Positions 1 through 64,000 of a DNA stretch of 64,000 nucleotides are shown one piece after another (position 1 is the stretch's first letter; each line of letters begins with the position of its first letter). The notes below the pieces were generated by a model that made no database searches, was not told where the DNA came from, and was given only the letters and a program-made list of their open reading frames with translations. Both the position numbers and the translations under genes were made by a program. The stretch comes from Acidobacteriota bacterium (GTDB lineage: Bacteria > Acidobacteriota > Terriglobia > UBA7540): positions 1 to 64,000 of the forward strand of contig JAKCCV010000008.1 in assembly GCA_021838785.1 (NCBI GenBank). Reading direction: 5' to 3'.

Positions 1-37
1 CGGTGCGGCCAAAGGCCAACAGTCCAACTTCCGCCAT
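1..37 (-). CDS. 5' end of an unidentified gene leaving the window
   Basis: An ATG at 37 on the minus strand follows a GGAGG about 11 nt upstream and opens a frame reading MAEVGLLAFGRT up to the window edge. Only 12 residues are visible, so no family can be named. It lies 98 bp downstream of the RraA-family gene on the same strand and could be in the same transcript. The call rests on the ribosome binding site and the uninterrupted frame. Confidence 0.35.
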   Translation of the reverse strand, partial: MAEVGLLAFGRT

Positions 38-135
38 GGCGCTTGCTGCCTCCGAACCAACGGACCCTTGCTAAGGGCTGGCGCATTCAAATACTCTCGG
101 GTTCGAACAAGGATTTCAACAGAGCCAAATAGCTT

Positions 136-834
136 CTAGAATCTTTTGTACCGCTGAAAGACCTCCACGGGGTCTTCGCCGCGGGCGAATTCGGCGCGCG
201 CCAAATCTTCCAGACCCGCGATGCGCTCGCACTCGGTGAGCACCCGAAGCGTCAGTTCTTTGGGAATCACCATCACGCCGTCCACATCGCCAAAGATGAA
301 GTCCCCCGGGTTCACCACCACCGTATCCCTCAACTCGCCCGAAACGCGAACCGGAACCTGACTTTTGAGAATGGTATAGCGCCCAAACGCCTCGACCGGC
401 GTTCGGTAGCGCGCAAACACCGGGAAGTTCGCCTCGATCAGCTTGGGCGTGTCGCGAGTTCCGCCGTCAATGAGCGCTCCCACCGCTCCATGGGCGCGCG
501 AGGTGGTGGCGCTCAGCTCGCCATAGATGGCCACGTTGAACGGCGTCCCGCAATCGCGCACTTCGATGCAGGGATAAGTCATCTCGCAAACCATTTTCAT
601 GCGCCGGTGCCGCCCGGCTTCGTCCCGCTCGCTGGTCAGTGTGCCCTTCATGGTGAAAGCTGGCCCGGCGAGCTTCATTTCCGGGGCCAAAGGCCTGAAC
701 TCGTGTGAGAGCACCTGGTCAGGCAGACCCAGGATGCTCTCCAAGACATCGTAAACCACTCCTGCGTAAAGCCTCCGATAGCGCTCACAGATACGCTCCA
801 TCGTCAAATTCTCGATCGTCGGTGTCGAGTCCAT
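136..834 (-). CDS. RraA-family protein (HMG/CHA aldolase-like)
   Basis: A 232-residue member of the RraA / 4-hydroxy-4-methyl-2-oxoglutarate aldolase fold. The family signature GALIDGGTRD is in the middle of the protein, followed by a GDFIFGDVDGVMVIP segment that forms the divalent-metal and substrate pocket in aldolase members. Members either cleave pyruvate-type hydroxy-acids with a metal ion or, as in E. coli RraA, bind RNase E. The neighbouring dehydrogenase remnant argues for the catabolic aldolase-type role. The start at 834 is preferred over an upstream ATG at 849 because GGAGAGG sits 6 nt before it. The exact substrate cannot be read from sequence. Confidence 0.8.
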   Translation of the reverse strand: MDSTPTIENLTMERICERYRRLYAGVVYDVLESILGLPDQVLSHEFRPLAPEMKLAGPAFTMKGTLTSERDEAGRHRRMKMVCEMTYPCIEVRDCGTPFNVAIYGELSATTSRAHGAVGALIDGGTRDTPKLIEANFPVFARYRTPVEAFGRYTILKSQVPVRVSGELRDTVVVNPGDFIFGDVDGVMVIPKELTLRVLTECERIAGLEDLARAEFARGEDPVEVFQRYKRF

Positions 835-856
835 GTTGTTCCTCTCCATCTCTTGC

Positions 857-1040
857 CTAGGTTAAGAGCAGCCCGCCGTCCACATAAAGGGTCGTGCCGG
901 TCACGTAATCTGATTCGGGCGAAGCCAGATACACCGCTGCCCCCACAACGTCCTCCACATCTCCGATCCTCTTCCAGGGAATCTTGTTCAGAGTTCGCTC
1001 TAGATTGCCAGGCTCGGAGAGGGACTTCCTGGCTTTGTCA
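857..1040 (-). pseudogene. C-terminal fragment of a short-chain dehydrogenase
   Basis: Reading the minus strand from about 1040 to a TAG at 857-859 gives about 60 residues. They include IPWKRIGDVEDVVGAAVYLAS and end YVTGTTLYVDGG. This is the typical C-terminus of SDR oxidoreductases (glucose 1-dehydrogenase/FabG-like), where the last segment closes the NAD(P) fold. The catalytic YxxxK and the Gly-rich cofactor motif are absent. The frame stops resembling SDR at about 1040, where IS21-like DNA begins, so the gene was cut by that insertion. The segment is too short and had no start, which is why it is easily missed. Confidence 0.75.
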
Positions 1041-1859
1041 ATCTGATTTGGCCCCTTTTGATCATCTGATCTGGCCTCACCTAACTTATTGATCTTTCGT
1101 GCTGCCTTTCCTTTCTTAATTCCGGGTCTTTGGTGTTGCCTTGTTTCCGCTGGGGCTGGAGCGAAGCCCTGCGGAGCCCGAAGGGCGGAGCGTCTAGGGC
1201 GAAGCGACAGGCCCAGCGGAAAAGCGCCGCCGCGGATCCGTCACGTCGTCCTCTTCTGCCGCTTCTCCACCGTCCGCCGGAAGCGGTACGAGTCGTTGCC
1301 GGTCTCAATGATATGCGCCCGGTCGGTAACCCGATCCAGAAGGGCCTTGCACAGCCGGGCATTCGGAATCACTTGCGTCCACTCCGAAAAGGGCAGATTG
1401 GTGGTCATGACCACCGCCGCCTTTTCGGCCCGTTCAGCAATCACTTGGAACAAGAACTCTGCGCCTACATCGGCCAGCGGCACGTACCCCACCTCATCGA
1501 TGGCAATCAACTCATACCGGGCCCAGCGGGCCAGCACGCGTCGGAGTTGCAGTTGGTGTTTGGCCTCCACCAGCTCGTTCGCCAGCCCGGCCGTGGTCGC
1601 GAATCGCACTCGCCGCTTCTGCCGGCAGGCCGCCACGCACAGCCCGGTCATCAGATGCGTCTTGCCTGTCCCACACTCACCCACGAACAGTACCGGCTCG
1701 GCCCGCTCGACATAACCTCCCTCCGCCAATTCCCGAATCTCGGCGGCTGAGATCTTGGGCGACTCGGAGAAATCGAATTCCTCCAGCGTCTTCATCCGCG
1801 GCAGGCGCGCATCCCGCAACCGCCGCTCTACCGTGTTCCGTTCTCGTTCTTCTAACTCT
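1041..1859 (-). mobile_element. Remnant of an IS21-family element
   Basis: The segment contains a 5'-truncated istB and, on its 3' side, about 200 bp of noncoding end sequence. Near 1041-1080 TGATTTGGCC and TGATCTGGCC occur twice, resembling the repeated terminal motifs of IS21 elements. The istA transposase that should precede istB is missing; a different element starts exactly where IstB homology stops. The left boundary is set by loss of SDR similarity and is good to about 10 bp. No target duplication can be assigned because the other end is gone. Confidence 0.6.
1241..1859 (-). pseudogene. istB: istB, truncated ATPase helper of IS21
   Basis: IstB is the AAA+ partner of the IstA transposase and loads it on target DNA. 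Visible here are the Walker [11 protein letters not shown], the Walker B-like [11 protein letters not shown], and the [11 protein letters not shown] segment typical of IstB. Only about 195-200 residues remain of the usual 240-260. The N-terminal helical domain is lost because the frame runs upstream into a TAG at 1871-1873 inside the adjoining inverted repeat. With no IstA and a missing N-terminus the gene is presumed inactive. Confidence 0.85.
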
Positions 1860-1958
1860 GGGGTGAACCCCTAGAGTGGCACAATTTTTTTGTTCACAGT
1901 TTCCGTGTTGGTAGAAAGCATTCTTGGATGTTCCAGCAGGGGATGGGGTTCGGGGAAG
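1860..1958 (+). repeat. Left arm of a 99-bp inverted repeat pair
   Basis: This arm matches the reverse complement of 3598-3696 with about 10 mismatches over 99 positions and no gaps. It begins GGGGTGAACCC and contains GTGGCACAATTTTTTTG. Arms this long are not normal IS110 termini, so they may belong to a separate palindromic element into which the IS110 inserted. The arm abuts the truncated end of istB. Confidence 0.85.
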
Positions 1959-1998
1959 ACATCTGAGTTGTTTGGGTCAAGGGTTTTTCAGGCATGAT

Positions 1999-3284
1999 TC
2001 AGCTCCGAGCCTCCTGGATTGAGCTTATGGTAGCCGCCAGCCAGAGCGGCGAGCGACGCCGTCTGAGGGCCTCCAGGTAAAGCTCTTCGTTATAGGGGGT
2101 GTGCGTTTGCCAGCAGCGATAGAGGATACGAACCCATTTATAGGCCAGGGCGCGCACGGCAGCGTGGTGCGAAGCGCCGCGCTGGCGCTGCCGGTCATAA
2201 TAAGCCCGAGCCCAGAGCGAGCGATGAGTGGAGGCGGCAGCGAATTCGTGAAAGGTTTGGCGCAGGAACTTGGGACAGGCCATCCGCCAGTGCACCCCGT
2301 GCATCTTGCCGCTGGCTTCGGTGACCGGTGCGACACCGGAGAATTGCTGCAGTTCCTCAGCGCTCTGGAAGCGGTGGCGGTCGGAGCCGAAGGCCGCAGC
2401 CAGACGTGGGGCCAAGGCCTCGCCAGCACCCGGCAGACTGTTAAACAGCTCCTGGTCGGGATGCTGGCCAAACAGTCCCTCGATCGCCCGGTCGAGACGC
2501 TCCAGGGAGGCGATCACGGCCTGAAGCTGCTCGGCCAGCGTCTGGGCCATCAGCGCCGAGGCCTCCACCAGGGCCCGGTCCCGGGTGAGCGGCAGGGCGT
2601 CGTCGATCTGCTGGAAGAGTTGGCCGAGTTCTTCGGCCGACAGCCGGCGATGATCGTGATAGAACCGACGCAGGTGGGGACGGTGTGCTTTCTGGACCGC
2701 CTCCAGGGTGGGCCAGGTGCGGAGAAACTCGCAGGCTGCCGGACTGCGCAAGTCCCCGGCCCAATCCAGGGCTTGAGGGAAATAAGTCTTCAGCAGAGCG
2801 GTCAGGCGATTGGTCAGGCGGGTACGGTCGGCGACCGTGCGGCGGCGGTGTTCGACCAGCAGGCGTAGCTGCCGGGTCAGGGCGTCGTCGGGCTGCCAGG
2901 CTCGCAGGCGATCACGGTGGGTATGGACCAGCTCCAGCAACAGATCCGCGTCGGCGGGATCGCTCTTGGCACCGCTGGTGGCAAAGGCCTCGCGGTAGCG
3001 CGCCAGAGTCTTGGGCGGCACCGGATAGAGCAACAGGAAATCGTAGCTCATCAGAGCATAGATCACCGCCCCCGCGATTGCTCCAGCGCCAGGGCGATCT
3101 TGCCCTGCGGAAAACGGGCACGCATTTGAGCGATCTAGGCGTGCAGGGTTTCGGGTTTTTGTTCCACAGTGAACCGCTCGACCCGCGGCGAGTCAGCAGT
3201 TTGGAGACGAATTTCATGGCTCTGGTCAGCCCAGTCCAGGCCCACCCATGCCACAACTTCCAGCTTCGAAGCAGGTCTTTGCAT
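1999..3284 (-). pseudogene. IS110-family transposase, inactivated by a stop and a frameshift
   Basis: IS110 transposases use a RuvC-like DEDD domain plus a C-terminal serine domain and are guided by an element-encoded RNA. The full reading frame starts at ATG 3284 behind GGAGG. It shows the first catalytic Asp in VGLDWAD, the Glu in ALALEQSRG, the paired Asp in SDPADADLL, and the C-terminal SLPGAGEALA region with downstream Transposase_20 features. Two lesions break it: TAG at 3135-3137 (after ETLHA) and loss of one base near 3067-3073 between EQSRG and AVIYAL. From about 3066 to 1999 the frame is intact (355 residues). The intact protein would be about 428 residues. Confidence 0.85.
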
Positions 3285-3597
3285 TGTAATCCTCCGAGCA
3301 GGAGTGGGGAAGAGACGCGAGCCCGGACCGCGCGCAGCCCTTATAGAAGAGTCATCGGCATGACCGCATCTGAGTATGCGTTTCTGGTCCGAGCGCCCCG
3401 CCCGCTCGAAGGTCTTCCCCTAGTCGTCGAACGTCGGGGGACGAAATTCGTAGCGGAGCGAGGCGTTTCCTCCGTCGGCTGTTTTATCGCATCGGAGATC
3501 ATCTGTCGAGACTTGATCACAGGCTTTACTTCATTGATGAGGTTCCGGGTGCCTTTGGCACCCGGCTTAGAACTATAAGGGGACTCTATCGCCGTCC
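3285..3597 (-). ncRNA. Noncoding leader of the IS110 element, candidate bridge RNA region
   Basis: About 310 bp upstream of the transposase start carries no convincing coding frame. IS110-group elements are known to encode a guide (bridge/seek) RNA in this position. The segment includes a perfect 9-bp stem, CCGGGTGCC/GGCACCCGG with loop TTT, at 3545-3565. Which loops would match donor and target cannot be determined because the original target site is not visible. The RNA assignment rests on position and structure only. Confidence 0.3.
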
Positions 3598-3696
3598 CTT
3601 CCCCGAACCCCATCCCTTGCTGGAAGATACACAAATGCTTTCATCGAACACGGAAACTGTGAACAAAAAAATTGTGCCACTATAAGGGTTCACCCC
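3598..3696 (-). repeat. Right arm of the 99-bp inverted repeat pair
   Basis: Reverse-complement partner of 1860-1958, about 90 percent identical. The central run AAAAAAATTGTGCCAC and the terminal GGGTTCACCCC are conserved between the arms. Together the arms enclose 1.64 kb holding the IS110 transposase and its leader. Confidence 0.85.
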
Positions 3697-3801
3697 AATT
3701 CGGAGGGAACAGATAGGGAACAACAGGCCCCGTATACGGTATAAAACCATGCTACATGACCGAAGAAGAAGCCAAGCGAACCAACAAGATACAAGATTTA
3801 G

Positions 3802-3851
3802 CTTGCCTTGGGCGCAAGAGGTCCCCGGTTCAAATCCGGGCGCCCCGACCA
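3802..3851 (+). pseudogene. tRNA-Pro(UGG) 3' half, probable attachment-site scar
   Basis: The segment folds as the 3' part of a tRNA. It has an anticodon stem CTTGC/GCAAG around loop CTTGGGC (anticodon TGG), a variable loop AGGTC, a T arm CCCGG-TTCAAAT-CCGGG, the 3' acceptor strand CGCCCCG, discriminator A and an encoded CCA. The matching 5' acceptor strand CGGGGCG and a D arm are absent from the preceding 100 bp. Elements that integrate into tRNA genes leave just such a 3' copy at the far end, which would place the mobile DNA to the left of 3802 and the chromosome to the right. Confidence 0.7.
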
Positions 3852-4038
3852 ATTGCTGATAGCTTACGTAGCTTGCCTGCTTCCGAATCCCTTCAAAAAA
3901 GGCTTCCATTAAGCCCGGATGGTTGCCGGGCGCTCGAAGAATTTCAGACTCCATCAAGTCGGGGGGGGAAGTTGGGTGGGGCTGACGGTGAGTGCTGTAA
4001 AGGCAACCGCAGGGTCAGGCGCTGTTCTTGCGCCTCGC

Positions 4039-4563
4039 TTAGCGGAGGCCGGCCAGCCAACGAATCAAAAGCACCAGGCCCGCCAGGAACTTCACAGCGT
4101 CTAAACTGGTGAAGGCGCCGTGAAGCATCCAAAAGCGGCGCATTTGGGGCGGCTGAGGTGTGCGCGGCGCGAAGTCGAGCGTGCGGCCGAGCGAGGTCAT
4201 CCAAGGGGTAACGATGAGCGTTAGGGCCACGACCAGCGCCAGCATCCCACTGACGACAGCTACGCCCACGGTATCGCGCGGCATTTGCCGCCACAACAGG
4301 CCGAGCAAGACCACGCCCAGCAGAATCTCCACCCAGCCGTAAGCTCGAAAATAGCGCCGGTTAATTTCCGAGGCGGCGTAGCGGAGCACCTGTCGTGTCG
4401 GTTCATCGCCCAGAGGCTCAACGGCCTGGCTGAAGCGCGGGTCGGGCGACTTCAGGATTCGCTCGACCGTCGAAAATGTTCGCGTGGCTGCAAACCACAC
4501 GAAAAGGTTCAGGCCAATCCAAAAGGTGAGAAGGGCCGTGGCGACAAGTTGGGAGGACACCAT
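4039..4563 (-). CDS. Four-helix membrane protein of unknown function
   Basis: A 174-residue protein with four predicted membrane segments: near the N-terminus (LLTFWIGLNLFVWFAA), in the middle (EILLGVVLLGLLW), then VVSGMLALVVALTLIV, and a C-terminal AVKFLAGLVLLIRWL. A charged loop lies between helices 1 and 2. The layout resembles DUF4149/TMEM205-like proteins, but I cannot assign it firmly. The start at 4563 is chosen because it opens directly on the first helix; the upstream frame is Arg/Pro-rich and looks noncoding. It follows the barrel gene on the same strand after 278 bp with no recognisable feature. Confidence 0.6.
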   Translation of the reverse strand: MVSSQLVATALLTFWIGLNLFVWFAATRTFSTVERILKSPDPRFSQAVEPLGDEPTRQVLRYAASEINRRYFRAYGWVEILLGVVLLGLLWRQMPRDTVGVAVVSGMLALVVALTLIVTPWMTSLGRTLDFAPRTPQPPQMRRFWMLHGAFTSLDAVKFLAGLVLLIRWLAGLR

Positions 4564-4841
4564 GAGCCTGCCTCTTTGGGCCGAGCCTTGGCCCGGCGTG
4601 GACGGCGCAGGAGGTGGCGGCAAGCTCGGCCGGTTCGCGCTTGCGAGCGAACTTTGCGCGCGGCGCCGCGTCTCCAAGCTGGCCCGCGTATTATACCCCA
4701 GGCCGTGGCGGGGCGCTGGCCAGAGTTGGTTTGGTTCGCGTGGTGCGTGCATCCGCTTTGCTTTGGCGGAGATGTCACGCCGATGCTCGTGCCGGGTTAC
4801 TTCCCGATGCAAGCCGCGGCTGCCACAGCCGCCAGCCCGGT

Positions 4842-5768
4842 TCAAAACGAGCATCCCACGCCCACGCGCAGGACGAGCGGGTCACTCACGGCTGAGAGTC
4901 CGAAGGCGGGTTCCAAGCGAACGGACCAGCGACGTGAAATTTGATAGCCGAAGACCGGCCCAACGTACTGTTGTTCTCTGTGCCAGTAGAATCCGAAATG
5001 GTGGGCGTTGCCGAGCGCCCCGATCATCTCCAACCCCACTCCCAGACGGCGTAGCGAAAGGGGCGGCGGCGCGGCCATTTGCGCCTCTCCGGCCATTCGC
5101 ATTCCCATCCACCGCGCTTCGCGATAGATTCCCCAGGCGTACCCGAAATCATTCTCCCCGTTTTGAAGGTTGGTCTCGCTGATAAAGTTAAACGTGACGT
5201 TCAGCCGGCCCCAGTCGTGATAGACGATGGCGCGTTGTTCAAAGGTGTGCGCGGCGGTTCGCCTGGCCACGGCGAGCGGACCCGTGAGGTCCTCGCCGCC
5301 AAATCCACTAACCTCCATTTTGTAGAGCGCGGCGGCGTTCAAATCCTCGTATTCTCCGTAAACCGTAAAGTGCAGCCAGCGGTCGCGCGGGAAAAGCTGG
5401 AGATAGGTATTGAAGCGAAGCCCGCCGAAAGTTCCAGGCAGTCCGGAAATCTTTTGTCCCTCCGCCATCGCCCCTACGGTCCATCGCGACGTCACGCCGT
5501 ACTCGGCCATGCCCATCTCCGTAATGAAATCGTTTCCCTGCTGCGCGACTTGGAAATCCGGCAAAAACATCAACATGCCGTGGCCTTTCGGCTCCGGGTA
5601 ATTGATCGCCGTAAAAAAGGGGTCCATTGGCATTTGCGCGCGGGCGCGAGCGGACATCGGACCCGCCGCCATCAGCGCTAGAAATAAAATTAGGATTGTC
5701 TTCGTGCCTGGCAGTGCTTCCGCACCTAGCAGGCCACAGCGGAGAAACTCCCTTTGGTTTTTGCTCAT
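4842..5768 (-). CDS. Outer-membrane beta-barrel protein of unknown function
   Basis: 308 residues with an N-terminal signal segment (ILILFLALMAAGPMSARARA) and then alternating, aromatic-rich strands ending in ...LRVGVGCSF. A C-terminal Phe is the usual insertion signal for outer-membrane barrels. No enzyme motif is visible. Its start overlaps the stop of the cytochrome gene by ATGA, so the two are translationally coupled. This suggests the barrel works with a periplasmic electron carrier, for example in metal or electron handling; that role is inference. Confidence 0.65.
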   Translation of the reverse strand: MSKNQREFLRCGLLGAEALPGTKTILILFLALMAAGPMSARARAQMPMDPFFTAINYPEPKGHGMLMFLPDFQVAQQGNDFITEMGMAEYGVTSRWTVGAMAEGQKISGLPGTFGGLRFNTYLQLFPRDRWLHFTVYGEYEDLNAAALYKMEVSGFGGEDLTGPLAVARRTAAHTFEQRAIVYHDWGRLNVTFNFISETNLQNGENDFGYAWGIYREARWMGMRMAGEAQMAAPPPLSLRRLGVGLEMIGALGNAHHFGFYWHREQQYVGPVFGYQISRRWSVRLEPAFGLSAVSDPLVLRVGVGCSF

Positions 5769-6331
5769 TGCCTCGCTCCCTTTTCTGCGGCTCCTACGGC
5801 CGATGGGTTTAGGTTGCAGTTCAGCCCGGCCCTACGACCGGGAGGCTTCCTCATTTGGTTGAGGTAGGTGACCAGAGCCCAGATTTCTTGGTCACTCAAC
5901 TGCCCGCTCCACGCCGGCATGGCCGTCCATCGAATCCCGTGCTTAATGACATAAAAATTTTCGAACTCCTCCATGTCGGTTGGCTCTTTTGGGAATTGCG
6001 GCGCCGGCGGATAGAGACTGACTCGCCATGCACTCTCGGCGCTGTTCATCGCCCCGTGACACGCGGCGCAGTACGTCGCGTAGAGTTTTGCCGCACGGGC
6101 CAGGTTCGTCGCCGTCGGTCGGACAGGATCGTTCAAGTGGGGAGCGTACCGGTCGAGCGCGGCATCCAACGCCTCCATCGCGCGTCTTTTCTCGAATGTG
6201 GAGGGCGGGATATCGGCGCGAGGGTCAACATATCCCTGCTCCACGTACATGAGGGCCCCCATCCCCATAACGGACGCGGCGACGATCGCGAGACCAAGGC
6301 CCGTAGCGATTCCGAAGAGGAATTTCCGCAT
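5765..6331 (-). CDS. Monohaem c-type cytochrome
   Basis: 188 residues beginning with a membrane anchor or signal helix (FLFGIATGLGLAIVAASVMGMG). One haem attachment site, CAACH, follows in the middle, and a distal Met ligand candidate lies in MPAWSG. This is the layout of small class I cytochromes (CccA/cytochrome CBB3-like domain) that shuttle electrons in the periplasm. The start at 6331 follows GGAGA and leaves out a charged upstream extension. The C-terminus carries a tail of about 30 residues beyond the fold, with no motif apart from one Cys. It is coupled to the downstream barrel gene by a 4-bp overlap. Confidence 0.85.
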   Translation of the reverse strand: MRKFLFGIATGLGLAIVAASVMGMGALMYVEQGYVDPRADIPPSTFEKRRAMEALDAALDRYAPHLNDPVRPTATNLARAAKLYATYCAACHGAMNSAESAWRVSLYPPAPQFPKEPTDMEEFENFYVIKHGIRWTAMPAWSGQLSDQEIWALVTYLNQMRKPPGRRAGLNCNLNPSAVGAAEKGARQ

Positions 6332-6474
6332 GTCAGTTGTCTCCTGTTTTTCTTGCTCAATTTCGGCACGGGTGCGTGCCACCCAAGCGGCGACGTGCGC
6401 ATCAACCGCGCCAAGAAGCAGACAGGTGTCGGGAGTTCCCGCGCGGCCCTACGACCGGACAGTCAAGGGGAGGG

Positions 6475-6891
6475 TTAAATCCGAAGGAAGGATTCTTTCA
6501 GGCAGACTTGTCTTCCGTTCACAACGCCCGGAGGTCCATGCGAACCCCCCGCGTAAGTGGCCAAGGAACGAAGTTGGGAAAGAAGAGATGCCCTTGGAGC
6601 CGCAGTGAGCGGGACAACAGGAAGATGAGGAACCGAGCCGGCTAAGTCCGCGGCCGGCGAGGCCAGTACGGACGAGTGGCCGTGCCGGGCGCAGTCGGAG
6701 TGGTGCGGCAAGCTGCCCGCCTTCGGCGAATGGGCGCCGCAGCGTCCGGCGTGCCCGTCCAGCGACTGGGCCGGGCACGTCCCAAATTGACAAAACAACG
6801 CGCAATAGGTTGGGTAGGCCGAGGTGAGGCTCAACGTTGCCGCCAGCGTCAGCGCCAGTAAGCCGCAACGTCTGTTCCGTTCAGTTCCCAT
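6475..6891 (-). CDS. Small secreted Cys/His-rich protein
   Basis: 138 residues with a clear signal peptide (LLALTLAATLSLTSAYP). It is followed by CALFCQFGTCP, a HAGRC segment and HHSDCARHGH, spacing that could bind a transition metal or form disulfides. The second half is low in Cys and Gly/Ser/Pro-rich. I do not recognise a named family. It sits 143 bp upstream of the cytochrome c gene on the same strand, behind a good promoter, so it may belong to the same metal or electron-transfer unit. An overlapping frame on the same strand lacks a signal peptide and was not preferred. Confidence 0.55.
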   Translation of the reverse strand: MGTERNRRCGLLALTLAATLSLTSAYPTYCALFCQFGTCPAQSLDGHAGRCGAHSPKAGSLPHHSDCARHGHSSVLASPAADLAGSVPHLPVVPLTAAPRASLLSQLRSLATYAGGSHGPPGVVNGRQVCLKESFLRI

Positions 6892-6914
6892 ATCTTGTCC
6901 AAAGCGTCCAGAAG

Positions 6915-6943
6915 AGCGTATCAGATTGCGCGCTGCCTGTCAA
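6915..6943 (-). promoter_or_regulatory. Promoter of the Cys-rich/cytochrome/barrel group
   Basis: On the minus strand a perfect -35 TTGACA (6943-6938) is separated by 17 bp from TACGCT (6920-6915). It lies about 24 bp upstream of the ATG at 6891. The -35 is strong and the -10 weak, as in promoters that rely on an activator. The divergent larE promoter lies about 115 bp away. Confidence 0.45.
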
Positions 6944-7056
6944 CGGGCTTGCGCCGTGTTCAGTATATACAATGTGCTCGGGCGTTCGAGGCGGCGGTGA
7001 ACTCGAGCGCTGCGGCGGAATGTTGAAATGACATGGGCTTGGCTGTGAAATGTGGC

Positions 7057-7084
7057 TTGACCTCGGCGGGTAGAGTGTTAAATT
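7057..7084 (+). promoter_or_regulatory. Probable larE promoter
   Basis: TTGACC at 7057-7062 and TAAATT at 7079-7084 are 16 bp apart, placing the transcription start about 60 bp before the larE ATG at 7152. Confidence 0.4.
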
Positions 7085-7151
7085 TAGAAAGAGGGCCACA
7101 CTTCAAGATGGAAAGAAGCAAAAAGAAGAGCGAACCAGCGGGCTGTTAACA

Positions 7152-7982
7152 ATGACTGAACTTGAACTCAAGGAGCGGCGGCTCAAGGAAACGTTGAATG
7201 AGTTATCTTCGCTCGTGGTGGCCTATTCCGGCGGGGTGGACTCGGCCTACTTGGCTTATGCGGCGCATCAGGTTCTGGGCGAGCGAATGCTCGCCGTCAC
7301 AGCTCTGAGCGCGAGTTATGCCGATCGCGACCGCAAGGAAGCCGAAGCCCTCGTGCGACGCTGCCGGTTTCCTCATGAATTCATCGAGACCGAGGAGCTT
7401 TCCGATCCGAACTACCGCGCTAATCGTCCTGACCGCTGCTTCTTCTGCAAAGATGAGCTGTTCACGAAACTGGATGCTTTGGCGGCCGAACGTGGGTTTG
7501 CGGCGGTGGCCTACGGGGTGAACGCCGACGACCAAGGCGATTGGCGGCCGGGCCAGCGCGCCGCGCTCAAGCACCGGGTTCTTGCGCCACTGCTCGATGC
7601 TGGCCTGACCAAGGCCGACATTCGTGAGCTGGCTCGCCAAGCCGAAATTCCCGTCTGGAATCGTCCCGCTTCGGCATGTCTCGCTTCCCGCATCGCTTAC
7701 GGCATCGAGGTGACGCCGGAACGACTGGCCGTCGTCGAGCGGGGCGAGGAGGCGCTGAGGGCGCTCGGCTTCCGGCAATTTCGCGTCCGCTACCACGATC
7801 AACTGGTGCGTATTGAAATCGCGCCGGATGAACTGCCGCGCGCGCTCGATCCCGAAATGGCTCGGCAGTTTGTCGCCATCTTTAAGCCGCTCGGATTTGC
7901 CTTCGTCACGCTTGATCTCGAAGGCTACCGGCGCGGTTCGCTTAACACCCACCTCGCGACCCTTCAAAAACCTGTGCCCTGA
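7152..7982 (+). CDS. larE: LarE, pyridinium thiocarboxylate sulfur insertase
   Basis: 276 residues. LarE activates a carboxylate of the nicotinic-acid-derived precursor with ATP and inserts sulfur, a step in building the nickel-pincer cofactor of lactate racemase. The PP-loop SGGVDS is at residues 26-31, RCFFCK at 95-100 and SACLASR around Cys176. In the L. plantarum enzyme Cys176 is sacrificed as sulfur donor. Homologues with three Cys (here C96, C99, C176) are reported to hold a [4Fe-4S] cluster and act catalytically, so this one is likely of the cluster type. No larA, larB or larC is visible nearby. A Ni/Co permease lies at 44121. Confidence 0.9.
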   Translation: MTELELKERRLKETLNELSSLVVAYSGGVDSAYLAYAAHQVLGERMLAVTALSASYADRDRKEAEALVRRCRFPHEFIETEELSDPNYRANRPDRCFFCKDELFTKLDALAAERGFAAVAYGVNADDQGDWRPGQRAALKHRVLAPLLDAGLTKADIRELARQAEIPVWNRPASACLASRIAYGIEVTPERLAVVERGEEALRALGFRQFRVRYHDQLVRIEIAPDELPRALDPEMARQFVAIFKPLGFAFVTLDLEGYRRGSLNTHLATLQKPVP

Positions 7983-8165
7983 GCGCTCGTTCGATGGATG
8001 AGTTGGAGCGCGACCGGAGCAGGTGTATGTCTCCGGGAAGGCCTGCGCGCCGGCGGCGCCTCGGCGGGGCGCAGTTGGGTGGGTACGGCGCGACCCCGCT
8101 CGGCTCCGAGATGAGGGAGCTTGGCGAATGATGCGCGGTCGCTTACGGAACACGAACCGCGTCTT

Positions 8166-9062
8166 TCATCGCGCAAAATCCTTGGCAATCCGCATCGTGT
8201 GGGTATGAATCTGCACGGTGTCTTCGAGCTTGCGCGCGTAGCCGCCGGCGAGCGTGATGACCAATGGGATCGCGAGCGTGTGCGCGCGCCCGATGACCAC
8301 CCGGTCGCGCTCGGCGAGGCCTTCGAGGGTCAACTTTAGCCCGCCTAATTGATCTTCGCGGTAAGGATCGGCGCCGGCCAGATAAAAAATGACGTTGGGT
8401 GAAAAACTTTCGAAGATTCTATCCAGGCTCTGCTGAAGAAGACGCAAATATTCCTTGTCGCCTGTACCATCGGGCAAGTTGATGTCAAGCGAACTGGGCG
8501 GTTTGGGATAAGGATAATTATTTTCCTGGTGCATGGAGAAGGTGAAGACCGAAGAATCGCCGGCAAAGATGGCGGCCGTGCCGTTCCCTTGATGGACATC
8601 GAGGTCCACGGTCAAGGCGCGCTCGATGAGTCGGTGCTTCTGCAGGCGGCGGATGGCGATGGCCACGTCGTGCAGCACGCAGAAGCCCTCGCCGTGGTCG
8701 GGAAAAGCGTGATGAAAGCCGCCGCCAATGTTGGCCGCCATGCCCTCTTCAAGCGCCAGTCGCCCGGCTAAAATCGAACCGCCCGCCGAGAGCCACACGG
8801 CGCGCACCAGCTCAGGAGAATAAGGCACTTCCATCCGCAAAATTTCAGTGTAAGAGAGTTTGCCGTTTTTCAATTTCCAGATGTACTCTCGCTCATGAAC
8901 CAGCGCCACATCGTCATCCGAGGCTGGCTCGGGCTCAACGAAGTCGTTGGGCTTGGCCACGCCATCCTCCAGCAATTTCTGCCGGACGAGTTTGTACTTG
9001 ACTGCCGGGAAGACGTGGTCGCCCAGGTGAAGATCGTATTGGTCGGAATAGGCAAATTTCAT
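8166..9062 (-). CDS. Histone-deacetylase-family hydrolase (acetoin utilisation/AcuC-like)
   Basis: 298 residues of the arginase/deacetylase fold, whose zinc enzymes remove acetyl groups from amines or lysines. Visible are the catalytic HH of GGGFHHAFPDHGEGFCVLHD, the zinc ligands Asp and His in VDLDVHQGNG, the third Asp in AGADPYRED, and the closing LAGGYAR. The start at 9062 (MKFAYSDQ) matches the usual N-terminus. A longer frame upstream overlaps the neighbouring gene and has no family similarity. It starts 7 nt after the ABM gene stop, so the two form an operon. The substrate is not predictable; acetylpolyamines or acetyl-CoA synthetase are known in the family. Confidence 0.85.
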   Translation of the reverse strand: MKFAYSDQYDLHLGDHVFPAVKYKLVRQKLLEDGVAKPNDFVEPEPASDDDVALVHEREYIWKLKNGKLSYTEILRMEVPYSPELVRAVWLSAGGSILAGRLALEEGMAANIGGGFHHAFPDHGEGFCVLHDVAIAIRRLQKHRLIERALTVDLDVHQGNGTAAIFAGDSSVFTFSMHQENNYPYPKPPSSLDINLPDGTGDKEYLRLLQQSLDRIFESFSPNVIFYLAGADPYREDQLGGLKLTLEGLAERDRVVIGRAHTLAIPLVITLAGGYARKLEDTVQIHTHTMRIAKDFAR

Positions 9063-9069
9063 CAGGCGA

Positions 9070-9360
9070 TCAACGCACCCGGGTAAAGTGTTCAACGGTC
9101 GGAAAGAGTTCGTAGAAATGATGCGGAAGCCGCTTCCATTCCTGATAGGTCGCCGACTGCCGGAACCCCAGGGTATGATCCTCGGCGGCGCGCCACCATA
9201 CGAGAAGCAGGTACTTGCCCTGCGTTTCGATGCATTGGTGCAGTTCGTGCGACAGGCAACCCTCGCACGAGGGAACCAGGGGCCTCGCCTGAGTGAAGGC
9301 CCGCTCAAATTCCCGTTCTCGACCCGGTTTGAAGCTCAAGATTGCGGCTTCCAGAATCAT
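9070..9360 (-). CDS. Antibiotic biosynthesis monooxygenase (ABM)-domain protein
   Basis: A 96-residue single ABM domain. It opens MILEAAILSFKPGREREFE, contains GCLSHELHQCIE and KYLLLVWWRAAEDH, and ends with the helix around YQEWKRLPHHFYELF. ABM proteins are dimeric ferredoxin-like folds that oxygenate quinone-type or haem substrates, but many have no known activity. The gene is immediately upstream of the deacetylase-like gene and co-oriented. Confidence 0.8.
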   Translation of the reverse strand: MILEAAILSFKPGREREFERAFTQARPLVPSCEGCLSHELHQCIETQGKYLLLVWWRAAEDHTLGFRQSATYQEWKRLPHHFYELFPTVEHFTRVR

Positions 9361-9410
9361 CGTCGTTGGGCGGACCGGGCCGCCTTCTTGCGGCTCCCGG
9401 CCAAAACGGA

Positions 9411-11279
9411 CTACTCCACCGTCACCGACTTCGCCAAGTTTCGCGGCTGATCCACGTCGCAGCCGCGCAGCACGGCGGTATGATAAGCCAGCAGTTGCAG
9501 AGGCACGACCTCCAGAATGGACGAGAGCAGCTCGTGGGTGGGGGGCAAGGCGACGAGATGGTCAGCCATGTCGCGCACCTCGCGGTCGCCTTCGGTGACC
9601 AAAGCCACGATCGCCGCGCCGCGCGCTTTCGCTTCCTTGATGTTGGCAAGCGTGCGCTCGTAGCGGACGCGGGAATCGGCGGCGTTCCAATCGCAGGTGG
9701 CAATCACCACCACGGGCAGGGCATCGGCGATCAGCGCGTTGGGGCCATGCTTCATTTCGCCAGCGGGATAGGCCTCGGCGTGCGTGTAGGCCAGCTTTTT
9801 CATCTTCAGCGCCCCTTCGAGTGCCACCGCAAAATGCACCCCGCGGCCCAAATAGAGGAAATCCGACGCGCGATGATAGTGGCGTGCTAACTCTTCAAAC
9901 TCCTCGTCTTTTTGCAACACCGACTCGAGTGCGCGGGGCAGGACGGTGAGCGCTTGAAGCAGCGGAATCGAAGCTTCGCGGGATAGCGAGCCGCGCACTT
10001 GCCCCAAATAGACGGCGAAGAGAAAAAGCGCGGTCAATTGGGCGGTAAAGGTTTTGGTTGAGCCGACACCGATTTCCGGTCCGGCGTGCGTGTAAATGGT
10101 GCCGTCGGCTTCGCGCGGCACCATGCTGCCGAGCACGTTGCAAATGGCCAGGGTTTTGGAGCCTTTGCTCCGCGCCTCGCGCTGGCCGGCAATGGTATCC
10201 GCGGTTTCGCCCGACTGGGTAATGAGCAGCGTGAGCGTGTGGGGCTCAACCAGCGGGTCGCGATAACGGAATTCCGAGGCGTAATCCACCTCGACCGGGA
10301 TGCGCGCCAGCCGCTCCAGCATGATTTTGCCGGCAAGCGCGGCGTGGCGCGAGGTTCCTGCCGCCACGATCTTGACCTCGCGAAAAGAACGGAAATCCTC
10401 TTCTGTAATTTCCATTTCGTCCAAAAAAACCTGGCCGGAGCCGGGGGAAACTCGGCCCAGGGCGGTGTCGCGCACGGCGCGGGGCTGCTCATAAATTTCC
10501 TTGAGCGTGAAATGACGAAAGCCGCCCTTTTCCGCCAAGACGGGGTCCCAGGTGATGTGCTGGACGCGGCGTGTGATCGGGCGGCCCTCGAAGTCGCTCA
10601 ATTGCACGCCGGCGGGGGTTAAAACGGCCAAGTCACCATCATTCAAGAAGAAAAGATCGCGTGTGTGATAAAGAATGGCGGGCACGTCGCTTGCCACCAG
10701 GTATTCGTCTTTTCCCAGGCCGATGACAGCGGGCGGGCCCTGCCGCGCCGCCACAATTTTGTTGGGGTCGAGCGTGGTGATGACGGCCAGGGCAAAGACG
10801 CCCGTTAGTCGCCGCACGGCAGCGCGCGTCGCATCGTCCAAATTGGGGCCATTGGGCCGCGTGGAGTTCAAGTATTTCTCAATCAGATGGGCGATGACCT
10901 CGGTGTCAGTTTCGGTGCGGAAGGTGTGGCCTTCCGCCACCAGCTCCTGCTTGAGTTCCAGATAGTTTTCAATGATACCGTTATGGACCACCGCCACTGC
11001 GCCGTGACAGTCGCAGAGCGGGTGAGCGTTTTCTTCAGTGGGCGAGCCGTGTGTGGCCCACCGAGTGTGCCCGATGCCGTATGTCCCCTCGACGGGATGC
11101 AACCGCACCACATCCTCGAGGTTGCGCAGCTTTCCCAGGGCGCGACGAACCTCCAGCCGGTGGTCTTGAATCACGGCCAAGCCGGCCGAGTCGTAGCCGC
11201 GATATTGGAGGCGTTGCAAGCCCTCCAGCAGGACGGGCGCGACGCGCTTGTTGCCGATATAGCCGATGATCCCCGACAT
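9411..11279 (-). CDS. glmS: GlmS, glucosamine-6-phosphate synthase with Ser in place of Cys1
   Basis: 622 residues, close to the usual 609. GlmS makes glucosamine-6-phosphate from fructose-6-phosphate and glutamine, the entry to UDP-GlcNAc. The N-terminal glutaminase domain retains [18 protein letters not shown] and [10 protein letters not shown]. Two SIS domains follow and the C-terminus is the family-typical [13 protein letters not shown]. The first residues read MSGIIGYIG (codons ATG TCG GGG), where the family has MCGI. The Cys exposed after Met removal is the glutaminase nucleophile, so ammonia release should be lost or changed. The ribosome binding site is weak. The next upstream gene is argJ. 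Confidence 0.92.
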
Positions 11280-11342
11280 GAATTTGGATTCTCGCTCGAC
11301 AAGCCATGCAGCTCGGTGGCGGCCGCAGCGATGGCCAGCTCG

Positions 11343-11351
11343 ATTATAGCA
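11343..11351 (-). promoter_or_regulatory. Extended -10 promoter of glmS
   Basis: The minus strand carries TGCTATAAT, an extended -10 element with a perfect TATAAT, 63 bp before the glmS ATG. No good -35 is seen at 17 bp, as expected for extended -10 promoters. Confidence 0.5.
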
Positions 11352-11397
11352 GAGGCCGCGTGCTGCCCGACGTAGGGTTGGCTGCTGCCGGCTGAAC

Positions 11398-12612
11398 TCA
11401 GGTTCGATAGGAGGCGTTGATGTCCACGTAGCGGTGCGTCAAATCGCAGGTCCACATGCGAGCCGCCGCTTGGCCTTGATGGAGATTGAGGCGCAACAGC
11501 ACTTCCTTTTGCGCCAACTCTTTTTTGGCTGCGGCTTCATCAAAGCCGGCGTCGAGCCCGCGACGACAAAGCGCCAGGCCGTTCACCCAAATATCTATCT
11601 TCTCAGGGTCAAAACGCGCGCCGGAATAGCCGGCGGCGCAGAGAACTCTTCCCCAGTTGGGATCATTGCCATAAAGCGCGGTTTTGACCAGCGGCGAATT
11701 GGCGATGGCGCGGGCGGCGCGCTCAGCGTCGGCTTCATTGCGCGCGCCCAGGACCTCAACGGTAACGAGTTTGGTTGCGCCCTCGCCGTCGCGGGCGATC
11801 ATCTTGGCGAGCGTTTGGCAGAGTTCCACCAGGCCGGCTTCGAACCACCGTGCGTTGCCCTCGACGATTTTGACGCCCGCATAACCGTTGGCCAGCACCA
11901 GCACCGTGTCATTGGTGGACGTGTCGCCGTCCACGCTGACGCGGTTGAAGGATTGGCGCACAGCGGACCGCAGCAGGCGTCCCAACAAGGCCGGGGACAC
12001 TTCGGCGTCCGTCGCAATAAAAGAGAGCATCGTGGCCATGCGAGGGTGGATCATGCCGGCGCCTTTGGCCACCCCTGCCAAATGAACGGCGCGGCCGCGG
12101 AACTCGGAGCGCAATACGCAGGATTTGGCGAACGTGTCCGTGGTCATGATGGCGTGCGGCACTTCGGCGGCGTTCTCAGACGACAGTCGCTCGACCAGGC
12201 CGGGAAGCTGTCCGAGGACGAGGTCCGTAGGGAGCGGCACGCCAATGACCCCCGTCGAGCAGACGAGGACTTGGTTCGACGGAATGGCCAGCCGTCGGGC
12301 AACGGCTTGGACCGTGCGCTCGGCGGCTTGGCGGCCCAGGCGGCCCGTTCCGGCATTGGCGTTGCCGGAGTTAACCACAATGGCCCGCGCACGGCCGCGG
12401 CTTTGAGCCAGGTTCCGACGTGAAACGACCACGGGTGCTGCGGCGGCGCGGTTGGAGGTGAAGGTTCCGGCGGCCGTGGTCTCGGCGCCTTCGGACACAA
12501 TGAGCGCCAGGTCGAGCGCGCCCGGCTTCTTTTTGAAGCCAGCGGCCGCCGCCGCGGCTCGAAAACCCTTGGGCGTTCCCAGGTGACCTTCCGTTGCTTC
12601 CCAACGTTTCAT
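11398..12612 (-). CDS. argJ: ArgJ, bifunctional ornithine acetyltransferase/N-acetylglutamate synthase
   Basis: 404 residues. ArgJ moves the acetyl group from N-acetylornithine to glutamate (and in bifunctional forms uses acetyl-CoA) in arginine synthesis. It matures by self-cleavage: KGAGM at 183-187 and MATML at 192-196, cut between Ala193 and Thr194, with Thr194 as new N-terminal nucleophile. Also visible are [11 protein letters not shown] and GDTSTNDT. The start at 12612 (MKRWEAT) has GGAGG about 11 nt ahead; the longer upstream frame has no family similarity. No other arg gene is in view, so whether it is bifunctional cannot be judged from context. Confidence 0.92.
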
Positions 12613-12793
12613 GGTCGTGACGCGCCTCCCTCCAATATCGGATCGGCCGGCGGGGGTTGGGTCTTCGCCGGCAACGGAGATTTCTGAGTGTAGCAGAGAT
12701 TTTTCCGGTCGCTGAAAGGAGGATAACAAGCCTGGCGGCTTTTTTGATGCGCCTTGCCGCAACCGGCTCAAGGGCCTTGGTTGTGCTCAGATT

Positions 12794-13417
12794 TCACTTC
12801 ACCGGCAGGAGCTTTAAAACACCCGGCGATGGAGGCGAGGGACTGGGCGGCCCCGCCACCCTGATGGTGCGAAGGGTTTCCTCGCACGCCTGCTCATAGA
12901 GGCTGACGTCCGAGCCGCCGGTCGAGCAGTCGGCGCGGACGATATAGGCGGGAGAGATGATGTGTGCCGTGATGAGCATCGCTTGGCCTTGCTCCTCCCA
13001 AATCATGGCGGCGTTTCTTCCCTGGATGGGCGAGGGATCAAAGCGATACTGGGGAATATTGTCGTAGTCGCCGCGCGTTTCCCACTTGGCTAGGAGTTGC
13101 GGAGAGAATTGGGCGGCTTGGCCGGGATTCGGCTCGGAGGTGATGGTCAGCGTGGGGCCGCTTGAGAAGATTCCGGAGCGGTAGATTTTCACGCCGCCAG
13201 GAAAATCCTGCACCTTGCCGTAGATGCCGGCAGCAACTTCCATGCTAATGCCGAGGCGAGGATTTTGATAAGGCAATAAATTGAGTGCCGCCGTCTCCTG
13301 CGCCAGGCGATAACGCGGATACCATTTGGCCAAAACGTATTCGAAGCTGAGCCAGGCGCCACCAATGATGAGCACTCCCAAGCCGAAAACGATTTGGGGC
13401 GAGATTTTGATTTTCAT
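12794..13417 (-). CDS. Membrane-anchored periplasmic protein, unknown
   Basis: 207 residues starting MKIKISPQIVFGLGVLIIGGAWLSF, a single N-terminal transmembrane anchor with little before it. The rest is a soluble domain with many aromatic and Gly residues, two Cys (CSTGG and ACEETL, able to form a disulfide) and a Pro/Ser-rich tail. No catalytic motif is recognisable. The start has AAGGACGG 5 nt upstream. It is followed by argJ after 180 bp with no clear terminator. Confidence 0.6.
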   Translation of the reverse strand: MKIKISPQIVFGLGVLIIGGAWLSFEYVLAKWYPRYRLAQETAALNLLPYQNPRLGISMEVAAGIYGKVQDFPGGVKIYRSGIFSSGPTLTITSEPNPGQAAQFSPQLLAKWETRGDYDNIPQYRFDPSPIQGRNAAMIWEEQGQAMLITAHIISPAYIVRADCSTGGSDVSLYEQACEETLRTIRVAGPPSPSPPSPGVLKLLPVK

Positions 13418-13659
13418 CCGTCCTTCATCATAACGCCGCGGGGCAGCCGCCGCAATGACCCGGAGCAGTTTCCACCCGCTGCCCAAGGGAATAGCGAAAG
13501 ACACACGGTCGAGATGCTTGAGGAGCGTGGGGAAACGACGATCCCATTTTTGCGAAGTGTTCGATGGAGCATCAGAGGAGTCGGGAAAATGCCGATGGGT
13601 CGAGGGCCAGGCAGGTGTCAGGAGTAAAGCCGCCGTCTCATGCGCATTGTCGTCGCGCC

Positions 13660-13790
13660 CAGAGGCGTCACTCGGAGCGCCCCACAGGTTCCACCAACGC
13701 TTCGAGGGAATGGATCAACCGGGCCTCGAGTTCTATTAAGGTTGATGGTGTCATACCGCAGGGGTAACGGACACAGCCTGGGAGGCCAAC
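13660..13790. ncRNA. Possible structured RNA in the 13418-13808 gap
   Basis: The 391-bp gap between the anchored protein and ftsB has no coding frame I trust. It contains nested complementary segments: CCCAGAGGC near 13660 with GCCTGGG near 13780, ATCAACC/GGTTGAT around 13710-13750 as a 7-bp apical stem, and GTGTC/GACAC around 13750-13780. The overall long-hairpin shape recalls 6S-type RNAs, but no conserved core could be matched. The strand is undetermined. Confidence 0.2.
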
Positions 13791-13808
13791 CGATACTTCA
13801 CCGAGCAA

Positions 13809-14168
13809 TTAAGGCCGCACGGGCTTTGAGCCTTGGCCGACGGCGTGCGGCGTGCGCTTGGGATCTTGGCGGGGAAGGGCATAGATGATTTCGCCCGGGC
13901 GCGCAAAGTGCATTCGTTCGCGGGCGATTTTCTCGATGGCTTGGGGATTGGATTTGAGCGCCTGAATTTGCTGGGAAAGTTGTTTATTTTTCTGCTCGAG
14001 CGCGCGCACCTGCTGCTGTAACGCCCGAAATTCCTTTTGCTGGCGACGCATGGCAAGGTAGCCGTGCGGCCCGAAAATTTCATGCGCGAGGAGCAGCAGA
14101 GCGATGACAGCCAACACGCCGATGGCCTTGCGGCGAAGTCCTTGGTGTTGGTCAGGGGTGGGCATCAT
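13809..14168 (-). CDS. FtsB/DivIC-like septum formation initiator
   Basis: 119 residues with a short cytoplasmic tail, one transmembrane helix (AIGVLAVIALLLLAHEIF) and then a coiled coil (QQKEFRALQQQVRALEQKNKQLSQQIQALK). The conserved IEKIARERMHFARPGEIIY closes the domain. This is the FtsB/DivIC architecture, in which the periplasmic coiled coil pairs with FtsL/FtsQ at the division site. The ATG at 14168 overlaps the stop of the phosphohexomutase by 4 bp, so translation is coupled. The C-terminal tail of about 20 residues is basic and disordered-looking. Confidence 0.85.
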   Translation of the reverse strand: MMPTPDQHQGLRRKAIGVLAVIALLLLAHEIFGPHGYLAMRRQQKEFRALQQQVRALEQKNKQLSQQIQALKSNPQAIEKIARERMHFARPGEIIYALPRQDPKRTPHAVGQGSKPVRP

Positions 14169-15583
14169 GGTTCGGTCACAAAATCCTTGGCTACTTGCAG
14201 AAGACGATTCATTTCGCCCTCCGAAGCGGCTTCGGCATAAAGGCGCACCACCGGCTCTGTGCCGGAGGGACGCATCAGCACCCACGAGCCGTCCTCCCGA
14301 ATCAGCTTCAACCCGTCGGTGCGATCTATCTTGGCGACTTTGCGCCCGTCGAAGCGATCGTAATCCCGCCGAAGCTTTTCCAACAGCCGCTGTTGCGTCT
14401 CGGGCTTGAGCGTCAGGTTGATTCGGGTTGTGGAGCACGGCCCGACTTTTTTGAAGAGCGCTTCAAGCTGCTGCTTCACCGATTGTCCCCGGTGGGCGAT
14501 GGTCTCCGCCACCAGTAGCCCCGCGAGGATGCCGTCTTTTTCCGGCACGTGGCCGCGAATCGTCATGCCGGCGCTCTCTTCGCCGCCCAGCACCACTTTG
14601 TCTTCCTTAATCAGTTCGCCGATGTATTTGAACCCCACCGGCGTTTGGTAAATCGGCACGTGATGGTAGCGCGCCACTGCATCGAGCAGGTGAGTGGTCG
14701 CCACGCTTCGCCCGATTCCTCCCGGAATCTTCCGCGCCTCAATCAAATAATCCGCGACCACGGCCAGAATGTAATTGGGATGAATCCAGGTTCCGTCGGC
14801 GTCCACCACGCCGAAGCGGTCGGCGTCGCCGTCAGTTGAGAGGCCCACCACGCATTTCTCCGCCTTGACGAACCCTGACAATTCCTGAAGATTTTTCTCG
14901 CTCGGCTCCGGCCCTACGCCGGAGAAAAGCACGTCGCGAAAATCGTGCAGCGTGTGGACGGCGGCGCCGGCTTCCCTCAACAAGTCGTTCAAGTAGCCGC
15001 GACCCGTTCCGTAAAGCGGGTCATAGGCGATTTTCAGCTTGGCCTGACGGATGGCCTGGAGGTCCACTTTCTCGCGCAGGCTGTCGAGGTAGGCTGGACG
15101 CGGATCGGCGGGTCGTTGGAGCGGCGCGGTAAAGTTGGGCCCTTGAACCGAGAATTCTCCGGCCTGCGCCCGGCCGGCCAGCTCCTCAATTTGGCGGGTG
15201 ATTTCCGGCAAGGCGGGAGCTCCGTCGGCGCTTGAGAATTTGAGGCCATTGTACTCGGGCGGATTATGGCTGGCGGTGATGTTGACGCCGCCGTCGAGCC
15301 GGCTGTGGAGAATTTCGTAGGCGAGCGCCGGGGTCGGATCGGCCCTCGCGCACCGCCACGTTTCGACGCCGTGCGAAGCGAAAATCTCCGCCACCGTGGC
15401 GGCGAATCTTTCCGACAAAAACCGTGTGTCGTAGCCCACGATCACGCGCGGCCGGCCTGATTGCGTCAGGAGAAATTGCGCGATGCCCGCCGCGGCCAGT
15501 CGAACGTTTTGAAACGTGAAGTCTTCGGCGATGATGCCGCGCCAGCCCGACGTGCCGAAGTGGATAGGGTGGTTGCGTCCCAT
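14165..15583 (-). CDS. Phosphoglucomutase/phosphomannomutase (alpha-D-phosphohexomutase)
   Basis: 472 residues. The enzyme interconverts hexose-1- and hexose-6-phosphates through a phosphoserine. The four family motifs are visible: TASHNP (active Ser), DGDADRFGVVD (Mg), GGEESAG (sugar ring) and RPSGTEPVVRLY (phosphate). The opening HFGTSGWRGIIAEDFT resembles phosphoglucomutase/phosphomannomutase rather than the shorter GlmM start, so glucose is the likelier substrate. The promoter -10 box ends only 9 bp before the ATG, suggesting a leaderless or nearly leaderless mRNA. It is coupled to the ftsB-like gene. Confidence 0.88.
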   Translation of the reverse strand: MGRNHPIHFGTSGWRGIIAEDFTFQNVRLAAAGIAQFLLTQSGRPRVIVGYDTRFLSERFAATVAEIFASHGVETWRCARADPTPALAYEILHSRLDGGVNITASHNPPEYNGLKFSSADGAPALPEITRQIEELAGRAQAGEFSVQGPNFTAPLQRPADPRPAYLDSLREKVDLQAIRQAKLKIAYDPLYGTGRGYLNDLLREAGAAVHTLHDFRDVLFSGVGPEPSEKNLQELSGFVKAEKCVVGLSTDGDADRFGVVDADGTWIHPNYILAVVADYLIEARKIPGGIGRSVATTHLLDAVARYHHVPIYQTPVGFKYIGELIKEDKVVLGGEESAGMTIRGHVPEKDGILAGLLVAETIAHRGQSVKQQLEALFKKVGPCSTTRINLTLKPETQQRLLEKLRRDYDRFDGRKVAKIDRTDGLKLIREDGSWVLMRPSGTEPVVRLYAEAASEGEMNRLLQVAKDFVTEP

Positions 15584-15592
15584 AGCCCGACC

Positions 15593-15621
15593 ATTGTATC
15601 GTTAGGGGCTTACCGCTGCAA
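15593..15621 (-). promoter_or_regulatory. Promoter of the phosphohexomutase-ftsB operon
   Basis: TTGCAG (15621-15616) and TACAAT (15598-15593) on the minus strand are 17 bp apart. The -10 ends 9 bp before the ATG at 15583. Confidence 0.5.
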
Positions 15622-15696
15622 CGAGGGCGCGTGAACTCCCCATCGCGCCAGGGCGGGACCAGCCCCTTCGGCCTCGACGGAGGCTCGGAGATTCGC

Positions 15697-16038
15697 ATGA
15701 CCGACAAGCTCGTCATCTTCGTCACCGTGGGCAATCGCCGCGAGGCGCGCAGGATTGCCAAACGTCTGGTGAATTCTCGCCTCGCTGCCTGCGTCAGCTT
15801 GATGGCGCCCGTCGAGTCGGTCTATTGGTGGCAGCGCAAGGTGGAATCGAGCCGCGAAGTGTTGCTCATCGTCAAAACGCGGCGCGGATTATTCCCCCGG
15901 GTCGAGACCGAAATCAGAAAGTTGCACACCTATAAGACGCCGGAGATCATCTGCCTGCCCATCATCGAGGGCTCGGCGGACTATCTCAAGTGGCTCGATG
16001 ATTCCGTGACACCCGCCGATGGATCCAGGGACCGCTAG
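15697..16038 (+). CDS. cutA: CutA1 divalent-cation tolerance protein
   Basis: 113 residues forming the trimeric ferredoxin-like CutA1 fold. It has the typical opening MTDKLVIFVTVGNRREARRIA, the LAACVS segment with the conserved Cys, VESVYWWQRKVE, and the C-terminal TPEIICLPIIEGSADYLKWL. CutA1 is linked to copper/divalent-metal tolerance, but its molecular role is unsettled. The start at 15697 has GGAG about 8 nt upstream. It is transcribed away from the phosphohexomutase gene. Confidence 0.9.
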   Translation: MTDKLVIFVTVGNRREARRIAKRLVNSRLAACVSLMAPVESVYWWQRKVESSREVLLIVKTRRGLFPRVETEIRKLHTYKTPEIICLPIIEGSADYLKWLDDSVTPADGSRDR

Positions 16039-16138
16039 CTACGACACTCGCTTCCGTGTCGCGGGCCCTTCACGGCGAAGAATCCCGCGGCGCCGGCTGG
16101 CGCATCAGAGCTTCAGCCCCGCCGGTCGCTCGCGCCCG

Positions 16139-17278
16139 TCAAATGTTTTCTAGCGCCTGCTCCAAATCGGCGATCAAATCCTCGACATCTTCAATGCCCA
16201 CGGAGATGCGCACCAGGCCGTCGGTAATGCCGAGCCTTTGACGTTGCTCGGGTGGGACGCTCGCGTGTGTCATCGTCGCCGGATGCGAAATCAGCGTCTC
16301 GACGCCGCCCAGGCTTTCCGCGAGCGAGCAGAGCCGGACGGACTTCAGAACCTTTTTCGCATTTTCAAGCGAGCCGGTTTCAAATGACAACATGCCGCCA
16401 AAGCCGGTCATTTGCTTTTTAGCCAGCTCGTGCTGCGGGTGACTCGCAAGGCCGGGATAATGCACCCTTTTGACCTTGAGATGCTCGGACAAAAATTTGG
16501 CGACGGCCAGGCCGTTCTCATTGTGTTGGCGCATGCGGACGGCAAGCGTCTTGACGCCGCGCAGCACGAGCCAGCTATCCATCGGGCCGAGCACCGCGCC
16601 GGCGGCGTTCTGAATGAACTTCAACCGTTCCGCCAGGCCTGCATCCTTGAGAATCACCGCCCCGCCCACACCGTCGCTGTGACCGTTCAGGTATTTGGTG
16701 GTGCTATGCAGCACGATATCGGCCCCGAGCGCGAGGGGCCGTTGGAAATACGAACTCATAAACGTGTTGTCCACGGCCAAAAGCGCGTTCGAGCGATGCG
16801 CGAGCGCCGCGGCTTGCGCGATGTCCGTGATTTCCATGACGGGATTAGTCGGCGTTTCGATGTAAAGCAAGCGCGTCGTGGGCCGGAAAGCGCGCTCAGT
16901 CGCGGCCAGATCGGTCGTATCCGCGTAGGAGAAGTCGAGGCCGGTGTCTTTGAGCAGCCGCTCGAACAGACGGAACGTTCCGCCATAGAGATTGTGTCCT
17001 GCCACGATGTGGTCGCCGGGCTTGAACAGCGTCATCACGGCGTTAATCGCGGCCATGCCGGAGGCGAAAGCCAATCCGAACTCGCCGCCTTCCAGCCGCG
17101 CCAAGTTGCGCTCGAGCGCCGCCCGCGTCGGATTGGACGTCCGCGCGTACTCGTAGCCCTTGTGCTTGCCCAGCTCTTCCTGTACAAAGGTCGAAGTCTG
17201 ATAAATGGGAACGATAATCGCTCCCGTGGCCGGGTCAGGCTCCTGGCCCACATGAATCGCATCGGTTGAGAATCCCAT
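16139..17278 (-). CDS. Cystathionine gamma-synthase/gamma-lyase family PLP enzyme
   Basis: 379 residues of the Cys/Met-metabolism PLP family. The family either joins cysteine to an activated homoserine (synthase) or splits cystathionine (lyase). Visible are YARTSNPTR, the phosphate-binding FASGMAAI, ETPTNPVMEI, VDNTF with the Asp that contacts the PLP ring nitrogen, and HSTTKYLNGHSD with the Schiff-base Lys195. C-terminal SLGGVETLISHPATMTHA is typical of CGS/CGL. AGGAGATT precedes the start. Sequence alone does not separate synthase from lyase, and no partner gene in view decides it. Confidence 0.9.
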   Translation of the reverse strand: MGFSTDAIHVGQEPDPATGAIIVPIYQTSTFVQEELGKHKGYEYARTSNPTRAALERNLARLEGGEFGLAFASGMAAINAVMTLFKPGDHIVAGHNLYGGTFRLFERLLKDTGLDFSYADTTDLAATERAFRPTTRLLYIETPTNPVMEITDIAQAAALAHRSNALLAVDNTFMSSYFQRPLALGADIVLHSTTKYLNGHSDGVGGAVILKDAGLAERLKFIQNAAGAVLGPMDSWLVLRGVKTLAVRMRQHNENGLAVAKFLSEHLKVKRVHYPGLASHPQHELAKKQMTGFGGMLSFETGSLENAKKVLKSVRLCSLAESLGGVETLISHPATMTHASVPPEQRQRLGITDGLVRISVGIEDVEDLIADLEQALENI

Positions 17279-17421
17279 AATCTCCTTCCTCCCTGTAGTG
17301 CCGGTCTATGACCGGCGGTCGGTCTCTGTCCTCCGAGCCGCGGGTTCGTGAGCCCCCGCGACACACACGATGCAGTATCGCGGCTACCTGCTCTGAATTG
17401 CCACCAAAAAAATCAGGAATT

Positions 17422-17657
17422 GCGAGTAGCGCCGAGGCGCGCGTTTTGTGCGCTCCTCTGCAGCGCTTGTACCGTCAGCCGCGGCAACCAGGCGTTCCCA
17501 ACGAATGGACGGCGACCGCGGCCAAGGGCAGCGGAAGTCGGACGGCCCAGCGCGTCGCGCGGGGTTACGGAGTGTGCAACTCTGAGATTCTTTCCGGCGG
17601 GCACCGGCCCGAGCCGCAAAGGAAGCCACACCACGGCGGCCTATGCGCTACCCCGCT
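17422..17657 (+). repeat. Copy R1 of a ~235-bp MITE-like repeat
   Basis: Related in the same orientation to R2 (19792-20022) and R3 (20327-20452). The ends carry degenerate inverted repeats: left GAGTAGCGCCGAGG, right CCTATGCGCTACCCCGCT. The interior shares CGCGCGTTTT, AATGGACGGCGACC, CGGCCCAGC and CACCGGCCCGAGCCGCA with R2. Its right end contains the last codons and the TAG of the methyltransferase gene. No transposase is encoded. Confidence 0.75.
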
Positions 17658-18838
17658 GCGGGGCGCGCCTCTCCAGCAGGGTTGCTAGCAAGCTTCCTGA
17701 TGAGGAGGATGGTTTCGTGCTTGGTGGTCTGCGTTCTTCTTCGGGTGCGGCGTGCGTCGGGAATCTCATCCACCAGCAACTTCTCAGCCGAAGCGCAGCG
17801 ATGGTAGAGGCTCCGAACGGTTTCCGCGAGCGTTGCGGCGGAGTCTCGGCGACGGCCGTCTCTGTGGTAGTCTCCCAGGACCAAGACAGCGCACTTGCCC
17901 GGCTTAAGCAACCGCAGCATTTCGCCCAAGGCCCGGGTCATTTGCGGGACGTAGACCCGCTCGCTGGAGGTTAGCCCCGCATCAATCTCCCGATAATCCT
18001 CCACGCCCAAAAACCAAAGCCTCAGCCTGTTGTCGCGGCCATAATCCAGCGCCCCGTAGTAGGGCGGGCTGGAAATAACGGCGTCAACGGAGTTGTCCTG
18101 GAGCGGCAAAGACATTGCATTCTCTCGCAGCACGACGCGGTTGAGGTCCGGCCTGGGAGGTTCAAACCTCCGATAGGCGCGCGCTATCTTTGCCAGGAAT
18201 CGCGGCCGGACCGGCCGGTAGCGGTAGAGGTCGGGATAGGCCGCCGGAGGGTATTTCTTAATCCGGAGGTACGGAACTAGGTGGCTGGCGGGATAGGAAA
18301 GGAAGCCGGGGCGGACATGGTGCAGGATGCCGAGAAGGCACGCAAGGAGGAAGTATTCTCGCCGGCGCTTCAGGATCCTGGCCAAGGCCACAGCCTCCTG
18401 GAGGGTTTGAGGATGGAAAAACGCCCTGACCCACGCTGGCACCTCGGTCGGACAAACATTTTCGTCGTCGGCTTCTTCGAAGGCCTCAAGGGCTCGGGCC
18501 GTCGCCTCGGCGTGCGTCGCGGGGGCTGACAGCTTTCCCATCGTCAAGACGTAGGCGTAAGGGTTGAGGTCATTGCCGATCGCATGGCGGCGACTTAGGA
18601 GGGCCTCGAAGGGCACGACGCCAGACCCGCAGAAGGGGTCGAGCACCACGTCCCCCTCACGAGTGAACTCCTCGATGAGGGCACGAGCCATGCCCGACTT
18701 CATTTTTCCGACGTAGGGGGACAACTGGTGAATAGAGCTCTCCTTGGCATTGAAGCAGCCCTCCCACTGGGAGCCATCAATGCCCGCCCTTCCCGCGGCC
18801 GCGCACGGCTGTTGAAATAGGCCGGGTTGCCTAAGCAT
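17648..18838 (-). CDS. DNA methyltransferase (SPPY, probable N4-cytosine type)
   Basis: 396 residues. The AdoMet-binding motif DPFCGSG is at 67-73 and the catalytic SPPYYGALDY at 257-266, with about 180 residues between. SPPY is typical of N4-cytosine modifying enzymes. The order (FCGSG before SPPY) with a large spacer puts target recognition probably between the two. The C-terminal LGEMLRLLKPGKCAVLVLGD is also family-like. The last codons (RPAAG) and stop lie inside repeat R1. Its ATG overlaps the end of the upstream nuclease-like gene by 8 bp, so it is co-translated with it as a type II-like pair. Confidence 0.85.
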   Translation of the reverse strand: MLRQPGLFQQPCAAAGRAGIDGSQWEGCFNAKESSIHQLSPYVGKMKSGMARALIEEFTREGDVVLDPFCGSGVVPFEALLSRRHAIGNDLNPYAYVLTMGKLSAPATHAEATARALEAFEEADDENVCPTEVPAWVRAFFHPQTLQEAVALARILKRRREYFLLACLLGILHHVRPGFLSYPASHLVPYLRIKKYPPAAYPDLYRYRPVRPRFLAKIARAYRRFEPPRPDLNRVVLRENAMSLPLQDNSVDAVISSPPYYGALDYGRDNRLRLWFLGVEDYREIDAGLTSSERVYVPQMTRALGEMLRLLKPGKCAVLVLGDYHRDGRRRDSAATLAETVRSLYHRCASAEKLLVDEIPDARRTRRRTQTTKHETILLIRKLASNPAGEARPAAG

Positions 18839-19697
18839 TGGTGATACTCTCCTCCATAACCCTACCGAGGTGTAATATTCGGGTGCGCCTCATATAGACC
18901 TGTCTCCCGCGCCTGGCAGCCGAGACCAGATGAATCTCCACTGACCAGGTGTGCTTAGCTCGGTCGCGTGGCGCGACTCCGAAGACGTCCAGAACCATCG
19001 CCGGCAAGTAAAGGGACTCGAGCGAGTGGGTTGGCGGGGACGGCTGCTGAGGGGTGGGGCGCTCGCGGGGCATCAGGAAGATGTCAGGCGAGATTTGGTC
19101 GTTCGTCACGTGCGCCTTATACTTGGGACACCTTCGTAGAGGGCAGCCGCACAACTGGTCCTTGAAGAAAATTGCGTCCACCACTTTTCCGCGCCTCATC
19201 AGGTCGTTGGCGAGCCTGTTGACCACAATCGAGTGAACCCCCTGCGAAGGCTGGTTGATGATGGAGCCGTCCAGGTGGCACCACATCACAAACTCCTGCG
19301 CCCAGGGAGGTCGCTCTGTGATGGTGATGCTATTTCCTTCGCCGCCCTTCACGTCCAGGGCCGCGGCGACGCGGGGACGCTCCGTGAGGATAATCGTGAA
19401 GTCGTGGCGCGTGGCTTTCTTCGTTGGTTCGAATCCGCCAATCTTTGCACTGTTAGCCAGGCGCGAAAGGACATCGGCCACCATCTGATGGCGCTGGGTG
19501 AGCGAGGAGGCAATAAAACTGCCTCGGATGGTCTCTACTGCGGAGCGGAATATGCGTTTGGGGTGGTAGTCCTCCGGGTTGACCCCGGCGGACCGCAACA
19601 CGTCGGGATGGCGATCGTCGAGATTTCGCAAGAGGTCGATGGCAGGATTGATTTGCGCAAGGGCGGCCTGGTCGTGCGAGCAAGGCAATATGGGCAT
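18831..19697 (-). CDS. Putative restriction endonuclease, unrecognised family
   Basis: 288 residues without a family I can name. Residues 99-117 read D...LDVKGG: Asp99, then Asp115-Val-Lys117, which fits a PD-(D/E)XK nuclease core. A Cys cluster (C183, C185, C190, in CGCPLRRCPKY) could bind zinc or DNA. It is directly upstream of and overlaps the methyltransferase, the arrangement of restriction-modification pairs. The start at 19697 is chosen because GGAGG lies 12 nt upstream and the promoter -10 box is at 19732-19727; an in-frame TTG at 19727 falls inside that box and cannot be the start. Function is inferred from context. Confidence 0.5.
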   Translation of the reverse strand: MPILPCSHDQAALAQINPAIDLLRNLDDRHPDVLRSAGVNPEDYHPKRIFRSAVETIRGSFIASSLTQRHQMVADVLSRLANSAKIGGFEPTKKATRHDFTIILTERPRVAAALDVKGGEGNSITITERPPWAQEFVMWCHLDGSIINQPSQGVHSIVVNRLANDLMRRGKVVDAIFFKDQLCGCPLRRCPKYKAHVTNDQISPDIFLMPRERPTPQQPSPPTHSLESLYLPAMVLDVFGVAPRDRAKHTWSVEIHLVSAARRGRQVYMRRTRILHLGRVMEESITNA

Positions 19698-19726
19698 CTG
19701 GGGCCGGGACCTCCGGATTCCCGCCA

Positions 19727-19735
19727 ATTATACCA
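19727..19735 (-). promoter_or_regulatory. Extended -10 promoter of the restriction-modification pair
   Basis: The minus strand reads TGGTATAAT at 19735-19727, an extended -10 with perfect TATAAT. Transcription would start near 19720, about 23 nt before the ATG at 19697. It lies between repeat R2 and the nuclease gene, so it travels with the cassette. Confidence 0.6.
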
Positions 19736-19791
19736 CGCTCCCTGACGCTCGCCGCCGCGCCGGCTTCTCGCACGGGCCCTTCGGTGCGTTG

Positions 19792-20022
19792 AGCGGGTAG
19801 CGCAGAGGCGCGCGTTTTTGGCGCTCCTGTGTGGCGCTTGCACCGCCGGCCCCGGCAGCCAGGCGTTGGCAAAGAATGGACGGCGACCAGGTCAACGGCC
19901 GCAGAGGTTGAATGGCCCAGCCCGCCGCGCGGGGTTGCGGAATGTGAAACATTGCGGTTCCTTCCGGCAGGCACCGGCCCGAGCCGCAGAGGTTGCGACG
20001 CGCAACCTCTGCGCTACCCGCT
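19792..20022 (+). repeat. Copy R2 of the MITE-like repeat, best preserved
   Basis: 231 bp bounded by nearly perfect 17-bp inverted ends, AGCGGGTAGCGCAGAGG and CCTCTGCGCTACCCGCT. Near the right end a perfect 12-bp stem, GCAGAGGTTGCG/CGCAACCTCTGC with loop ACG, spans 19986-20012. It has the same orientation as R1, with the restriction-modification genes between. No clear target duplication is visible. Confidence 0.8.
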
Positions 20023-20077
20023 TAATGAGGTTACGTCGGGCAGCATGGATCGACACAGCAGCTTCCGCAAGACGCGG

Positions 20078-20320
20078 TCACTGCACAGGCACATGCTTCG
20101 GTACCGTCACAAAGCACACAGCAGCACGGTGGTACGCATCTGATGGCGGGAACCGGCGGGTCAGAAGGTGTGGTGTGGAGGCTACCTTCATGACAGCCCT
20201 AGCTGGGAGGTTCATCCCCAGGTCCGCCGATTCACGGAAGTAGTTGACCAAGCTCGCATCTTTCCTCGCAATCGTGATCTTAGAAAGCCACAGCTTTAAA
20301 GGTGGCCGGGTCTTCGTAAG
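20078..20320 (-). pseudogene. Unidentified coding-like fragment between R2 and R3
   Basis: The minus strand holds an open frame of about 80 residues ending at a TGA at 20078 (...CFVTVPKHVPVQ). Its composition looks protein-like, with segments such as LWLSKITIARKDASLVNYF and DLGMNLPARAVMKV. The frame runs without a stop into R3, suggesting a gene whose 5' part was replaced by that repeat. No family recognised. Confidence 0.25.
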
Positions 20321-20326
20321 TTCCGG

Positions 20327-20452
20327 GGCCGCAGGGGTTGAACGGCCCAGCGCGTAGGGCGGGATTACGCATTGCGAAACTCTGCCGTTCTTTCCGGCAG
20401 GCACCGGCTCGAGCCGCAGAGGTTGCGACGCGCAACCTCTGCGCTACCTGCT
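20327..20452 (+). repeat. Copy R3 of the MITE-like repeat, right half only
   Basis: Matches the right half of R2: CCGCAGGGGTTGAACGGCCCAGC, then TTCTTTCCGGCAGGCACCGG, then the same 12-bp stem (20416-20442) and terminal CCTCTGCGCTACCTGCT. The left terminus is absent. Confidence 0.75.
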
Positions 20453-20598
20453 GGGAGCGACATTGCCGGTTGCAGACCAGCGCGACAACAGCGGGCGCGG
20501 GCCGGGGCGACCACTTGCCTTTGGCCGATTCGTCGGCGAGTAACGGTAATAGGCCGGGGCAACAGCGGTGGTGGTGGACCGGCGCGACGGGCGGCGAA

Positions 20599-21132
20599 TT
20601 AGGATTGTTTTTGCAAAGCGGGCAGGATGTACTTGGTCAACAGTTTTTCGTAGCGCGCGCGGACTCGATGAGTAATTGGAGCGGGGGCGGGCGGCTCGGC
20701 GTCTTTGGCGCGGAGATAGAGATCTCCCGTTTCGCCGAAAGGCCCCGCGTGAATTTTTTCAAAGGTTTCAATGTCATAGCCGCCGAACTTGAAAATCTGC
20801 GCCGGAGTGTAGGTTTTTAGTTGCGCGGGCGTCAGCTTGGCCACCGAGCGGACATGAATTTGAAGGCGGCCAAAAAATTTCCTTTTGTTGTAATCCACGC
20901 TGAGAACGCGCTGATATTCCTGGTTGGGGTTTTGAGGATTTTTGTAAATGCCCGCGAGGAGGCAGAAATTTTTGAGCTTGCCGCCAAAAGAATTATTCAG
21001 GAGTTGGTAGAGCTCCGGCGTGACGTCGCCCACACTGCTGAGGGGGGCGCTTCGGTGTTTGCGTCGGGCCAAAGCGCCCAGGCTTAGCGTCAGGGTCGCT
21101 GCCAACGTGAGCGTCAAAACCTTCGCCGCCAT
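20599..21132 (-). CDS. Secreted protein of unknown function
   Basis: 177 residues starting with a signal peptide (VLTLTLAATLTLSLGALA). The mature part is about 155 residues, basic, with one Cys (NFCLLAG) and the repeated phrases LTPAQLKTYTPAQIFKFGGYDIETFEKI. A family name is not evident. The start at 21132 is supported by GGGAGGG 8 nt upstream. It lies downstream of the AmiE-NamZ fusion on the same strand, 165 bp away, so co-transcription is possible. Confidence 0.6.
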   Translation of the reverse strand: MAAKVLTLTLAATLTLSLGALARRKHRSAPLSSVGDVTPELYQLLNNSFGGKLKNFCLLAGIYKNPQNPNQEYQRVLSVDYNKRKFFGRLQIHVRSVAKLTPAQLKTYTPAQIFKFGGYDIETFEKIHAGPFGETGDLYLRAKDAEPPAPAPITHRVRARYEKLLTKYILPALQKQS

Positions 21133-21297
21133 AATGTTTCCCTCCCTTTTTGCCCTTGGCAGGGCACGTCCCAAAATGAAAACTCAACCGGAGCGTGAGC
21201 ATATCACCGCGACTCGCGGAATCCAACTGTGCTCGGAGGGGGCAAGAAGCTGGGCGGCTCGCAGCCCGCTCCCCGAGGCACCGATTGCCCGGCGTCT

Positions 21298-23712
21298 CTA
21301 GCGGGAAGCGTTGGCCTCAGCGAGCGGCGGATAGAGCAAATACTGGGCGCGCAGGCGCCGAAATTGTTGGAGAGGCCTTTGCCACTCGTATTGAATATAG
21401 CGAGGGTCCACGCCGGACTGGATTTGATGGACCACCCAACGCGCGCCGATCAGGCGCAACGTTTGGTTCAGCTCAAAGTTTTGAGGGAACAGCTTCCACA
21501 ACGCGGAGGCCAACTCCACGCCCATTTCCGGAGTGTCGAGGGCTTGACGGTCAATCAACACGATTTGCACACCGTGACAAACCTGGCCGGCAAATTTGTT
21601 GCGGCGCGGAGTGAAATTCACCGGGATGAAACGCACTCCCTGGATGCGTCGGGCGTTCAGATAATCGGCCAGCTTCTTTCCGTCTATCCACGGCGCGCCG
21701 ACGTACTCGAAGGGACGGCCCGTGCCGCGGCCCACGCTGAGGTTGGCACCCTCAATCATGGCGACGGCCGGATAGAGCGTGGACTCGGTGAGCGAGCGCA
21801 AATTGGGAGAAGGATCAATCCATTGGAGGCCCGTTTCGTCATACCAATCCGTGCGCTCGTAGCCCCGCATGCGGATGACGTGGAGTTGGACGTGAAGATG
21901 CTCTTGATGATTGTACATCTCCGCCAGCTCGCCCGGGGTCATGCCGTAGCGGATGGGAAGCTCAAAGTAACCGACAAAGGAACGAAGGTCGGGGTCGAGA
22001 ATCGGGCCTTCCACATTGGAGGCCTCAATCGGGTCCGGGCGGTCGAGCACGTAAAAGGGGAGATGATGCTGCCCCGCCGCTTCCATGCAGTAGCCGAGCG
22101 TGGTGATGTAGGTGTAGAAGCGCACGCCCGCGTCTTGAATGTCGTAAACCAGGGCGTTCAAACCCTGAAGTTCCGCCGAGGTGGGGCGTCGGGTGCGGCC
22201 ATAGAGGCTGTAAACGGGAAGGCCGGTGGTGGGCTCGCGCGTGGAATGAACTGGCCGATTGACATTGGCGTAAAGGCCGCTTTCGGGACTGAAGAGGGCC
22301 ACCAGCTTGACGCCCGGCGCGTGGTCCAGAACCTCGTAGGTGGGTCGGCCTTTCCGGTCCACGGCCGGGCTGTTCGTAATGAGCCCAATGCGCAAGCCGC
22401 GCAACGGCGCAAAGTGTTCGGCTTCCAAAACGTCAATGCCTGTTTTGACCTGACCGTTGCGAAGACCGCTGATGCGATAGCTGCGCATCAACTCGTAATA
22501 GCCGGTCAAGGACTTTCGACTGTTGAGAATCTTTTGTTCGGAGGTCGGCCCGAGCGCCGCCGCCACCACGGTCGCGATTCGAGCTTCAAGAGAGATCACG
22601 TTGCCGGTTCCGTTGGGATGCACGCGGTTGGTGAGCACAATGACGTAGGTGTCGGAAACCGGATCAATCCAGAGGTCCGTGCCGGTGAATCCCGTGTGGC
22701 CGAATGAGCCGACCGGAAATAGGGCGCCCCGGTTGGAGGCGAAAGGTGAATCAATATCCCAGCCGAGGCCGCGAACCGCCATCTTGTCGGGCGGCTGTTG
22801 CGGGGTGGTCATCTTCTCCACCGAAAGACGACTCAGAATGCGGACACCGTGATAAGTGCCGCCATCCAACAGCATTTGGCAAAAGATGGAGAGATCGTGG
22901 GCGTCAGAGAATAGGCCCGCGTGGCCGGCCACGCCGCCCATGCGGCGCGCCGTCGGGTCATGGACCACGCCCCAAAGAATCGGCCCAGTGGTTCCGTAGA
23001 GATGCTGCGTCGGCGCAATCCTCCAGCGGAGCCGGGCGGGAGGATTGAACATGGTCGAGGTCATGTGAAGCGGAAGGAAGATGTGCCGCTCGCAATAGAC
23101 ATTCAGCGGCTCGCCGGAAACGCGCTGCACCAATTCTCCCAGCGTCTCGAAGTTAATGTCGCTGTAAAGGAATTGGGTGCCGGGCGGCACGATGGGGCTG
23201 ACTTGCTCGATCATGCGCATGGCGGTCGCGTAGCCAGACCATGGGGTGCTCAAATCGAGGTCAGGAGGAAGGCCGGAGTAATGCGTCATGAGTTCGCGCA
23301 CGGTGATATTCTGCTTGCCGTTTTCGGCGAACTTCGGCCAGTAATCGCTGACCGGATCATCCAGGCGAATCTTGCCTTGCTCGACCAGTTGCATGATGGC
23401 GGTGGTGGTGGCGACGACCTTGGTGCAGGAGGCCATGTCAAAGATGGTATTGAGGCGCATCGGCAGCTTGCGAGGCACCAGGCGGCGATATCCAATGGCG
23501 CGCTGATAAACCACGCGACCGTTGTGCCCCACCAGGACGACGGCCCCCGGCGTCTGGTGCTGGCGGATGGCGGTTTCGACGTCTTGAACGATCGGCGCCA
23601 GTCGAGCCGTCCAGGCGACGGGAGAAGCCGCCGGCTTGCTGCCCGCGCCCCACGCCCGTCCGGCCAACAACAAACAACTCACGACGAAGATTCGCTTGCC
23701 ATAAAAAGACAT
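21298..23712 (-). CDS. AmiE-NamZ fusion: beta-lactamase-fold amidase plus exo-N-acetylmuramidase (DUF1343)
   Basis: 804 residues with a signal peptide (RIFVVSCLLLAGRAWG). Residues about 35-400 are a serine hydrolase of the penicillin-binding/beta-lactamase fold with SCTK (95-98), YSD (183-185) and HTG (339-341). Residues about 421-804 are a DUF1343/NamZ domain (GLRIGLITNSPAVD, FSPESGLYANV, LVYDIQDAGVRFYTYI, EGANLSVGRGTGRPFE). In Bacillus subtilis AmiE strips peptides from MurNAc and NamZ releases the terminal MurNAc; here both steps sit in one exported protein. The start follows GAGG. The divergent symporter-murQ-nagA-murA genes support peptidoglycan salvage. Confidence 0.88.
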   Translation of the reverse strand: MSFYGKRIFVVSCLLLAGRAWGAGSKPAASPVAWTARLAPIVQDVETAIRQHQTPGAVVLVGHNGRVVYQRAIGYRRLVPRKLPMRLNTIFDMASCTKVVATTTAIMQLVEQGKIRLDDPVSDYWPKFAENGKQNITVRELMTHYSGLPPDLDLSTPWSGYATAMRMIEQVSPIVPPGTQFLYSDINFETLGELVQRVSGEPLNVYCERHIFLPLHMTSTMFNPPARLRWRIAPTQHLYGTTGPILWGVVHDPTARRMGGVAGHAGLFSDAHDLSIFCQMLLDGGTYHGVRILSRLSVEKMTTPQQPPDKMAVRGLGWDIDSPFASNRGALFPVGSFGHTGFTGTDLWIDPVSDTYVIVLTNRVHPNGTGNVISLEARIATVVAAALGPTSEQKILNSRKSLTGYYELMRSYRISGLRNGQVKTGIDVLEAEHFAPLRGLRIGLITNSPAVDRKGRPTYEVLDHAPGVKLVALFSPESGLYANVNRPVHSTREPTTGLPVYSLYGRTRRPTSAELQGLNALVYDIQDAGVRFYTYITTLGYCMEAAGQHHLPFYVLDRPDPIEASNVEGPILDPDLRSFVGYFELPIRYGMTPGELAEMYNHQEHLHVQLHVIRMRGYERTDWYDETGLQWIDPSPNLRSLTESTLYPAVAMIEGANLSVGRGTGRPFEYVGAPWIDGKKLADYLNARRIQGVRFIPVNFTPRRNKFAGQVCHGVQIVLIDRQALDTPEMGVELASALWKLFPQNFELNQTLRLIGARWVVHQIQSGVDPRYIQYEWQRPLQQFRRLRAQYLLYPPLAEANASR

Positions 23713-23761
23713 AGAAAACCTCGCGCTCCGCAAGAACGTCGTTTTCACGGAGGAGTCTTTT

Positions 23762-23790
23762 CCTATATACTCGCCACCCGTTGCTGTCAA
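23762..23790 (-). promoter_or_regulatory. Promoter of the AmiE-NamZ gene
   Basis: Minus-strand TTGACA (23790-23785), 17 bp spacer, TATAGG (23767-23762). The start of transcription would be about 45 bp before the ATG at 23712. The -35 box lies only 41 bp from the divergent symporter ATG, so one regulator could control both directions. Confidence 0.65.
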
Positions 23791-23830
23791 TCGAAAGATT
23801 TTCGGGCCTTCGGATCGAGCAGAGGTGAAG

Positions 23831-25618
23831 ATGAAAATCAGCTCTCTAGATTGGGCGGTGGTGGTGGCTTACTTCGGCGTCAACCTGGGCATCGGCCTTT
23901 ATTACCGCCGCAAGGCCAGCCAAAGCACAGATGATTTCTTCGTGTCCGGGCGGGAAGTGAGTTGGTGGCTGGCCGGGACTTCCATGGTGGCGGCGACCTT
24001 CGCCGCCGATACGCCGCTCGCGGTGACCGGCCTGGTGGCCACGCAAGGCATCGCCGGCAACTGGCTGTGGTGGAGTTTTTTATTCAGCGGGATGATGACG
24101 GTTTTCTTTTTTGCCCGACTGTGGCGAAGGGCCGAGGTCATTACCGACGTTGAATTTGTGGAATTGCGTTATTCGGGGAAGGCCGCCGCCTTCCTGCGCG
24201 GCTTTCGAGCCCTCTATTTTGGCATCCTGATGAATTGCTTAATCGTCGGATGGGTCAATTTGGCGATGGAAAAAATCCTGGGGGTAGTGTTCGGCGTGGG
24301 GGAATACACAGCCATTCTGATTATTTTTGGAATCATCGGGTTCACCTTTCTTTACACGTTTATCTCCGGGCTTTGGGGGGTGCTGTGGACTGACCTAATT
24401 CAATTCGTCATCAAGATGACGATGGTCACGGTGCTGGCCTACTACGCCGTGGAAGCGGTGGGCGGCATGAGCGCGCTCAAGCGGAAGCTCGCAGGGGTGG
24501 ATGCGGCCCATCGCGCGGCGCACCCCGGAACAGGCTCCATCCTTTCTTTCTTCCCTTCCTGGCACTCCGCCTGGATGCCTTTTCTCACGTTTGCGATGTA
24601 TCTCGGGGTGCAATGGTGGGCCAACTGGTATCCGGGGGCCGAGCCGGGCGGCGGCGGCTACATTGCACAGCGAATTTTCTGCGCCAAGGATGAGAAGCAC
24701 TCCCTGTGGGCCACCCTATGGTTCAATATCGCGCAATACGCGATTCGGCCCTGGCCCTGGATTCTCACGGCGCTCGCTTCGGTGATTCTCTACCCGCACC
24801 TCAAGGATCCGGAAGTCGGTTACATCAAGGTGTGGGTGGACCATCTGCCGGGCGGCTGGAACGGATTGATGCTGGCGGCGTTTGCGGCCGCCTACATGTC
24901 CACCATCGCAACGCAAATGAATTGGGGCTCTTCGTATATTGTCAACGATTTCTACCGGCGCTTTGTGGTGAAGAACAAGGACGAGCATCATTACGTCATC
25001 GCCTCCAAGCTGGCGACGGCGTTGCTGGCCGTGCTGGGGGCGGCCGTCTCCCTGGTGATGACGACCGTGGCCGGCGCGTGGGAGTTGCTGCTGGGCATTG
25101 GGGCGGGCACGGGCGCCGTGTATCTGCTGCGGTGGTACTGGTGGCGAATCAATGCCTGGTCCGAAGTCGCCGCCATGACCTGCGCCGGGGTGAGCACGTT
25201 GGTTTTGCGCACCCTGGTGCATTTCTCCGGCTCGGCTCCGGATGTTTTCGCCAAACAGGTGTTAGTGACAGTGGTCGTGACGACGATTGTGTGGCTGGCC
25301 GTGACCTATTTGACCGCGCCCGAAAAGGAATCCAAGTTAATCGAATTTTACCGGCGTGTTCGGCCGGGCGCCGCGGGATGGAAACCCATCGCTCGGCTGG
25401 CCCCGGAGGTTGAGCCGGCGAGCGACGGCTGGTATAACCTAATGGATTGGCTGCTCGGCTGCCTGATGGTCTATGCCGCCATGTTCGGCACGGGAAAAAT
25501 CATTTTGGGTCACGTGTTGCTCGGGGTTTTGCTGCTGGTGGTGGCGGGCGTTTCAGGATTTGCGATTTATTGGGATTTCTCAAAGCGAGGCTGGGAGAAA
25601 TTGTCGGGTAAGGCGTAA
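23831..25618 (+). CDS. Sodium:solute symporter (SSS), probable amino-sugar importer
   Basis: 595 residues with about 14 hydrophobic segments. It has the SSS signature region beginning SSLDWAVVVAYFGVNLGIGLYYRRKASQSTDDFFVSGR and AADTPLAVTGLVATQGI near the sodium site. The family imports sugars, amino acids and vitamins with Na+. Its position in front of murQ and nagA, and opposite the secreted muramidase, suggests MurNAc and/or GlcNAc as substrate. That is inference: a symporter would import unphosphorylated sugar, so a kinase is needed and none is in view. The ATG at 23831 has AGAGG 5 nt ahead; a GTG two codons earlier is less likely. Confidence 0.85.
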   Translation: MKISSLDWAVVVAYFGVNLGIGLYYRRKASQSTDDFFVSGREVSWWLAGTSMVAATFAADTPLAVTGLVATQGIAGNWLWWSFLFSGMMTVFFFARLWRRAEVITDVEFVELRYSGKAAAFLRGFRALYFGILMNCLIVGWVNLAMEKILGVVFGVGEYTAILIIFGIIGFTFLYTFISGLWGVLWTDLIQFVIKMTMVTVLAYYAVEAVGGMSALKRKLAGVDAAHRAAHPGTGSILSFFPSWHSAWMPFLTFAMYLGVQWWANWYPGAEPGGGGYIAQRIFCAKDEKHSLWATLWFNIAQYAIRPWPWILTALASVILYPHLKDPEVGYIKVWVDHLPGGWNGLMLAAFAAAYMSTIATQMNWGSSYIVNDFYRRFVVKNKDEHHYVIASKLATALLAVLGAAVSLVMTTVAGAWELLLGIGAGTGAVYLLRWYWWRINAWSEVAAMTCAGVSTLVLRTLVHFSGSAPDVFAKQVLVTVVVTTIVWLAVTYLTAPEKESKLIEFYRRVRPGAAGWKPIARLAPEVEPASDGWYNLMDWLLGCLMVYAAMFGTGKIILGHVLLGVLLLVVAGVSGFAIYWDFSKRGWEKLSGKA

Positions 25619-25656
25619 GGTTACGAACGCCAGTCACGGAGGGCCTCGCAGGTTTC

Positions 25657-26694
25657 ATGTCACCACCTCGAAAGATTTCCGGCAGGGCGAAGTCGAACCG
25701 CTTTTCACGTTCCCAAAGCGGCGCGCGCGCGCGGGTGACGGAGCGGGAAAACCCCGCTTCGGCGGACCTGGAGCGGAAGAGTGTCGTAGAGATTTTGAAG
25801 CTCATCAACCGCGAGGACCAAAGGGTTCCGCGGGCGGTCGGCAAGGTGATTCCTTCCATCGCGCGCGCGGTGGAGTTGGCTTCGGAGCGGATGGCGCGGG
25901 GCGGAAGAATGATTTATTTGGGCGCAGGAACAAGCGGGCGACTGGGCGTGCTCGATGCCGCCGAGTGCCTGCCGACCTTCAACACCGATCGCATTCGGGC
26001 CGTGCTGGCCGGAGGGCGCCGCGCCCTGTCGGCACCGGTGGAAAAGGCCGAGGATTCTCCGAGTTTGGCCCGGCAGGACTTGCGGCGCATGCGCGTCTCC
26101 AAAGCGGACGTGGTGGTGGGCATTTCAGCGAGTGGACAAACGCCATACACGCTGGCCGGCGTACTTTACGCCCGGCGGCTCGGCGCCAAGACCGTGGCCA
26201 TTACCTGCAATCCGGCGGCGGCGTTGCGTCGCGCCGCCGACATAGCGATTGTCCCGGTCGTCGGACCCGAGGTGATTGCCGGGTCCAGTCGAATGAAGGC
26301 GGGAACGGCCCAGAAGCTGGTGCTCAATATGCTGTCCACGGCGACCATGGCGCGGCGGGGACAAGTGTTTTCCGGATGGATGATCAACCTTCGGGCGACG
26401 AATCGAAAGCTGCGGGAGCGCGCCACACGAATTCTGATGCGGGCGGCGGGGGTCGAGGCCCGGGCGGCGGCGCGGGCCTTGCGCCAAAGCGGCGGAGATT
26501 TGCCGGCGGCGTTGCTCATGCTCACCCAACACATTTCGCCGCAAAACGCCAAGCGATTGCTCCGACAAGCCGATTCTCCCGCCAGCGTGATTCGGGACGC
26601 GCTGGAGCGCCGGGCCGAACCACGGCGTGAAAACTCGAAAAGAGCTCGGAAGGCACGAATCCGTGCCGGGCGCGGCGAATCTAACAGATTATGA
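25657..26694 (+). CDS. murQ: MurQ, N-acetylmuramic acid 6-phosphate etherase
   Basis: 345 residues. MurQ removes the lactyl ether of MurNAc-6-phosphate to give GlcNAc-6-phosphate. The SIS fold shows LGAGTSGRLGVLDAAECLPTF with the catalytic Glu in DAAEC, ISASGQTPY, and VGPEVIAGSSRMKAGTAQKLVLNM. The ATG at 25657 has AGG 5 nt upstream but gives a basic 26-residue extension; a GTG at 25735 (TERENPASADLE) matches the usual MurQ start and may be the real one. The TGA overlaps the nagA ATG (TTATGA), so product hand-over to NagA is matched by coupled translation. Confidence 0.92.
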   Translation: MSPPRKISGRAKSNRFSRSQSGARARVTERENPASADLERKSVVEILKLINREDQRVPRAVGKVIPSIARAVELASERMARGGRMIYLGAGTSGRLGVLDAAECLPTFNTDRIRAVLAGGRRALSAPVEKAEDSPSLARQDLRRMRVSKADVVVGISASGQTPYTLAGVLYARRLGAKTVAITCNPAAALRRAADIAIVPVVGPEVIAGSSRMKAGTAQKLVLNMLSTATMARRGQVFSGWMINLRATNRKLRERATRILMRAAGVEARAAARALRQSGGDLPAALLMLTQHISPQNAKRLLRQADSPASVIRDALERRAEPRRENSKRARKARIRAGRGESNRL

Positions 26695-27878
26695 ATACCC
26701 TCAAAGCGATTTTGGCAGGAACCCTCTACACACCCCTGGCGGAAATCCGCGACGCGGTGGTGCTCATCGAAGAGCACCGCATCGTCAAAGTAGGGACGCG
26801 GCAGGAGGTCAAAATTCCGAAAGAAGCCGTGGTGATGGACGATAGCGACCGCATCGTGGCGCCGGGAATGATGGACCTGCACATCCACGGGGCCGCGGGC
26901 CACGACCTGATGGAAGCGAGCGCCGAAGCGGTGACGGCGGTGGGTCGCTTTCTGGCGCGGCACGGAACCACCGCGTTTGTTCCCACGACCATTACCGCCC
27001 CTCCGCAGACCATCCGCGAGGCGGCGCGGGGCCTGGGCGAGGTGATTAGAAACTGGGATGGACGGCACGGCGTGGGAGAGTCGTCGCCGTCGGCCGAACC
27101 GCTGGGGTTGCACTTTGAAGGACCTTTCCTCAACACGCTTCGCCGCGGCGCGCAATCGGCCTCGCAGATTCAGCCGCCGTCCCTGGCCATGATGCAGCAG
27201 TTCCTGGAGGCTTCCGCGGGAACCACCCGCATTGTCACCTTGGCGCCGGAACTGGAGGGCGCGCTCGAGATGATCGCGTTGCTGCGACGGAACAACGTCC
27301 GCGTGGCCATTGGTCACTCCAACGCTACCTGGGCCGAGGCGCAAAAAGCCCTAGAGGCCGGAGCCACTCATGCGACCCACGTTTATAATGCCATGCGCCC
27401 GTTCTCGCACCGCGACCCGGGCATCCTGGGGGCCGTCTTGACCGAAGACCGGCTCAAAGGCGAACTGATTTGCGACGGCTTTCACGTGGATCCGGTGGCC
27501 GTTCGCCTGATGCTGCGAGCGAAGGGCGCGGAGGGAATCCTTCTGGTGACCGATAGTTTGAGCGGGGCGGGGATGCCTGACGGGGAATATCGCGTGGGCG
27601 AAATGGCGGTGCGGCTGGAAAAGAGCGTCCTGCGCACCCCGGAAGGAACGCTCGCGGGCAGCACGTTGACGCTCGACCTGGCGGTGAGAAATCTGATGCG
27701 CTTTACGGGGCTCCCATTTCAGCAGTGCGTGATGACGGCAACCCTCAATCCTGCCCGACTGCTAGGGGTGGAACAACGGAAGGGCATCATCGCCCCGGGC
27801 GCCGACGCGGACTTGGTGGTATTTGACAAAAACTACTTCGTGGCTCAGACCTACGTCCGAGGGCGGGCCGTTTTGTAA
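26691..27878 (+). CDS. nagA: NagA, N-acetylglucosamine-6-phosphate deacetylase
   Basis: 395 residues of the amidohydrolase superfamily. NagA removes acetate from GlcNAc-6-phosphate to give glucosamine-6-phosphate, which joins the GlmS product pool. Visible are PGMMDLHIHGAAGHD near the N-terminus, HFEGPF (metal Glu), GHSNATW and THVYNAMRPFSHRDPG with the His ligands, DGFHVDP, and VTDSLSGAGMPDG with the catalytic Asp. The first metal motif keeps DLHIHG. The gene overlaps murQ by 4 bp and precedes murA by 10 bp, placing it at the centre of the salvage operon. Confidence 0.92.
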   Translation: MNTLKAILAGTLYTPLAEIRDAVVLIEEHRIVKVGTRQEVKIPKEAVVMDDSDRIVAPGMMDLHIHGAAGHDLMEASAEAVTAVGRFLARHGTTAFVPTTITAPPQTIREAARGLGEVIRNWDGRHGVGESSPSAEPLGLHFEGPFLNTLRRGAQSASQIQPPSLAMMQQFLEASAGTTRIVTLAPELEGALEMIALLRRNNVRVAIGHSNATWAEAQKALEAGATHATHVYNAMRPFSHRDPGILGAVLTEDRLKGELICDGFHVDPVAVRLMLRAKGAEGILLVTDSLSGAGMPDGEYRVGEMAVRLEKSVLRTPEGTLAGSTLTLDLAVRNLMRFTGLPFQQCVMTATLNPARLLGVEQRKGIIAPGADADLVVFDKNYFVAQTYVRGRAVL

Positions 27879-27888
27879 CCGAAAGGCG

Positions 27889-29181
27889 ATGGACAAGTTT
27901 CACATTGTGGGCGGGAAAACGTTGGAGGGTCGCGTCGCCATCAGCGGCGCCAAGAACGCGGCGCTGCCGGCGATGGCGGCGGCTTTGCTGACCTCCGAGC
28001 CGGTCGAGTTGGGCAACGTGCCCCGCGTGCGCGACATCGGGACGATGCGCAGCCTGCTGGATGAACTGGGCGTGGACTCTTCCATCGCCCACGAGGATTA
28101 TGGCAATCGGCTGCGGATTGAAGCGCGCCAACTGCTGAGCCCGCTCGCGCCGTACGAGTTGGTAAAACAGATGCGCGCCTCGGTGCTGGTTTTGGGGCCG
28201 CTGCTCGCCCGCTTCGGGCGCGCTCAGGTTTCCCTGCCGGGTGGATGCGCCATTGGCGCCCGGCCCATCAATTTGCACATTCAAGGACTTGAAAGACTGG
28301 GCGCTCAAATCCGCATCGAGCATGGCTATGTGAAGGCCACAACGGACGGCCTGAAGGGAGCGCTGTTTGCCTTCGACACGGTCTCGGTGACCGGCACGGA
28401 AAACCTGATGATGGCCGCCACCTTGGCGGAGGGCGAAACCGTCCTGGAAAATGCCGCTCGGGAACCCGAAGTGACGGACCTGGCCCGCTTGCTCAACAAG
28501 ATGGGAGCCTCGGTGGAGGGAGCGGGGACAGAAACCCTTCGCATCAGTGGCGTCGCAAAGTTGCACGGCGCCAGCCACACCATTATTCCAGACCGTATCG
28601 AAGCGGCCACCTTCCTGGTGGCGGCGGCGATGACGCACGGCTGCATCACGCTCGAGCGGGTTGAACCCAGCCACTTGACGGCCGTCGTGGCCAAACTCGC
28701 GGAAGCAGGGGTGAACGTCACCGCGGACTCTTCGGGGCAGGGAAAATCAGACCAGGCTTCCCTGCAGGTCACCGGCCCCACGACGCTCCGCGCCGCGGAC
28801 GTGACCACCGGGGAATATCCCGGCTTCCCGACGGATGTGCAGGCGCAATACATGGCGCTGATGACCCAGGCGGAGGGCTCTTCGGTCATTACGGAAACGA
28901 TATTTGAAAATCGGTTTCTCCACGCCTTGGAACTGATGCGGATGGGAGCGGACATTCGGGTGGAGGGACGCCACGCTCGCGTGCGCGGAAAGACTCCTCT
29001 CAGCGGAGCCAAGGTGCAGGCTTCCGATCTGCGGGCCAGCGCCTCGCTGGTGCTGGCCGGTCTGGCGGCGGAAGGGGAAACGCTGGTGGATCGCGTGTAC
29101 CACATTGACCGCGGGTATGAGCGCATTGAAGAGAAATTGACTCGCCTCGGCGCCTCCATCCGCCGGATTTCCGAAGCCTAA
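27889..29181 (+). CDS. murA: MurA, UDP-GlcNAc 1-carboxyvinyltransferase
   Basis: 430 residues. MurA adds enolpyruvate from PEP to UDP-GlcNAc, the first committed step of peptidoglycan synthesis. It starts MDKFHIVGGKTLEGRVAISGAKNAALP with the family Lys-Asn pair. LPGGCAIGARPINLH carries Cys120, the residue alkylated by fosfomycin, so sensitivity is expected. GTENLMMAATLAEGET, GEYPGFPTDVQAQYMAL and the final RGYERIEEKLTRLGA are typical. The ATG at 27889 has AAAGG close ahead. Placement behind nagA couples salvage to new synthesis; no further mur genes follow. Confidence 0.93.
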   Translation: MDKFHIVGGKTLEGRVAISGAKNAALPAMAAALLTSEPVELGNVPRVRDIGTMRSLLDELGVDSSIAHEDYGNRLRIEARQLLSPLAPYELVKQMRASVLVLGPLLARFGRAQVSLPGGCAIGARPINLHIQGLERLGAQIRIEHGYVKATTDGLKGALFAFDTVSVTGTENLMMAATLAEGETVLENAAREPEVTDLARLLNKMGASVEGAGTETLRISGVAKLHGASHTIIPDRIEAATFLVAAAMTHGCITLERVEPSHLTAVVAKLAEAGVNVTADSSGQGKSDQASLQVTGPTTLRAADVTTGEYPGFPTDVQAQYMALMTQAEGSSVITETIFENRFLHALELMRMGADIRVEGRHARVRGKTPLSGAKVQASDLRASASLVLAGLAAEGETLVDRVYHIDRGYERIEEKLTRLGASIRRISEA

Positions 29182-29222
29182 GCCCGGCCTCGCCGATTCG
29201 CCGTAGCGCCCTTCCCCCGTGA

Positions 29223-29247
29223 GAAGTTACAATGAGAAGGTAACTTC
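29223..29247. promoter_or_regulatory. Inverted repeat upstream of the H+-ATPase gene
   Basis: Perfect 8-bp arms GAAGTTAC and GTAACTTC with a 9-bp spacer, 65-89 bp before the ATPase ATG and 42 bp after the murA stop. There is no T-run, so an operator is likelier than a terminator. The intervening DNA is AT-rich and could hold the promoter. Confidence 0.35.
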
Positions 29248-29311
29248 GATACCGGACCAAGCGCCCGAGATTTTCTTATATCTAGACTATTTTTTATGAG
29301 GCTGACCCAGC

Positions 29312-31735
29312 ATGGATTTTCAAATCAAACCCACGTCGGAATTCAAACCGCTTTCAATCCAAGAAACCTTGGCCTTGCTTCATTCGAGCGAAGAGGGGCT
29401 TTCCAGTTCCAGCGTCAAGGAGCGGCTGGCATTTTTTGGCAGAAATGAAATTACCGAGGAGAAACGAAACCCTGTTCTGGACTTCCTGGGCCGTTACTGG
29501 GGACCGATGCCATGGCTTCTCGAGTTGGCCATGGTGCTTTCCGTGTTGCTGGACCGCACGCTCGAAGCCGTCATCATCTTTTTCCTTTTGACCATCAACG
29601 CGATCATCGGTTTTCTTCACGCCCGCGGGTCCCAGAAGGCGGTGGAGCTGCTCAAAAAGCGCCTCGCCATCCAGGCCAAAGTTCGCCGGGACGGCGAATG
29701 GAAAACCGAAGAAGCCGGCGGCATTGTGCCGGGCGATCTTCTTATCGTGAAGCTCGGCGACATTGTTCCGGCGGACGTGAAAATGCTGAGGGGCGAGCTG
29801 TCGGTGGATGAATCGGCGCTGACCGGCGAATCGCTTCCGGTGGGGAAACAACCTTCCGACATTGTTTACTCGGGAGCAGTCGTTCGGCGCGGAGAGGCTC
29901 AGTGCATTGCCATCAATACCGGCGCCAACACCTACTTCGGCAAGACGGCGGAGTTGGTGAAAATTGCCAAGCCCAAGTCGCACCAGGAAGAGATCATGAT
30001 GGCGATTGTGAGGTACATGATGTACCTCGGCGTGGGAGCGTCCTTGGTGGTGGCGGTGGACGCCTTCACGATGCACATCCGGCTGCTGCTCATCGTGACC
30101 TTCATCGTGGTGTTCCTGATGGCCGCCGTGCCGGTGGCTTTGCCGGCAGTCATGACCATTGTTCAAGCCGCCACCGGCATGACGCTGGCCAAAGAAGGAG
30201 TTTTGGTGACGCGGCTGGACTCGATTGAAGACGCCGCCTCAATCAGCGTCCTGTGCCTCGATAAGACGGGGACGATTACTCAGAACCAACTCGCGGTGGC
30301 CGACAGCATTCCTTTTTCCGGCTTCACCTCTGAAGATGTCATCCGCGCCGCGGTGCTGGCCTCGCGCGCCGAGGGGATGGACCTTATTGACTTGGCCATC
30401 ATTAACTGCGCCAGAGAGCGGGGCATCCATCTAAATTCCCATCGCCAGATTTCTTATACGCCCTTCAACCCCGCCATTAAGCGCACCGAAGCCGTGGCCG
30501 AAAGCGAGGGCCGCTCCTATCGCATCGTCAAGGGCGCGGCGCCGGTTGTGTTGGCGATGTGTCGAGGCGTGGACCGCGCCACCTTGGCCGAGGTGGATGA
30601 GAAAATCGCCGCCCTGTCGAAAAAAGGTTATCGGACGCTCGCCGTGGCGCAGTCGGTGGACGGCGACCCCGAAAATCTGAAGTTGACGGGCCTCATTCCG
30701 CTGGCGGACCCGCCCCGCCCCGACTCCAAAAAGATGATTGAGGAGATTCGAGAACTGGGCGTCAAGCCCATTATGCTGACCGGCGACGCTTTGCCCATTG
30801 CGCGGGAGATTGCCGGGCAAGTGGGCATCGGAACGCACATCATTCGCATGGCCGATATAGAGGGGGTGCCGGAAGACGCCCAAGCCGAAAAGGTGGCGTC
30901 CAGCGACGGGATGGCGGAAATTTACCCGGAGGACAAATACCGCATTGTCAAGCTGCTCCAATCGAAAGGGTTCATGGTGGGCATGACCGGCGACGGGGTG
31001 AACGATGCGCCGGCCTTAAAGCAGGCCGAAATGGGCATCGCCGTCAGCAACTCGACGGACGTCGCCAAAGCGTCGGCCAGCGTGGTGCTCACGCAGCCGG
31101 GCTTGGGCGTTATCGTGGACGCCGTGAAGCGAAGCCGGGAAACCTATCAGCGCATGTTGACGTGGGTGCTCAATAAAGTGACCAAGGTGGTTCAGGTGGT
31201 CGGCGTCCTGACGCTGGGATTTTTCCTGTTGCACGAGATGGTGATTTCGATGCTCGACATGGCGCTCATCCTGCTCGCCAACGATTTTGTGACCATGTCG
31301 CTGGCCACGGACAACGTGACGCACACGGTCTCGCCCAACAACTGGAACGTGAAAAATATCACCTTCGCTTCGCTCGTCATCGGCACGCTGGCGGTCGTTG
31401 AAGGGATGGTCGTGGTGCTCTGGGGCGCCCACCACTTGGGAATGAATTTGCCGCAGCTCCAAACCTTCGTCATGCTGATGCTGGTGTTTTCCAGCCAATT
31501 CAATGTTTTAATTCTCCGCGAGCGGCGATTTTTTTGGAACTCGCTCCCCGGCAAAGCGCTCCTTACCTCCAGCACGACCGCCATCGTCGCTTTTGCACTT
31601 CTGGGAGTGTACGGGGTGATTATCCCGGCCTTGCGGCTGAATCACGTTCTGGCCGTGTTGGCCTTTACGGCTGTCTTTACGGTTTTGATGGATTTGCCGA
31701 AGCGGTATGCGTTCGAGAAATTCGGCGTTGCCTAA
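29312..31735 (+). CDS. Plasma-membrane-type (P3A) H+-ATPase
   Basis: 807 residues. P3A ATPases pump protons with an aspartyl-phosphate intermediate. Visible are TGES (171-174), the phosphorylation site DKTGT with Asp317, MAAVPVALPAVMT in helix 4, KGAAPVVLAMC for nucleotide binding, MLTGDALPIA, MTGDGVNDAPALK, and a C-terminal membrane domain of six helices. The order and the short N-terminus match PMA-type pumps found in fungi, plants, some archaea and some bacteria. The C-terminal autoinhibitory extension of eukaryotic members is absent. It would let the cell spend ATP to expel protons, useful under acid or low-respiration conditions. Confidence 0.9.
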   Translation: MDFQIKPTSEFKPLSIQETLALLHSSEEGLSSSSVKERLAFFGRNEITEEKRNPVLDFLGRYWGPMPWLLELAMVLSVLLDRTLEAVIIFFLLTINAIIGFLHARGSQKAVELLKKRLAIQAKVRRDGEWKTEEAGGIVPGDLLIVKLGDIVPADVKMLRGELSVDESALTGESLPVGKQPSDIVYSGAVVRRGEAQCIAINTGANTYFGKTAELVKIAKPKSHQEEIMMAIVRYMMYLGVGASLVVAVDAFTMHIRLLLIVTFIVVFLMAAVPVALPAVMTIVQAATGMTLAKEGVLVTRLDSIEDAASISVLCLDKTGTITQNQLAVADSIPFSGFTSEDVIRAAVLASRAEGMDLIDLAIINCARERGIHLNSHRQISYTPFNPAIKRTEAVAESEGRSYRIVKGAAPVVLAMCRGVDRATLAEVDEKIAALSKKGYRTLAVAQSVDGDPENLKLTGLIPLADPPRPDSKKMIEEIRELGVKPIMLTGDALPIAREIAGQVGIGTHIIRMADIEGVPEDAQAEKVASSDGMAEIYPEDKYRIVKLLQSKGFMVGMTGDGVNDAPALKQAEMGIAVSNSTDVAKASASVVLTQPGLGVIVDAVKRSRETYQRMLTWVLNKVTKVVQVVGVLTLGFFLLHEMVISMLDMALILLANDFVTMSLATDNVTHTVSPNNWNVKNITFASLVIGTLAVVEGMVVVLWGAHHLGMNLPQLQTFVMLMLVFSSQFNVLILRERRFFWNSLPGKALLTSSTTAIVAFALLGVYGVIIPALRLNHVLAVLAFTAVFTVLMDLPKRYAFEKFGVA

Positions 31736-31885
31736 TCCGAGGTCGAGGGAACCGGCTCTTGGTTCGCTCGACCGGCGAACTCCGCGCAACTCATCGAGGC
31801 TCCAACAGCGGTTGGCGACAATCTTCCTGAGCGTGCAAATCGCGGGCGGCGTCGCGGCTGATGGAATCGGCCGCTCGGCTCCAAC

Positions 31886-33058
31886 TCAGCGGCTCGCTTT
31901 CTTTATCGGCTCGTAAAGCTCTCCGCCTTTTATCGTGACCACGGGCGCTAACTTCTGTTTGCCGGGTCGGCTTTGCCCGTCGGCATCGGTGAAAGTGAAT
32001 TCGCCCTCCTGAAGTTCCAGGACACTGAGGTCAGCTTCCGCGCCGGGCTGGAGGGTCCCTACCTTGGCGCCCAAATCAAAGGCGGCGGCCGCATTGACGG
32101 TGGCGCGACGAAGAACCTCCGAAAGGCTCATGCCGAGGAGCAAAAACTTGGATAGCGTGGTCACCAGATCAAAAACCGGACCGTGAACGTTGGCCGAATA
32201 AAGGTCGCTCGAAATCGTGTCGGGCAGGAAATCCTGCGCCAGGCACCTTTCCACGACGTCGAAGGAAAAACTGCCCGCGCCATGCCCCACGTCAAAAAGA
32301 ACCCCGCGACGGCGAGCTTCCAAGACCTCACGGCGCAGCCTGCCCTTCGAGTCTAAAATCCCATGCCGATGGCTGTGATAAATGTGGGTGAGCACATCCC
32401 CCTGCCGTATCAGCGGGATGAGCTTCGAGAGGGGAGTATAAGAATTGCCGATGTGAACCATGAGCGGCAAGTTGCAGCGGTCGCGGACCGACTGGGCGCG
32501 GAGCATTCCTTCGTAATCATGGGAAGCGGTGTATTGCCGCGAACAGCGGACTTTGAAACCGACAATCGTCCCTCGATTTTCCTCGGCGACGCGCGCCGCC
32601 ATTTCCGGTACGCAGTAGCGCAAATCCTCGAGCTCGCCTAGGCGAGGTGTGCTGCCGGCCACCATGCCGATGGCGACGACGTGGAGCAAGGCGCGAATGC
32701 GGGTGCGGGCGCGGTCTATGACAAACCGGCGAAAAGCTGGGAAGGTCAGAGCTCCCGAGGTTCCGGCGTCAATGACCGTCGTGATGCCTCGATGGAGGCA
32801 GTAGGGATCGGGGTCAATGCCGTAAGGTCCCACGTCGGGAAAGACGTGCGCGTGAAGGTCAATCAACCCGGGTACGACAATCTTGCCGCGAGCATCGAGC
32901 ACCCGCCGCGCCGCCGAGCGAGGAAGACTTTCGGCAAGCCGCGCGACTTTGCCCTCACGAAGGGCCACATCGTGGACGCCATCAAGATTCTGGGCAGGGT
33001 CAATGACCCGGCCGCCTTGGATTACCAGATCGTAGGTTTCCGGCCCGCTATTTTCCAT
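31886..33058 (-). CDS. Amidohydrolase/deacetylase family metallohydrolase (dihydroorotase-like)
   Basis: 390 residues. The N-terminal beta-sandwich leads into PGLIDLHAHVFPD (HxH metal site). VGFKVRCS carries the Lys expected to be carbamylated, MVHIGNSY and LTHIYHSH give the next His ligands, and DTISSDLYSAN the catalytic Asp. This matches the Atu3266/Ef0837-like group, which hydrolyses acetylated hydroxy-acids or N-acyl amino acids, more than true dihydroorotase. The substrate is undetermined. It is transcribed convergently to the H+-ATPase gene; 150 bp between the stops hold no obvious hairpin with a T-run. Confidence 0.82.
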   Translation of the reverse strand: MENSGPETYDLVIQGGRVIDPAQNLDGVHDVALREGKVARLAESLPRSAARRVLDARGKIVVPGLIDLHAHVFPDVGPYGIDPDPYCLHRGITTVIDAGTSGALTFPAFRRFVIDRARTRIRALLHVVAIGMVAGSTPRLGELEDLRYCVPEMAARVAEENRGTIVGFKVRCSRQYTASHDYEGMLRAQSVRDRCNLPLMVHIGNSYTPLSKLIPLIRQGDVLTHIYHSHRHGILDSKGRLRREVLEARRRGVLFDVGHGAGSFSFDVVERCLAQDFLPDTISSDLYSANVHGPVFDLVTTLSKFLLLGMSLSEVLRRATVNAAAAFDLGAKVGTLQPGAEADLSVLELQEGEFTFTDADGQSRPGKQKLAPVVTIKGGELYEPIKKASR

Positions 33059-33200
33059 GCTATGAAGTTGCGCCGCGGCAGCGACCCTTGGACGTTTTCC
33101 ATTTCATTGAGGAAAACCGTCAACTGCGAAATCGCCTGAGCTTGCCTGCCATCGAGCGCGGGCACGTGTGGCGCCTCTAACACTCCTTCACCATGTCCGG

Positions 33201-33314
33201 TGTGGCACGGGCGTCCCGAGCTTGCAGGAGCACGGCCAAGAACAGGATGACCAGGGCCGTGGCGTTCGCATACATCCGCCCGTGCAGGCGCACGGCCAAG
33301 ATGGCCGTGCCACA
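33201..33314 (+). repeat. Small dispersed-type repeat with inverted ends
   Basis: Ends TGTGGCACGG and CCGTGCCACA are 10-bp inverted repeats, and GCACGGCCAAGA occurs twice inside. The segment sits between the amidohydrolase and sdhB and resembles short palindromic intergenic repeats. Only one copy is seen in the window. Confidence 0.4.
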
Positions 33315-33343
33315 AGCCCTCCGCTGGAGCGGGCTATTCGCCG

Positions 33344-34117
33344 TCAAGCCCCGCCCGTCTCCCGCGCCGGCTCACGGTGAAGGCAGGCTGCCTGGACAAA
33401 CTCGCGGTTCATTCGCGCAATGTTTTCGAGCTTGATCCCCTTCGGGCAAACCGCCTCGCATTCACCGTGATTGGTACACGCCCCAAAAAGTTCGGCTTGC
33501 ATTTGGGCTACCATGTTGAGGGCGCGGCGCTCGCGTTCGGCCTCTCCTTGAGGGAGCAAGGCCAGGTGGGAAATCTTGGCGGCGGTGAAGAGTGAAGCGG
33601 AAGCGTTTGGACAAGCGGCGACGCAGGCGCCGCATCCGATGCACTGTGCCGCATCCATCGCCAAGTCGGCCTTCGTCTTTTCAACCGGAAGGGAGTTGGC
33701 CTCGGGCGCGCCGCCCGTGTTGATGGAAACATATCCGCCCGCCGCGATAATCCGGTCAAAGGCGCTGCGGTCCACGATGAGGTCTTTGAGCACGGGGAAT
33801 GCCCGGGCGCGCCACGGCTCGAGCCACAATTCCTGACCATCCTTAAAGTGGCGCAGGTGCAACTGACAGACCGTGGTGCCGCGCTGAGGGCCGTGCGCGA
33901 CGCCGTTAATCATAAATCCGCAGGAGCCGCAGATGCCTTCGCGGCAGTCGTGATCGAAAGCCACCGGGTCTTGGTTGCGGGCGATCAAATCTTCGTTCAG
34001 CACGTCGAGCATCTCCAGGAACGACATGTGCTCGTTGACGTTTTGAACTTCGTAGCGAACCATTTTGCCCGGGCTTTGCCGGTCTTTTTGCCGCCAGATG
34101 TGAAGGATGAGTTTCAT
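33344..34117 (-). CDS. sdhB: Succinate dehydrogenase/fumarate reductase iron-sulfur subunit
   Basis: 257 residues. Three cluster motifs are visible in order: [10 protein letters not shown] plus the later Cys in TTVCQLH for [2Fe-2S], [13 protein letters not shown] for [4Fe-4S], and [15 protein letters not shown] for [3Fe-4S]/second Cys set. The subunit carries electrons from the flavoprotein to the membrane quinone site. The usual fumarate-reductase-type spacing in the C-terminal half (CTNHGEC) fits the Bacteroidetes/epsilon-like B-type enzymes. It is the last gene of sdhCAB; 48 bp separate it from sdhA. Confidence 0.93.
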
Positions 34118-34165
34118 GAGGTTGCTTTTCTTGCCGCGTCAGGAAACGAACGCGCTCTCCCCGAA

Positions 34166-36082
34166 TTATTTATAGCTGCGCTGCGCCAAATGAACGTATT
34201 CGAATTCGAGCGGCTCGATGTTACGGATCGGCGAGGCGTTCTCGCCCGCATATTCCCAGGCGGCCACGTGCGCGAATTGTGCATCGTTCCGCAGCGCCTC
34301 GCCGTCCGGCGTCTGATACTCTTCGCGGAAATGCGCGCCGCAAGACTCTTTCCGCTCGAGCGCGTCCCGGCAAATCAGCTCGCCCAACTCCAGAAAATCC
34401 GCCACGCGCCCGGCTTTTTCGAGAGCTTGGTTGATTTCGGCCTCCTCGCCAACCACCTTGACGTTTTGCCAATATTCTCCCCGAAGGGCGCGGATTCTTC
34501 CGAGCGCGGATTCCAACCCTTTCCGATGGCGCGACATGCCGCAATCCTCCCACATGATGTGGCCTAACTCGCGGTGGAATGAATCCACCGTGCGCTTGCC
34601 TTGAATCGCCAGCAAGCGGCGCAAACGCTCCTCCACGGCGCGGCGCGCGGCTGCGAACTCGGCGTGGTCTGCGGTGATGCCATCACCGGGTTTTACGCCG
34701 GCAAGGAAATTCCCCAGCGTGTAAGGAATCACGAAGTAGCCATCCGCCAACCCCTGCATGAGTGCGCTCGCGCCCAGGCGATTGGCGCCGTGGTCGGAGA
34801 AATTGGCCTCGCCCAGAACAAACAGCCCGGGAATGGTGCTCATCAAGTGGTAATCCACCCACAGTCCGCCCATGGCGTAATGGACGGCCGGAAAGATGCG
34901 CATGGGAACCCGGTAAGGGTCTTCGCCCGTGATGCGCTCGTACATTTCAAACAGGTTGCCGTAACGCTCCGTGATGGTTTGCCGGCCCAGCCGCCGAATG
35001 GCGTCGGCGAAGTCGAGATAGACGCCGCGGCCTCCCGGGCCGACCCCGCGACCTTCGTCGCAAACGCGCTTGGCGGCGCGCGAGGCGATGTCGCGCGGCG
35101 AGAGATTGCCAAAAGCCGGATACATCCGTTCCAGGTAGTAGTCGCGCTCTTCTTCCGGGATTTGACTGGGCGGCCGTGTGTCCTCTTTTTTCTTCGGGAC
35201 CCAGATGCGGCCGTCGTTGCGCAAGGATTCGCTCATCAAGGTGAGCTTGGATTGGTAATCGCCACTGACGGGAATGCAAGTCGGGTGAATCTGCGTAAAG
35301 CACGGGTTGGCGAACGCGGCGCCCTTTTTGTAGGCGCGCCAGATGGCGGTGGTGTTGCACCCCTTGGCGTTGGTGGAAAGATAAAAGACATTGCCGTAGC
35401 CGCCGGTGGCCAAGATCACCGCGTCAGCGACGTGCGGTTCGATCTCGCCGCTCACCAGGTCCCGCGCGATGATGCCCCGTGCCCGGCCGTCAATCACGAC
35501 CAGCTCCAACATTTCGTGGCGCGGGAACATCTTCACCGTGCCCGCCTTGACTTGCCGCTCGAGCGCCTGATAGGCACCCAAAAGCAGTTGCTGGCCGGTC
35601 TGACCGCGCGCGTAAAACGTGCGGGAAACTTGCGCGCCGCCAAAGCTGCGGTTGGCTAGCAGGCCGCCATATTCGCGCGCGAACGGAACTCCTTGGGCCA
35701 CGCACTGGTCAATGATGTTGACGCTGAGCTGGGCCAGGCGATAGACATTCGCCTCGCGGGAACGGAAATCTCCGCCTTTCACCGTGTCATAGAAGAGGCG
35801 AAAAACGGAGTCGTTGTCGTTCTGATAGTTCTTGGCGGCGTTAATGCCTCCTTGGGCGGCAATCGAGTGGGCGCGGCGCGGCGAATCCTGATAGCAAAAC
35901 GCTTCAACGTTGTAGCTGAGTTCGCCGAGCGACGCGGCCGCCGAGCCGCCCGCCAAGCCCGTCCCCACCACAATCACCTTGTACTTGCGCTTGTTGGCGG
36001 GGTTGACCAGCTTCATATCGAACTTCAGCTTGTCCCACTTCTGCTCGATGGGTCCTGCCGGTATGCGCGCGTCAAGTTTCAT
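34166..36082 (-). CDS. sdhA: Succinate dehydrogenase/fumarate reductase flavoprotein subunit
   Basis: 638 residues. The FAD-binding [21 protein letters not shown] is followed by [15 protein letters not shown], which carries the His that covalently binds FAD. Catalytic-site elements include [28 protein letters not shown] and [17 protein letters not shown]. The enzyme oxidises succinate to fumarate (or the reverse). RGQTGQQLL replaces the HTGH pattern of gamma-proteobacterial enzymes, as in the non-classical B-type group. AAGGATTG lies before the start. It lies between sdhC and sdhB. Confidence 0.94.
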
Positions 36083-36158
36083 GGGTCAATCCTTCAATCG
36101 CTGGCCGGGGCCGCGTTGCCGAATTTGGGCCGCCGAGCCTGACTCGAGGCGCCTTGCC

Positions 36159-36860
36159 TTATCTGACCAAACCGCTCAGCACCGCCAGCGGTATGGAACA
36201 AAAGCCTATTCCAATCGCGACGGCAATCACCTTGGAAGCTATCTTGAGCACGGGCGTGTAACGGGGGTGGGCGATGCCAACGCTCTGGCACATGCTCCAC
36301 AGGCCGTGATACAGGTGAAAGGCCAGGCAGAGGTTGGCGATGATATAGAAGGCTGCCACCGGCGGGCGCGTGAAGCTTGCCACGATATTGCGATGCACCT
36401 GCCCAAACTCGAAGCCAGGGTTGAAGGCGCCGAAGGTCAAGTCCAGCAGATGATAGATGACGTACAGCAGGATGATGGGCCCGCTCCACACCATGGTACG
36501 GGAAGCGTAGCTGGAGGCAACCGGCGTCCACCGAACATAGCCCTGCTTCCGGGCTTCCAATTTGTTCAAAACAGAAAGCTGCCACGCCGCGATGATGTGC
36601 AGGATGACCGCGACCAGCAGGATAATCCGCGCGCTCCAGAGGAGTTCCGGAATTGCGTGCAGTTGGGCCGAGTACACGTCGATCGGCCATTGGCCGTGCG
36701 AGTCCTTGGGCAGATAGATCAGCAGGTTCCCGATGAGATGCATTACGATGAAACCGAACAGCAGGAACCCCGTCACCGCCATCATCACTTTCTTGCCGAC
36801 GACGGAGCGATAGAAGGTGATCGTTCGTTCAGCTTCCTGGTTGATAGCGACCGTGGTCAA
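36159..36860 (-). CDS. sdhC: Succinate dehydrogenase cytochrome b subunit (five-helix anchor)
   Basis: 233 residues with five membrane helices, the single-chain anchor of B-type succinate:quinone reductases that bind two haems b. Candidate haem His residues are in GFIVMHLIGNLL, ILHIIAAWQ, LYVIYHLLDL and LAFHLYHGLWS. The FHLYHG motif is typical of the family. Such anchors allow menaquinone to be used. A TTG at 36860 is the start consistent with a typical N-terminus (TTVAINQEAERT); GGGAG lies 11 nt ahead. It is the first gene of the operon. Confidence 0.88.
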   Translation of the reverse strand: MTTVAINQEAERTITFYRSVVGKKVMMAVTGFLLFGFIVMHLIGNLLIYLPKDSHGQWPIDVYSAQLHAIPELLWSARIILLVAVILHIIAAWQLSVLNKLEARKQGYVRWTPVASSYASRTMVWSGPIILLYVIYHLLDLTFGAFNPGFEFGQVHRNIVASFTRPPVAAFYIIANLCLAFHLYHGLWSMCQSVGIAHPRYTPVLKIASKVIAVAIGIGFCSIPLAVLSGLVR

Positions 36861-37202
36861 GGTGCGTTTGACTCCCGTGGGGTGAAGCTCGCTTAACCCT
36901 TTCCGATAGGATGGTTCGGCAACCCAGAACGGCTAAGGTGCTTGGCGAATGCTTTATGTTAACCTAGCGCGTGCCCGCCGCGCAACCGTGGAAATGATGC
37001 AATGAGCTGGGTCGCGTCCTTAGCCGTCGCAAGGCGGCGTCGCTTTTTGGCGGCGGAGCGATGGGGCGAGTTGCTCAAGCCACGCGGTGGTGTTCCAATT
37101 GCCGGGGGCAAGATGCTCACCCAAGCCGTCGCGCCCTGCTGAGCGGGACTCGGGAGAAGAGGCTCGGACGTTGCGGCGCGAGGGCGCGAGGGGCAGTTTT
37201 CT
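36861..37202. other. Gene-free stretch between sdhC and uppP
   Basis: 342 bp upstream of sdhC and downstream of uppP. No open frame with a ribosome binding site, no tRNA and no hairpin with a T-run was found. It must hold the sdhCAB promoter, but no convincing -35/-10 pair stands out. Confidence 0.5.
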
Positions 37203-38075
37203 CTACCAGCCGCGAAGATAGAGCGCCTGAACCACGACGGCAGCAACCAGACAATAGATGCCGAACAGATACCAGCGTCCTTGCTCGAGCCACCGCGAAA
37301 GCCATCTCAGCGCCAACAAGCCGGCCACAAAGGCGCAACCCATGCCCACCAAGCTCGGCGTGAGCGCGGCTGCCCAAGGCACAATCACGCCGGCGCGATG
37401 TGCAGCGCGCAGCAGACGATAAAGTTCGCGCGCAATGGCCAGCGGCGTGATGGCCACCGCCATAGCAAAGCTGAACGACTCAATCTCCATGCGGTCGCCG
37501 TCATTCAAAAGCCCCGCGGAAATCGTCGAGCCGGAGCGCGAGAAGCCGCGAAACGGAATGGCAAAGCCCTGCGCGATCCCCATGACGATGGTGTCGAGCC
37601 AACTCACGCTGCGCGGCGCTTTGTTCGGGGAAACGGGCGCGCGCGCTTCACGCCATCCGGCGTAGAGAATCAACAGGCCGCCCGCCGCGAGCGCAGGCGC
37701 GATCCAGTTGAGTTTGTGAAACAGCGCTTCAATGGCTACGGGGTGTCCGTTGCGCCCCAGAACGTGCTCCACCAGGAAAATCAGCGGCAAGGCCACGATA
37801 CCGCTCACCAGCGACGCCACAAAAACCAATTGGACAAAGCGCCAGAAAGCCTGCCAAGTGGAAAAAACAGTTTCGACCCAGCGCCGCCAAAAATAGACGA
37901 TCACGGCAAACATGGTGCCCGTGTGCAGCATGACCAACAGCAGCGCGTTCGCCGGCGTGGACATGTTTTGCCGGAACAGTTCAGCAACGACGATGACGTG
38001 CGCCGAGCTCGAAACCGGCAACAGTTCGGTCAGGCCCTGAACGATGGCAAGAACAATGGCTTGATAGATCGGCAT
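37203..38075 (-). CDS. uppP: UppP/BacA, undecaprenyl-diphosphatase
   Basis: 290 residues with about eight membrane helices. The enzyme dephosphorylates undecaprenyl pyrophosphate so the lipid carrier can be reused for peptidoglycan and O-antigen. Both active-site motifs are present: QGLTELLPVSSSAH (the Glu and Ser-rich loop) and GFSRSGSTISAGL (Arg and Ser). The typical YFW cluster lies in AVIVYFWRRWVE. It follows the RNase J gene on the same strand after 50 bp and may share its transcript. Confidence 0.92.
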   Translation of the reverse strand: MPIYQAIVLAIVQGLTELLPVSSSAHVIVVAELFRQNMSTPANALLLVMLHTGTMFAVIVYFWRRWVETVFSTWQAFWRFVQLVFVASLVSGIVALPLIFLVEHVLGRNGHPVAIEALFHKLNWIAPALAAGGLLILYAGWREARAPVSPNKAPRSVSWLDTIVMGIAQGFAIPFRGFSRSGSTISAGLLNDGDRMEIESFSFAMAVAITPLAIARELYRLLRAAHRAGVIVPWAAALTPSLVGMGCAFVAGLLALRWLSRWLEQGRWYLFGIYCLVAAVVVQALYLRGW

Positions 38076-38125
38076 GAAGGTCTCAGGTAGGAAGATTCGG
38101 GTTTAGATGACTGCCCTTTGCCGCC

Positions 38126-39781
38126 TCATACCTCCAGCACGACCGGCAGGACCATGGGGCGCTTGCCGGTTTGCTCGTCGAAGTGGCGGCGAAGGGCGGT
38201 GCGAATTTTTTCTTTGATGACACCCCAATCGGCGATCTCCTCGGCGTTGGATTTTTCGAGCGTAGCCAGAATGACCTGGCGCGCGCTCGCGGCGAGTTCA
38301 TCCGCCTGATCCATGGGGACAAAGCCGCGAGAGACGATTTCGGGCGGGGCTTCGAGCCGGCCCGTGTGTTCATTGATAGCCAGAATCGGGATGACAATGC
38401 CGTCTTCGGAGATGTGGCGGCGCTCCTTCAGAATGACATCGCCCACCTCATCCAGGGTGCCGACGTCAATGCAGACTCGCCCCACCGGTACTCGGCCGGC
38501 TTTGCGGGCCGAGCGGCCATCGAATTCCAGCACGTCGCCACTTTCCAACAAAAAGACCTCCCCGATGTTGCCGTTCATCTCACGGGCCATGGCGGCGTGG
38601 CGGGAAAGCTGGCGAAATTCGCCGTGGAGAGGAATGAAATAACGCGGCCGCACCAGGCTCAGCATGAGTTTGAGTTCTTCGGCGCTGCCGTGGCCGGAGA
38701 CGTGCACGGGCGGTTGAGAGCCGTCATCGTAATAGACCTGGACCCCGCGGCGGCAAAGATGGTCCATCATGCGGAAGATGGATTTCTCATTGCCGGGAAT
38801 GATGCGCGCCGAGAGAACCACGTCGTCGCCCGGCTCGACCGAAACCCAGCGGTGCTGGTCCACCGCGATGCGGGAAAGCGCCGCCATCGGCTCGCCTTGA
38901 CTGCCGGTCACGACCAGCGCAACGCGGTTGGCAGGGAGCTTGCGGACTTCCTGCGGCTGGACCAGCAGTCCCGGGGGAATGCTCAGCTTGCCCATTTGGA
39001 GGGCAATTTCAGAATTCTGAAACATCGCACGGCCGACAAAGCAAAGCCTCCGGCCCTGCTCGCGCGCGAGGTCGGCGATGATCTGCATGCGGTGAAGCGA
39101 GGTGGAAAAGCACGAAAAAACCACGCGGCCTTTGGCGGTGGTCAGGATTTCGAGGAAGCGCTCGCGAACGGCTCGCTCGGAAGGCGTCATGCCGGGTCGC
39201 TCGGCGTTGGTGGAATCGGAGAATAGCGCCAGAACGCCCTTCCGCCCGTAATCGGCCAGCGTGTGCAGGTCGCTTTGCTTTTGGTCGGTCGGCGTGGGGT
39301 CGAGTTTGAAATCGCCGGTATGAATGACGGTGCCGAGCGGCGTGGTCAGCGCGAGGGCGCCCGATTCGATAATGCTGTGGGTCAGATGGATGAACTCGAC
39401 GCGAAAAGGCCCAACATCGAAAGGCGAGCCGGGACGCATCTCGCGCAAGTCCGCGCCTTCCTCAAGGCCGTGCTCCGCCAGCTTGGCTCGCGCCAGCGCC
39501 AGCGTGAAGGCCGAACCGTACACGGGCGCGTCAATTTCATCGAGCACGTAGGGCAAGGCGCCGAGGTGGTCCTCATGGCCGTGGGTGAGCAGAATGGCGC
39601 GAACGCGGTCGCGATTCTCCCGAAGATAGGTGATGTCCGGGATAACGATGTCCACGCCGGGCAGTTCGGCGTCGGGGAACATCACGCCGCAGTCCACGAC
39701 GACCACATGGCCCTCGTATTCGAAGGCCATCATGTTCATGCCGAATTCGCCCAGGCCGCCGAGCGGAATGGCCCTTAGCAC
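38126..39781 (-). CDS. rnj: RNase J
   Basis: 551 residues. RNase J is a metallo-beta-lactamase/beta-CASP ribonuclease with endo- and 5'-3' exo-activity in mRNA decay. Visible are IPLGGLGEFGMNMM, THGHEDH at 66-72 with the zinc ligands, GALALTTPLGTVIHTGDFKLDP, DSTNAERPGMTPSE, ISPEDG-like GSQGEPMAALSR, HVSGHGSAEELK and PLHGEFRQL. The only canonical start near the fold is GTG at 39781, which lacks a nearby ribosome binding site. AAAGGAG lies further upstream, 8 nt before an in-frame ATC, so the true start may be about 9 codons earlier. Confidence 0.92.
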   Translation of the reverse strand: MLRAIPLGGLGEFGMNMMAFEYEGHVVVVDCGVMFPDAELPGVDIVIPDITYLRENRDRVRAILLTHGHEDHLGALPYVLDEIDAPVYGSAFTLALARAKLAEHGLEEGADLREMRPGSPFDVGPFRVEFIHLTHSIIESGALALTTPLGTVIHTGDFKLDPTPTDQKQSDLHTLADYGRKGVLALFSDSTNAERPGMTPSERAVRERFLEILTTAKGRVVFSCFSTSLHRMQIIADLAREQGRRLCFVGRAMFQNSEIALQMGKLSIPPGLLVQPQEVRKLPANRVALVVTGSQGEPMAALSRIAVDQHRWVSVEPGDDVVLSARIIPGNEKSIFRMMDHLCRRGVQVYYDDGSQPPVHVSGHGSAEELKLMLSLVRPRYFIPLHGEFRQLSRHAAMAREMNGNIGEVFLLESGDVLEFDGRSARKAGRVPVGRVCIDVGTLDEVGDVILKERRHISEDGIVIPILAINEHTGRLEAPPEIVSRGFVPMDQADELAASARQVILATLEKSNAEEIADWGVIKEKIRTALRRHFDEQTGKRPMVLPVVLEV

Positions 39782-39837
39782 GTGTGAGTTCGCGGAGATA
39801 CCTTTTGCTCCTTTAGGACGTTCATGGGCGGAACTTA

Positions 39838-39846
39838 GTTATAGCA
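39838..39846 (-). promoter_or_regulatory. Extended -10 promoter of rnj
   Basis: Minus-strand TGCTATAAC at 39846-39838, with the predicted transcription start near 39831, about 50 nt before the GTG. The AAAGGAG site is inside this leader. Confidence 0.4.
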
Positions 39847-40067
39847 CAAATGAGCCGGTCCGCGCCGACGGTTTTCTGTTTTTGAACGGAGCCCCTCGCC
39901 CGGCTCGGCCGAGGCCCAAGTGATTTTCCGTTAAGCGTTGACAAATCCCTGCGAGACGCAAAGTCGGCCCAACGGCGCGAACCGCTTGACCTCCGGCAGG
40001 GTTGCGTATAAAAACAGCGATGCCGAGCCAATCAATCGGGATTCGCTTGAAGGCGGAAGGAGGCGGC

Positions 40068-42392
40068 GTGGCCAGCCAGGATGAAGGCTTTGGCGGATTT
40101 GCCCTGCGGCGAGGGTTGTTGATCGGCGTGGCCCTGATGGCCGCGTCCATCCAGGCGAGGGCCGCCGCCCTCACGCCGCTATTTCGCCGAGGTTATACCG
40201 TCATCCCGACACCGCAAGAAGTGACGTTCCACGGAGCGAGCTTCAAGTTCGGTGAGGGCTGGCGTCTGGCGCTCGGAGAAGGGGTCAAGCCGGACGATGC
40301 GGCGGTGAAGGTGTTAGAAGATGATTTGAAAAAGCGCGACGGAATCGCGCTCGGAACAGGCCGAGGAACAAGAACCATCATGCTTGTGATGAGGCCGGGC
40401 TCCGTAGCTATCGGTCGAGCGACGGACCAACATCTGCCGCCAATTCGGCGGCAGGCCTACCGGCTCGAACTGAGCGAAAGCGGGATTCGCATCACGGCCA
40501 ACGCCGAAGCCGGGTTATTCTACGGCGCCGAAACCTTAATCCAGCTTGTCAAACGAGCCAACGGGAAATTTTGGTTGCCGACGGCGACCATTACCGATTG
40601 GCCCGACCTCGAAAACCGATTTATCTATTGGGACGATAGCCACCACTTGGAACGCCAGGCGGCGTTCGAGCGGATGCTGCGCCAGGCGGCGTTTTACAAG
40701 ATCAACGGCGTTGCCATCAAACTGGACGGGCACTTCCAGTACAAAAGTGCCCCCGCCGTCGTTGAGCCTTATGCGCTCTCCCCGCAGCAGTTGCAAGAGC
40801 TGACCGATTACGGGCTGAGGTTTCACGTCAAGCTGATTCCCTACCTCGACGCCCCGGCGCATATCTCGTTTGTGCTGAAACATCCCGAGTACGCGACATT
40901 GAGGGAGTTTCCCGACAGCAATTACGAACTTTGCACGACGAACCCGAACACCTACAAGCTGCTCGACGGCATGTACCGCGAACTGATGCACGCGAATCGC
41001 GGTGTGAATTATTTTGTGCTCTCAACGGATGAGCCTTATTACGTTGGCTTGGCCGACAACCGCCAATGCGATGAGGCGGCGTTAGCCAAGAAGCTCGGAA
41101 GCGTGGGCAAGGTGGAAGCCCAATTCCTCGACCGCGCGGCCGGTTACTTACACGCGCGCGGGCGGAAGGTCATTTTTTGGGGAGAACATCCGCTCGAGCC
41201 GAGCGACATTCCATCTCTGCCCGACTATCTCATCAACGGCGAAGTTTACGGCCCGGCGTTTGACCGCGCCTTCAAGGCTCACGGCATTCGCGAAATGATT
41301 TATACGTCCACGGAGGGCGTGGAGCCGCTTTTCCCCAATTATGCTCGGTTGCCCGCGTTGCAACTTTTTAATCCGGTGCACATGACGAACCGGTTGCGGG
41401 CTATGTACTGCAAAATCTCGTTCGATTCGGCGCGGCAAAACGCGAACTTGATTGGAGTGATGGTCGCTGGCTGGGGCGATGAAGGGCTGAATCCAGAGAC
41501 GTTCTGGCTGGGCTACGCGACCGGCACGGGGTGGGGGTGGCATCCTGCCTCGCCGAGCCCGCAAGAGGCCGCGGCCAGCTTTTATCGTCTGTTCTACGGC
41601 TCGGGAGCGCGGGACATGGCGCGCGTGTATCAGTTGATGAGCACGCAGGCGGAGTTCTGGAATGGCAGTTGGGACCTTGAGCCTTCGACGGCTCGAAAAC
41701 CCATCTTTGGAAACTCGCGCGGCATCTTTCATCCACGACGCCCTGCCCAGGATCAGACGCTGCCGTTGCCGCCCGTGCCGCGGGGACCCTATCTGCGGCT
41801 CGCTTTTGACTGGAGCAAAGCCAACGCCCGACGGGTGAGGCTGGCCCGGGAATTGATGCTGAAGAATCAAGAGTTGAATGAATTACTCCATGAGAACATG
41901 CTCTCCGCGCAACTTAACAGATACAACCTGCAGGTTTTCTTGACCATTGCGAATCTCGAACGGCAGAACCTGCAGATGCTCGAGGAGATGGACCAAATCA
42001 GCCGGGCACTCGAAGGCGCGGCGGCGGAGGCGGCGCAGGTTCAGCCGCAGCGGGCGGTGACGGATTTGGACCAAGCGCTTGACTTAGCTTGCCGGATCAG
42101 AAAGCAACGCAACGCCGTCCTCCAGAACGCCGTGGCGGTTTGGGACAAGAGCTGGTTGCCGCGCGTTGCGGAAGCCAACGGGCGAACGTATTTGAACGAA
42201 GTGGACGACGTGAAGGATCACCTGCCCGGGCGAACGGTGGACATGAGCTATTTGGTTTATCGTGAACTCATCCTGCCGCTCAGCCAATGGTATCGGCAAG
42301 TCGAGGAGGCGCGAAATCGTTATGCGCTCACGAATGGCCTGCCGGCGAGAACCGAGCCGCTCGAATGGCGAGAAACCGGACTCAAGCCATGA
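40068..42392 (+). CDS. Glycoside hydrolase family 20-like beta-N-acetylhexosaminidase
   Basis: 774 residues with a signal segment (RRGLLIGVALMAASIQARAA). The GH20b-type N-terminal domain contains YRLELSESGIRITANAEAGLFYGAETLIQL. The catalytic barrel has VLSTDEPYYVG with the Asp-Glu dyad used in substrate-assisted cleavage of terminal GlcNAc/GalNAc. After about residue 600 a helical, coiled-coil-like C-terminal part follows (LTIANLERQNLQMLEEMDQISRALEG region) of unknown role. The start is GTG 40068, 4 nt after AAGGAGG; an ATG at 40020 has no such site. It could remove GlcNAc from cell-wall or chitin fragments; the salvage link is inference. Confidence 0.75.
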   Translation: MASQDEGFGGFALRRGLLIGVALMAASIQARAAALTPLFRRGYTVIPTPQEVTFHGASFKFGEGWRLALGEGVKPDDAAVKVLEDDLKKRDGIALGTGRGTRTIMLVMRPGSVAIGRATDQHLPPIRRQAYRLELSESGIRITANAEAGLFYGAETLIQLVKRANGKFWLPTATITDWPDLENRFIYWDDSHHLERQAAFERMLRQAAFYKINGVAIKLDGHFQYKSAPAVVEPYALSPQQLQELTDYGLRFHVKLIPYLDAPAHISFVLKHPEYATLREFPDSNYELCTTNPNTYKLLDGMYRELMHANRGVNYFVLSTDEPYYVGLADNRQCDEAALAKKLGSVGKVEAQFLDRAAGYLHARGRKVIFWGEHPLEPSDIPSLPDYLINGEVYGPAFDRAFKAHGIREMIYTSTEGVEPLFPNYARLPALQLFNPVHMTNRLRAMYCKISFDSARQNANLIGVMVAGWGDEGLNPETFWLGYATGTGWGWHPASPSPQEAAASFYRLFYGSGARDMARVYQLMSTQAEFWNGSWDLEPSTARKPIFGNSRGIFHPRRPAQDQTLPLPPVPRGPYLRLAFDWSKANARRVRLARELMLKNQELNELLHENMLSAQLNRYNLQVFLTIANLERQNLQMLEEMDQISRALEGAAAEAAQVQPQRAVTDLDQALDLACRIRKQRNAVLQNAVAVWDKSWLPRVAEANGRTYLNEVDDVKDHLPGRTVDMSYLVYRELILPLSQWYRQVEEARNRYALTNGLPARTEPLEWRETGLKP

Positions 42393-42713
42393 TGAGCGCG
42401 ATGGAAAAAGGCGCGGAACAAGGCCGGCGAGTCCCTCGTCGCGGCTGCCTGCCGACAGTCGTAAAATTTCAGGTAGAAGCACGCAAGGCTCTCTCCCTCA
42501 CAAATCTCCAGCGTGGACCGTTTCCGCCGTCGCTTGGGGTCTCGGCCGCCTGAGGTCCGCGCAAACCACCCGAGCGAAAGTTGCGAATGGCGGGGCGAGG
42601 CTTCTGCCGAGGCGGGTTCTGCGGCCGCACCGTTCCCCCTTGCCGAGGGGCGGCGCGTTATTGCTCGTTATGAAGTCCATTGCATTGTAAAATCAGCAGC
42701 AAGGAGGAAAACG
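42393..42713. other. Gene-free stretch between GH20 and the MetE-like gene
   Basis: 321 bp with no supported open frame. No promoter pair, terminator hairpin with T-run, or repeat of the window's families is recognisable. The AAGGAGG that serves the next gene is at its right edge. Confidence 0.5.
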
Positions 42714-43937
42714 ATGTTGACCGCGACAGCCAATCTGATTCTACCGGCGACGACCACGGGTTCATTTCCGCGTCCGCGTTGGTTTGATGTCTCGATGTGG
42801 GGGCGGCCTTTCGACACTTGTATGCTCGACGTGCGCTTTCGGGAAAAGTTTCAGGATGCCATGGCGGTGGTCATTGGCGACCAAGAGCGGGCGGGGTTGG
42901 ACATTATGACGCACGGCGATTTCCACGTGGATGAAGACCTGGCGGGCCGGGCCTGGCATCACTATCCCTTGCAGCGCTGGACGGGGCTGGAGGGAGATTA
43001 CCTGCAACCGGAAGAGGCGACTGCTCCGTGGCTGCACTATCCGCCGGGCACGCTGCTGAATGAAATCTACACGGGCTGGCGTTGGCCGCACGTGGTGGGC
43101 AAGATTGAACATCGGCCGCTCGATTATCCGAAGCTCTGGCGCATCGCGCAATCGAAGACGCGCAAGCCCGTCAAGTTTGGCACCTGCTGCTCGCAGGTGA
43201 TGGCGCTGTTTCTCGACATCCACACGCCGCACTACAAGGACAAGCGCGAAGTGATTTGGGACATGGCGGTGGCCATGAACAAGGAGCTTTTGGCACTGCG
43301 AGATGCCGGCTGCCGGTGCATCCAGACGGAAGAGCCGACGTTCCACTTTATGGCCAACACCTACGGCAAGGACCACGCAGAAGTGAAGTTCATGATTGAC
43401 GCGTTCAATCGCGAGGTCCAAGGGCTCGACGACGTGGAACTGTGGATTCACACCTGCTGGGGCAATCCCAATATGCAGCGGGTGATGGAGGACACGAGCT
43501 ACGCGAATTCGATCGAAATTTATCTCGAGCGCTGCCGCGGCGACGTGTGGACGCTCGAAATGAAGGACCGTCATCAGAAAGACATCGAGCTTTTCGCGCC
43601 GTTCAAAAACGACCTGAAAAAGAAAATTGCCATCGGCGTGGTCAGCCATCGGACGCTCCAGGCCGACCGGCCGGAAGACGTGGCGGCGGAGATTCGCAAG
43701 GCGCTGAAATACATTTCTGCGGGGCAACTGATCGTCTCCAGCGATTGCGGCTTTGGCCGGCAGGGCGCCAACCGCGAAATTGCTTTCTATAAAGCGAGCG
43801 CCATTGCCCAGGGCGCCAACATCGTGCGACGCGAACTCGGTCTGCCAACGACGTACGTGCCCGCCGCCGACCCGAAATTGCAGGTGGACGTCGTCCCAGG
43901 CCGCGACGTGGCGCGAGCAACGGACGGACGTGGTTAA
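42714..43937 (+). CDS. MetE-like (cobalamin-independent methionine synthase C-terminal domain) protein
   Basis: 407 residues, equal to the catalytic C-terminal barrel of MetE without its N-terminal half. It opens TTTGSFPRPRWF. Candidate zinc ligands are the His and Cys of WIHTCWGNPN, the Glu of IQTEEP, and the Cys of IVSSDCGFG, the pattern needed to activate a thiol. Single-domain members either take a methyl group from a corrinoid carrier (core-MetE) or act on other thiols. The start is unambiguous, with AAGGAGG 6 nt ahead. The Ni/Co transporter gene downstream would fit a corrinoid link; that is inference. Confidence 0.78.
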   Translation: MLTATANLILPATTTGSFPRPRWFDVSMWGRPFDTCMLDVRFREKFQDAMAVVIGDQERAGLDIMTHGDFHVDEDLAGRAWHHYPLQRWTGLEGDYLQPEEATAPWLHYPPGTLLNEIYTGWRWPHVVGKIEHRPLDYPKLWRIAQSKTRKPVKFGTCCSQVMALFLDIHTPHYKDKREVIWDMAVAMNKELLALRDAGCRCIQTEEPTFHFMANTYGKDHAEVKFMIDAFNREVQGLDDVELWIHTCWGNPNMQRVMEDTSYANSIEIYLERCRGDVWTLEMKDRHQKDIELFAPFKNDLKKKIAIGVVSHRTLQADRPEDVAAEIRKALKYISAGQLIVSSDCGFGRQGANREIAFYKASAIAQGANIVRRELGLPTTYVPAADPKLQVDVVPGRDVARATDGRG

Positions 43938-44043
43938 ACCGCTGGCCGGCATTGACCGCCGCTTCCTCACGCCGAGCCAAACCTCGCACGCGCCTCGGCT
44001 GCCGGACGTGAAAGTCACCCCAGCCTAGCGGCGATATGTGGAC

Positions 44044-44086
44044 GGGAGAAAGGGATGTAAGCCGGCCGCGACGCTGCCACGGTAAG
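44044..44086 (+). promoter_or_regulatory. Weak cobalamin-riboswitch-like segment
   Basis: The 100 bp before the Ni/Co transporter gene contains GGGAGAAAGGGATGTAAGCC and then GCCACGGTAAG. These resemble the central conserved segments of cobalamin riboswitches (GGGAA, GGTG..AA..CC, CGCCACTGT.A). The 3' B12 box expected after it is not recognisable, so this is a partial match only. Confidence 0.22.
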
Positions 44087-44120
44087 TTTTTGACCGACCT
44101 GTTAAGATAGATTGCGGAGG

Positions 44121-45176
44121 ATGCGAAAAAGCGTGGAGTGCCTGCGCAAGGACGGAGCCCGGAGTGTGGGGCGGCGGGTGATGGCAATCTATGCCATTTT
44201 GCTGGCCGTGAACTTGGGTGCGTGGGTGTGGGCGGCGGTGGTTTTTCATCCTTACCCGATTTTGCTGGGGACAGCGTTGTTGGCGTATAGCTTCGGACTG
44301 CGTCACGCCGTGGACGCCGATCATATCGCCGCCATTGACAACGTAACGCGCAAATTGATGCAGGAGGGTCAGCGCCCGGTCGCGGTGGGCTTTATGTTTT
44401 CACTCGGTCACTCGACCGTGGTGGTGCTGGGCGCGGCGGCCATTGCCGGAACCGCCATGGCGCTCCAGCTTCACATGGGCACGATCCGTCAGTTGGGCGG
44501 GCTCATCGGCACGGTAGTTTCGGCGCTGTTTCTGTTTGCCATCGCCGGAGTCAATCTTATCGTGCTTCGCTCCGTGTACCGGGTGTTTGCCAAGGTTCGG
44601 CGCGGCGAACCTTACGTGGAGGAAGACTTTGATCTTCTGCTCGGCAGCCGAGGCTTTCTGGCGCGGCTGTTCCGTCCCGTGTTCCGAATGGTCAAGCGCA
44701 GTTGGCAGATGTACCCGGTGGGCGTTTTGTTTGGCCTGGGCTTTGACACGGCGACGGAAATCGGCGTCTTGGCTCTATCCGCCGCCGAGGCGTCCAAGGG
44801 CTTGCCGTTTTGGAAGATTCTGGTGTTTCCGGTGCTTTTTGCGGCTGGCATGTCCTTGATTGACACGACGGACAACATTCTGATGCTCGGCGCATACGGC
44901 TGGGCCTTCGTCAAGCCGGTGCGCAAGCTGTATTACAACTTGACGATTACTTGCGTCTCCGTGATGGTGGCGCTGGTGGTGGGAGGCATCGAAGCGCTCG
45001 GACTGATGGCCGAGCAGTTTCATCTGAGGGGAACATTCTGGAACGGCGTGGCGCGGTTAAATCACAATTTCGGGGTTCTCGGCTATTTTATCATCGGCCT
45101 TTTTGCCTTGAGCTGGATCGTGTCCATTGCGGTTTACAAGTGGAGGCGCTTTGACGAGATTGAGCTGGATGTTTAA
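44121..45176 (+). CDS. NiCoT-family nickel/cobalt transporter
   Basis: 351 residues with about eight membrane helices. The signature RHAVDADHIAAIDN (HX4DH) in the second helix binds the metal, FSLGHSTVV is the second motif and LGFDTATEIGVL the third. These permeases take up Ni2+ and/or Co2+ with high affinity. The metal preference cannot be read reliably: LarE in this window would need nickel, while cobalt would fit the neighbouring MetE-like gene. The start could be ATG 44121, which follows GGAGG with almost no spacing, or a later ATG just before the first helix (MAIYAILLAVN). Confidence 0.88.
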   Translation: MRKSVECLRKDGARSVGRRVMAIYAILLAVNLGAWVWAAVVFHPYPILLGTALLAYSFGLRHAVDADHIAAIDNVTRKLMQEGQRPVAVGFMFSLGHSTVVVLGAAAIAGTAMALQLHMGTIRQLGGLIGTVVSALFLFAIAGVNLIVLRSVYRVFAKVRRGEPYVEEDFDLLLGSRGFLARLFRPVFRMVKRSWQMYPVGVLFGLGFDTATEIGVLALSAAEASKGLPFWKILVFPVLFAAGMSLIDTTDNILMLGAYGWAFVKPVRKLYYNLTITCVSVMVALVVGGIEALGLMAEQFHLRGTFWNGVARLNHNFGVLGYFIIGLFALSWIVSIAVYKWRRFDEIELDV

Positions 45177-45329
45177 GGTCGAGCAGGATATGAGCTCCCA
45201 AGGCGTTTGTCCAAAGCAAGGCGCGCGCCTCGTCCATCGTTTTGACGTGAGCTTCGCCCAGCGGCACTTGGGCCGTAGCCTTCCCCGGCGCGCGACCGTC
45301 CCTGACCGGCGCATCGGAGCGATGGCTCC

Positions 45330-46256
45330 TCAACGGCGGAAGCCGCGATAGAAACCTCGGTGGAAACCACCCCATTCGTAATCAAAACCAATAAAGAAAG
45401 GATAATAGCCACCCTCCCACCACGGCCAGGGGCCGTAAACGGGATAACCGCAAGCGGCGCACGGCGGGGGACCGGGAGGAACAAATTGCAGCCGATGCCG
45501 CAGCGTGGGAGGCCCTTGGCGGGCGCTGTAGTCGGATTGAGTCACTGGCCGGAAAGCCACCTGACTCTCGCGGGTGGAAAACGTAACCGGAGATTCCAGC
45601 TCAAAGGTCAATTCGGTTTCGGCCGGAATGACCGCCGGGCGGCCACGGGTCAGCAGCACGCCGGCAAGTCCGGCACCCGCGCCAATGGCCGCGCCAATGC
45701 CAGCGCCTTCGCCGCCGTTGGCCGCCGCGCCGATAATCGCGCCAATCCCGGTGGTGGTTCCGACCGCCTCGGTATCGCGGCCCCGGGAGGTTCCCCCGGA
45801 GGTTCGCACAAGCTGGGTTTGGACGGGAACCTGTTGGCCATCCACAAGAATCAGCCGGCTCAATTCAACGCTGAGGCGTGAAACCCCACGGATGCGCCCC
45901 GCCTTCTGCGCCACATCCACGCGACCAATGACCGTCTCCCCCCGGCGAGCAACGACCCATCCGTTGACGACCAGCGGCTCAACCAGTTCGCCGCGAAACA
46001 ATTCGCCCGGCTTGTCGCGGTTGCTTGAAAGAAAATCCGACGTGCGCATGATGATGAGGGTTCCGGCAGGAAGCGTTAAGGCGGGCGGGACCTCGGCGTA
46101 GGGAGGATCGTTGCTCGCCGCGCCGGCCGCGGCCGGGCCATTGGGAACGGAGGTATTCTGCCCGGCCCAAAGCGGCGATGCGGCGACAGCCAACGCTAGC
46201 AAGAGGCCCGCCCGGCGGGCGAGCGGTTTGTATCCGTAAACTTTCAAGCGACGCAT
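45330..46256 (-). CDS. Exported glycine-zipper protein of unknown function
   Basis: 308 residues with a signal peptide (AGLLLALAVAASPLWAG). A small beta-rich region follows (LPAGTLIIMRTSDFLSSN...GELFRGELVEPLVVNGWVVARRGETVIGRV) that resembles conjugal-transfer TrbI/TraB-like or SH3-type modules. Then comes a glycine-zipper stretch (GIGAIIGAAANGGEGAGIGAA) likely to insert in a membrane, and an aromatic/Gly-rich C-terminus ending GFHRGFYRGFRR. CAACGYP in the tail lacks a His and is not a haem site. The start at 46256 has AAGGAG 9 nt ahead. No function is assigned. Confidence 0.65.
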   Translation of the reverse strand: MRRLKVYGYKPLARRAGLLLALAVAASPLWAGQNTSVPNGPAAAGAASNDPPYAEVPPALTLPAGTLIIMRTSDFLSSNRDKPGELFRGELVEPLVVNGWVVARRGETVIGRVDVAQKAGRIRGVSRLSVELSRLILVDGQQVPVQTQLVRTSGGTSRGRDTEAVGTTTGIGAIIGAAANGGEGAGIGAAIGAGAGLAGVLLTRGRPAVIPAETELTFELESPVTFSTRESQVAFRPVTQSDYSARQGPPTLRHRLQFVPPGPPPCAACGYPVYGPWPWWEGGYYPFFIGFDYEWGGFHRGFYRGFRR

Positions 46257-46628
46257 GGATGGTGACTCCTTGGGGATTTGCCCTCCGGGCAAGCTGCGTT
46301 ACCCTGAGGTACTGAGATTGTCCGGCCGAGGGGCGGGACCTTCAACCCGACGCCGATGGGAGGTTCCACGCAATACCTGCAACCCCTTGGCCGGCGCGCA
46401 AGCTCAGCTTGCGGGCTCACGACCTTAAGCGGCGGCCGGAAAACCGAGCCCACCGCGCCTTGAAGCACGTTGCGTGCCGATTTTGCTGAAATCAGGTTTC
46501 TTGCTGAAAAAACGAAGGTTATGGCGTTGGAGCAGGTTGCGACTCAAAGTCTTTGGGATGCGGGGATGGCTGGATTTCACCTCTGGGTGATGGATTTCAA
46601 CCACCTGGCGCAAGAGTCGTCGAGGGCG
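46257..46628. other. Gene-free stretch between the glycine-zipper gene and tetR
   Basis: 372 bp. A perfect inverted repeat TTGCCC-TCC-GGGCAA lies at 46278-46292, just upstream of the ribosome binding site of the glycine-zipper gene, and CGCAAGC-TCA-GCTTGCG near 46395. Neither has a T-run. No open frame is supported. Confidence 0.45.
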
Positions 46629-47363
46629 CTATGAACGGGCTGAGGCGGCTCGGATGCCGGCGAGGGAAAAATCGGCGATATGGCGAGCGATGCCGTCAAT
46701 GACTTGGGGAGTGAATTTGAGGCCGCGCGCCATGCGTTCGAAGACCGGGCGGGAAGAGTAGTAAAACAGGCACTGGGCTTGAATGCTGACGGCACATCGC
46801 CAAACCCGCTCGTCGCGCACCGTGGAGCCCATCAGCTTGGCGACCAGTGCTCCGAGGCGTTGGGCGTTTGGACGAATGCCTCGCTCGATAATCAAGTCCA
46901 GCGCCGGCGAGGGCTCGAGCATTTCACGGCCCAGCAGCCGGTCCATCCGATTCTCGCTGCGGGCGGACAGGAGACGGCCGAGGAAATTGCGGACGTAGGC
47001 GCGGAGTTGCTCTTCCGGCGTCAGGGTGGCGTCCTGGGGAATGAGGTCGCCTTTAGCGGTCTCCATGTGGTCGGCAAGCCACCCGATGACTTCTTTGTAG
47101 AGTCCCAGCTTGCTGCCGAAGTGGTAGTTAACCGCTGCCAGGTTAACTTGGGCCACGCGGCAGATTTCACGAACGGTCAAATCCTTGAAGCCGCGCTCGG
47201 CGAACAGGCGAGCGGCATGGCGAAGGATGCGCTCTCGGGTAGTGTGGTCGGTAACCGACGAGCCGGACGGAAAAGGAGAGCGGGCACCAGTTGGGCGACT
47301 TCCACGGTGGGCGCGACGGCGCGGGCGTTCAGGCGCGGCTGGTTGCGGAGGAAGCAACGCCAT
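46629..47363 (-). CDS. TetR/AcrR-family regulator (CecR-like)
   Basis: 244 residues. The N-terminal HTH spans [51 protein letters not shown], the standard TetR DNA-binding core. The long C-terminal helical part resembles the CecR/YbiH (DUF1956) ligand domain that controls drug-efflux genes. About 35 Pro/Arg-rich residues precede the HTH. The ATG at 47363 overlaps the ABC ATPase gene by 35 bp. As last gene of the export operon it probably regulates it. Confidence 0.85.
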
Positions 47364-48039
47364 GGGGGAGCAATCGTCCTTTCTCCAGATGCCGGATGAC
47401 GCTGGCAAAACCCGCGGCGCGCGGGTCGTGGGTCACCATGACAATCGGCTTGTGAAAATCGCGGTTCAAACGGCTCAGAATTTGCAAAATCTCTTCTGCC
47501 GACTGAGCGTCCAGGTCGCCGGTCGGCTCGTCGCAAACGAGCAGCGTGGGGTCACTCACCATGGCGCGGGCGATGGCCACGCGCTGTTCCTGCCCGCCGG
47601 AAAGCTGACGCGGATAGTGGTCCATGCGGTCGGCAAGACCCACCAACTCCAGCGCCGCGCTGACGTGACGGCGACGCTCGGCGGCCGTCAGGCGAGTTAA
47701 AAGGAGCGGCAGCTCCACGTTTTCATACGCGGTGAGGACCGGAATCAGATTGAAGGTTTGGAAAACAAACCCAATGTGGACGTTGCGCCAGGCCGCCAGA
47801 CGGTCTTCGCTTAATTGGGTGATATCCTCGCCTAGAACCTGGATTTCCCCCGAGGTGGGGCGGTCAATGCCGGCGATGATGTTCAGCAGCGTGGTTTTCC
47901 CCGATCCGGAGGGCCCCATCAGGCAGAGGAACTCGCCCTGCTCCACGGTGAGGTTCACCTCTTCCAAAGCCGCGATGGTGAAAGAATCGCGCACAAAGAC
48001 TTTCGACAATCCGCGAACTTCGATGACCGGTTGAGACAT
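47329..48039 (-). CDS. ABC transporter ATPase, MacB/LolD type
   Basis: 236 residues. Walker [13 protein letters not shown]-loop VFQTFNLIP, signature [14 protein letters not shown], Walker [13 protein letters not shown] and the H-loop VTHD are all intact. The ISLADxYI-like context ([16 protein letters not shown]) is typical of the MacB/LolD/FtsE group, whose permeases use mechanotransmission rather than a channel. It is separated by 1 bp from the adaptor gene and probably powers the three permeases of the operon. Confidence 0.93.
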
Positions 48040-48040
48040 T

Positions 48041-49399
48041 TCAGGCTCCCTTCACCTTGACGCGCTCGCCGGAGACGAGGCCCGCCGGCGGATTCACCAC
48101 CACGCGGTCGTTCGGACCAAGCCCGCTCACCGCCTCAATCCACCCGTCGTCGAGCGACCGTCCCGTCCGAATCCTCACCAACCGCACATGAGCGCCGCGC
48201 AGCACAAACACGGCGGAATGTCCGTTTTCAGAAACCACGGCCGCGTGAGGAACGGCCAGGACGTCGTCGGAAGCGGCGGGCCGGCCGGAGGCGAGAAAGG
48301 AGACGTGGGCGCTCATTTCCGGGCGCAAGTAGGCGTCGGGATGGAGAATCTGCACCTTGACCTGAATGGTGCCTTTCTGCCGATTGGCTTCCGGGGAAAT
48401 CTCCTGCACGACGCCCTGATACACACGGTCGGGATAAGCATCCGCCGTGACGGTACACCGCTCATGGGGCGAAATGCGGGCAAAGTCCGTCTCATTGATG
48501 TCGAGTTCCACCTGAAGGTCGTTCAGGTTGGCCAGGGTGACGACGGAGGTTTTGACGCCGCCCGAACCGCCAAAATTCATGTTGCTGACCAATTCGCCAA
48601 CCTCGACGTTGCGCTCCAGCACGGTGCCGCTGATGGGGGCGCGGATGATGGTACCGTCGAGCTGCGTACGGGCGTAGTCCACGCTGGCGCGGGCCTGCGC
48701 CACCTGGGCTCGCGCGTAATTGATGTCTTCAATGCGCGGGCCGATCTTGGCGATTTGATAATTCTCCTGGGCGCTGGCCAACTTGGCCTGGGCAATGTTG
48801 GCTTGGGTCATGGCGTTATCCAAATCGGAGCGGGAGACGATGCCTTGCTTAAAGAGCGCGCGCTCGCGGCGGAGGGTCAGTTGGGCGTTGGCATTGTCGG
48901 CTTGGGCTTGCTGGACGGCGTCAAAGGCGGCGGCGATTTCTTGCGGGCGCGAGCCGGCCTCAAGCTCCGCCAGCTTTGCCTGGAGCGCCAGAAGGTTGGC
49001 CTGCGCTTGCTCCAGTTGGGCGCGAAATTCGCTGTCCTCCAGGCGAACCAACACTTGCCCCTTTTTGACCCAGTCGCCTTTTTCCACGCCCACACAAGCG
49101 ACCTTGCCCACGACCTTGGAACTGACCTCGATGGTGTGGTGAGCCACAATGTAGCCGCCCGCCGTGAGCACGACCGAGCCTGCGGCGGGGCCGGATTCCA
49201 TCCGAACGCGCTGGACGCGAACCACCGGCACGGCCGCCAGGGCGCGAATCACGAACCATCCCGCCGCCACCACCGCGAGCGCAACCCCTCCGGCCAGAAG
49301 CAGGGTTTTCGGCGGGCGCCGCCGGACGTCCTGAACCGCTGCTTTGCGCGACGGGTCAATGCGAAGAACGCTGAGATCGTTTTCCTGCTTTTCCATCAT
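48041..49399 (-). CDS. MacA-like periplasmic adaptor (HlyD family)
   Basis: 452 residues. An N-terminal membrane anchor ([20 protein letters not shown]) is followed by a barrel-sandwich lipoyl domain ([49 protein letters not shown]). A long coiled-coil hairpin comes next ([21 protein letters not shown] ... [22 protein letters not shown]), then [10 protein letters not shown] and the beta-barrel. Such adaptors join inner-membrane permeases to TolC. GAGGGAACC precedes the start. It is 7 bp after the first permease gene. Confidence 0.9.
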
Positions 49400-49406
49400 G
49401 GTTCCC

Positions 49407-50570
49407 TCACGCAGCGCGCAGCGCCGTCACAATGCTTTCATGCGAGGCCCGCCAGGCGGGGAACAAACCGCCCGCCAACCCCATCAGCGCGGAAAAGGCC
49501 AGCGCCACCCCGACGAGCCCCGGGGTAATCTGGAATTTGAAGGCAATCTCGCTGAAGGTAAGAAAATTGGTGGTGCCGGTGGTGATGCCGTTCACGGGCC
49601 ATGCCAGCAAGCAGCCGAGCGCCCCGCCCAACAGCGCAATCAAGACCGATTCCAGGACGAAGGCCAGCAGAATGCTGGAACGCGGAAAGCCGAGGGCGCG
49701 CAGCGTGCCGATTTCGCGGGTGCGGCGGGCCACGGCGGCGTACATGGTATTCATGGCGGCGAACGACGCGCCGACCGCCATCAGAATGGCGATAAAGATG
49801 CCGAAGATGCGAATGGGCGCGGCGGTGGCCGTCTGGGTGGCGTAATACCGCCGCTCCGTGATGGCTTTCAGGTGCAAGCGCCGGTCGTTGGTGATCTCAT
49901 TTTTGAGCTCGGCGACGGCGGCCCGGTCGCGGGCGCGCACGATGACATCGGAGTAATCGGGCCGGTCAAAATCCTGACCGAGTTCATCCACGTCGGCCCA
50001 GATCTCGGAATTGTAGGCAGAATTGCCGGCGGTGAAAATGCCGACCACGGTCCAGTAACCTTTGGCAAACTTCAGCTTATCGCCCAGCGAGCAATCTCGA
50101 AAGCGGCGCGCGATGCGGCGGCTGACAATGACCTCGCGCAGACCGGGCCGGAACATGCGGCCGGCGACGATTTTGAAGGCGGGGCGCAGCGAGGGCGCCT
50201 CGGGCGTGACGCCGCGGACGGTGACGTTGGCGCTTTGGCCGGCCGCGCGCTCGGGCAAATTGACCAGGACGATCAGCTCGGGAGAAACCCAAGGCTTGCC
50301 CTTCGCGTCGGTGGCGATGCCGTGAAGATACTTGATGGTATTCAGCATGTCGCGCGAAACGATGCTCACGCTTTCCGACTGCGAGCCTTCCCGCATCACC
50401 AAAACGTTCAGCCGGCTGCCGGTCGCGGCGAGCGAGGATTGAAGACCCTGGGCCAGCGCCATGAGCGTTAAAAACACGGCCACCGTCAGCGTAATGCTGA
50501 GTGCCGTCACCAGCGTGGTCGTCCGCCGAACGACCAGGTTGCGGAGGTTGTATTTGAGCGGCAGGGCCAT
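49407..50570 (-). CDS. MacB/FtsX-type permease 1
   Basis: 387 residues with one N-terminal helix (TTLVTALSITLTVAVFLTLMAL), a large periplasmic MacB-PCD domain, and three C-terminal helices with the FtsX pattern (AMNTMYAAVARRTREIGTLRALGFPRSSILLAF). No ATPase domain is fused, so it must use the separate ATPase of the operon. A 68-bp gap follows permease 2. Confidence 0.88.
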   Translation of the reverse strand: MALPLKYNLRNLVVRRTTTLVTALSITLTVAVFLTLMALAQGLQSSLAATGSRLNVLVMREGSQSESVSIVSRDMLNTIKYLHGIATDAKGKPWVSPELIVLVNLPERAAGQSANVTVRGVTPEAPSLRPAFKIVAGRMFRPGLREVIVSRRIARRFRDCSLGDKLKFAKGYWTVVGIFTAGNSAYNSEIWADVDELGQDFDRPDYSDVIVRARDRAAVAELKNEITNDRRLHLKAITERRYYATQTATAAPIRIFGIFIAILMAVGASFAAMNTMYAAVARRTREIGTLRALGFPRSSILLAFVLESVLIALLGGALGCLLAWPVNGITTGTTNFLTFSEIAFKFQITPGLVGVALAFSALMGLAGGLFPAWRASHESIVTALRAA

Positions 50571-50638
50571 CGAATTATCAACTCATTGTCTCGTCAGGTC
50601 ACTGACCCAAGGGCGGTACGGGTCAACGGCTAGTTTCT

Positions 50639-51790
50639 TCACCCCACATAGCGCAAGGCGTCGGCAATGCGCAGCCGCGAGACTCTCCAAGCCGTTGGCA
50701 AAGTGCTCGCCAGGCCAATGACCACGCCCAGAAGCGAGAGCAAAGCGAAAACGGAGCCGCCTACCGATAATTGAGCCGGCACCGCACCGCCAATCGCAAA
50801 GCCGGAGGCGGCTCGCGTCAGAGCGCTTGCCCCCAGCCCGCCGATCCCCGCGCCGAGCAAGGCCAGCGCGACGGATTCCGCCGTCAGCGCCGCTAGAATT
50901 TGCCGCCGCTGAAAACCGAGGGCCCGCAAGGTGGCGATCTCCGGCGTGCGTTCGCGGATGGACATGGCCATTGTATTGGCCACGACGAGAAGAATGGAAA
51001 AAGTCACCGCGGCCATAACGCCCAGCAGGACCAGTTTGACATTGCCAAGCAGGTTCAGAAAATCGAGCATGGCCTGCTTGAGCGTTCCGGTCCGCGTCGG
51101 AACCGGAGCGTCTCGAAACATCGCGTCAATCGCGCTCGTGAGCCGTGGAACGTCACGTGCCGAACGGGCTCGGACCCAGAATTGATAAGCTTGGTCCGTA
51201 TTGCCGAACGCGGCGTTCAGGTAATTCCAATGGAAGACCGCCGTGCCCGTTCGGTTCGGCGAGTCATAAATGCCAGCGATGATAAATTCCAGCCCGAGAT
51301 TCGAGTACAAAGGGAGGGGGGTGACCAGGTAAATATGCTGGCCAACCCGCCAGCCATACTTCTGAGCCAGGGCGCGCCCCGCGATCATTGCCCGCCGGTC
51401 AGCGAAGAAACGTCGCCTAGTCTGCGGCGAGACCTTCCAATCGGGAAACAAACGGAACACGGATTGGGGTTCGAGACCGAGCGCCGGAATCAAAGCGTGG
51501 TGGCTCCCGTACCGGCCGGCGAAATAGCCGAAGGGCGAAACCGCAACCACCCCCGGCAGCGCGGCAATGCGGTCCTGATACCAGAGCGGCAGGGCGGTAT
51601 CCGGAGAGGCGCGGGGCGACACAAGAAGCACCAATTCCGTTCCATTGGATTCGGCGGGCGCCGTCAAAAAACGATAGGCGGCCGCGAGCACGCCGACCAG
51701 AAACAAAGACACTGCCAAGCTGGCGACGGTCAACACCGTGCGACGCCGGTTGCGAACCAGATTTTTGAGGACATACCTTAGCCAGCTCAT
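50639..51790 (-). CDS. MacB/FtsX-type permease 2
   Basis: 383 residues starting MSWLRYVLKNLVRNRRRTVLTVASLAVSLFLVGVL, closely matching the N-terminus of permease 3. The C-terminal FtsX segment reads AMSIRERTPEIATLRALGFQRRQILAAL and the protein ends RIADALRYVG, the same ending as permease 3, so the two are paralogues. The ATG overlaps the PadR stop (ATGA), and AAGGA is 6 nt ahead. The longer upstream frame lies within padR and is not used. Confidence 0.88.
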   Translation of the reverse strand: MSWLRYVLKNLVRNRRRTVLTVASLAVSLFLVGVLAAAYRFLTAPAESNGTELVLLVSPRASPDTALPLWYQDRIAALPGVVAVSPFGYFAGRYGSHHALIPALGLEPQSVFRLFPDWKVSPQTRRRFFADRRAMIAGRALAQKYGWRVGQHIYLVTPLPLYSNLGLEFIIAGIYDSPNRTGTAVFHWNYLNAAFGNTDQAYQFWVRARSARDVPRLTSAIDAMFRDAPVPTRTGTLKQAMLDFLNLLGNVKLVLLGVMAAVTFSILLVVANTMAMSIRERTPEIATLRALGFQRRQILAALTAESVALALLGAGIGGLGASALTRAASGFAIGGAVPAQLSVGGSVFALLSLLGVVIGLASTLPTAWRVSRLRIADALRYVG

Positions 51791-52368
51791 GGATTCCTTC
51801 TCCCGGCGCGTTGAGCCGCCCTTGCGCGGCGCGCCTCTGGGAGCTTCTTGGTCGTCCGGCCATCGGCCCCTAAGCGGCGCCGCAAGCCACGGATCCATCC
51901 GATCTCAGCCACCGCGCGCCCCTCGAGATATCGGAGAACCTCGCCCCCTAAAAACGCCGGCGGTGAAAGGTCGGAGCGAATGCGCCGGAAATGCGCCGCC
52001 TCGGCTCGCAATTGACGCTCCCGGGTGTCGAGAATCTGTTGACGGACGCGCACCGGCAGAATCTGAAATAGGCCGACCCGCAGGTAGAATTCCTCATCGG
52101 CGCGCAAATGGTCCGGATAGTGAATCAGGCAGCGGACCATTTCCGCGCGGCCTTTGGGCGTCAGGCGATACATCCAGCGCATCTGTCCGCGCTGGCCGGG
52201 AACTTTCTTCCGCGCCACCCACCCGTTCCCCTCGAAGCGGTGAAGGGAAGGATAGACCTGATTGTTGTGTAACACCGCATCGCCCAAAACCGTGCCCGCC
52301 ACCCTCTTGATTTCATACCCGTGTTTCGGCCCTTCGAGGAGGCTTGAGAGAATCACTAGGTCATTCAT
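51787..52368 (-). CDS. PadR-family transcriptional regulator
   Basis: 193 residues. The N-terminal winged helix reads MNDLVILSSLLEGPKHGYEIKRVAG...NNQVYPSLHRFEGNGWVARKK...GQMRWMYRLTPKGR, the PadR pattern. The C-terminal helical domain mediates dimerisation. PadR proteins repress their own operon and efflux genes and release DNA on binding a phenolic or drug-like ligand. It lies between permeases 3 and 2, overlapping the latter by 4 bp. A second regulator (TetR type) is at the end of the same operon. Confidence 0.9.
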   Translation of the reverse strand: MNDLVILSSLLEGPKHGYEIKRVAGTVLGDAVLHNNQVYPSLHRFEGNGWVARKKVPGQRGQMRWMYRLTPKGRAEMVRCLIHYPDHLRADEEFYLRVGLFQILPVRVRQQILDTRERQLRAEAAHFRRIRSDLSPPAFLGGEVLRYLEGRAVAEIGWIRGLRRRLGADGRTTKKLPEARRARAAQRAGRRNP

Positions 52369-52426
52369 GATACTGTCATAATTAACATATAGAACCGCAC
52401 CGCGTCAAGAGGGGACGCCCTGGGGG

Positions 52427-53779
52427 TTATCCCACATAGCGCAAGGCGTCGGCGATGCGCAGCCGCGCGGCGCGGAGTGCCGGAATGATAGCACTTACCA
52501 CCCCCACGACGGCGGCGATGCCCAGACAAAGGGCCACCGTCATCATCGAAACTCTGAAATCCGCCAGGAAAAAGCCGGTGTTCATCACAAAGCCCACCCC
52601 TACATAAAAGACGCCCGCTAAGGCGAAGCCGATGGCGCCGCCGATGACGGTCGCTGTGACGCGCAGGGTGCGAATCCAGCCGTGACCGGCCAGCCCTTCA
52701 AACAGCAGCCACGCGCCATAGCCGGTCAGCACGGCTCCCACAAGCGCGAACAGCAGGCCCAACCCCCGCGCGCTGTTGTAGGTGGCGTGGATGTACGCAT
52801 ACGCCGCTTTGGCGCCGAGCGCGCCGGCCAACCCGCCCGCCAGCGCTATCAGGAGCGACTCACCGACGAGCAACTGCAGAATCGCCCGCTGTCGAAACCC
52901 GAGCGTCTTGAGCACGGCTACTTCCTGGGTGCGCTCCCGAATGGACATGGCCATGGTATTGCCCGCCACCAGAAGAATCGCAAAGACTACGGCGGCGGAA
53001 ATCATGGTCAGCAGCAGTTTGACGTTCCCGAGCATGGAGACAAAACTCAGTTGAAAGGCCTGCTCGGTCTCCGTTTTGGTCTCGTACGCGGTGTTGCGGA
53101 ACATCGCGTCAATGGCCCGCGACACCCTGGGTACGTCCGCTGCTGAGTCCACGCGGACGGCAAACGTCCCCACCTCGCCCGTCTCCCCGCGCAGTTCGTC
53201 GAGATAGCGGTAATGGAAATACAAAGCATGCTCCTGCGAGGGGTCTTGGGGATCACGATAGACGGCGCGAATGACGAGCTCTGGGTTGACCGGCCAGATG
53301 GTTCCTTTGAGGGTGATGCGCTGGCCCAAGCGCCAGTGATACTGCTGCATCAGCTTGGCGCCCACCAGCGCGGCCGTGCGCTCGCCTTTCCAGGCGGCCA
53401 GTTCGGCCGGCGGAATGACCAACTCCGGGTACACTTGCTGGAATTGGTCGGTATCCACGGCGAAGTTGGCGAAAAAATTGGAAGGGTCAATGTACTGCCC
53501 GCCAAACCAGGTGACTCCCACGACGGCGACGACGCCCGGCACGGAGGCGATTTGCTGGCGATAAGCTTGGGGCATGGGCTGAGTGATGGAGGTGGCTCGA
53601 TGCACCACCACGCGCAAGTCCGGGCGGCTGGCATTCCCGTTGGTGGAGCGGTACATGCTGGCCAAAATCGCCTGGAGCGTGCTGACGAGAAAAATGGAGA
53701 CGGCGATGCTGAGGATGGTCAAGGTGGTGCGGCGACGATTGCGGCTTGCACTTTTCCAGATGAGTCGTGCCAGCTTCAC
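52427..53779 (-). CDS. MacB/FtsX-type permease 3
   Basis: 450 residues. It starts at GTG 53779 (KLARLIWKSASRNRRRTTLTILSIAVSIFLVSTL), which aligns with permease 2. A GTG at 53857 lies upstream of the promoter -10 box and is excluded. The periplasmic domain is followed by AMSIRERTQEVAVLKTLGFRQRAILQLL. Compared with permease 2, an additional pair of helices appears before the final ADALRYVG (residues about 340-400). It is the promoter-proximal gene of the operon. Confidence 0.85.
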   Translation of the reverse strand: MKLARLIWKSASRNRRRTTLTILSIAVSIFLVSTLQAILASMYRSTNGNASRPDLRVVVHRATSITQPMPQAYRQQIASVPGVVAVVGVTWFGGQYIDPSNFFANFAVDTDQFQQVYPELVIPPAELAAWKGERTAALVGAKLMQQYHWRLGQRITLKGTIWPVNPELVIRAVYRDPQDPSQEHALYFHYRYLDELRGETGEVGTFAVRVDSAADVPRVSRAIDAMFRNTAYETKTETEQAFQLSFVSMLGNVKLLLTMISAAVVFAILLVAGNTMAMSIRERTQEVAVLKTLGFRQRAILQLLVGESLLIALAGGLAGALGAKAAYAYIHATYNSARGLGLLFALVGAVLTGYGAWLLFEGLAGHGWIRTLRVTATVIGGAIGFALAGVFYVGVGFVMNTGFFLADFRVSMMTVALCLGIAAVVGVVSAIIPALRAARLRIADALRYVG

Positions 53780-53845
53780 AGCGTTTCCGTTGTCGCGCGC
53801 CTTGGCTTCGGCGAGCAGCGACCCTCCCGCCACGATTAAAACAGC

Positions 53846-53874
53846 TGTATAAAACACCCGTTTTAATTTGTCAA
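53846..53874 (-). promoter_or_regulatory. Promoter and operator of the MacAB-like operon
   Basis: Minus-strand TTGACA (53874-53869), 17-bp spacer, TATACA (53851-53846). The spacer holds a perfect inverted repeat TAAAAC-N4-GTTTTA (53850-53865) overlapping the -10 edge, and the palindrome ACAGCTGT follows directly. A repressor bound there would block RNA polymerase; PadR or the TetR-type protein are candidates. Confidence 0.65.
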
Positions 53875-53912
53875 GGGATTTGTCGGGTCGCGGCGGGGCG
53901 CCTGCGGGCGGA

Positions 53913-54947
53913 CTACGCGAAGGCCGCGGCGGGCCGGGAGGCTTTCCAGAGTTCGAGGTACAAGTTGAGGTCGGCCATCAGAGCGGCGAATTCGGGAATG
54001 GAAAGCGATTGGGCGCCGTCGCTCAGGGCCTTTTCAGGCTCGGGATGCACCTCGACGATTAGGCCGTCCGAGCCAATGGCGACCGCGGCGCGAGCCAGCG
54101 CCGGGACCAGGCTGCGCTTGCCGGTGGCGTGACTGGGATCCAGGATGACAGGCAAATGCGTGAGTTCATGGAGGACGGCGACGGCGGTAATGTCGCAGGT
54201 GTTGCGGGTCGCCGTCTCAAAGGTGCGGATGCCCCGCTCGCAGAGGATGATGTTGGCGTTGCCGTGCGCGGTGATATACTCGGCCGACATCAGGAGCTCT
54301 TTGACGGTCGAACTCATGCCGCGTTTGAGCAGAATCGGCCTCGGGCACTTGCCGAGCGTTTTGAGGAGCGCGAAATTTTGCATGTTGCGAGCGCCCACTT
54401 GCAAGATATCCGCATACTCGGCGACCAGCTCCACGTCGCCGTCACTCATAATTTCGGTGACGATGGCTAGGCCCGTCGCTTGCCGCGCCTTGGCCAGGAG
54501 CTTGAGCCCCTCGAGTTCCAAGCCCTGAAAGTCGTAAGGGGAAGTGCGCGGCTTGAACGCGCCGCCGCGCAGGATTTTGGCCCCGGCGCGTGCCACCCCT
54601 TCGGCGGCCGTCAAAATCTGCCTTTCGTTTTCCACCGAGCACGGCCCGGCCATCACCACGAACTCGTTGCCGCCGATTTCCGCTCCGTTCACTCGGATCC
54701 GGCTCGACTCGGGCTTGAACTCGCGGCTGACGAACTTGTAAGGCGAACTGATGCGGACGGCGCTCTCCACGCCCGGCGCCGCTTCGAGCGACTCCAAGCA
54801 GGCGGTGACGTCGCCGATGCCCACCGCGCCAATAACCACCCGCTCTTCGCCTTGGATGGAATGCACCTTGTAGCCAAACTCCCGAATACGCTGGCACACG
54901 TGTTCAATCTCCTGTTGAGTTGCACCTTTTTTCATTGAAATAATCAT
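53913..54947 (-). CDS. DAHP synthase (type I-beta, with N-terminal regulatory domain)
   Basis: 344 residues. The enzyme condenses PEP with erythrose-4-phosphate, the first step of the shikimate pathway. The N-terminal ~70 residues ([18 protein letters not shown]...[19 protein letters not shown]) form the ferredoxin-like domain that binds Tyr/Phe in Thermotoga-type enzymes. The barrel shows [49 protein letters not shown] and DPSHATGKR. The ATG at 54947 has AAGGAG 8 nt upstream. The mRNA leader contains an aromatic leader peptide and terminator, so control is probably both allosteric and by attenuation. Confidence 0.93.
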
Positions 54948-55032
54948 GAATTTCACTCCTTGAAATGAGCTTTCCACCACCCGCCGTTTTCAACCCTTGG
55001 GCAATCTCCCCAAGCCCGCTGGCGATGACCCA

Positions 55033-55064
55033 AATAAAAAAGCCCACTCAAGGTCGAGTGGGCT
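55033..55064 (-). terminator. Attenuator terminator upstream of DAHP synthase
   Basis: On the minus strand a 9-bp stem AGCCCACTC/GAGTGGGCT with loop GACCTT is followed by TTTTTATT. It lies 86 bp before the synthase ATG and downstream of the leader peptide, with no gene ending just before it, so it acts on the synthase leader. Confidence 0.85.
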
Positions 55065-55101
55065 GGCTCCGACTTCATCAGATTTCAAATTCAGGCCAAC
55101 G

Positions 55102-55137
55102 CCACTCGCCCGCTACCGCGCCCAGCGCCAGTAGCGG
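55102..55137 (-). promoter_or_regulatory. Anti-terminator/pause structures of the attenuator
   Basis: Segment 1:2 is CCGCTAC (55137-55131) with GTAGCGG (55116-55110), a 7-bp hairpin that overlaps the leader codons and stop. CGAGTGG (55108-55102) just after it is complementary to CCACTCG (55061-55055) in the 5' arm of the terminator. The two pairings exclude each other in the usual attenuator way: stalled ribosomes would free the second segment and prevent termination. Confidence 0.6.
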
Positions 55138-55169
55138 TAAGTAAACGAGCTGACGTAAGCCTTCCGCAT
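55113..55169 (-). CDS. Aromatic leader peptide of the DAHP synthase attenuator
   Basis: ATG at 55169 to TAG at 55113 encodes 18 residues, MRKAYVSSFTYRYWRWAR. Seven of the codons from residue 5 on are or flank aromatics: three Tyr, one Phe and two Trp. Random 18-codon frames of GC-rich DNA would rarely have this mix. Its position before a terminator and a DAHP synthase gene is that of classical leader peptides. The ribosome binding site is weak (no AGGAGG within 10 nt), which lowers certainty about the exact start. Confidence 0.7.
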   Translation of the reverse strand: MRKAYVSSFTYRYWRWAR

Positions 55170-55263
55170 AAGAGCCGCAGTCTAACCGGATTCCGCCTTC
55201 AATGCAAGAGATTTTTGAGGTGCGCGGACGGTGCGGTTAGCCGCATCCAGCTCTTGTCCAAAT

Positions 55264-55292
55264 TTGACAGCCAGGCGACCGCCTGCTAGCAT
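55264..55292 (+). promoter_or_regulatory. Promoter of tRNA-Glu
   Basis: TTGACA at 55264-55269, 17-bp spacer, TAGCAT at 55287-55292, about 105 bp before the mature tRNA 5' end. Confidence 0.55.
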
Positions 55293-55397
55293 ACGTTTTG
55301 CGCGCGAGGTCACCCCGCGCGGCATGAAAAGGGTGACTGCCCGAAGCCCTGGCTTTCGGCACATCCTCGCACGGCTTTCAAACAACGGCTCTCTCCT

Positions 55398-55475
55398 GTC
55401 CCCGTCGTCTAGCCCGGCCTAGGACATCGCCCTTTCACGGCGGTAACGCGGGTTCGAATCCCGCCGGGGACGCCA
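55398..55475 (+). tRNA. tRNA-Glu(UUC)
   Basis: A complete cloverleaf can be drawn. The acceptor GTCCCCG pairs with CGGGGAC, and the D arm is in GTCTAGCCCGGCCTAGGAC. The anticodon stem TCGCC/GGCGG encloses loop CTTTCAC (anticodon TTC). The T arm GCGGG-TTCGAAT-CCCGC precedes discriminator G and an encoded CCA. The 5' GTCCCCGTCGTCTAG is typical of glutamate tRNAs. Confidence 0.96.
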
Positions 55476-55917
55476 ACATTCTTAAGCACTCGCTGGGGTG
55501 CGGTCTTCCACACGCAAAGGTTATCTCGGCAAGGTGCCGGGCAGGACACAACCGTGCGTCAACGTGTGTCGCGACCGAGGGTCAGTGCGGCGCTTAAGGG
55601 AGTCGTCAGCCGATCAGGGCGATGAGCGGAGATCGCTTCAGAGGCGGCGCAAGCGGGCGCGGTGGTTGCCGTCTTAGCGAGGGTGCGTGACCCGACGTGA
55701 CCGGTAACGCACGGCCAGCAGATGCCGGCGGGGCATCTTCCTAACCCGGGATAGTCGGAACCAGGAAAGTTGGACGATTTCGAAATTGCCCTCAACGCTG
55801 CACAAACACTGGCTAAACCCGATTTGCTCAAAAACACCCTGCCAGGAAATATCAGGATTCAACCTCAAAGGTACTGAGAGGGTGACTCGCAGCGGCGCGG
55901 GTTCGGGTGGGGAGGGT
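55476..55917. other. Stretch between tRNA-Glu and the RND gene with a coding-like segment
   Basis: 442 bp without a supported gene. Plus-strand 55755-55878 reads about 40 residues, such as EPGKLDDFEIALNAAQTLAK and PDLLKNTLPGNIRIQPQRY, ending at a TGA, with good coding-like composition but preceded by an in-frame TAG and no start. The opposite strand is also open across it. It may be a gene scrap or a conserved noncoding sequence. No tRNA terminator with a T-run is seen. Confidence 0.3.
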
Positions 55918-58900
55918 TTAGCTTGACTGGTCGGCGACGGCGGGGCGAATGGAGATCTCCGAAGGCGCGGTCGGTTCCGGAGTGGCGCGATGCAGCAGGG
56001 AATACATGACCGGCATGACCAGCAAGGTGATGAAGGTGGAAAGGGAGAGTCCGCCAATGACGGCGAGCGCGAGCGGCTCCTGCAATTGGGCGCCCGCGCC
56101 GATGCCGAGGGCCAGAGGAAAGAGTCCGAACAACGTGCAGAGAGTGGTCATCAGAATCGGTCGCACGCGGATTTTGCCCGCTTCCACCAGGGCCTCGCTC
56201 AACGGCAGCCCATCCTCTTCCCAGAGCTTGTGGACATACTCGAACAAAATGATGCCGTTCTTCACCACCAGACCAACCATGAGGATGATGCCCATGAAAG
56301 AGGAAACATTGAGCGCCGTGTGAGTGATCCACAGCATCGTGAAAACGCCCAGCAGGGAGAGCGGCGCAGCGGACATGATGATGAGGGCGGGACTGAAAGC
56401 ACGGAATTGAATCACCAGCACGATGAAGACGGCGGCAAGCGCGAAGAGAAGCACCATCAGTAAATCGTGAAACGATTGCTGCTGCTGGCGATAGAGGCCG
56501 CCAATTTCATAGCTGGTTCCCAGCGGGAAGTGAACCGTGCGCAGCACGCGCCGCACATCCCGGACGGCCCCTCCTAAACCCCGGTGCGTAATGTTGGCGG
56601 ACAACGTGACCATCAGGCGTTCATTTTCGCGCATCAGGACGCTTTCTCCCTTGACTTGGCGAATTTGGGCGATGGCCGAAAGCGGCACAATCTGATGCGC
56701 CGGCGTCAGGATGGGATAACGGCGGATGTCATCGTAGTTGTAACGAAACGAGTTGGGAAAGCGAACGCGGATGGGAACGGTGCGGTCGGTTTTGCGCAAT
56801 TCGGTTTCCGTCAAACCCAATAAACCTGCCTGGACTTGTTGGGTCACTTGGGTTACCGTCAACCCCAGCCTGCCGGCGGCGACGGGATTGACCCGCAACA
56901 CCAACTGCGGGTTGCCGCCTTGCACGCCGCGGAAATCCACGATGCCGCGAATCTTTTGGATCTTCGGCCCGATTTCGTCGGCCAGTTGCTTGAGCTGAGC
57001 CATGTTGCTGCCGAAGATTTTCACCTCAATGGGCCGGGGGCTGCCTTCCATGTCGCCGATCATATCCTGCAGCACCTGCGCGAACTCAATGCGGACGCCA
57101 GGAACGTTTTTCAGGATGCGGCGGCGCAGGCTATCCATCACCTGAAAGATGGAGCGATGCCGCTCGGAAAGCGGCTTGAGCCTGACCACCAGTTCGCCGT
57201 GGTTCTGCTGGGTTACGAAGGGGCCCATCTGCGCGCCCGTGCGACGCAGCCAGGATTGCACCTCGGGCGTTTCCCCAACGATCTTTTCCACCTGGGCGGC
57301 CGTCCGATCGGTTTGCTCAAGGGACGTTCCCTGGGGGGAATAGGTGTCCATGACAAAGCCGCCTTCGTCCATGCGCGGGAGAAAACCGGTCTGGAGGTGG
57401 GTATAGACGACGAAGGTCAGCACGACGGAAAGCGCCGTGGCGGCGGCCACAACCCAGCGTCGTCGCAGGGACCAGCGGACCACGCGCTCATAGACCCGGA
57501 GCACCGGCTGAATGAAGCTTTGCGCCGAGGCGTGATGCCGACCGGGGGAAAGGAATTGCTCGGAGAGCAGCGGGATGAGGGTGAGCGCGAACAGGAGCGA
57601 CAAAGCCACCGCCACGACCAACGTGAGGCAGAGGGAGCGGAAGAACTCGCCCACAACCCCGGTCAACAGGCCGAGCGGCGAAAACACGACAATGGTGGTG
57701 GCCGTCGAGCCGATAACCGCGCCCAACAATTCCCGCGTTCCATTTTCGGCGGACTCTTCGGTGGATTCGCCCAGGCCGAGATGCCGGTAAATGTTCTCAA
57801 TGATGACCACGGCGTCATCAATCACCAGCCCAATGGCAATGGCCAAACCGCCGAGCGACATCAGGTTGAGCGTGCCGCCGAAGATGTACATGAAAAAGAA
57901 CGTGCAGATGACCGTGAGGGGCAGCGTAGTGGCCGCGATGACGGTGGTGCGCCCTTCGCGCAAAAACACGAAGAGAATCATAATCGCCAAAAAACCGCCA
58001 ATCAGCACGGCATCCCGAATATTCGCCACGGCCGCCCGGACAAAGGAGGCCAAATTGTAAACCGTCACCAAGTGGAGAGTTTTCGGGATGGCCGAGCCCA
58101 AGTGGTTGGCCAGGGCTTTAACTTGGTCGGCGATCTGGAGAATGTTTCCCCGAAGCTGGCGTGAAATGGTAATCAACGCTCCCGGTTTGCCGTTGCCATA
58201 CACCAGCACGGTGGGGTCTTCGATGCCATACCGCACCTGCGCGATTTCACCCAGCCGCACGGGAGCACCGTCCTCGATGGCCACGGTCGTGTTGCGAATA
58301 TTGCTGAGGTTTCTGAATTCATTCGAGGCCAGCACTTGATAGCGGGCATAGTCGCGGTCAAGCCAGCCCGCGGTGGCGACGGTATTGGCGCGCCGCAGGG
58401 CCGCCGCGATTTCCGGCAGCGACAGCCGGTCGGCCAGCATCTTCTGCGGGTTGACCACCACCGAAACTTCCTGGATATCGGTCGCTTCCACGCCGACTTG
58501 AGAGACGCCCGGCACGCTGTCGAAGATGGGCCGAAGCGTGTAATAGGCGTAATTCCGCAGGTCCGCGCCCGGGACATTGCCCCGCAGAACCATCATCATG
58601 ATGGCCCAGGATGTGGGCGTAATGCGGATCACGGAGACCTTGGTGCCGGGAGGGAGGGTCGGCTGAACCTGGTTGATTTGCGTCTGCATGAGTTGCAGCG
58701 CATAGCGCATGTCCATGTTGGGCTGGAAGAAAGCCGAAATTTGCGTTTCGCCCCGCACGGTTTTGGAGCGCACCCGAACCACGCCCAGCACGCCGCGGCT
58801 GGCTTCTTCAAGGGGCCGGGTCACTTCCAGCAGCATGTTGTGCGGAGAGAGGTCGCCTGAGTCCGCCAGGATGACGATGCGGGGAAAGCTCAAGTGGGGA

Positions 58901-59010
58901 TAAATATTGCTCGGCAGGCGAAAGTAAGAGATGAATCCCGCCGCCGCCAAAAACCCGGTTAACAGGTAAACGGCGCGGCTGTTGCGCCGGCAAAACCGTA
59001 CAACGTTCAT
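55918..59010 (-). CDS. RND efflux transporter (AcrB/MdtB-like inner-membrane pump)
   Basis: 1030 residues, usual length for the family, with 12 helices and two large periplasmic loops. TM4 has GLVIDDAVVIIENIYRHL with the proton-relay Asp pair, and TM10-11 reads GIILMVGLVVKNGIILFEYVHKL. The N-terminal LPSNIYPHLSFPRIVI and PPGTKVSVIR resemble hydrophobe/multidrug (HAE) pumps. No Met-cluster typical of metal RND pumps was noted. It exports drugs, lipids or metabolites using the proton gradient. Its ATG overlaps the adaptor TGA by 4 bp. The operon order is TolC-type channel, adaptor, pump. Confidence 0.93.
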   Translation of the reverse strand: MNVVRFCRRNSRAVYLLTGFLAAAGFISYFRLPSNIYPHLSFPRIVILADSGDLSPHNMLLEVTRPLEEASRGVLGVVRVRSKTVRGETQISAFFQPNMDMRYALQLMQTQINQVQPTLPPGTKVSVIRITPTSWAIMMMVLRGNVPGADLRNYAYYTLRPIFDSVPGVSQVGVEATDIQEVSVVVNPQKMLADRLSLPEIAAALRRANTVATAGWLDRDYARYQVLASNEFRNLSNIRNTTVAIEDGAPVRLGEIAQVRYGIEDPTVLVYGNGKPGALITISRQLRGNILQIADQVKALANHLGSAIPKTLHLVTVYNLASFVRAAVANIRDAVLIGGFLAIMILFVFLREGRTTVIAATTLPLTVICTFFFMYIFGGTLNLMSLGGLAIAIGLVIDDAVVIIENIYRHLGLGESTEESAENGTRELLGAVIGSTATTIVVFSPLGLLTGVVGEFFRSLCLTLVVAVALSLLFALTLIPLLSEQFLSPGRHHASAQSFIQPVLRVYERVVRWSLRRRWVVAAATALSVVLTFVVYTHLQTGFLPRMDEGGFVMDTYSPQGTSLEQTDRTAAQVEKIVGETPEVQSWLRRTGAQMGPFVTQQNHGELVVRLKPLSERHRSIFQVMDSLRRRILKNVPGVRIEFAQVLQDMIGDMEGSPRPIEVKIFGSNMAQLKQLADEIGPKIQKIRGIVDFRGVQGGNPQLVLRVNPVAAGRLGLTVTQVTQQVQAGLLGLTETELRKTDRTVPIRVRFPNSFRYNYDDIRRYPILTPAHQIVPLSAIAQIRQVKGESVLMRENERLMVTLSANITHRGLGGAVRDVRRVLRTVHFPLGTSYEIGGLYRQQQQSFHDLLMVLLFALAAVFIVLVIQFRAFSPALIIMSAAPLSLLGVFTMLWITHTALNVSSFMGIILMVGLVVKNGIILFEYVHKLWEEDGLPLSEALVEAGKIRVRPILMTTLCTLFGLFPLALGIGAGAQLQEPLALAVIGGLSLSTFITLLVMPVMYSLLHRATPEPTAPSEISIRPAVADQSS

Positions 59011-60116
59011 GGTTCGACCTTCACCGGGGTCCGGGGTCCAAAGCCATATCCCCCGGTCAACACGATGGTTTCACCTTCATGCACACCGGAAACAATCTCA
59101 GCTTCAGTGTTGGTTTGAATGCCCAATTGCACGGGCTGGGCCAGAGCCACCGTCCCTTGCACCTGATACACTTCCGGGACGTTCTTTCCATTCCGATAAA
59201 CGGCTTGGAGCGGCACGATGAGCGTGTTCCGATGGGTCTCAATAGGAATCTTGGCGGAAAGGTACATTCCCAGCCGGAGCAGGCTGTCCGGGTTGGCCAT
59301 GCGAATGCGCACCACGCCGACGTTCGTTGAAGGATTTACGGAAGGCGCGATGGCGATGATGCGTCCTTCAAAAGTTCGTCCGGGGAAGGCGGGCGTTGTG
59401 AGTGGCATCGTTTCACCCACCTGAATGTCGCCAAAGTACATGGCCGGGACGTTTGCGTAAAGCTCCACTTGATTCAAATTGGCCACCTCAAACACGGGTT
59501 GCGCCGCCGTGCCGTCCACCTGCTCGCCATCGCTCACGAAGCGCTGCACCACCACCCCGGTGAGCGGGCTTCGCACGCGGGTGCGCTCGACGTCGAGTTG
59601 GGCCAAAGCCAGAGCCGCCTGCGCTTGTTGCAGGGCCCCCTGGTCGGCGGCGACTTGCGCCATATCCGCTTCGAGGTATTTTTTGGCCACGATGCCATGT
59701 TCAAACAGGGTTTGGTCGCGGGTCTCAGAAAGTTGAGCATTGCGCAGGTTGGCTTGGGCTTGGGCTACCGCGGCTTGGGCTTGCGCCAATCGTTCAAGGT
59801 AAGGTTGGCTCTCAATCTGGGCCAGAACTTCGCCTCGGCGGACGGAATCTCCCTGGGCGGCCGTCAGGTGCGTAATGCGGCCAGCCACCAAGGCACTGAC
59901 CCGCACATCCTGATTGGGCAGGCTGGCAATCGTGCCGGAGACGTTGAGCAGTGCGCTAATGTTGCCACGCTTGACCACCGTCACCGTGACGGGAAACGGG
60001 TGCGGGGCAGCGGCGGCTCCGTCTTCTTTCCCGCCGCCCGTGCAGCTCGCGGCCCAGCCAACCATTAAAAGGACAGCAAGGACCCGGACATATTTGAACA
60101 CCATGCGGTTCGACAT
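59007..60116 (-). CDS. RND periplasmic adaptor lipoprotein
   Basis: 369 residues with a lipoprotein signal (VLAVLLMVGWAASC, lipobox ending in Cys25). The lipoyl half-motif ISALLNVSGTIASLPNQDVRVSALVAGRITHLTAAQGDSVRRGEVLAQI is followed by a coiled-coil hairpin (LAQAQAAVAQAQANLRNAQLSETRDQ) and VRSPLTGVVVQRFV. It connects the pump to the outer-membrane channel. The stop overlaps the pump start; the gap from the channel gene is 4 bp. Confidence 0.92.
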   Translation of the reverse strand: MSNRMVFKYVRVLAVLLMVGWAASCTGGGKEDGAAAAPHPFPVTVTVVKRGNISALLNVSGTIASLPNQDVRVSALVAGRITHLTAAQGDSVRRGEVLAQIESQPYLERLAQAQAAVAQAQANLRNAQLSETRDQTLFEHGIVAKKYLEADMAQVAADQGALQQAQAALALAQLDVERTRVRSPLTGVVVQRFVSDGEQVDGTAAQPVFEVANLNQVELYANVPAMYFGDIQVGETMPLTTPAFPGRTFEGRIIAIAPSVNPSTNVGVVRIRMANPDSLLRLGMYLSAKIPIETHRNTLIVPLQAVYRNGKNVPEVYQVQGTVALAQPVQLGIQTNTEAEIVSGVHEGETIVLTGGYGFGPRTPVKVEP

Positions 60117-60120
60117 AAGC

Positions 60121-61350
60121 TTATGGCAGGCTTGTTCCCACGGCCCCTTCGAGCGAAGCGTAGGCGGCCTGCGCCGCGTAGAGGCTCTGCAGGTATTGCT
60201 GCTGAATGGTTTGTTCGCTCTGCTGAGCCGTGATGACGGCCAAGATATCCGTTTTACCCGCGCTATAACTCTCTTCCGCCATGCGCTCGAGCCGGCGCGA
60301 GGCGGGCACCAGCTTGTTTTGATAGAGATGGACTTTGGTTTCTTGCGAGGCGAGCATTAAATAGCTCGTCTCCACGTTGCCGGCGACCATCCGGCGCGCG
60401 GCGGCGATTTGATCCTGCAACACATCCTGAGTGGCCAACGATTGAGCAATTTGCCCTTGGTAGCGATTGAAAATCGGCAACATCACCGTGATTTCACCGC
60501 GCGGGCCTTCGCGAAAACCGCCCACCCCCGGGGAGTTAAAATCCACGCCGTAGTCCAAATCGAGGTTCGGGATGCGGTCGGCTTTATAAAGCGCTTCCCG
60601 GCTGCGCTCGACTTGGAGTTGGCGCTCATAGGTCTGGATTTGCGGGCTCGCCTGGTAAGCTTTCTGAATCAAGTCGTTAAGCGAAAGCGGGGGCGGCAAT
60701 TCGTTCAAGGGAGTGGTCAATCTCCAGCGTTTTTCGGCAGGCTCATCTAACAGAGCGTTCAGTTGACTGAGGGCCACGGTCTGTTGCTTCTGAGCCACTT
60801 CTAGATTGGCTCGAGCCTGCGCCACGCCCAACCGCGCCTGAATGACTTCGAGTTCGGCGGCATCGCCGGCCTGATATCGCTCTTGGGCAATGCGCAGCAG
60901 GCGCTCCGCCAGCCGCACGGCGTCGGCCTGCTGTAAGGTCTGTGCCTGAGCGAGCGACAGATTGAAGTACGCCTGGCGGGTGGCCTCGCGGACCTGAAGT
61001 TCCGTCGCCGCGATGGTCTCCTCCGTCACCCCTTCTTGGCGCTCGGCCACTTGAATACGATGCGCGCGCTTGCCGCCGAGTTCGATCGGCTGAGTGAACC
61101 AAAAGCCTTCGTGGGGCGTGTCGCGCAGAACGTTGAAATTAAACGACGGATTCAAACGTTCGCTCGCTGTTATCACCCCGGCCCGCGCCACGGCTCTTCC
61201 TTCGCGCGCCGCAATCAGACTCAGGTTCTGCCGATGGGCCAGCTTGAGTGCCTGCTCAAGGGTCAGCGGGGGCGGCAGTGTGGATAAAGAGACGGCTCGC
61301 AGGGCGCCTGCCGTCACGAGCATCAAACCAAGACAACCAATGGCCTTCAA
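60121..61350 (-). CDS. TolC-family outer-membrane efflux protein
   Basis: 409 residues with two OEP repeats. The first opens LTLEQALKLAHRQNLSLIAAREG and the second LSLNDLIQKAYQASPQIQTYERQL, each followed by long helices that form the periplasmic tunnel. A signal segment (KAIGCLGLMLVTAGALRA) is at the N-terminus. The start is TTG 61350: AAGGAGGAG lies 5 nt upstream, whereas an ATG at 61395 gives a charged, unlikely leader. The 127 bp before it is AT-rich and contains AGAATTAATTTCT, a near-palindrome at about 61451, a possible response-regulator site. Confidence 0.9.
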   Translation of the reverse strand: MKAIGCLGLMLVTAGALRAVSLSTLPPPLTLEQALKLAHRQNLSLIAAREGRAVARAGVITASERLNPSFNFNVLRDTPHEGFWFTQPIELGGKRAHRIQVAERQEGVTEETIAATELQVREATRQAYFNLSLAQAQTLQQADAVRLAERLLRIAQERYQAGDAAELEVIQARLGVAQARANLEVAQKQQTVALSQLNALLDEPAEKRWRLTTPLNELPPPLSLNDLIQKAYQASPQIQTYERQLQVERSREALYKADRIPNLDLDYGVDFNSPGVGGFREGPRGEITVMLPIFNRYQGQIAQSLATQDVLQDQIAAARRMVAGNVETSYLMLASQETKVHLYQNKLVPASRRLERMAEESYSAGKTDILAVITAQQSEQTIQQQYLQSLYAAQAAYASLEGAVGTSLP

Positions 61351-61477
61351 ACCGGCTCCTCCTTGCTCTCCGCCCTCCCGATATCGGCGCCGCACCTTGG
61401 ACTCTGGCCTCCTTCAGCTTAGCCCGACCGGAAGGACAAAGGGTGAAAATAGAATTAATTTCTGTTTAGCTAACGGC

Positions 61478-62881
61478 TCAGGTCGCCGCGCCCGCCGGAC
61501 CCAGCGGCAGGACAACCGTGAACCGTGAGCCGGCCCCCAGCCGGCTTCGGCATTGAACCTCGCCGGCATGGGCGCGGGCGAGGGCTTGGGCGATCGCCAA
61601 ACCTAGCCCGCCGCTGCGCGCCTCGCCGTTCTCCGCTCGCGCGACGCGGTAGAACCGCTCAAAGATGTGAGGCAGGTGTTCGGGGGCGATGCCGATTCCC
61701 TCATCTTCAAACTCCACCCGGGCTTGCCCGTCGCTCGCGGTGAGGCGAACCTGAATGCGGCTTGCGGGAGGCGAATACTTGATCGCGTTATCGAGAAAAA
61801 TAAGGAAGAGTTGGCGCAAGGCAATCTCGTCGCCCCAGGCGGCCACTTCTTGCCGAAGGTCGCGCTCAATCGTCATGCTTTTGGCGCGGGCCAGGGGGGT
61901 GGCCACGGAGCAAGCCTCCTCCAACACTTCGTTCAAATAGAGCGGCTCGCGTCCGAGGCGCAATTGCCCGGCGTCAGCAATCGCCAGCGTGAACAAGCTT
62001 TCCACGATGCGGTTCAGCTTCCTGAGCTCCTCCTCGATCACCTGCAACGTCTTCCGATATTCTTCCGGGCTGCGGGGCTCGGCCAGCACCAGCTCGGTCT
62101 CGCCTTGGAGAATCGAAAGGGGCGTGCGAAGCTCATGCGAGGCGTCGGAGACGAATTGCCGCATTTGCCCGACGAGCGAGTGAATTTTCCCAAACAGGCG
62201 GTTAAACGTGCCGGCCAAAAGCCCCAATTCGTCGAAGGCCGTCGGCACGGGCACCGGCTGCCAGAAGTCGCCGGCCTCGCGGCTGGTCAGGCGTTCCGTG
62301 GTTTCCGCCAGGTGCTCGGTCAGTGCCTTGACCGGAGCCAGACTCTTGCCCACGTACCAGCCGGAAAGCAGAGCCGTGAGCAGAAGGCTAAGCGGAAGCA
62401 CCCAAAACGCAATCCCGCGAAAGGTGGCCAAGACTCGGTCGGCTTCGCGCGTGGGCACGGCCACGGCGAGCGCCAGTGACTGCGGCCCGCGCTCGAAAGG
62501 AATCACGGCCAGGCGAAGACGGCGGCCGTCGCGCCCCCGCACGGTGCGGAAGAAGGGCTTCGGAGAAGCCGGCAAAAACTGCCCGGGATTTAATTGTCCC
62601 GCCGCCAGATTCGCCGAACGCGCCAGGGCTTGGCCGGAGGGCAGCGTGACCTCAAAGAATTCGTTTGGCAGATCGAGCTGTCGAACATCGTCCAGGTCGC
62701 GGTCGGTTTCTAAATCTGCAATCAGGGGCTGCGAGGCCTCCACCAGTTCGCGGTCGAGCTGTTGGTGGACTTGGCGGCGCACTAACTCATAGAATCCCAG
62801 GTAGGAAGCCGCTAACAGAACCCCCACCACGCCGCAGAAAAGAGCCATCATCCGAAAGCGCAGTGAGCGAGCACCCATCAT
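61478..62881 (-). CDS. Sensor histidine kinase (CusS-like)
   Basis: 467 residues. It has an N-terminal helix (MALFCGVVGVLLAASYLGFY), a periplasmic domain of about 120 residues, a second helix (AFWVLPLSLLLTALLSGWYVG) and HAMP. The dimerisation box FVSDASHELRTPL carries phospho-acceptor His249, and the ATP domain shows LFLIFLDNAIKYSP, FEDEGIGIAP, HIFERFYR and GGLGLAIAQA. It overlaps the response-regulator stop by ATGA. The periplasmic signal is unknown. It sits immediately upstream of the TolC-RND operon on the same strand, which it presumably controls. Confidence 0.92.
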   Translation of the reverse strand: MMGARSLRFRMMALFCGVVGVLLAASYLGFYELVRRQVHQQLDRELVEASQPLIADLETDRDLDDVRQLDLPNEFFEVTLPSGQALARSANLAAGQLNPGQFLPASPKPFFRTVRGRDGRRLRLAVIPFERGPQSLALAVAVPTREADRVLATFRGIAFWVLPLSLLLTALLSGWYVGKSLAPVKALTEHLAETTERLTSREAGDFWQPVPVPTAFDELGLLAGTFNRLFGKIHSLVGQMRQFVSDASHELRTPLSILQGETELVLAEPRSPEEYRKTLQVIEEELRKLNRIVESLFTLAIADAGQLRLGREPLYLNEVLEEACSVATPLARAKSMTIERDLRQEVAAWGDEIALRQLFLIFLDNAIKYSPPASRIQVRLTASDGQARVEFEDEGIGIAPEHLPHIFERFYRVARAENGEARSGGLGLAIAQALARAHAGEVQCRSRLGAGSRFTVVLPLGPAGAAT

Positions 62882-63552
62882 GATTCTAACCGGAGGCAAT
62901 AGCCCACGCCCCGAACCGTGTGGATGAGTTTTTGGGGTTGCTCGTGGTCAATCTTTTGCCGCAGGCGGTTGATGTAAACTTCGACCAGGTTGGAGGCGCT
63001 GTCAAAATGGCAGTCCCAAACGTGCTCCACGATTTCGCTGCGGGTGATGGTGTCCGGGGCGCGGAGCATCAGAAATTCAAGCAAGGCAAATTCTTTGGAG
63101 GTCAGGGGAACGGTTGATCTGCCGCGAACCACGCGGCGTCGGTGCCGGTCCACTTCCAGGTCCGCATAGCGAAGCTTGGCGGTGCCGCGACCCAAATTTC
63201 TGCGCATCAGCGCCCGCAAGCGGGCCAGCAGCTCGGCCAGGGCAAACGGCTTGACCAGATAATCATCGGCGCCGGCATCCAGACCCTCCACGCGCTGCTC
63301 CACTAAACCGCGCGCCGTCAGCATGAGAATGGGGGTTTCCACTCCGGCGTCCCGCAACTTCTGGCAAACTTCAATCCCGCTCAGGCCGGGCAGGCGGATG
63401 TCCAGCAAGATGGCATCGTAGGGATTGGATTTGGCCATCTCCAAGCCTGCCTCTCCGGTCTCGGCCACGTCCACGGCGTAAGCGTTCTCGCGCAAGGCGC
63501 GCGCCGTAAAGCTCGCTACCCTCCGCTCATCCTCCACCACCAAAACCCTCAT
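62878..63552 (-). CDS. OmpR-family response regulator (CusR-like)
   Basis: 224 residues. The receiver domain has EDE near the N-terminus, phospho-acceptor Asp51 in LLDIRLPGLSG, and Lys101 in YLVKPF. The C-terminal winged helix reads PLTSKEFALLEFLMLRAPDTITRSEIVEHVWD...VEVYINRLRQKID...HTVRGVGYCL. It is the first gene of the two-component pair and probably drives the TolC-RND operon downstream. The -10 box ends 8 bp before the ATG, so the mRNA may be leaderless. Confidence 0.94.
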   Translation of the reverse strand: MRVLVVEDERRVASFTARALRENAYAVDVAETGEAGLEMAKSNPYDAILLDIRLPGLSGIEVCQKLRDAGVETPILMLTARGLVEQRVEGLDAGADDYLVKPFALAELLARLRALMRRNLGRGTAKLRYADLEVDRHRRRVVRGRSTVPLTSKEFALLEFLMLRAPDTITRSEIVEHVWDCHFDSASNLVEVYINRLRQKIDHEQPQKLIHTVRGVGYCLRLES

Positions 63553-63560
63553 CGGTAACG

Positions 63561-63589
63561 ATTATAGTGCGCAAACCGGGGCTTGCGAA
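63561..63589 (-). promoter_or_regulatory. Promoter of the two-component genes
   Basis: Minus-strand TTCGCA (63589-63584), 17-bp spacer, perfect TATAAT (63566-63561). Only 8 bp separate the -10 from the ATG at 63552. Confidence 0.6.
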
Positions 63590-63621
63590 GAGGCAGAGCC
63601 GAAGGCAGGATCGGCCGATTT

Positions 63622-63999
63622 TCACCGCGGAGAGCGGCGACGGGTCATCGGACGCCGGGCGTTTCCGAGCGTGCCTCGGTCGGCTCGGGTTTTCGGTTGG
63701 ATAGCCCGCCGCAGCCGCTTAAGGCTCGCCAGCAGTTTGGGGGGAGGGGACAGCTTCAGTTGACCGTAACGCCGGCAGGCGCTGATGGTCGTGCGTAAGC
63801 TCTCCAGGTAGGCGAGGCAAGGACGACAATCCGCCAGGTGACGCTTCAGCTCTGCGGCGTCGCGCGCCGCCAGTTCACCGTCTAAAAATTCCGAGAGCCG
63901 CGCAAACAGTCGGCGGCAGGCGGCGCGTCCCTCCCGCTGAATGTGAGGGTGAGCAGCCTTTTCCGACCGGCGCGACCGCGGGCGAGGAGAGCCGTCCAT
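63622..63999 (-). CDS. Zinc-finger (zf-HC2) anti-sigma-factor-like protein, possibly extending past the window
   Basis: 125 residues from ATG 63999 at the window edge. The central part RAACRRLFARLSEFLDGEL and EELKRHL-like AELKRHLADCRPCLAYLESL follows the zf-HC2 pattern: Cys, then His...Cys..Cys, which binds zinc in anti-sigma factors of ECF sigma factors. No membrane helix follows, so it would be a soluble anti-sigma protein. Such genes normally follow their sigma factor, expected just outside the window. The basic tail after the finger is about 45 residues. The true start may lie beyond 64000. Confidence 0.65.
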   Translation of the reverse strand: MDGSPRPRSRRSEKAAHPHIQREGRAACRRLFARLSEFLDGELAARDAAELKRHLADCRPCLAYLESLRTTISACRRYGQLKLSPPPKLLASLKRLRRAIQPKTRADRGTLGNARRPMTRRRSPR

Positions 64000-64000
64000 T

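What the first reader, a model, noticed from the sequence alone, without database searches (positions are those of the whole stretch)
17422..20022. Restriction-modification pair bracketed by two copies of a MITE-like repeat
The methyltransferase and its overlapping nuclease-like gene, with their own extended -10 promoter, fill almost exactly the 2.1 kb between two same-orientation repeats (R1, R2). A third partial copy lies 0.3 kb further on. R2 has 17-bp inverted ends and an internal 12-bp hairpin. The arrangement looks like a composite mobile cassette that could move or be lost by recombination between the repeats.
Basis: partly seen in the sequence, partly recalled or inferred. Interest (0 to 1): 0.68.

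Follow-up and report, generated by a model that had tools for sequence, protein, structure and literature searches.

The report
Repeat-bracketed, exchangeable restriction-modification cassettes
In this acidobacterium and its closest sequenced relative, restriction enzymes and other anti-virus genes sit between same-direction copies of a small mobile-looking repeat; the repeats mark where different defence genes were swapped and where chromosome pieces were rejoined, and the window's gene pair is one of at least six such slots.

Summary
A type II restriction-modification (R-M) pair fills the 2.1 kb between two direct copies (79-81% identical) of a ~235-bp element with 17-bp inverted ends and a terminal hairpin; a third partial copy lies 0.3 kb on. 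The element is a family of about 16 larger copies plus ~20 end fragments in this genome. Copies also bracket unrelated defence modules: NgoMIV-type R-M, BsuBI/PstI-type R-M fusion, two further R-M pairs, an MmeI-type IIG enzyme and PDC-S19/S54. Four of 13 methyltransferase loci outside the window fall in 1.24% of the genome (P about 2e-5). At one site three congeneric genomes show a repeat-free empty site, repeats with a toxin-like pair, and repeats with the NgoMIV R-M. All seven synteny breaks examined between the sister species lie 0-59 bp from a repeat end; the window's R-M changed its left neighbour at such ends. No transposase with matching ends and no target-site duplication was found. 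Best reading: repeat-delimited defence-gene exchange slots, comparable to Neisseria minimal mobile elements, driven mainly by recombination between dispersed repeats. This is a new variant of a known kind; the composite-transposon version is not supported.

The parts
16139..17278 (-). Cys/Met metabolism PLP enzyme (metB-like), left conserved flank
   Evidence: Pfam PF01053 E=3.5e-159; G000/G002 homology on this side ends at 17457 inside R1
17421..17657 (+). R1, full repeat copy with type-A body and type-B (RepB) right end
   Evidence: nhmmer 198 bits; left end 17421-17474, RepB right end 17611-17657
17648..18838 (-). DNA amino-methyltransferase of the R-M pair (motifs DPFCGSG then SPPY)
   Evidence: PF01555 56 bits; PADLOC MTase_II 95 bits; stop codon lies in R1's terminal CTAC
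18831..19697 (-). Type II restriction endonuclease of the pair; conserved (D/E)VKGGEG(N/I)S motif
   Evidence: PADLOC REase_II PDLC03501 82 bits; next to the MTase in 33 of 36 genomes; AlphaFold model pLDDT 83 but no confident PDB match
19727..19735 (-). Extended -10 promoter element TGGTATAAT of the R-M operon
   Evidence: read directly; conserved in G002
19792..20025 (+). R2, full repeat copy with perfect 17-bp inverted ends
   Evidence: positional counterpart in G002 84% identical although flanks are 93-96%
19985..20013 (+). Right-end hairpin of R2
   Evidence: DNA fold z = -4.97
20318..20452 (+). R3, partial repeat copy (model positions 99-233)
   Evidence: nhmmer 124 bits
20599..21132 (-). 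Right conserved flank gene (no Pfam family); G000/G002 homology resumes at 20588
   Evidence: next to the R-M in G002 too, next to other genes in G001 and G003

Best explanation
R1-[R-M]-R2-R3 is one of several defence-gene slots delimited by dispersed direct copies of a ~235-bp GTAG-ended, hairpin-tipped, MITE/REPIN-like element found in this species (G000) and its close relative (G002). The repeats spread first (spreading mechanism unknown, now probably inactive here). They then serve as short shared homologies: recombination between a resident copy and a copy on incoming or excised DNA inserts a module between direct repeats; recombination between the flanking pair deletes it; recombination between copies at different loci rejoins chromosome arms. 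In the window, the R-M block with R2 is shared with G002, but its left neighbour differs because the left junction was remade at a repeat, giving mosaic R1. Shown: direct-repeat bracketing, several unrelated cargos, an empty site, alternative cargo at one site, breakpoints at repeat ends. Inferred: that homologous (or slippage) recombination is the agent, and that carriers are circles or transformed DNA. The carried pair is a type II R-M system with its own promoter; its activity is not tested.
For: Copies bracket or abut unrelated modules: NgoMIV R-M plus DUF1828/PDC-M24B; BsuBI/PstI-type R-M fusion; N6/N4 MTase with RE-like gene and DUF3800; R-M pair PDLC03583; MmeI IIG; PDC-S19/PDC-S54; in G002 a ZorD/DpdE-like helicase, an Eco57I-type IIG enzyme and a PBECR2-like pair. 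Enrichment: 4 of 13 MTase loci outside the window in 1.24% of the genome, P=1.6e-5, or 2.3e-4 with the fraction doubled. Site C24/C54: same flanks, different cargo in G000 and G002; genes 105 bp apart and no repeat in G001. Every repeat pair reported by self-alignment in the clusters is direct. Seven of seven synteny breaks inspected lie within 0-59 bp of a repeat end in at least one genome; 4.2% of positions in these loci lie within 60 bp. metB|right and Y|X in G000 become metB|X and Y|right in G002 with consistent repeat orientation. In G002 the two repeats around this R-M are 93% identical to each other, but the right one is only 84% identical to R2. No TSD.
Against: Repeats also occur where no defence gene is known (C1, C31, C25:33.5 kb, C12). 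R1 and R2 are only 79-81% identical, a poor homologous-recombination substrate today. The C24 site also has a 243-bp (98%) direct duplication outside the repeat around the DUF1828 gene, so another insertion route (long target duplication) is active there. Loci for the breakpoint test were chosen because they hold repeats. G002 is a 57%-complete, low-coverage MAG, and the rearrangement rests on two of its contigs. Excision was not observed. The window's own ancestral empty site was not recovered.
Confidence: 0.6

Rival explanations
1. Bystander model: both repeats and horizontally acquired defence genes simply accumulate in dispensable intergenic or island regions, and the repeats play no part in acquisition or exchange.
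For: Some repeat copies have no defence cargo. Other MTase loci lack the repeats: of 9 control loci only one had a repeat end within a few kb. At C24 a 243-bp duplication outside the repeat explains one insertion.
Against: Homology ends at repeat termini to within 0-3 bp in one or both genomes at several junctions; bracketing pairs are direct; junctions were exchanged between two loci with matching orientation; within-cluster copies are the most similar in G002 C218 and C150.
Confidence: 0.22
2. Dedicated mobile cassettes: the ends are recognised by a transposase or recombinase in trans (composite-transposon, REPIN/RAYT or integron-like), which excises and inserts repeat-module units.
For: GTAG at the foot of palindromes at both ends as in REP elements (PMC3733652); breakpoints at the exact terminus; similar ends on different interiors, with types A and B; direct repeats around each module.
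Against: No Y1 transposase in the 98.45%-complete genome, and one weak hit in G002; no TSD; no transposase gene found between matching ends in the regions read; IS110 genes beside copies look like insertions near the repeats.
Confidence: 0.13
3. Assembly artefact: repeat-induced joins in draft genomes create the apparent exchanges.
For: G002 is a fragmented MAG; its contig carrying this R-M has 3.1x coverage in its record title.
Against: Repeat copies differ by 10-25% and are short, so collapse is unlikely; G000 contigs are long (142 kb); the R-M with repeats on both sides is seen in two independent assemblies; the empty, G002 and G000 states of the C24 site come from three assemblies.
Confidence: 0.05

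Closest known systems
Minimal mobile elements and NIME repeat arrays of Neisseria (Saunders and Snyder 2002, as described in PMC3898611)
   Same: Conserved flanking genes with alternative whole-gene cassettes between related genomes; repeat arrays proposed to promote exchange
   Different: Here the slot borders are copies of one 235-bp hairpin-ended repeat family, direct in orientation, at many loci, with mostly defence cargo; homologous recombination in flanking genes is not shown
GTAG REPs / REPINs and their RAYT transposases (PMC3733652, PMC3116915)
   Same: GTAG at the foot of palindromes, two in inverted orientation at the element ends, dispersed mostly between genes
   Different: 235 bp instead of doublets with common spacings of 71 or 110 bp; no RAYT in this genome; the repeats bracket gene cargo
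R-M units flanked by direct IS repeats, or inserted with long target duplication (PMC3031569 and references therein)
   Same: R-M pair between direct repeats; link to inversions or translocations; long duplications seen at C24
   Different: Flanking repeat is non-coding and shared by many unrelated modules; no IS
Correia elements and other bacterial MITEs (PMC3898611)
   Same: Short, non-coding, terminal inverted repeats, many copies
   Different: No TA or other target duplication detected; no parent transposase known
Type II R-M pairs of the PDLC03501 REase family (PADLOC)
   Same: REase-MTase order and close linkage; 40-53% identity to homologues in Chloroflexi, Cyanobacteria, KSB1, Methanothrix and others
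   Different: Only the G000/G002 copies were found between this repeat family

Membership tests
Type II restriction-modification system | DNA MTase with SAM and catalytic motifs | tested here: met
   PF01555, PADLOC MTase_II; DPFCGSG and SPPY
Type II restriction-modification system | Cognate endonuclease gene linked to the MTase | tested here: met
   PDLC03501 82 bits; linkage in 33 of 36 genomes
Type II restriction-modification system | PD-(D/E)XK or other nuclease fold | tested here: inconclusive
   Conserved (D/E)VKGGEG motif; Foldseek gave no match at E<=0.001, with AvaII, EcoRV and BsmI only among weak hits
Type II restriction-modification system | Restriction and methylation activity | not testable with these tools
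   needs methylome and plating assays
Composite transposon | Flanking insertion sequences that carry or match a transposase | tested here: not met
   Repeats are non-coding; no transposase between matching ends in regions read; Y1_Tnp absent. Other transposase families were not searched genome-wide
Composite transposon | Target-site duplication | tested here: not met
   13 copies, mean longest match 2.8 bp against 2.5 in shuffles
REPIN/RAYT system | Two GTAG palindromes in inverted orientation | tested here: met
   ends GTAGCGCAGAGG.. and ..CCTCTGCGCTAC; right-end hairpin z=-5, but left-end hairpin not better than shuffles, z=-0.65
REPIN/RAYT system | Cognate RAYT in the genome | tested here: not met
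   no PF01797 match in G000; one weak match in G002
Minimal mobile element | Alternative cassettes between the same conserved genes in relatives | tested here: met
   C24 (G000), C54 (G002), C45 (G001). Not shown for the window locus itself
Minimal mobile element | Incorporation solely by homologous recombination, no element-coded enzyme | not testable with these tools
   no enzyme found, but recombination not assayed
Integron cassette array | attC core sites (RYYYAAC/GTTRRRY) at repeat ends and an IntI integrase | tested here: inconclusive
   Ends lack the attC core on inspection (AGCGGGTAGC...GCTACCCGCT); IntI not searched

The most novel reading that the evidence does not exclude
The element family is a dedicated capture-and-exchange system for defence genes in this acidobacterial lineage: a class of non-coding, hairpin-ended cassette borders (types A and B sharing a left end) acted on in trans by an unrecognised recombinase, giving a distributed, integron-like defence repertoire without an integron.
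Probability: 0.12. Interest if true: 0.88.

Novelty: new variant of a known kind. Interest (0 to 1): 0.62.

Why it matters
Complete R-M systems turn over rapidly, yet they are under-represented on plasmids and phages; how they move is noted as an open question (PMC4176335). A repeat family that marks slots holding different defence modules in sister species, with an empty outgroup site, offers a concrete, sequence-level route for that turnover and a marker (the repeat ends) for finding further defence genes in Acidobacteriota. The unannotated genes between repeats (for example L096:7272-8114, L142:2901-3719, L121:10403-12640) are candidates.

Tried and rejected
RAYT mobilisation: predicted from the GTAG ends, rejected for the present genome because PF01797 is absent. 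TSD search: nothing above shuffles. Structural RNA: no Rfam match. Repeats as carried by the R-M system itself: rejected, since homologues in other genera and phyla lack them. Repeats in viral contigs: exact right-end pattern found in none. Simple tandem duplication as origin of the R1/R2 pair: rejected, because R2 is closer to the C24 copy (85.5%) than to R1 (81%). A clean empty site for the window itself: not found; metB and the right-hand gene have different neighbours in G001 and G003. RE structure search in PDB: no significant match.

Full report
WHAT WAS CHECKED. The window lies in contig C28 of a 3.42-Mb, 98%-complete genome, G000. Its nearest relative with the same repeats, G002, is the MAG 'Acidobacteria bacterium YP1.bin18'. 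R1 (17421-17657), R2 (19792-20025) and R3 (20318-20452) are real, same-orientation members of one repeat family. R2 has a perfect 17-bp inverted terminus and a strong right-end hairpin. The two genes between R1 and R2 fill the interval. The MTase stop codon lies inside R1's terminal CTAC, and the operon has a consensus extended -10 (TGGTATAAT) upstream of the nuclease gene.

THE GENES. The 396-aa protein is a DNA amino-methyltransferase (PF01555; PADLOC MTase_II). The ~288-aa protein matches a PADLOC type II REase model at 82 bits. Homologues in 36 genomes from many phyla keep the same neighbour: the MTase follows directly in 33. So this is a genuine, widely transferred R-M pair. The nuclease fold could not be assigned from structure. 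In the same family's other genera (G021, G019, G023, G017) the pair sits in unrelated contexts without these repeats.

THE REPEAT FAMILY. Consensus length is 235 bp: GTAG-footed left end, variable middle, GTAG-footed right hairpin. A second right-end type (RepB) shares the left end and occurs alone or in 271-bp tandem units; R1 has a type-A body with a RepB end. G000 holds about 16 larger copies plus many end fragments, G002 about a dozen larger copies; G001 and G003 of the same genus have essentially none. No target duplication was detectable, and no Y1/RAYT transposase was found in G000.

IT BRACKETS DEFENCE GENES. Besides the window, copies bracket or abut: on C24 an NgoMIV-type RE with MTase, and a PDC-M24B/DUF1828 gene; on C34 an N6/N4 MTase, an RE-like gene and a DUF3800 protein; on C9 a BsuBI/PstI-type R-M fusion, with a RelA/SpoT-domain gene beyond the next copy; on C38 an R-M pair and an MmeI-type IIG enzyme; on C25 PDC-S19 and PDC-S54. 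In G002: a ZorD/DpdE-like SNF2 helicase beside this R-M, an Eco57I-type IIG enzyme, and a PBECR2-like gene with a 214-aa partner. Of 14 MTase loci (PF01555 and PF07669 above cut-off), 5 fall in repeat-delimited intervals that make up 1.24% of the genome. Without the window this is 4 of 13, P=1.6e-5. Among the other 9 loci only one has a repeat end nearby. Several repeat loci (C1, C31, C25:33.5 kb, C12) have no recognised defence gene.

EXCHANGE AND REARRANGEMENT. (a) Site C24/C54/C45: in G001 the two flanking genes are 105 bp apart with no repeat. In G002 the same flanks hold three tandem repeats, the PBECR2-like pair and a fourth repeat. In G000 they hold the DUF1828 gene, a repeat end, the NgoMIV R-M, a full repeat and a repeat end. 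In G000 a 302-bp direct repeat (repeat 3' part plus 200 bp) surrounds the NgoMIV R-M and a 243-bp, 98% direct duplication surrounds the DUF1828 gene. (b) In G000 metB joins R1-R-M-R2-R3-right flank, and on C25 flank Y is followed by a four-gene block, a repeat and flank X. In G002 metB is followed by repeats and X, while Y is followed by the helicase, a repeat, the R-M, a repeat and the right flank. The swap keeps repeat orientation, as recombination between repeat copies predicts. (c) Seven of seven synteny ends inspected at these loci lie 0-59 bp from a repeat end in at least one genome, several at 0-3 bp; 4.2% of positions in the same loci lie within 60 bp. The loci were chosen for holding repeats, so this supports precision rather than frequency. 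(d) Repeat pairs found by self-alignment around cargo are all direct, although end mapping also shows oppositely oriented pieces at C25:108 kb and C25:126 kb. (e) In G002 the repeats left and right of this R-M are 93% identical to each other, while the right one is 84% identical to its positional counterpart R2, although flanking DNA is 93-96% identical. This suggests duplication at insertion or gene conversion.

INTERPRETATION. The simplest reading that covers all this is that dispersed direct repeats serve as borders and recombination substrates of exchange slots into which defence modules are gained, lost and swapped, with occasional rejoining of distant chromosome parts. The window shows one slot whose left border was remade (mosaic R1). 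Direct repeats around cargo without target duplications fit single-crossover insertion of repeat-plus-module DNA and deletion between the pair; this step is inferred. A dedicated enzyme acting on the ends is possible but unsupported; a pure bystander association is possible but does not explain breakpoints at the repeat termini.

COMPARISON. It works most like the minimal mobile elements and repeat arrays of Neisseria (PMC3898611), with ends resembling GTAG REP/REPIN elements (PMC3733652, PMC3116915), and recalls R-M units between direct IS repeats (PMC3031569). It fails the composite-transposon tests (transposase, TSD) and the RAYT test. I found no paper describing one hairpin-ended repeat family bracketing many unrelated R-M modules, but only a library of openly licensed papers was searched.

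LIMITS. G002 is incomplete and low coverage; excision was not observed; the window's own empty site is not available; functions are by homology only.

Noticed in passing
L132:7441-8241 (G000:C38:124440-125240): 271-bp tandem units made of the same left end and the RepB right end lie directly upstream of an MmeI-type IIG gene (L132:8341-11133); a related 197-bp copy lies beyond it at 12155.
   Followed up: partly
L129:276-813 and 2662-3194 (G000:C12): Tandem ~2.2-kb duplication (96.7-99% identical) with repeat copies and a gene with a UvrD/RecD-like C-terminal domain near a contig start; could be real or an assembly overlap.
   Followed up: no
L137:4529-5851 and L122:7139-7417: An IS110-family transposase and a 98%-identical remnant both lie beside repeat copies, possibly insertion near REP-like palindromes.
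   Followed up: no
L141:2287-2903 (G002:C54): Three head-to-tail repeat copies with 195-bp period, joined at the shared CCTCTGCG, as from slippage or unequal exchange.
   Followed up: partly
L095:8493-8725 (G002:C218): This copy's termini differ from consensus but stay perfectly complementary (AGATACAAGC... / ...GCTTGTATCT), as if the ends were co-converted.
   Followed up: no
L261:5605-5667 and 8351-8413 (G000:C31): A 63-bp, 97% direct repeat unrelated to this family brackets another MTase gene.
   Followed up: no
window 20026-20317: Spacer between R2 and R3 is absent from G002, which has a RepB copy there instead.
   Followed up: partly
L096:7272-8114, L142:2901-3719, L121:10403-12640: Genes lying between repeats without clear family matches (L142 weakly like uracil-DNA glycosylases); candidate unknown defence genes.
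   Followed up: partly
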